Source: Pedobacter sp. (lineage in GTDB: Bacteria; Bacteroidota; Bacteroidia; Sphingobacteriales; Sphingobacteriaceae). From it: DNA of 11,850 nucleotides. The notes under the pieces are model-generated. The model ran no database searches and was not told the origin of the DNA. It worked only from the letters and a program-made list of their open reading frames with translations. This document shows, piece after piece, positions 1-11,850 of the stretch; within the stretch, counting starts at the first letter, position 1; each line of letters begins with the position of its first letter. The stretch is from positions 1 to 11,850 of the forward strand of contig JAQBOT010000184.1 in the NCBI GenBank assembly GCA_028287885.1, written 5' to 3'. Both the position numbers and the translations under genes were made by a program.

Positions 1-524
1 GTCGTACCAGTTTGCAGCGAGCAAAAGCTATGGTCACATATGGTAAAAGCATCTGCCAGCGCATAATAAAAGGGCACATCATTACGGTCATAATGCGCCA
101 TTGTCATGCCCGTTTTAGCCGGAATCCACTGATCATATTTACCTTTGTTCCGGGCAGCCACCTGGTCATTCCAGGAATGAGGCAGACCACCTTGCCAGGT
201 AATCTTTGTTTTATTGATGTCTACATGGAAAGGTGCAAAGGTGTTACCGGATGCATCCTGTTGCAGCCACACCTTGTTGCCGTTGGGTTGAAGATGCGGG
301 TGGGGATCATTGAAGCCCCTTACGCCCTTAAGTTTGCCAAACATATGATCAAAGGAACGATTCTCCTGCATGAGGAAGACAACATGTTCCGCATCCTGGA
401 AAGTTGTACCAGGTGCCGCATCAATCGCCATAGCACGTGCGACAGCCTCGGGCAGTATACTTGACAACCCTGTTGCACCTGATAACAATGCAGCCTTTTT
501 TAAGAAACTTCTTCTCGAATCCAT
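1..524 (-). CDS. Phospholipase C, phosphocholine-specific type (5' part)
   Basis: Partial gene: about 174 codons run leftwards off the window, so the C-terminal part is missing. The protein starts with a twin-arginine signal (MDSRRSFLKKAALLSGATG, RR at residues 4-5) and is therefore expected to be exported folded by Tat. At about residues 46-63 lies the phosphoesterase-family (PF04185) hallmark EHVVFLMQENRSFDHMFG, whose E54-N55 belong to the metal site. The stretch DAFTICDHSFCSLQTGT near the cut end also fits this family. Known members hydrolyse phosphatidylcholine or sphingomyelin to phosphocholine outside the cytoplasm; the acid phosphatase AcpA is related, so the exact substrate is inferred. 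An in-frame ATG two codons upstream (530) is an alternative start; 524 gives the usual compact Tat leader. The acetyltransferase gene upstream ends 71 bp away on the same strand, so co-transcription is possible. Family confidence is high, substrate moderate. Confidence 0.88.
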   Translation of the reverse strand, partial: MDSRRSFLKKAALLSGATGLSSILPEAVARAMAIDAAPGTTFQDAEHVVFLMQENRSFDHMFGKLKGVRGFNDPHPHLQPNGNKVWLQQDASGNTFAPFHVDINKTKITWQGGLPHSWNDQVAARNKGKYDQWIPAKTGMTMAHYDRNDVPFYYALADAFTICDHSFCSLQTGT

Positions 525-595
525 TAACATCTAAAGTACTTCTATTATGTTAAAATCGAGAGAAAGTCAGGTTAAATTAGACCTTAACAATCATG

Positions 596-1045
596 TTACG
601 CCTTCCTAATCATCTCAACATGTTCAATTCCGTCTTCATCATACCTTTCCCCTTCAGCAACAAAACCTAGACCTTCATAAAACGGCAAGGCGTACGTTTG
701 TGCACCAATGCGAATGTTGCCAACCCCAAATATTCCAGTACAGGACTGAATGGCTATCTCCATAACCTTTCTGCCTAAACCTGTCCCTCTGCTATCCGGC
801 GAAGTAACTACACGGCCAATGGAGATCTCCTGGTAAGATAATCCTGCTGGAACCAACCTGCAATAAGCACCCAGCTTGCCTTCAGAATATAACAGGACAT
901 GGTGGCAATGCTGATCCTTATTGTCCTGGTCCAGGAAAGCACAGTTTTGCTCCACCACAAAGACTTCGCTTCGTAACCGAAGCAGTTCATATAGTTCGTT
1001 AACTGTAAGATCCTGAAATGGTTTTATGACATGGGATAGGTTCAT
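596..1045 (-). CDS. elaA: GNAT family N-acetyltransferase, ElaA-like
   Basis: A 149-residue protein of the usual ElaA length. It shows the ElaA signature in order: ELYELLRLRSEVFVVEQNC (about 17-35), acidic DQDNKD (39-44), IGRVV (76-80), then the acetyl-CoA pyrophosphate-binding loop SRGTGLG (85-91, the GNAT R/Q-x-x-G-x-G/A motif), FYEGLGF near residue 124-130 and EDGIEHVEM at the C-terminus. E. coli ElaA carries VVEQNC, IGRV and EEDGIPH at matching places. It is a cytosolic acetyl-CoA-dependent acyltransferase; the physiological acceptor of ElaA is not established. The protein is complete, with TAA at 596-598. A -7 box lies just upstream (1065-1072), giving a very short leader. The gene is divergent from the response regulator at 1257. 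Confidence 0.93.
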   Translation of the reverse strand: MNLSHVIKPFQDLTVNELYELLRLRSEVFVVEQNCAFLDQDNKDQHCHHVLLYSEGKLGAYCRLVPAGLSYQEISIGRVVTSPDSRGTGLGRKVMEIAIQSCTGIFGVGNIRIGAQTYALPFYEGLGFVAEGERYDEDGIEHVEMIRKA

Positions 1046-1064
1046 TGGAATTTCGGCTAGAAAG

Positions 1065-1072
1065 CAAAGGTA
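1065..1072 (-). promoter_or_regulatory. Putative -7 box for the elaA-like gene
   Basis: On the minus strand this reads TACCTTTG, an exact match to the Bacteroidota -7 consensus TAnnTTTG, 19 bp before the ATG. No good -33 TTTG is seen at the usual 19-21 bp spacing, so the call rests on the -7 box and its position. Confidence 0.4.
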
Positions 1073-1150
1073 AATGATTCATAACAGCTCGGAATGGCAG
1101 GCTTGTTATTTTTTGTAGTTTCGGGTTAAAGTTTCACAGATTGAAAGAAT

Positions 1151-1164
1151 TACGGGAAACCGTA
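1151..1164. promoter_or_regulatory. Operator-like inverted repeat, copy 1
   Basis: TACGGGAAACCGTA: perfect 5-bp arms TACGG/CCGTA around a 4-bp spacer. Its exact reverse complement occurs at 2108-2121. The repeat ends 22 bp before a TACTTTTG box, placing its centre about 43 bp before the likely transcription start, the position typical of an activator touching RNA polymerase. It lies upstream of the response regulator, which is the obvious candidate to bind it (inference). Confidence 0.65.
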
Positions 1165-1194
1165 TTGCGGACGTTAAACTAGCAATTACTTTTG
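1164..1194 (+). promoter_or_regulatory. Putative promoter of the response regulator gene
   Basis: ATTG (1164-1167) as a -33 element, 19 bp spacing, then TACTTTTG (1187-1194), an exact match to the Bacteroidota TAnnTTTG -7 box. The predicted start near 1201 gives a leader of about 56 nt before the ATG at 1257. The operator-like repeat abuts the -33 element, suggesting activator control or autoregulation. Confidence 0.6.
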
Positions 1195-1256
1195 ACAACA
1201 TTGTGGAAGAAGGGATAGATCCGGATTTCCTTCCTATAGCTTAGCCAAGATAAAGA

Positions 1257-1922
1257 ATGTTCAAAAGAGTATTAATCGCAGAAGACCATGAAAGCGTAAG
1301 CATTTCGGTACAAAGAACCCTTGCTGATCTGCAAATAGCGCAGTCAGAATACACCTATTACTGCGATGACGCCTTGATGCACATTAGAAAGAGTCTTAGC
1401 GAAGATCAACCTTTTGATTTGCTTATCACTGATCTTTCCTTCGAGGAAGACCACCGGCCACAGACAATTGCGGGAGGAAGGGAGCTGATCACTGCCGTTA
1501 AACAAGTACACCCAAGTATCAAGGTGCTTGTGTTTTCTGCAGAGAATAAGGCCGCAATAATTGACAGTCTCTTCAAAGAATTTGGCATCAATGGCTTCGT
1601 ACGTAAAGCACGTCACGACTCCAAAGAGTTGAAACTGGCCATTGAGGCCATAGCACAAGATAAAACTTACCTCTCTTCTGATCTGAAAAAGACAGTAAAG
1701 CAGAAGAATGCTTACGAATTCTCAGATTACGACATCACCATTATCTCGCTGTTAGCACAGGGAATGCTTCAGAAAGAGATTCCCAACTATCTTCAGCAGA
1801 ACAACATCAAACCCTCTGGATTAAGCAGCGTTGAAAAACGACTCAATTTAATGAAAGAGATACTGGAGTTTTCCAAGAACGAACAACTCGTTGCATACTG
1901 CAAGGATTTCGGAATAATCTAA
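1257..1922 (+). CDS. Response regulator, NarL/LuxR-like
   Basis: A 221-residue DNA-binding response regulator. The receiver domain (about 1-135) has the acidic pocket E9-D10, the phosphoacceptor D59 in LLITDLSF, S94 in the Thr/Ser switch position (VFSAE) and K117 (VRKAR). The C-terminal part (about 155-205) resembles a LuxR/GerE helix-turn-helix: DITIISLLAQGMLQKEI matches the first helices, but the recognition part is diverged and longer than usual (QNNIKPSGLSSVEKRL), so DNA recognition may be atypical. It is cytosolic and presumably phosphorylated by the TPR histidine kinase encoded convergently at 2309-3988. A strong -7 box with an adjacent 14-bp inverted repeat lies upstream, and the same repeat recurs downstream, which suggests autoregulation. 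The target genes beyond these two sites cannot be read from the window. Confidence 0.9.
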   Translation: MFKRVLIAEDHESVSISVQRTLADLQIAQSEYTYYCDDALMHIRKSLSEDQPFDLLITDLSFEEDHRPQTIAGGRELITAVKQVHPSIKVLVFSAENKAAIIDSLFKEFGINGFVRKARHDSKELKLAIEAIAQDKTYLSSDLKKTVKQKNAYEFSDYDITIISLLAQGMLQKEIPNYLQQNNIKPSGLSSVEKRLNLMKEILEFSKNEQLVAYCKDFGII

Positions 1923-2107
1923 TCCAAACCGCAAAGCCTAAATACTAGACATGAGTATTTCGAGAAATTCGTCGAGAATGCTCAGGAGGCTTATTTAAAG
2001 AAATTGCTTAAAAGATTCCATGTTGTGCTCCGGGAGTGCAGCACAGGCTAATTTATGCCTCGGACAAATGGCTTAGAATTAAGCTTAGGCACAAATAACC
2101 AAGCCTT
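1923..2107. other. Hairpin-rich gap downstream of the response regulator
   Basis: No convincing gene. The stretch has several inverted repeats: AAATACT/AGTATTT (1940-1960, 7-nt loop), TGTGCT/AGCACA (2024-2045, with a competing CTCC/GGAG inside), GCTTA-GAAT-TAAGC (2071-2084) enclosed by TGCCT/AGGCA (2056-2091). The GCCT arm could instead pair with AGGC at 2045-2048, so two folds compete. A 15-codon ORF (1951-1998, MSISRNSSRMLRRLI) exists but has no ribosome binding site. The region may be a structured 3' leader of the regulator mRNA; no T-run marks a clear terminator. Confidence 0.35.
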
Positions 2108-2121
2108 TACGGTTTCCCGTA
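2108..2121. promoter_or_regulatory. Operator-like inverted repeat, copy 2
   Basis: TACGGTTTCCCGTA, the exact reverse complement of the repeat at 1151-1164, with the same arms TACGG/CCGTA. It is again followed after exactly 22 bp by TACTTTTG (2144-2151). The identical geometry at both sites argues for a functional binding site of one regulator, most simply the response regulator encoded between them. Confidence 0.65.
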
Positions 2122-2143
2122 AGGAAGGAAAGCCAGACTACGA

Positions 2144-2151
2144 TACTTTTG
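2144..2151 (+). promoter_or_regulatory. Putative -7 box inside the two-component gap
   Basis: TACTTTTG, identical to the -7 box of the response regulator promoter and at the same distance from the inverted repeat. There is no good -33 element here (AAGG at the 19-bp position), as expected for a promoter that depends on an activator. Predicted start is near 2158. Confidence 0.5.
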
Positions 2152-2157
2152 ATAAAC

Positions 2158-2271
2158 AAATCACAACAACCACAGCCTCAGGCTACAAACAATATCCCCA
2201 TGCTCTCAGAAATCGGAGGAGATTGCCAAGAAGTTTGCTTTCAGAAGTAAACAGAAGCAATCTCCCCTTTT
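2158..2271 (+). ncRNA. Candidate small RNA under operator copy 2
   Basis: A short transcription unit is predicted from the -7 box at 2144-2151 to the T-run at 2268-2271, about 114 nt. Its 5' half is A/C-rich and mostly unstructured apart from a small AGCC-TCA-GGCT hairpin (2174-2184); its 3' half is one long hairpin followed by four T. A 16-codon ORF (2200-2250, MLSEIGGDCQEVCFQK) lies within it but has no ribosome binding site and overlaps the hairpin. The unit ends 37 bp before the histidine kinase stop codon and would be antisense to any 3' extension of the kinase mRNA. Existence and ends are inferred from sequence signals only; a leader-type RNA or small-peptide mRNA are alternatives. Confidence 0.4.
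2218..2271 (+). terminator. Long hairpin with T-run
   Basis: Outer stem GGAGATTGC (2218-2226) with GCAATCTCC (2257-2265); inner stem of 8 pairs (2233-2240 with 2245-2252, one G-T pair) capped by TCAG; the two are separated by an internal loop CAAGAA/AGAA. CCTTTT follows. On the minus strand no T-run follows, so it fits a plus-strand terminator, either of the candidate small RNA or of a read-through transcript of the response regulator. Confidence 0.6.
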
Positions 2272-2308
2272 CAATTTACATTAAGATTCCAATCGAGCAC
2301 AAATAATT

Positions 2309-3988
2309 TTAAACTATCGGAACGCAAATACTGATCTGAAGGCCTCTCACCGGCCCGTTGCTTAAATTGATCTGCCCATTAATCGCTTGTACACGGTTGC
2401 TTGTGCTAAAAAGTCCATTTCCAAAAACTACCTTTTCCGGTAAACCGATGCCGTCATCCGTATAGTTAACCAAAAGGTTTCCCTCTTTCCGTTCAAATCG
2501 TACAGCTACATTCTTTGCCTTGCTGTGCTTTTTCATGTTGATCATCAACTCCAACACAACATGCCTCAGCTCCTCCTTTACAGCGTTTTCTACAGTCGCC
2601 CAGGTATTTTCATTGTTGCTTACAACTACGACTTTCGTCTCTGGACTTGCAAACGATGTCAAAAGACTGCTGATCTTTTCATGAAAGTTTTCAGACGCTA
2701 TGGGCTGTTTTTCATAAGAGATATCACGGGATTGCTCATACATTGCTTCAATTTGATCCAGCAGCTCTTCCTTGTCAAGATCTTCCTTATGTTCAATCTC
2801 TGCCATTATCCGGTATAAGCCATTGGCCACAACATCATGGACTTTCTTGGACGTTTTAAGTTGGCTGTTGCGGATGCTGCGGTCGGCCTCCATTTCTATG
2901 CGTTGCTTTCTCTTCCGGTACCAAAATGAAAGACCGATCCCGCCTGTGAGTGTGGCCAATAGGATCCCGCCCATCAATGTTTGCTGCTTGATGATCTGGT
3001 ATCTTTTTTCTGTATTATCTTTCTGAAGTTTAAAGTTATCCGCCTTGTTCTTTTCAGCGTCATAGCGAATAAGTGCAAACTGGTTTTTAGCAGCGTTCCG
3101 CGAAGTTTGAACACTGTCACTCAGTTGCTGGTAGCGGGCAAAGTAGCGTTTCGTATCCTGAAGCGGAGCAAGCCTAACAAGTTTTTGCAATGCATCCAAC
3201 TGATCATCCGGACTATTGATCTCCCGCGCAATGTTGTACAATTGCTTCGAATAATAAAGTGCAGAATCCGGACGCGAGTTTGCATAGTATTCCGCCAGAT
3301 GGATGAAACTTGAATTTTGACCCCAGCGGTCCTTTTCTTTTTGTCGGATCAGTAACGATTCCAATAACTCTGGTGCAGGATTATACTGAGGATCCATTAG
3401 CCATTTCGTTGTCGCGATGTTACATAATACCCTTGCATATTCAATCTTAGTCCCAAGCTTTTTTCTCTTTGCTAAAACACCTCGATAAATCTTCAATGCC
3501 TTTGCATAGTCTTTTTTGTTGCGATAGGCATTTGCCTGATTATTCAAGATTGCAAGTGTAGACATGGAGTCTACGGAAAATTTTATGGCCGAGTTAAAGT
3601 ACGTGATTGCAGCATCGTAATCTTTCAGATTGTTGCCCTCCATACCCAATTCATTGTAATCTGAAGCCAGGCACTCCCAATGTTTGGGATCTTTTTCATC
3701 CAATAGCTGCAAAGACATGATAAGGTTTTCCTGCGCGCCAAAATGATCTCCCGCATCCGATTGGATGGCCGCCATCTGGTTAAAAGCACCTGCCACCTGC
3801 AAAGTATCCTTAGAAGTATTAACGACTTTATTAAAATAATAAAAAGCTGAATCGTTCTGCTTATACAAAAATGTTAGTGCTTTACGATAGTCGGCCCAAT
3901 AATCGATAGGTTTGAGCTGGGGTTTTTTCTTTTGGCAAGAGTAAATGAGTAAAAGAGAGATCGGCAAACAATAATACAGCTTCTTCAA
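2309..3988 (-). CDS. TPR-containing sensor histidine kinase
   Basis: A 559-residue sensor kinase. The N-terminus has a hydrophobic signal ending in IYSC18, suggesting lipoprotein processing (the Y at -2 is not ideal). Residues about 30-290 are helical TPR-like repeats (for example NELGMEGNNLKDYDAAITYF, 112-131) and would lie outside the inner membrane; a coiled-coil-like stretch leads to a membrane segment at about 338-356 followed by YRKRKQ. The dimerisation helix carries the probable phosphoacceptor H384 (KKVHDVVANGLYRI). The ATPase domain has the N box around N484 (LELMINMKKHSKA), DDGIGL (511-516) and GNGL (523-526), ending in QISICVPIV. It should phosphorylate the regulator encoded convergently at 1257-1922. 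Such TPR kinases with LuxR-like regulators are common in Bacteroidota; the stimulus is unknown. No clear terminator follows on the minus strand. Confidence 0.9.
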   Translation of the reverse strand: MKKLYYCLPISLLLIYSCQKKKPQLKPIDYWADYRKALTFLYKQNDSAFYYFNKVVNTSKDTLQVAGAFNQMAAIQSDAGDHFGAQENLIMSLQLLDEKDPKHWECLASDYNELGMEGNNLKDYDAAITYFNSAIKFSVDSMSTLAILNNQANAYRNKKDYAKALKIYRGVLAKRKKLGTKIEYARVLCNIATTKWLMDPQYNPAPELLESLLIRQKEKDRWGQNSSFIHLAEYYANSRPDSALYYSKQLYNIAREINSPDDQLDALQKLVRLAPLQDTKRYFARYQQLSDSVQTSRNAAKNQFALIRYDAEKNKADNFKLQKDNTEKRYQIIKQQTLMGGILLATLTGGIGLSFWYRKRKQRIEMEADRSIRNSQLKTSKKVHDVVANGLYRIMAEIEHKEDLDKEELLDQIEAMYEQSRDISYEKQPIASENFHEKISSLLTSFASPETKVVVVSNNENTWATVENAVKEELRHVVLELMINMKKHSKAKNVAVRFERKEGNLLVNYTDDGIGLPEKVVFGNGLFSTSNRVQAINGQINLSNGPVRGLQISICVPIV

Positions 3989-4098
3989 TGGAGAGATTTT
4001 GAGCTAAAGTAGAAAAAAGCAAACGATAATGGAGCCTTTCAATGTTTGGCTCGGCAAAAGATTGGACGAGTTCATTTAGTAGAATAAACCGATTACTA

Positions 4099-4106
4099 CA
4101 AAACTA
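4099..4106 (-). promoter_or_regulatory. Possible -7 box for the histidine kinase
   Basis: Minus strand TAGTTTTG fits TAnnTTTG, 111 bp before the kinase start. No convincing -33 element is seen, so this is a weak call. Confidence 0.25.
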
Positions 4107-4134
4107 AGAGTTAGCCGATGTAAATCTCAGACAG

Positions 4135-4159
4135 GATAATCGAAATACTTCCGATTATC
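4135..4159. repeat. Inverted repeat GATAATCG/CGATTATC
   Basis: Perfect 8-bp arms (4135-4142 and 4152-4159) with a 9-bp spacer, in the gap between the histidine kinase and the small broken gene. It has no T-run, so it looks more like a protein-binding site than a terminator. Confidence 0.4.
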
Positions 4160-4160
4160 T

Positions 4161-4175
4161 TGTAATAATATTACA
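4161..4175. repeat. Inverted repeat TGTAAT-AAT-ATTACA
   Basis: Perfect 6-bp arms with a 3-bp spacer, one base after the previous inverted repeat. The pair of adjacent palindromes looks like an operator region. The remainder of the 3989-4283 gap shows no gene. Confidence 0.35.
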
Positions 4176-4283
4176 TTCAAATAGATGGATATTCTTCAAA
4201 ATATCAGCGGTTGTTCAATACAATCATAACGGTTCACCCTATAGGATTGCATGGTTATTGCCTTAAGATTTGTAAATTTAGAT

Positions 4284-4500
4284 ATGGAAACACTGACTAT
4301 TAACATCCTAAAAAATAAGAGTGCTTTGGTAAAGCAGATTCCTATAGAGCTTGGTGTGGTTATATGAACCAAAAAAAAGCTGATATATTAGACGTTAGCA
4401 AAGGGTTGGCAAGTGTGTTTATATGGTCTAGGGACGATATTGAAAACATTGAGAAAGCCAAAATCACTTTCGAAAGTTTTAAGTCCCAAAATGGTGGTGA
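4284..4500 (+). pseudogene. Frame-broken small Bacteroidota gene
   Basis: A 27-codon ORF starts at 4284 (METLTINILKNKSALVKQ..., ending at TGA 4365-4367). A second frame opens at 4364, overlapping as ATGA, and reads DILDVSKGLASVFIWS, then RDDIENIEKAKITFESFKSQ. A further -1 shift near 4488-4491 (run of A) gives Trp-Trp-stop at 4492-4500. Joined, the parts resemble the small (about 70-80 residue) hypothetical proteins of Bacteroidota that begin METLTI and end with a VWS-E-D...F-FK-..W tail, some of which sit in toxin-antitoxin-like contexts (from memory of the family, no search possible). Two same-direction shifts suggest decay; ATGA translational coupling or programmed shifting is the alternative. 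The second frame nominally runs on to 4756, but that extension looks non-coding. Confidence 0.5.
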
Positions 4501-4768
4501 TGCCGGAATTAAGCCTCAAACGATAATACGCCTTTCTTTTAGTTTACTTAATTTGCTTTGTACCTACGAGCCTTCAAAATCTAAATCCGCTGCAATTTTC
4601 ACCCGCTTGTCTTCACCTTCCCTTCGCCTAAGCTATGCCTTTGCTTTACCTCAATCCGCAGCAAAGCCATACCAATGCCATAATAAAAATCATTCTCAAT
4701 CGGCCTCGTTCGAAACCGAATTCCTGATTAGCTTTAACTTGCGGTTAAACAATTAACGCACTCAAACA
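4501..4768. other. Non-coding stretch with fragments of open frame
   Basis: No intact gene. On the minus strand one frame reads FYYGIGMALLRIEVKQRHSL and then GEGKVKTSG before a stop, and a neighbouring frame continues DKRVKIAADLDFEGS-stop, ending near 4573. This could be a decayed coding segment or a dispersed intergenic repeat, low confidence. An inverted repeat TTTAAC-TTGCG-GTTAAA (4733-4749) lies 20 bp before the DUF6266 start. No exact TAnnTTTG box was found ahead of that gene. Confidence 0.3.
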
Positions 4769-5419
4769 ATGGCAAGAATAAAGAATGGTATCCTGGGGCC
4801 GATCGTCGGCTCCATAGCAAATGTAACCGGCTGCGTCCGCTTAGGTGTTCCAGTGCTCAAAAAGAAAATACAGCCTGCTGTCCTGTCCAAAACCCGAACA
4901 CCCAAACAAAATGGCGTAACCTCAAAGTTTAAGCTCGCAATGGAGTTTATTAAACCAGTTACTCCTTTTATCAACGTTGGGTTTTCGCTGAATAGAGCAC
5001 CCGGACAAACAGCACACAATGTTGCAGTCTCCAAGATCCTTTCGCAGGGTATTAAGGGCGAATTCCCAGAGATGGAATTGGACTTCCCAAATATCATTAT
5101 AACCCAAGGAGAACTGCCAGGAGCGGAAAACCCCAAGGTTGAACTTGTAAATGGCAGCGTGCTTAGCTTTAGCTGGGATTTTGACAAAGACGACTTGTCT
5201 GACCGCAAACGAGATCAAGTCATGTTACTAGCCTATTCTCCGGAAACAAAACAAGCATATTTCCTCAAAAGTGGTGCACGCCGATCTGAAGGAGAGGAAT
5301 TCCTGCAGGTATATCCGGAACTGGAAAATCAAAGTTATCAGACCTATATTTCTTTTATTTCAGACGATAGGCAAATGATTGCGGATAGCAGCTATACAGG
5401 CAAGATAAACACGCTTTAA
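4769..5419 (+). CDS. DUF6266 family protein
   Basis: A 216-residue protein with the DUF6266 pattern: MARIKNGILGPIVGSIANVTG at the start, then a charged linker with RTPKQ (43-47), KLAMEFIKPVTPFINVGF (55-72), HNVAVSKILSQGIKGEFPEME (83-103) and NIIITQGELPGAENPKVELV (108-127), followed by a beta-rich half containing LSFSWDFDKDDLSDRKRDQVMLLAYSP in overlapping parts. No signal peptide or membrane segment is visible. The family is widespread and often multi-copy in Sphingobacteriaceae; no function is established, and its repeated strand pattern hints at a structural or surface/phage-tail-like fold (inference only). The ribosome binding site is weak. It is followed by a large hairpin terminator and is not part of an operon, with the preceding stretch apparently decayed. 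Confidence 0.85.
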   Translation: MARIKNGILGPIVGSIANVTGCVRLGVPVLKKKIQPAVLSKTRTPKQNGVTSKFKLAMEFIKPVTPFINVGFSLNRAPGQTAHNVAVSKILSQGIKGEFPEMELDFPNIIITQGELPGAENPKVELVNGSVLSFSWDFDKDDLSDRKRDQVMLLAYSPETKQAYFLKSGARRSEGEEFLQVYPELENQSYQTYISFISDDRQMIADSSYTGKINTL

Positions 5420-5422
5420 CTT

Positions 5423-5527
5423 TAATACGTTGGGGTAAAAGCAAAAACACAATAGGGAATGAAGCTAGAATGCTTGCACCATTCCCTATTGTTATTGCAT
5501 TAAAACTTGTTTCATTCCAACGTATTA
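5423..5527. repeat. Outer inverted repeat around the DUF6266 terminator
   Basis: TAATACGTTGG (5423-5433) and CCAACGTATTA (5517-5527) are perfect 11-bp inverted arms that enclose the 13-bp terminator hairpin, giving a 105-bp nested palindrome. It could be a base-extended terminator or a small MITE-like element; no target-site duplication is evident at its edges. Confidence 0.6.
5449..5492. terminator. Bidirectional-looking hairpin terminator
   Basis: Perfect 13-bp arms ACAATAGGGAATG (5449-5461) and CATTCCCTATTGT (5480-5492), with an extra AAGC/GCTT stem inside the loop. The plus-strand tail is only moderately T-rich (TATTGCATT); the minus-strand tail (GTGTTTTTGC) is richer. It can serve the DUF6266 gene and also stop the minus-strand gene that ends at 5674. 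Confidence 0.7.
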
Positions 5528-5593
5528 TTCAATAAAAGCCAGTTTCATACGCTGTTTCCATTGAAAGAAAAGGTTGTTTTATTCTCTATTATT

Positions 5594-5696
5594 TTTGAAT
5601 AGAAACAGTGTCGATTGAATAGAAGTAATGTCTATTGAATAAAAACAATTGTCTATTGAATGGAGACAATTGTCTATTGAATAGAGACAATCGTCG
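5594..5696. repeat. 21-bp tandem repeat, about five units
   Basis: Units at 5594-5613, 5614-5633, 5634-5654, 5655-5675 and 5676-5696 (20 or 21 bp), of the form ATTGAATAGAGACAATTGTCT; each good unit contains the palindrome GACAATTGTC. The last unit lies inside the 3' end of the gene at 5674, and on the minus strand each well-preserved unit spells Thr-Ile-Val-Ser-Ile-Gln-stop, so the array looks like repeated duplication of the last seven codons of that gene. Units diverge away from the gene. Confidence 0.85.
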
Positions 5697-6123
5697 CCTG
5701 CCGGCCAACCAATTTCCACACATTATCGCGCTTCATCCAGATGTTTGTAAATCGGCGCACAACTGTTTTACCAGCATTGGTTGCCAAACCTTTCGGTTTT
5801 ACTACTTCGCCGCCCATCACAATAGCCGTGTTATCGATAATACTTACTCGTTCAATTTTCCGATCAAAGCTCGAATAGTCAATCTTACCTGTAGCTATTA
5901 GATTGGCCACCTGCTTGCGGGTAAAAATTTGGTTAGATGGATTATTAACAAGGAACTCTGGAGCCCAGATTTTAGATAACGCGGTCGTGTCGCGTTTAAA
6001 GACCGCCTGAAGTTCTTGTTGATCTAGGTTGCGGATTTCAGCTTCCGCATTACTTTGCGCCATCGCAGCGCTGCAGCTGAATAATACCATTAAGGTTAAC
6101 ATCCAACTCCTCTTGTTTTCCAT
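5674..6123 (-). CDS. Secreted NTF2-like protein (DUF4440/SnoaL type)
   Basis: A 149-residue protein with a Sec signal peptide (KR near the start, hydrophobic WMLTLMVLFSCSAAMA, likely cleavage before Q23). The mature part matches the NTF2-like DUF4440 layout: IRNLDQQELQAVFKRDTTAL helix, IWAPEFLVNNPSNQIFTRKQ, then strands VSIIDNTAIVMGGEVV, TVVRRFTNIWMKRDNVWKLVGRQATIV. Such folds include enzymes and ligand-binding or polyketide-cyclase-like proteins, but no catalytic residues can be named, so function is unknown; location is probably periplasmic or outer membrane-associated. The gene stands alone, with no same-strand neighbour closer than about 195 bp upstream, and its 3' end runs into the tandem repeat. 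No clear TAnnTTTG promoter is seen upstream. Confidence 0.85.
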   Translation of the reverse strand: MENKRSWMLTLMVLFSCSAAMAQSNAEAEIRNLDQQELQAVFKRDTTALSKIWAPEFLVNNPSNQIFTRKQVANLIATGKIDYSSFDRKIERVSIIDNTAIVMGGEVVKPKGLATNAGKTVVRRFTNIWMKRDNVWKLVGRQATIVSIQ

Positions 6124-6262
6124 AACATTTCATTTTTAGTGGATAAAACACATGAAACCAGGTAAAACGCTTATAAACAACTGTATAAATATACACATTA
6201 CAACTTCCAGGTCCTAGATAATCCGGATCATTCGATCATTGTAAATCTGCCTTCATTAAGGC

Positions 6263-6297
6263 AAAAAAAAAGGTCCAACCTATAATAGGTTGGACCT
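6263..6297 (-). terminator. Intrinsic terminator of the thioredoxin-like gene
   Basis: Perfect hairpin with 13-bp arms AGGTCCAACCTAT (6271-6283) and ATAGGTTGGACCT (6285-6297), lying 21 bp after the minus-strand stop codon and followed on that strand by a run of at least eight T (6263-6270). A second small hairpin (GCCTT-CATT-AAGGC, 6249-6262) follows. Confidence 0.9.
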
Positions 6298-6318
6298 CCA
6301 ATAATATCATATATTTTT

Positions 6319-7458
6319 TTAGCTTTTTCCGCCAAGCAATTCTGCAAGTTTCAGTTGTAAAGCTTCTTCTCTTAAATTCTTCGCAACAATCTTACCTGTC
6401 GGATCTACAAGGAAATTGAAAGGGATTGCCTGTACACCGTACATTTTAGAAACGGCATTGTCGAAATACCTCAAGTCCGAAACATGCGTCCAGGTTAAGC
6501 CATCATCTTTGATTGCTTTTACCCAGGCTTCTTTCCCATCTGGTTTGTCTAACGACACGCCCAATACCGTAAAGTTCTTGTCTTTATACTTGTTAAAGGC
6601 CGTGACTACATTTGGATTTTCATGACGGCATGGCCCACACCAGGAAGCCCAGAAATCTACAAGCACATATTTACCCTTGAAGTCAGACAACTTTACCGGT
6701 TTCCCTTCAGGTGTGTTCTGCGTGAAGTCTGTAGCCATGGTTCCTACCTGCGACATTTTTGCACCTTGAATAGCCGAATTGATGCTCTTGCCTAATGCAG
6801 TTGCTTGTAATTCTGGAGAGAACTTTTTAAAAGCTGGCTCGGCCGTAGAAGCATCGATATCATAGCCCATTATAGAACGGAAAGCACTTAAAGCAACAAA
6901 GGAATTGGGATTCTCTGCAACGAACTTCTTGCTGATCTCATCCATTTCTTTTTCTATCGCGTCAGAACGATCATAAACGGTCTGCATGTAATCCTTGTTT
7001 TCACGTTGCTCTGGAGTTTTCGCTCTGAACTCGTTCTTCAAGGCTTCCATTTTAGCAATTGCCGGCATTAACATGGCATGGTATTTTGCGTTGTCGTCAT
7101 TTAGCGCCGAGCCTTTAATCGCTGCATTCTTTACAGAATCCTTGGCGGTCAGGCTGATGTTTTTATTCTCGATATACAAGGCAAGTACATCCGGAGCTGC
7201 CCTTTTTGCAGGGTCTGTTCCCGCATCATGCAATACCCTGATGTTCGCTGTGGTTGGGCCTTCCACTTTTCCCTTAAATTCAAAGGCACCGTTAACAATC
7301 TTTGCAGAGTCTACAAATTGCTCGCTGCCTGTACGATAGGCCAGGTATGCTTTTGCCGGTGCATTTAAACTCCCTACTTTCCCCTTTATGCTGAACCCGC
7401 CCTGAGCCATTGCTGCGAATGGCAAAATCAAGGCAGCGGATAAAATAACTTTTTTCAT
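6319..7458 (-). CDS. Thioredoxin-like TlpA/AhpC-TSA protein with DUF4369 domain
   Basis: A 379-residue exported thiol-disulfide protein. The start is taken at the ATG at 7458, because the codons from there give a clean Sec signal (MKKVILSAALILPFAAMA, cleavage before Q19); the longer upstream reading (from 7527) adds residues with no signal character. The N-terminal DUF4369-type beta domain follows (FSIKGKV at 22-28, ALYIENKNISL 93-103), then a helical segment (about 120-235) and a thioredoxin fold with VDFWASWCGPC (active cysteines C274 and C277), VLGVSLDKP (298-306), and the cis-proline segment IPF (345-347). Bacteroidota proteins of this kind act in the periplasm, often as lipoproteins or soluble reductases reducing disulfides; the partner is unknown. 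It has its own -7 box and a strong terminator, so it appears monocistronic. Confidence 0.92.
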   Translation of the reverse strand: MKKVILSAALILPFAAMAQGGFSIKGKVGSLNAPAKAYLAYRTGSEQFVDSAKIVNGAFEFKGKVEGPTTANIRVLHDAGTDPAKRAAPDVLALYIENKNISLTAKDSVKNAAIKGSALNDDNAKYHAMLMPAIAKMEALKNEFRAKTPEQRENKDYMQTVYDRSDAIEKEMDEISKKFVAENPNSFVALSAFRSIMGYDIDASTAEPAFKKFSPELQATALGKSINSAIQGAKMSQVGTMATDFTQNTPEGKPVKLSDFKGKYVLVDFWASWCGPCRHENPNVVTAFNKYKDKNFTVLGVSLDKPDGKEAWVKAIKDDGLTWTHVSDLRYFDNAVSKMYGVQAIPFNFLVDPTGKIVAKNLREEALQLKLAELLGGKS

Positions 7459-7508
7459 TATTTTGTGTGGTGTTAATTGGTTGATAGTTTTCGTTTTAGA
7501 TATACGAT

Positions 7509-7516
7509 CAAATATA
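7509..7516 (-). promoter_or_regulatory. Putative -7 box for the thioredoxin-like gene
   Basis: Minus strand TATATTTG fits TAnnTTTG exactly, about 51 bp upstream of the chosen start at 7458; it implies transcription starts inside the longer open frame, supporting the shorter start. No TTTG at the -33 spacing. Confidence 0.45.
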
Positions 7517-7533
7517 AAAATTGACAAAGCTTA

Positions 7534-7552
7534 TAACGCCATATCAGCGTTA
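7534..7552 (-). terminator. Weak hairpin after the arginase-fold gene
   Basis: TAACGC/GCGTTA arms (6 bp) with a 7-nt loop, 4 bp after the stop codon; the following minus-strand tail (TAAGCTTTG) is not a strong T-run. It may reduce read-through into the next gene. Confidence 0.3.
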
Positions 7553-7555
7553 AAA

Positions 7556-8737
7556 TTACAATAGCTTCTGGAAGGTGCGCCACCACAAATCTGGCATTTC
7601 GCCATTTACGGCGGTATTGTAGTCCTCATACCGGCAAGGAACGAGATGGTAGCGTTCATTCTTGGAAACGCCAGTCGGATATGGAACCTGCATCCACCAG
7701 CGGTCAGACTTCTTGCTCTTCACAAACAGCATCTCTCCCGTTCCATCATTTAAGCTTGTGCGGTAGGTAATATATTGAGACTTCGGATGGAGCGGAAAGT
7801 CCTTCTTGCGGTTGTAAAAACCATCTATGAAATACCAAACGATTTGCGAAAGCAGCATGGCGGTCTGGCTATTCTTGTCGTAGGCCGGATTAAACTCGTA
7901 AAAGCCAATAGAACTCAATTTGTCATTCATGCCTGCATAACGGGCAATCTGGCAAGCTTGTTCGCCATAAAAGCCATTCGGACTGGCATTCGCATTCGCG
8001 AGGGCATCCGAAGAACGTATAGCCGAGATATCGAAACTGATCATATTGGAATTTCGGATGATCGGTTCGGTTAAGGTGATGTCTTGTGAGAATTCGCCTA
8101 GCCGGTGCGCATCAAAATACAGCTTGCTCATTACGTTCAAACTCTCCTGATTAACAAAGTAGGTCTGATAGCCCAGATTGCTGAAATTGAAGAGATAATT
8201 TGGCTGATGTAAGAAGATCTTGTTCAGGTAAGTGTCCGAATGTGTAGCTAATCCTTCCTCGTCGTCCTCATCGAGATCGAATTTATTATCGACCACAACC
8301 AGGTCAACCTTCTGCTCCATGCTTTCGTAAGCCATGTACTGGGCATAGGTAACATCTTGTCCCCCGCCAATGATCACGGGCAGGATGTTTAATTTCATCA
8401 GCTCAGAAACAACCGTCTTCACCGCAACATAGGTATCTGAAATGGATGCGCCAGCTTTGATGTTTCCAAGGTCAATAATTTTGCAGCTAAAGGCCCCTTC
8501 ATTTAGCAGGTAGAATTGCTCCCGGAAGTACTCGGGGCCTAGTGAACAGCCACTGTTGTTCACCGCAGCACGGTCGTCCTGTACCCCAAAAATTGCGATG
8601 TCAAAAGCATTTTCCTCCAATTCAGGAAAAACATCTGTATAAAAACTCACTTTCATACCCATCTGACTGGTTAAAAATCCATTTTTAGGGCTAAGTTTTT
8701 CCAGATCTATTGGAGAAAAGAAGTCTGATAAATTCAT
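7556..8737 (-). CDS. Arginase-fold protein with altered metal site
   Basis: A 393-residue member of the ureohydrolase (arginase/agmatinase/formimidoylglutamase) superfamily: core segments VIIGGGQDVTYAQY (121-134), VDLVVVDNKFDLD (144-156) and NMISFDISAIRSSD (231-244) align with the canonical metal motifs GGxH, DxHxD and SxDxDxxDP. Of the six Mn ligands, both histidines are replaced (Q127, K152) and one aspartate is S238; D150, D154 and D236 remain. The usual dinuclear hydrolase site is therefore unlikely to form, so an annotation as formimidoylglutamase would be doubtful. As I recall, Bacteroidota have a conserved GG(S/G)QD subfamily often near topA or sugar genes. The protein is cytosolic, without a signal. 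It is divergent from the epimerase at 8809, with overlapping promoters. The C-terminal 80 residues (from about 310) extend beyond the usual fold. Confidence 0.8.
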   Translation of the reverse strand: MNLSDFFSPIDLEKLSPKNGFLTSQMGMKVSFYTDVFPELEENAFDIAIFGVQDDRAAVNNSGCSLGPEYFREQFYLLNEGAFSCKIIDLGNIKAGASISDTYVAVKTVVSELMKLNILPVIIGGGQDVTYAQYMAYESMEQKVDLVVVDNKFDLDEDDEEGLATHSDTYLNKIFLHQPNYLFNFSNLGYQTYFVNQESLNVMSKLYFDAHRLGEFSQDITLTEPIIRNSNMISFDISAIRSSDALANANASPNGFYGEQACQIARYAGMNDKLSSIGFYEFNPAYDKNSQTAMLLSQIVWYFIDGFYNRKKDFPLHPKSQYITYRTSLNDGTGEMLFVKSKKSDRWWMQVPYPTGVSKNERYHLVPCRYEDYNTAVNGEMPDLWWRTFQKLL

Positions 8738-8741
8738 AATT

Positions 8742-8772
8742 ATTGAAGTATGGCGTCAAATATCTATTTTTG
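8742..8772 (+). promoter_or_regulatory. Putative promoter of the epimerase/phosphatase pair
   Basis: ATTG (8742-8745), 19-bp spacing, TATTTTTG (8765-8772), the same arrangement as at the response regulator promoter. It matches the Bacteroidota -33/-7 pattern and gives a leader of about 30 nt before the ATG at 8809. Confidence 0.6.
8757..8764 (-). promoter_or_regulatory. Possible divergent -7 box for the arginase-fold gene
   Basis: Minus strand GATATTTG differs from TAnnTTTG at the first base only and lies 20 bp before the ATG at 8737, overlapping the plus-strand promoter. The 71-bp gap holds both promoters, so mutual interference is possible. Confidence 0.3.
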
Positions 8773-8808
8773 AGGCCATATATTGATGCAGAACCTTAAA
8801 ATAAAGAA

Positions 8809-9786
8809 ATGATCTTGATTACTGGTGCCACTGGATTTTTAGGCGCTGAACTAGCCCGGCAGCTTACAAACTTGGGCCACAAAGTTCGTGCATTAAAACG
8901 TGAATCATCGGTGATCCCGGCCATTCTGGAAAAGGAGCCATTGATCGAATGGTTCGTGGCAGACATCAATGAGTTCTCCACTTTGGATGATGCATTTGAG
9001 GGTGTTACCCAAGTTTACCATTGCGCTGCTCTGGTGTCATTCAAACCGAAAGACAAGTTCAACATGATCCATGTGAATATAGAAGGGACCAGCAACATTG
9101 TTAACCTTTGTGTGGAGCATGGTGCCCGACTGGTTCATGTAAGTTCTGTTGCAGCGCTTGGCGACGCAAAAAAAGATGCCAGAGAAATTACAGAAGACGA
9201 TTACTGGGAATACAATGCCCATGTGCATGCGTATGCAATCTCTAAATACGAAGGCGAGATGGAGGTTTGGCGCAGTATTGCTGAAGGACTCGATGCCGTC
9301 ATTGTAAATCCATCTGTTATCATTGGCGCGAGTTCAGGATTTCAGGGCAGCGGAGCAATTTTCAAGCTCATTAAAAAAGGACTATCTTATTATACACGCG
9401 GTGCTACAGGCTTTGTAGACGTTGAAGATGTTGCCAAAAGCATGATTGCTTTGATGAACGGCAGCTTCAGTGCTGAGCGCTATACCATCACAGCTGAAAA
9501 TGTCCATTACCAGCAGTTCTTCCAAAAGATCGCTGAAGGCTTCGGTGTTGATCCACCCAAGAAAGAAGCAAAAGCCTGGATGATGGGCTTAGCCTGGCGT
9601 GCTGCCGGGATCATGTCCGCATTTACGGGTAAGCCAGCCTCGTTAACGCGGGATGCTGCTAAAAGCAGTCTGAATGAAAGCTTTTACAGCAATGAAAAGA
9701 TTAAGAACGCAATAGGAATTCAATTTAAACCATTAGATCAAAGCATAACAGAGGTTTGTACAGCTTTGATAAACTTGCAACCATGA
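8809..9786 (+). CDS. NAD-dependent epimerase/dehydratase (extended SDR)
   Basis: A 325-residue extended short-chain dehydrogenase/reductase. The Rossmann dinucleotide motif GATGFLG (6-12) stands right at the start, followed by DINE (52-55) at the adenine-contact position, the conserved CAALVSF (72-78), HVSSVAALG (110-118) with the catalytic Ser, and Y142-AIS-K146 (YxxxK). These make the NAD(P)-binding and catalytic triad complete. The substrate half (from about 165) resembles dihydroflavonol-reductase/nucleoside-diphosphate-sugar epimerase-like proteins rather than typical GalE, so the substrate is not assigned. The stop codon overlaps the next start by 4 bp (ATGA), so translation of the phosphatase is probably coupled. 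Confidence 0.9.
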   Translation: MILITGATGFLGAELARQLTNLGHKVRALKRESSVIPAILEKEPLIEWFVADINEFSTLDDAFEGVTQVYHCAALVSFKPKDKFNMIHVNIEGTSNIVNLCVEHGARLVHVSSVAALGDAKKDAREITEDDYWEYNAHVHAYAISKYEGEMEVWRSIAEGLDAVIVNPSVIIGASSGFQGSGAIFKLIKKGLSYYTRGATGFVDVEDVAKSMIALMNGSFSAERYTITAENVHYQQFFQKIAEGFGVDPPKKEAKAWMMGLAWRAAGIMSAFTGKPASLTRDAAKSSLNESFYSNEKIKNAIGIQFKPLDQSITEVCTALINLQP

Positions 9787-11078
9787 GTGAAAAAAATTAC
9801 TACATCATAGATTTCGATAGCACCTTTACCCAGGTTGAGGCCTTGGATGAAATGGCAAGGATTTCTTTGAAAAAGCATCCACAAAAAGAGGAAATCTTTC
9901 AAAAGATCGAAGACTTAACGAACCTGGCCATGGAAGGTAAACTCTCTTTTTCTGAAAGCCTTGCTGAACGTGTGAAGTTGCTTAATGCCAATGAGGATCA
10001 TTTGAAACAACTGATCACACGATTGAAAAAGAAGGTTTCAAAGTCCTTTTCCCGCAATGCAGCCTTCTTTAAGAAACATGCTGAGGAGGTACTTATTGTG
10101 TCTGGAGGTTTTAAGGAATTCATTATTCCGGTGGTCAGCCAATACCACATCAAAAAGGAAAATATTTATGCAAATACCTTTATTACGGATGAGAACGGGC
10201 AGATTATCGACTACGATCATGAAAACCCACTAAGCGTAGAAGGCGGAAAAGTGAAATTGTTAAAGGAACTCGACCTACAGGGGAATGTTTATGGAATCGG
10301 TGATGGGTATTCTGATTTTCAACTGCGTGAAGGCGGCATGATAAAGAAGTTTTACGCCTTCACGGAAAATATTTCCAGAGAAAGTATCGTGAGTCGCGCA
10401 GACCACGTTACGCCAAGTTTCGACGAATTCTTATTTGTGAACAAGCTCCCAAGTGCCATATCCTATCCGAAGAACAGGATTCTTTGTTTGATTATTGGCG
10501 ATGTACCCGCAGACAGCATCGAACTGTTGAAAAAGGACGGTTTTTCGGTGCGCCATAAAACTGAGTTTGAAGAAAAATATGTTGCTGATGTGCATATGCT
10601 CCTGCTTGCAGACGGGCAGAAGATAGATCCGGAAAAGTTGAATAATGCCGGTAAGCTAAAGGCAATCGGTTATCTTGGGAATGCAAAGAGGCTGGATCTG
10701 GCTACCTGTACTGAAAAGGGCATTGTGGTTTTTGATGACGCCAAGAACAATCCCCGAAGTTCGCACTTCATTCCAAAAAGGATGATCAGCTTTATGAATA
10801 CCGGAACTACTTTTATGAGCTGTAACTTTCCAAACCTGCAGTTGCCTAGAATGGAAAAGTCGCACCGCTTAGTGCACATTCATAAAAACGTTCCAGGTGT
10901 TATGGCCCAGATCAACACGATATTTGCTGAACACAACATCAACATTGTTGGTCAGTTCCTTATGACCAATCCAAAGATTGGATATGTGATCACAGACATC
11001 AATGCGGAGTACGATAAAACCTTATTTCAAACTTTCAAGAAAATTGAGCAAACGATTAAATTCAGGGTGCTATACTAA
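9783..11078 (+). CDS. SerB-like HAD phosphatase fused to SerA remnant with ACT domain
   Basis: A 431-residue fusion. Residues 1-215 are a HAD phosphatase of phosphoserine-phosphatase type: DFDSTF (D10, D12, T14), VSGG (106-109), K156 and GDGYSD (173-178) are the four HAD motifs. Residues 231-326 look like the substrate-binding half of SerA (phosphoglycerate dehydrogenase): KLKAIGYLGNAKRLDLATC and KGIVVFDDAKNNPRS. The NAD-binding domain of SerA is absent: the chain jumps from NNPRS (322-326) straight to the SerA hinge FMNTGTTFMSCNFPNLQLP (337-355). The C-terminus (361-431) is the SerA ACT domain, HIHKNVPGVMAQINTIFAEH, keeping the serine-binding positions H367, N369 and N387 by alignment with E. 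coli SerA (from memory). It should hydrolyse O-phospho-L-serine with possible serine feedback. Start chosen at 9783 (ATGA overlap with the epimerase); an upstream ATG at 9756 would add nine residues. Confidence 0.85.
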   Translation: MSEKNYYIIDFDSTFTQVEALDEMARISLKKHPQKEEIFQKIEDLTNLAMEGKLSFSESLAERVKLLNANEDHLKQLITRLKKKVSKSFSRNAAFFKKHAEEVLIVSGGFKEFIIPVVSQYHIKKENIYANTFITDENGQIIDYDHENPLSVEGGKVKLLKELDLQGNVYGIGDGYSDFQLREGGMIKKFYAFTENISRESIVSRADHVTPSFDEFLFVNKLPSAISYPKNRILCLIIGDVPADSIELLKKDGFSVRHKTEFEEKYVADVHMLLLADGQKIDPEKLNNAGKLKAIGYLGNAKRLDLATCTEKGIVVFDDAKNNPRSSHFIPKRMISFMNTGTTFMSCNFPNLQLPRMEKSHRLVHIHKNVPGVMAQINTIFAEHNINIVGQFLMTNPKIGYVITDINAEYDKTLFQTFKKIEQTIKFRVLY

Positions 11079-11220
11079 GGAGTGTTACAATGAATTAGCT
11101 GAGTTGATTACGCAGATCTATTTAAAAGAGTAAACGCATCAGAGATGATTCAGCACTAGATCAAGTCAGCATGTTTCGGATTTTATATTCCCTAAAAACG
11201 TCGGAACTTGTCCTTGTAAT

Positions 11221-11850
11221 ATGACGGAAATGGAAGTACAGGAAAACATTAATTATAGGCGGATTGCAGAAGCAATCACCTATATCAAAGAAAACTTCAA
11301 AAGACAGCCCAGTCTGGAGGAAATCGCCGAAAAGATAAGTCTTAGTCCGGCACATTTTCAGCGACTCTTTACAGATTGGGCAGGAACAAGCCCGAAGAAG
11401 TTTCTCCAGTATATCAGTATTGAATATGCCAAAAACCTGTTAAAAGAAAATAGAGCAGCAACCTTGTTTGACGTGACCTATGAAACCGGCTTGTCCAGCA
11501 CGAGCCGGCTTCATGATCTTTTCATTAACATTGAAGGAATGACGCCCGCCGAATACAAGGATGGCGGCAAGAACTTGTATATAAATTTTAGTTTCGCCGA
11601 TAGCCCATTTGGAAACCTGATCGTGGCTTCTACCACAAAAGGGGTTTGTTATATGGCTTTTGAAGAAGATGAGGAGCTTGCACTTAATACCTTAAAAAAC
11701 AAGTTTCCGAATGCAGTCTTTCAGCGAAGATTGGATCTAATCCAGCAAAATGCCTTGTTCATCTTTCAAAACGATTGGAGCAGGTTGCCTCAGGTCAAAC
11801 TGCACCTGAAAGGCAGTGAATTTCAAATTAAGGTTTGGGAAAGCTTATTA
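11221..11850 (+). CDS. Ada-type AraC HTH/O6-alkylguanine-DNA methyltransferase (5' part)
   Basis: Partial: 210 codons, cut at the right window end. The N-terminal part (about 10-105) is an AraC-family helix-turn-helix domain: IAEAITYIKENF, then SLEEIAEKISLSPAHFQRLF and FLQYISIEYAKNLL, followed by DVTYETGLSSTSRLHDLF for the second helix-turn-helix. From about residue 120 the N-terminal segment of an alkylguanine transferase follows (INFSFADSPFGNLIVAST), ending in FQIKVWESLL, the start of the methyltransferase core; the catalytic PCHR lies beyond the window. The usual zinc-binding N-terminal Ada domain (phosphotriester sensor cysteine) is missing, as in the shorter Ada-like repair regulators. 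The start at 11221 is chosen because a second ATG (11230) would drop only three residues; no clear promoter is seen. Confidence 0.88.
   Translation, partial: MTEMEVQENINYRRIAEAITYIKENFKRQPSLEEIAEKISLSPAHFQRLFTDWAGTSPKKFLQYISIEYAKNLLKENRAATLFDVTYETGLSSTSRLHDLFINIEGMTPAEYKDGGKNLYINFSFADSPFGNLIVASTTKGVCYMAFEEDEELALNTLKNKFPNAVFQRRLDLIQQNALFIFQNDWSRLPQVKLHLKGSEFQIKVWESLL

Follow-up and report, generated by a model that had tools for sequence, protein, structure and literature searches.

In the 11,850-nucleotide stretch of Pedobacter sp. DNA analysed here (the window), the gene of a response regulator is flanked by two copies of the palindrome TACGG-N4-CCGTA, each followed after 22 bp by an identical -7 promoter box, and it is very probable that the regulator binds at these two palindromes on either side of its own gene. 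The sequence and geometry of the pair recur beside orthologous regulators, the sites co-occur with the regulator from genome to genome, and the codons that overlap one of the copies in relatives are frozen. Taken as a whole, the reading that we consider probable is that the two copies are operators bound by the regulator, through which it would activate its own gene and a second transcript, and that the second output is a swappable cargo which in relatives includes cas9; binding, phosphorylation, activation, the pairing with a kinase, the transcription start and the function of the cargo are the parts of it that we infer.

Twin palindromes of equal geometry flank the regulator gene

An earlier note on this DNA, made from the letters alone, had described exact twin 14-bp inverted repeats, each 22 bp before an identical -7 box, and direct reading confirms them (Table 1). 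The two spacers (1165-1186 and 2122-2143) are of equal length, and around site 2 some 20-22 identical bases are common to the second sites of many relatives. Site 2 sits between the regulator gene and the convergent gene of a kinase, and the stretch that it faces has no recognisable gene. Both boxes fit TAnnTTTG, the primary-sigma promoter consensus at -7 in Bacteroidota according to the accessible text of PMC7366714.

Table 1. Positions, strands and supporting observations for the features of the window
Feature	Position	Strand	Basis and remarks
Remnant of the kinase gene 3' end, 31 codons (ITGNRIADVKLAITFDNIVEEGIDPDFLPIA) plus stop, holding site 1 and its -7 box	1149..1244	+	Frame compared with the kinase ends of 28 relatives; blastn
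Site 1, palindrome TACGGGAAACCGTA	1151..1164	+	Putative regulator operator, autoregulatory promoter; read directly, conserved in relatives
-7 box TACTTTTG of the regulator promoter	1187..1194	+	22 bp past site 1; TAnnTTTG is the Bacteroidota -7 consensus (PMC7366714, accessible text)
Response regulator, 221 aa, receiver and C-terminal helical DNA-binding domain, RcsB-like	1257..1922	+	Pfam, sequence profile, fold match
Site 2, palindrome TACGGTTTCCCGTA	2108..2121	+	Putative regulator operator; reverse complement of TACGGGAAACCGTA
-7 box TACTTTTG of the second promoter	2144..2151	+	22 bp past site 2; read directly
Predicted short transcript, about 115 nt, hairpin then TTTT at its end; small RNA or leftover of a lost cargo	2157..2272	+	Fold z -3.4
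Histidine kinase with tetratricopeptide sensor part, 559 aa	2309..3988	-	TPR and HATPase_c; convergent to the regulator; upstream of the regulator in relatives

Sites 1 and 2 are the only exact copies of TACGG-N4-CCGTA in the window, where matches with up to two mismatches number six against 1.8 expected. The chance rate of about one per megabase given in the earlier note agrees with what the genome of the window contains: three distinct exact copies in 3.4 Mb (3,416,165 bases, 92% complete), two of them in the window, so that the motif is not scattered genome-wide. The control pattern read backwards gives five matches in the same genome, against these three. Thus the bare palindrome, at about one per megabase, shows no genome-wide enrichment, and the signal is therefore the paired geometry: chance would not account for a pair around a single gene, for the equal geometry of its two members or for their conservation. 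On neither side of the third palindrome of the genome (C288:535) is there a -7-like box at 20-24 bp, and it was treated as chance. Elsewhere in the window, several imperfect copies of a repeat of about 20 bp (like GTCTATTGAATAGAGACAATT) were seen by eye at 5580-5700, at the 3' end of the minus-strand gene 5674-6123, and a DUF6266 gene (4769-5419) is preceded by a long stretch with no recognisable gene.

Site and box are conserved with the regulator

When 59 related genomes were searched with the regulator protein, 44 gave a match at E 0.001 and 29, the genome of the window included, a strong match (E below 1e-60), the next match standing at 9.9e-10. The pattern TACGGNNNNCCGTAN{20,24}TANNTTTG occurs 108 times in these 59 genomes, against one match for the reversed control, and by a hand count from the listing the spacer is 22 bp in 100 of the 108. 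The distribution follows the regulator: all 29 genomes with a strong match have at least two sites, whereas of the remaining 30, 26 lack the site and four have a single one. The single sites of these last four (G008, G017, G026 and G029) may reflect chance, transfer or a lost regulator.

In all 28 orthologous loci other than the window, the distance from the site to the start of the regulator is 103-111 bp, and TAnnTTTG follows the site at 22 bp. A larger set, the best 80 of 271 loci by regulator protein, was drawn from Pedobacter, Chryseobacterium, Mucilaginibacter, Sphingobacterium, Parapedobacter and their kin; it has some genomes in common with the set of 28, and the compared genomes are not independent. 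The comparison beside orthologues proposed in the earlier note here finds the motif conserved: an exact palindrome stands upstream of the regulator in 78 of the 80 loci, with one more (L097) at a single mismatch, and TAnnTTTG follows at 22 bp in 76. Among the exceptions, L047 and L048 carry TAATTTTA in place of the box, and L075 is without site 1 and, by eye, shows no kinase-like end just before its regulator. At least one further exact downstream site with its box at 22 bp is present in 70 of the 80 loci (86 sites in total), and none was found in the other 10 within the stretch covered. With spacers of 15-30 bp allowed, sites other than the regulator promoter have their box at 22 bp in 89 cases, at 21 bp in two and at 23 bp in two.

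Many Chryseobacterium, Sphingobacterium and Parapedobacter loci (within L054-L108) have an extra palindrome before the kinase gene, about 2,200-2,390 bp before the regulator; in some of them its box faces a divergent gene with no assigned family.

The regulator and its likely partner kinase

The receiver domain of the regulator is recognised by Pfam (Response_reg, 33.1 bits against a cut-off of 30.2, E 6.8e-8), and its phosphoacceptor aspartate (D59) and conserved lysine (K117) are invariant across 32 aligned regulators. Among solved structures, RcsB is the best match both by sequence profile (E 3e-12) and by fold (6eo2, E 1.6e-11, TM 0.64, about 21% identity); full-length fold matches include RcsB, LiaR and VraR, and the AlphaFold2 model (mean pLDDT 88.0, pTM 0.64) has at least four C-terminal helices. 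The receiver is the sole Pfam domain found (GerE is not matched at E 0.001), and with NCBIfam the protein stays below the cut-off of every equivalog.

NarL/FixJ-type response regulators have a short inverted repeat as their binding site. The system of the window resembles RcsB and this type in its best matches by profile and fold and in its combination of a receiver with a helical DNA-binding domain, and the perfect 5-bp arms TACGG/CCGTA, which are conserved, would make up such a site, bound by a dimer. It differs in that its likely partner kinase has a tetratricopeptide sensor part, and in that the regulator is only about 21% identical to RcsB, with Pfam finding the receiver only.

The kinase of the window is likely the partner of the regulator. 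It is the sole close copy in its genome, the next match having 28% identity over part of the protein, and each of the 80 loci has a tblastn match to it upstream of the regulator, at 51-58% identity for the best listed. Residues 56-360 match the NCBIfam model of FimS of Porphyromonas gingivalis at 32 bits, far under its cut-off of 600 bits; the likeness is that of a Bacteroidota kinase with a tetratricopeptide-type sensor part. According to the accessible text of PMC11053733, however, FimS-FimR controls fimbriae, whereas the targets here are nucleases, cas9 and genes of no assigned role.

Exchangeable genes behind the second sites

The first frames after the non-autoregulatory sites of the 80 loci (92 frames) fall into 31 clusters. 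The larger ones hold an HSDR_N nuclease-like protein (12 members), a double-DUF1508 protein (11), a family of about 68 aa (9), a weakly DUF4177-like protein (6), the gene divergent from the kinase (5), a DUF6232 protein (4) and DUF4236 (3); PLD nuclease-like proteins make up two, and TerD-like, VWA and Cas9 proteins one each. Another cluster of six, whose frames start MKTVF about 210 nt past the box, may be a chance frame.

We also took 60 further stretches, from genomes of the 80 loci and from others, 59 around chosen further sites (a subset of those listed) and one the contig of the third own-genome palindrome. Here the cargo comprises a SIR2_2 protein (L128), AAA_5 ATPases (L120 and L148, the latter matching PADLOC PD-T4-1), more PLD proteins and more Cas9 genes. 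L138, considered as SIR2-like, has no such Pfam match and was left out. Distal sites in six genomes (L119, L124, L130, L131, L132 and L133) are followed, 40-63 nt past the box, by a family of about 512 aa, which has no Pfam match in the member tested (L130). In a Pedobacter steynii genome (L202, at 2119) a palindrome with 22-bp boxes on both sides stands between a PLD nuclease-like gene and a divergent gene, in the same layout as at cas9.

Across Sphingobacteriaceae and Weeksellaceae the second output appears to be a swappable cargo, usually one gene behind the regulator plus targets elsewhere. A defence label for the entire regulon is only a hypothesis, because many of the targets match no family.

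The second transcript of the window

Past the second box of the window, no ATG-started frame of at least 40 aa begins within 260 nt. The short transcript predicted there folds with a z of -4.2 when taken over the longer stretch 2157-2290, and a comparison with Rfam up to E 1 matched nothing in the window, 2157-2272 included. We lean slightly towards an orphan promoter, left after the loss of a cargo gene. That the promoter instead drives a working small RNA has, in our estimate, somewhat less than an even chance. The strong hairpin with its T run speaks for it, as do the RNAs at regulator boxes elsewhere (the putative tracrRNA of Parapedobacter luteus, below, and the conserved stretch of L047 and L048); on the other side, the one full match in 145 genus genomes is the copy in the genome of the window, and second sites without a gene occur in six of the 80 loci (L041, L047, L048, L092, L094 and L109), as cargo loss would leave them. 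By eye, L094 and L109 still have the final codons of a cargo gene resembling that of L056; here the gene would have been lost and its promoter would have stayed.

L047 and L048, which come from two Pedobacter species, are identical in 126 of 151 aligned columns past the box and share a long, nearly identical core there; the corresponding figures are 43 of 88 for the sequence ahead of the site and 591 of 666 for the regulator gene. Some of the gene-less transcripts may therefore be real small RNAs. The candidate at L047:6788-6930 has near-full-length copies in two of the 145 genus genomes, probably those of L047 and L048 themselves.

Two identities for the RNA of the window were tried and rejected: a small RNA conserved genus-wide at 2152-2300, given the single full match (G079 shares a 31-base stretch at the terminator), and a tracrRNA, given that the genome has no Cas9 match at E 1e-10. 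The GacA-rsm system has small-RNA genes under the control of a response regulator, which acts by way of a fixed palindrome upstream of them; there, however, the bacteria and the palindrome are others, whereas the targets here are mostly protein genes.

The same palindrome at cas9

In Parapedobacter luteus, a single palindrome lies between the divergent genes of Cas9 (TACCTTTA at 22 bp) and of a small RNA (TATCTTTG at 22 bp). Behind cas9 there is an array with a repeat of about 46 nt in six copies, 75-76 bp apart, and 16 nt of the RNA, TGAAAGCAAATCACAA, are identical to part of this CRISPR repeat (array in L191). Since it shares these 16 nt, the RNA would pair with a crRNA read from the other strand; we take it for a putative tracrRNA, with the array presumably transcribed from that strand. 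The Rfam tracrRNA model gives it 22.3 bits (E 0.39), below the cut-off of 70. At a Cas9 gene of Pedobacter steynii (L205) the same palindrome has both its boxes at 21 bp.

Two samples of Cas9 genomes were compared by one rule, which accepts a site with up to one mismatch and TAnnTTT[GA] at 21-23 bp on either side, no more than 400 bp from the cas9 start. Sample 1 comprises all 27 Cas9 genomes among 301 of the family of the window (15 of them regulator-positive), and sample 2 the best-scoring 30 of 102 Cas9 genomes among 246 of the family of G056, a Chryseobacterium (25 regulator-positive); regulator-positive means a match at E 1e-20 or better, which takes in weak cases such as G473 (33% identity) and G635 (a partial match). 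In the two samples together, a site is present at 25 of 39 regulator-positive cas9 loci, against none of 17 regulator-negative ones; when these promoters were scanned with 59 permuted half-sites, there was no hit. The regulator-positive L249 was dropped, no start having been found, and L157, with an exact site past 400 bp, was scored as a miss. The association holds in sample 1 alone (12 of 15 against 0 of 12 by hand count, p 3.7e-5), in sample 2 alone (14 of 25 against 0 of 5, with only five regulator-negative genomes, p 0.045) and, by hand count, when the distance limit and the drop are removed (26 of 40 against 0 of 17, p 3.1e-6); since the genomes are not independent, all these p-values are too small. 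At 14 of the 39 regulator-positive loci nothing passes the rule; in seven of these, all in sample 2, a two-mismatch version occupies the same place, and when up to two mismatches are allowed that sample gives 21 of 25 against 0 of 5. To judge from these promoters, the signalling system may control bacterial immunity genes, cas9 among them.

Activation, repression or another binder

We propose that the kinase of the window pairs with the regulator and would phosphorylate it, and that the phosphorylated regulator would bind TACGG-N4-CCGTA as a dimer. If transcription starts a few bases past TAnnTTTG, the centre of the palindrome would lie about 40 bp before the start, beside the place of the -33 element, and the bound dimer would recruit RNA polymerase to a promoter whose -7 box is a good one. 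At site 1 the outcome would be positive autoregulation and at site 2 a second transcript. In several genomes the second output would be cas9 and a divergent RNA, the putative tracrRNA in the case of Parapedobacter luteus, from one shared palindrome. The window has no such cargo gene, and its second promoter faces only a predicted short transcript with a terminator.

No TTTG was found 17-21 bp before the box at any of 221 sites. The missing -33 TTTG is weak evidence, because next to the palindrome there is room for it only at spacers of 17 and 18. In Flavobacterium johnsoniae no -33 motif was found genome-wide, according to the accessible text of PMC7366714.

The main alternative is that the regulator binds these sites and represses its own gene, the cargo and cas9, a signal then relieving the repression. 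There is a precedent in group B Streptococcus, where the response regulator CovR represses a cas promoter (PMC12216829, accessible part); however, the near-constant 22 bp to the -7 box suits contact with the polymerase, and a repressor would usually tolerate more positions, and we regard repression as unlikely. Less probable again, and to our minds very improbable, is that another DNA-binding protein, always travelling with the regulator, binds the palindrome while the regulator has other targets: co-occurrence by itself does not identify the binder, but site 1 stands directly before the regulator gene in 79 of the 80 loci, and the regulator has a predicted DNA-binding fold of its own. Activation by the regulator is also how the earlier note had read the pair, with its own gene and a second transcript as targets; the presence of the regulator, which tracks the sites across genomes and at cas9, supports it, and the geometry would favour activation over repression.

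Site 1 lies within the kinase gene of relatives

In relatives, the regulator is closely preceded by the end of the kinase gene, where site 1 codes for N-T-G-N-R-I or a variant of it in the ATPase domain. Our codon analysis used 97 distinct loci with an open kinase frame, which were selected for a palindrome with up to one mismatch, so that its counts are conditioned on the site (the unconditioned rate of site 1 at this stringency is 79 of 80 loci). Under the site, threonine is ACG in 96 of 96 cases (background 13%), arginine CGT in 97 of 97 (15%) and asparagine AAC in 37 of 37 (28%), and the isoleucine overlapping the start of the -7 box is ATT in 91 of 91 (47%). The middle residues vary (G/V/E/D and N/S/T), as do several adjacent codons.

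In the window, the kinase is inverted and lies on the other side of the regulator, and a remnant of a kinase 3' end, with site and box intact, stays upstream (blastn against the kinase 3' end of L006/L043: 78% over 63 nt, E 7e-8). The moved kinase has no palindrome at the corresponding place, and a short kinase frame before the regulator was found in none of the other loci of the codon analysis. The open frame before the regulator, considered as a leader peptide, is this remnant. The rearrangement parts the function of the DNA site from that of the protein, and is a natural experiment in which a regulatory DNA site has been separated from the protein sequence that usually contains it. That site 1 is a mere by-product of the conserved kinase sequence, whose ATPase-domain residues it encodes in relatives, has next to no probability and is ruled out by the freezing of synonymous positions while the middle residues change and by the identical sites outside coding sequence at other promoters, and in the window the kinase has moved while the DNA site stayed.

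Discussion

Autoregulated two-component systems with small regulons are common. In the literature covered here (titles and the starts of abstracts among the matches listed, most subscription journals being outside its scope), nothing was found on this regulator, on the palindrome, or on a NarL-type regulator at cas9 or tracrRNA in Bacteroidota. The nearest reports, as far as their accessible parts go, concern CovR and the PhoPR system of Riemerella anatipestifer (PMC12216829, PMC5399024, PMC9603813). (i) CovR is, like the regulator proposed here, a response regulator that acts directly on cas9 transcription, but it does so in a Firmicute, where it represses a distal cas promoter within a virulence network (PMC12216829, accessible part); the system described here has a regulator of another family, a shared divergent palindrome and a proposed activation. 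(ii) PhoPR is a two-component system of Weeksellaceae type whose deletion changed the expression of cas9, cas1 and cas2; its regulator is of the OmpR family (PMC5399024) and is associated with a TTTAACA motif and 583 peaks (PMC9603813; for both papers, the accessible part). It is, however, another regulator with another site than those of the window.

The regularity of the operator (14 bp, 22 bp, 8 bp) makes it usable as a search key, and the genes found behind it become candidates for roles in immunity or in nucleic-acid stress. Going further, and with confidence that stops just short of even, we suggest that Bacteroidota have a dedicated two-component system which, on sensing a signal in the envelope or periplasm, turns on immunity on demand, that one palindrome would fire both cas9 and the tracrRNA, and that the box would serve as a plug-in port for the exchange of nuclease-type genes, other cargo genes or small RNAs between species. 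If the regulator does control cas9 and tracrRNA from a shared operator, this would be a signal-driven switch of CRISPR immunity in Bacteroidota, and the signal of its kinase would reveal what these bacteria treat as a warning.
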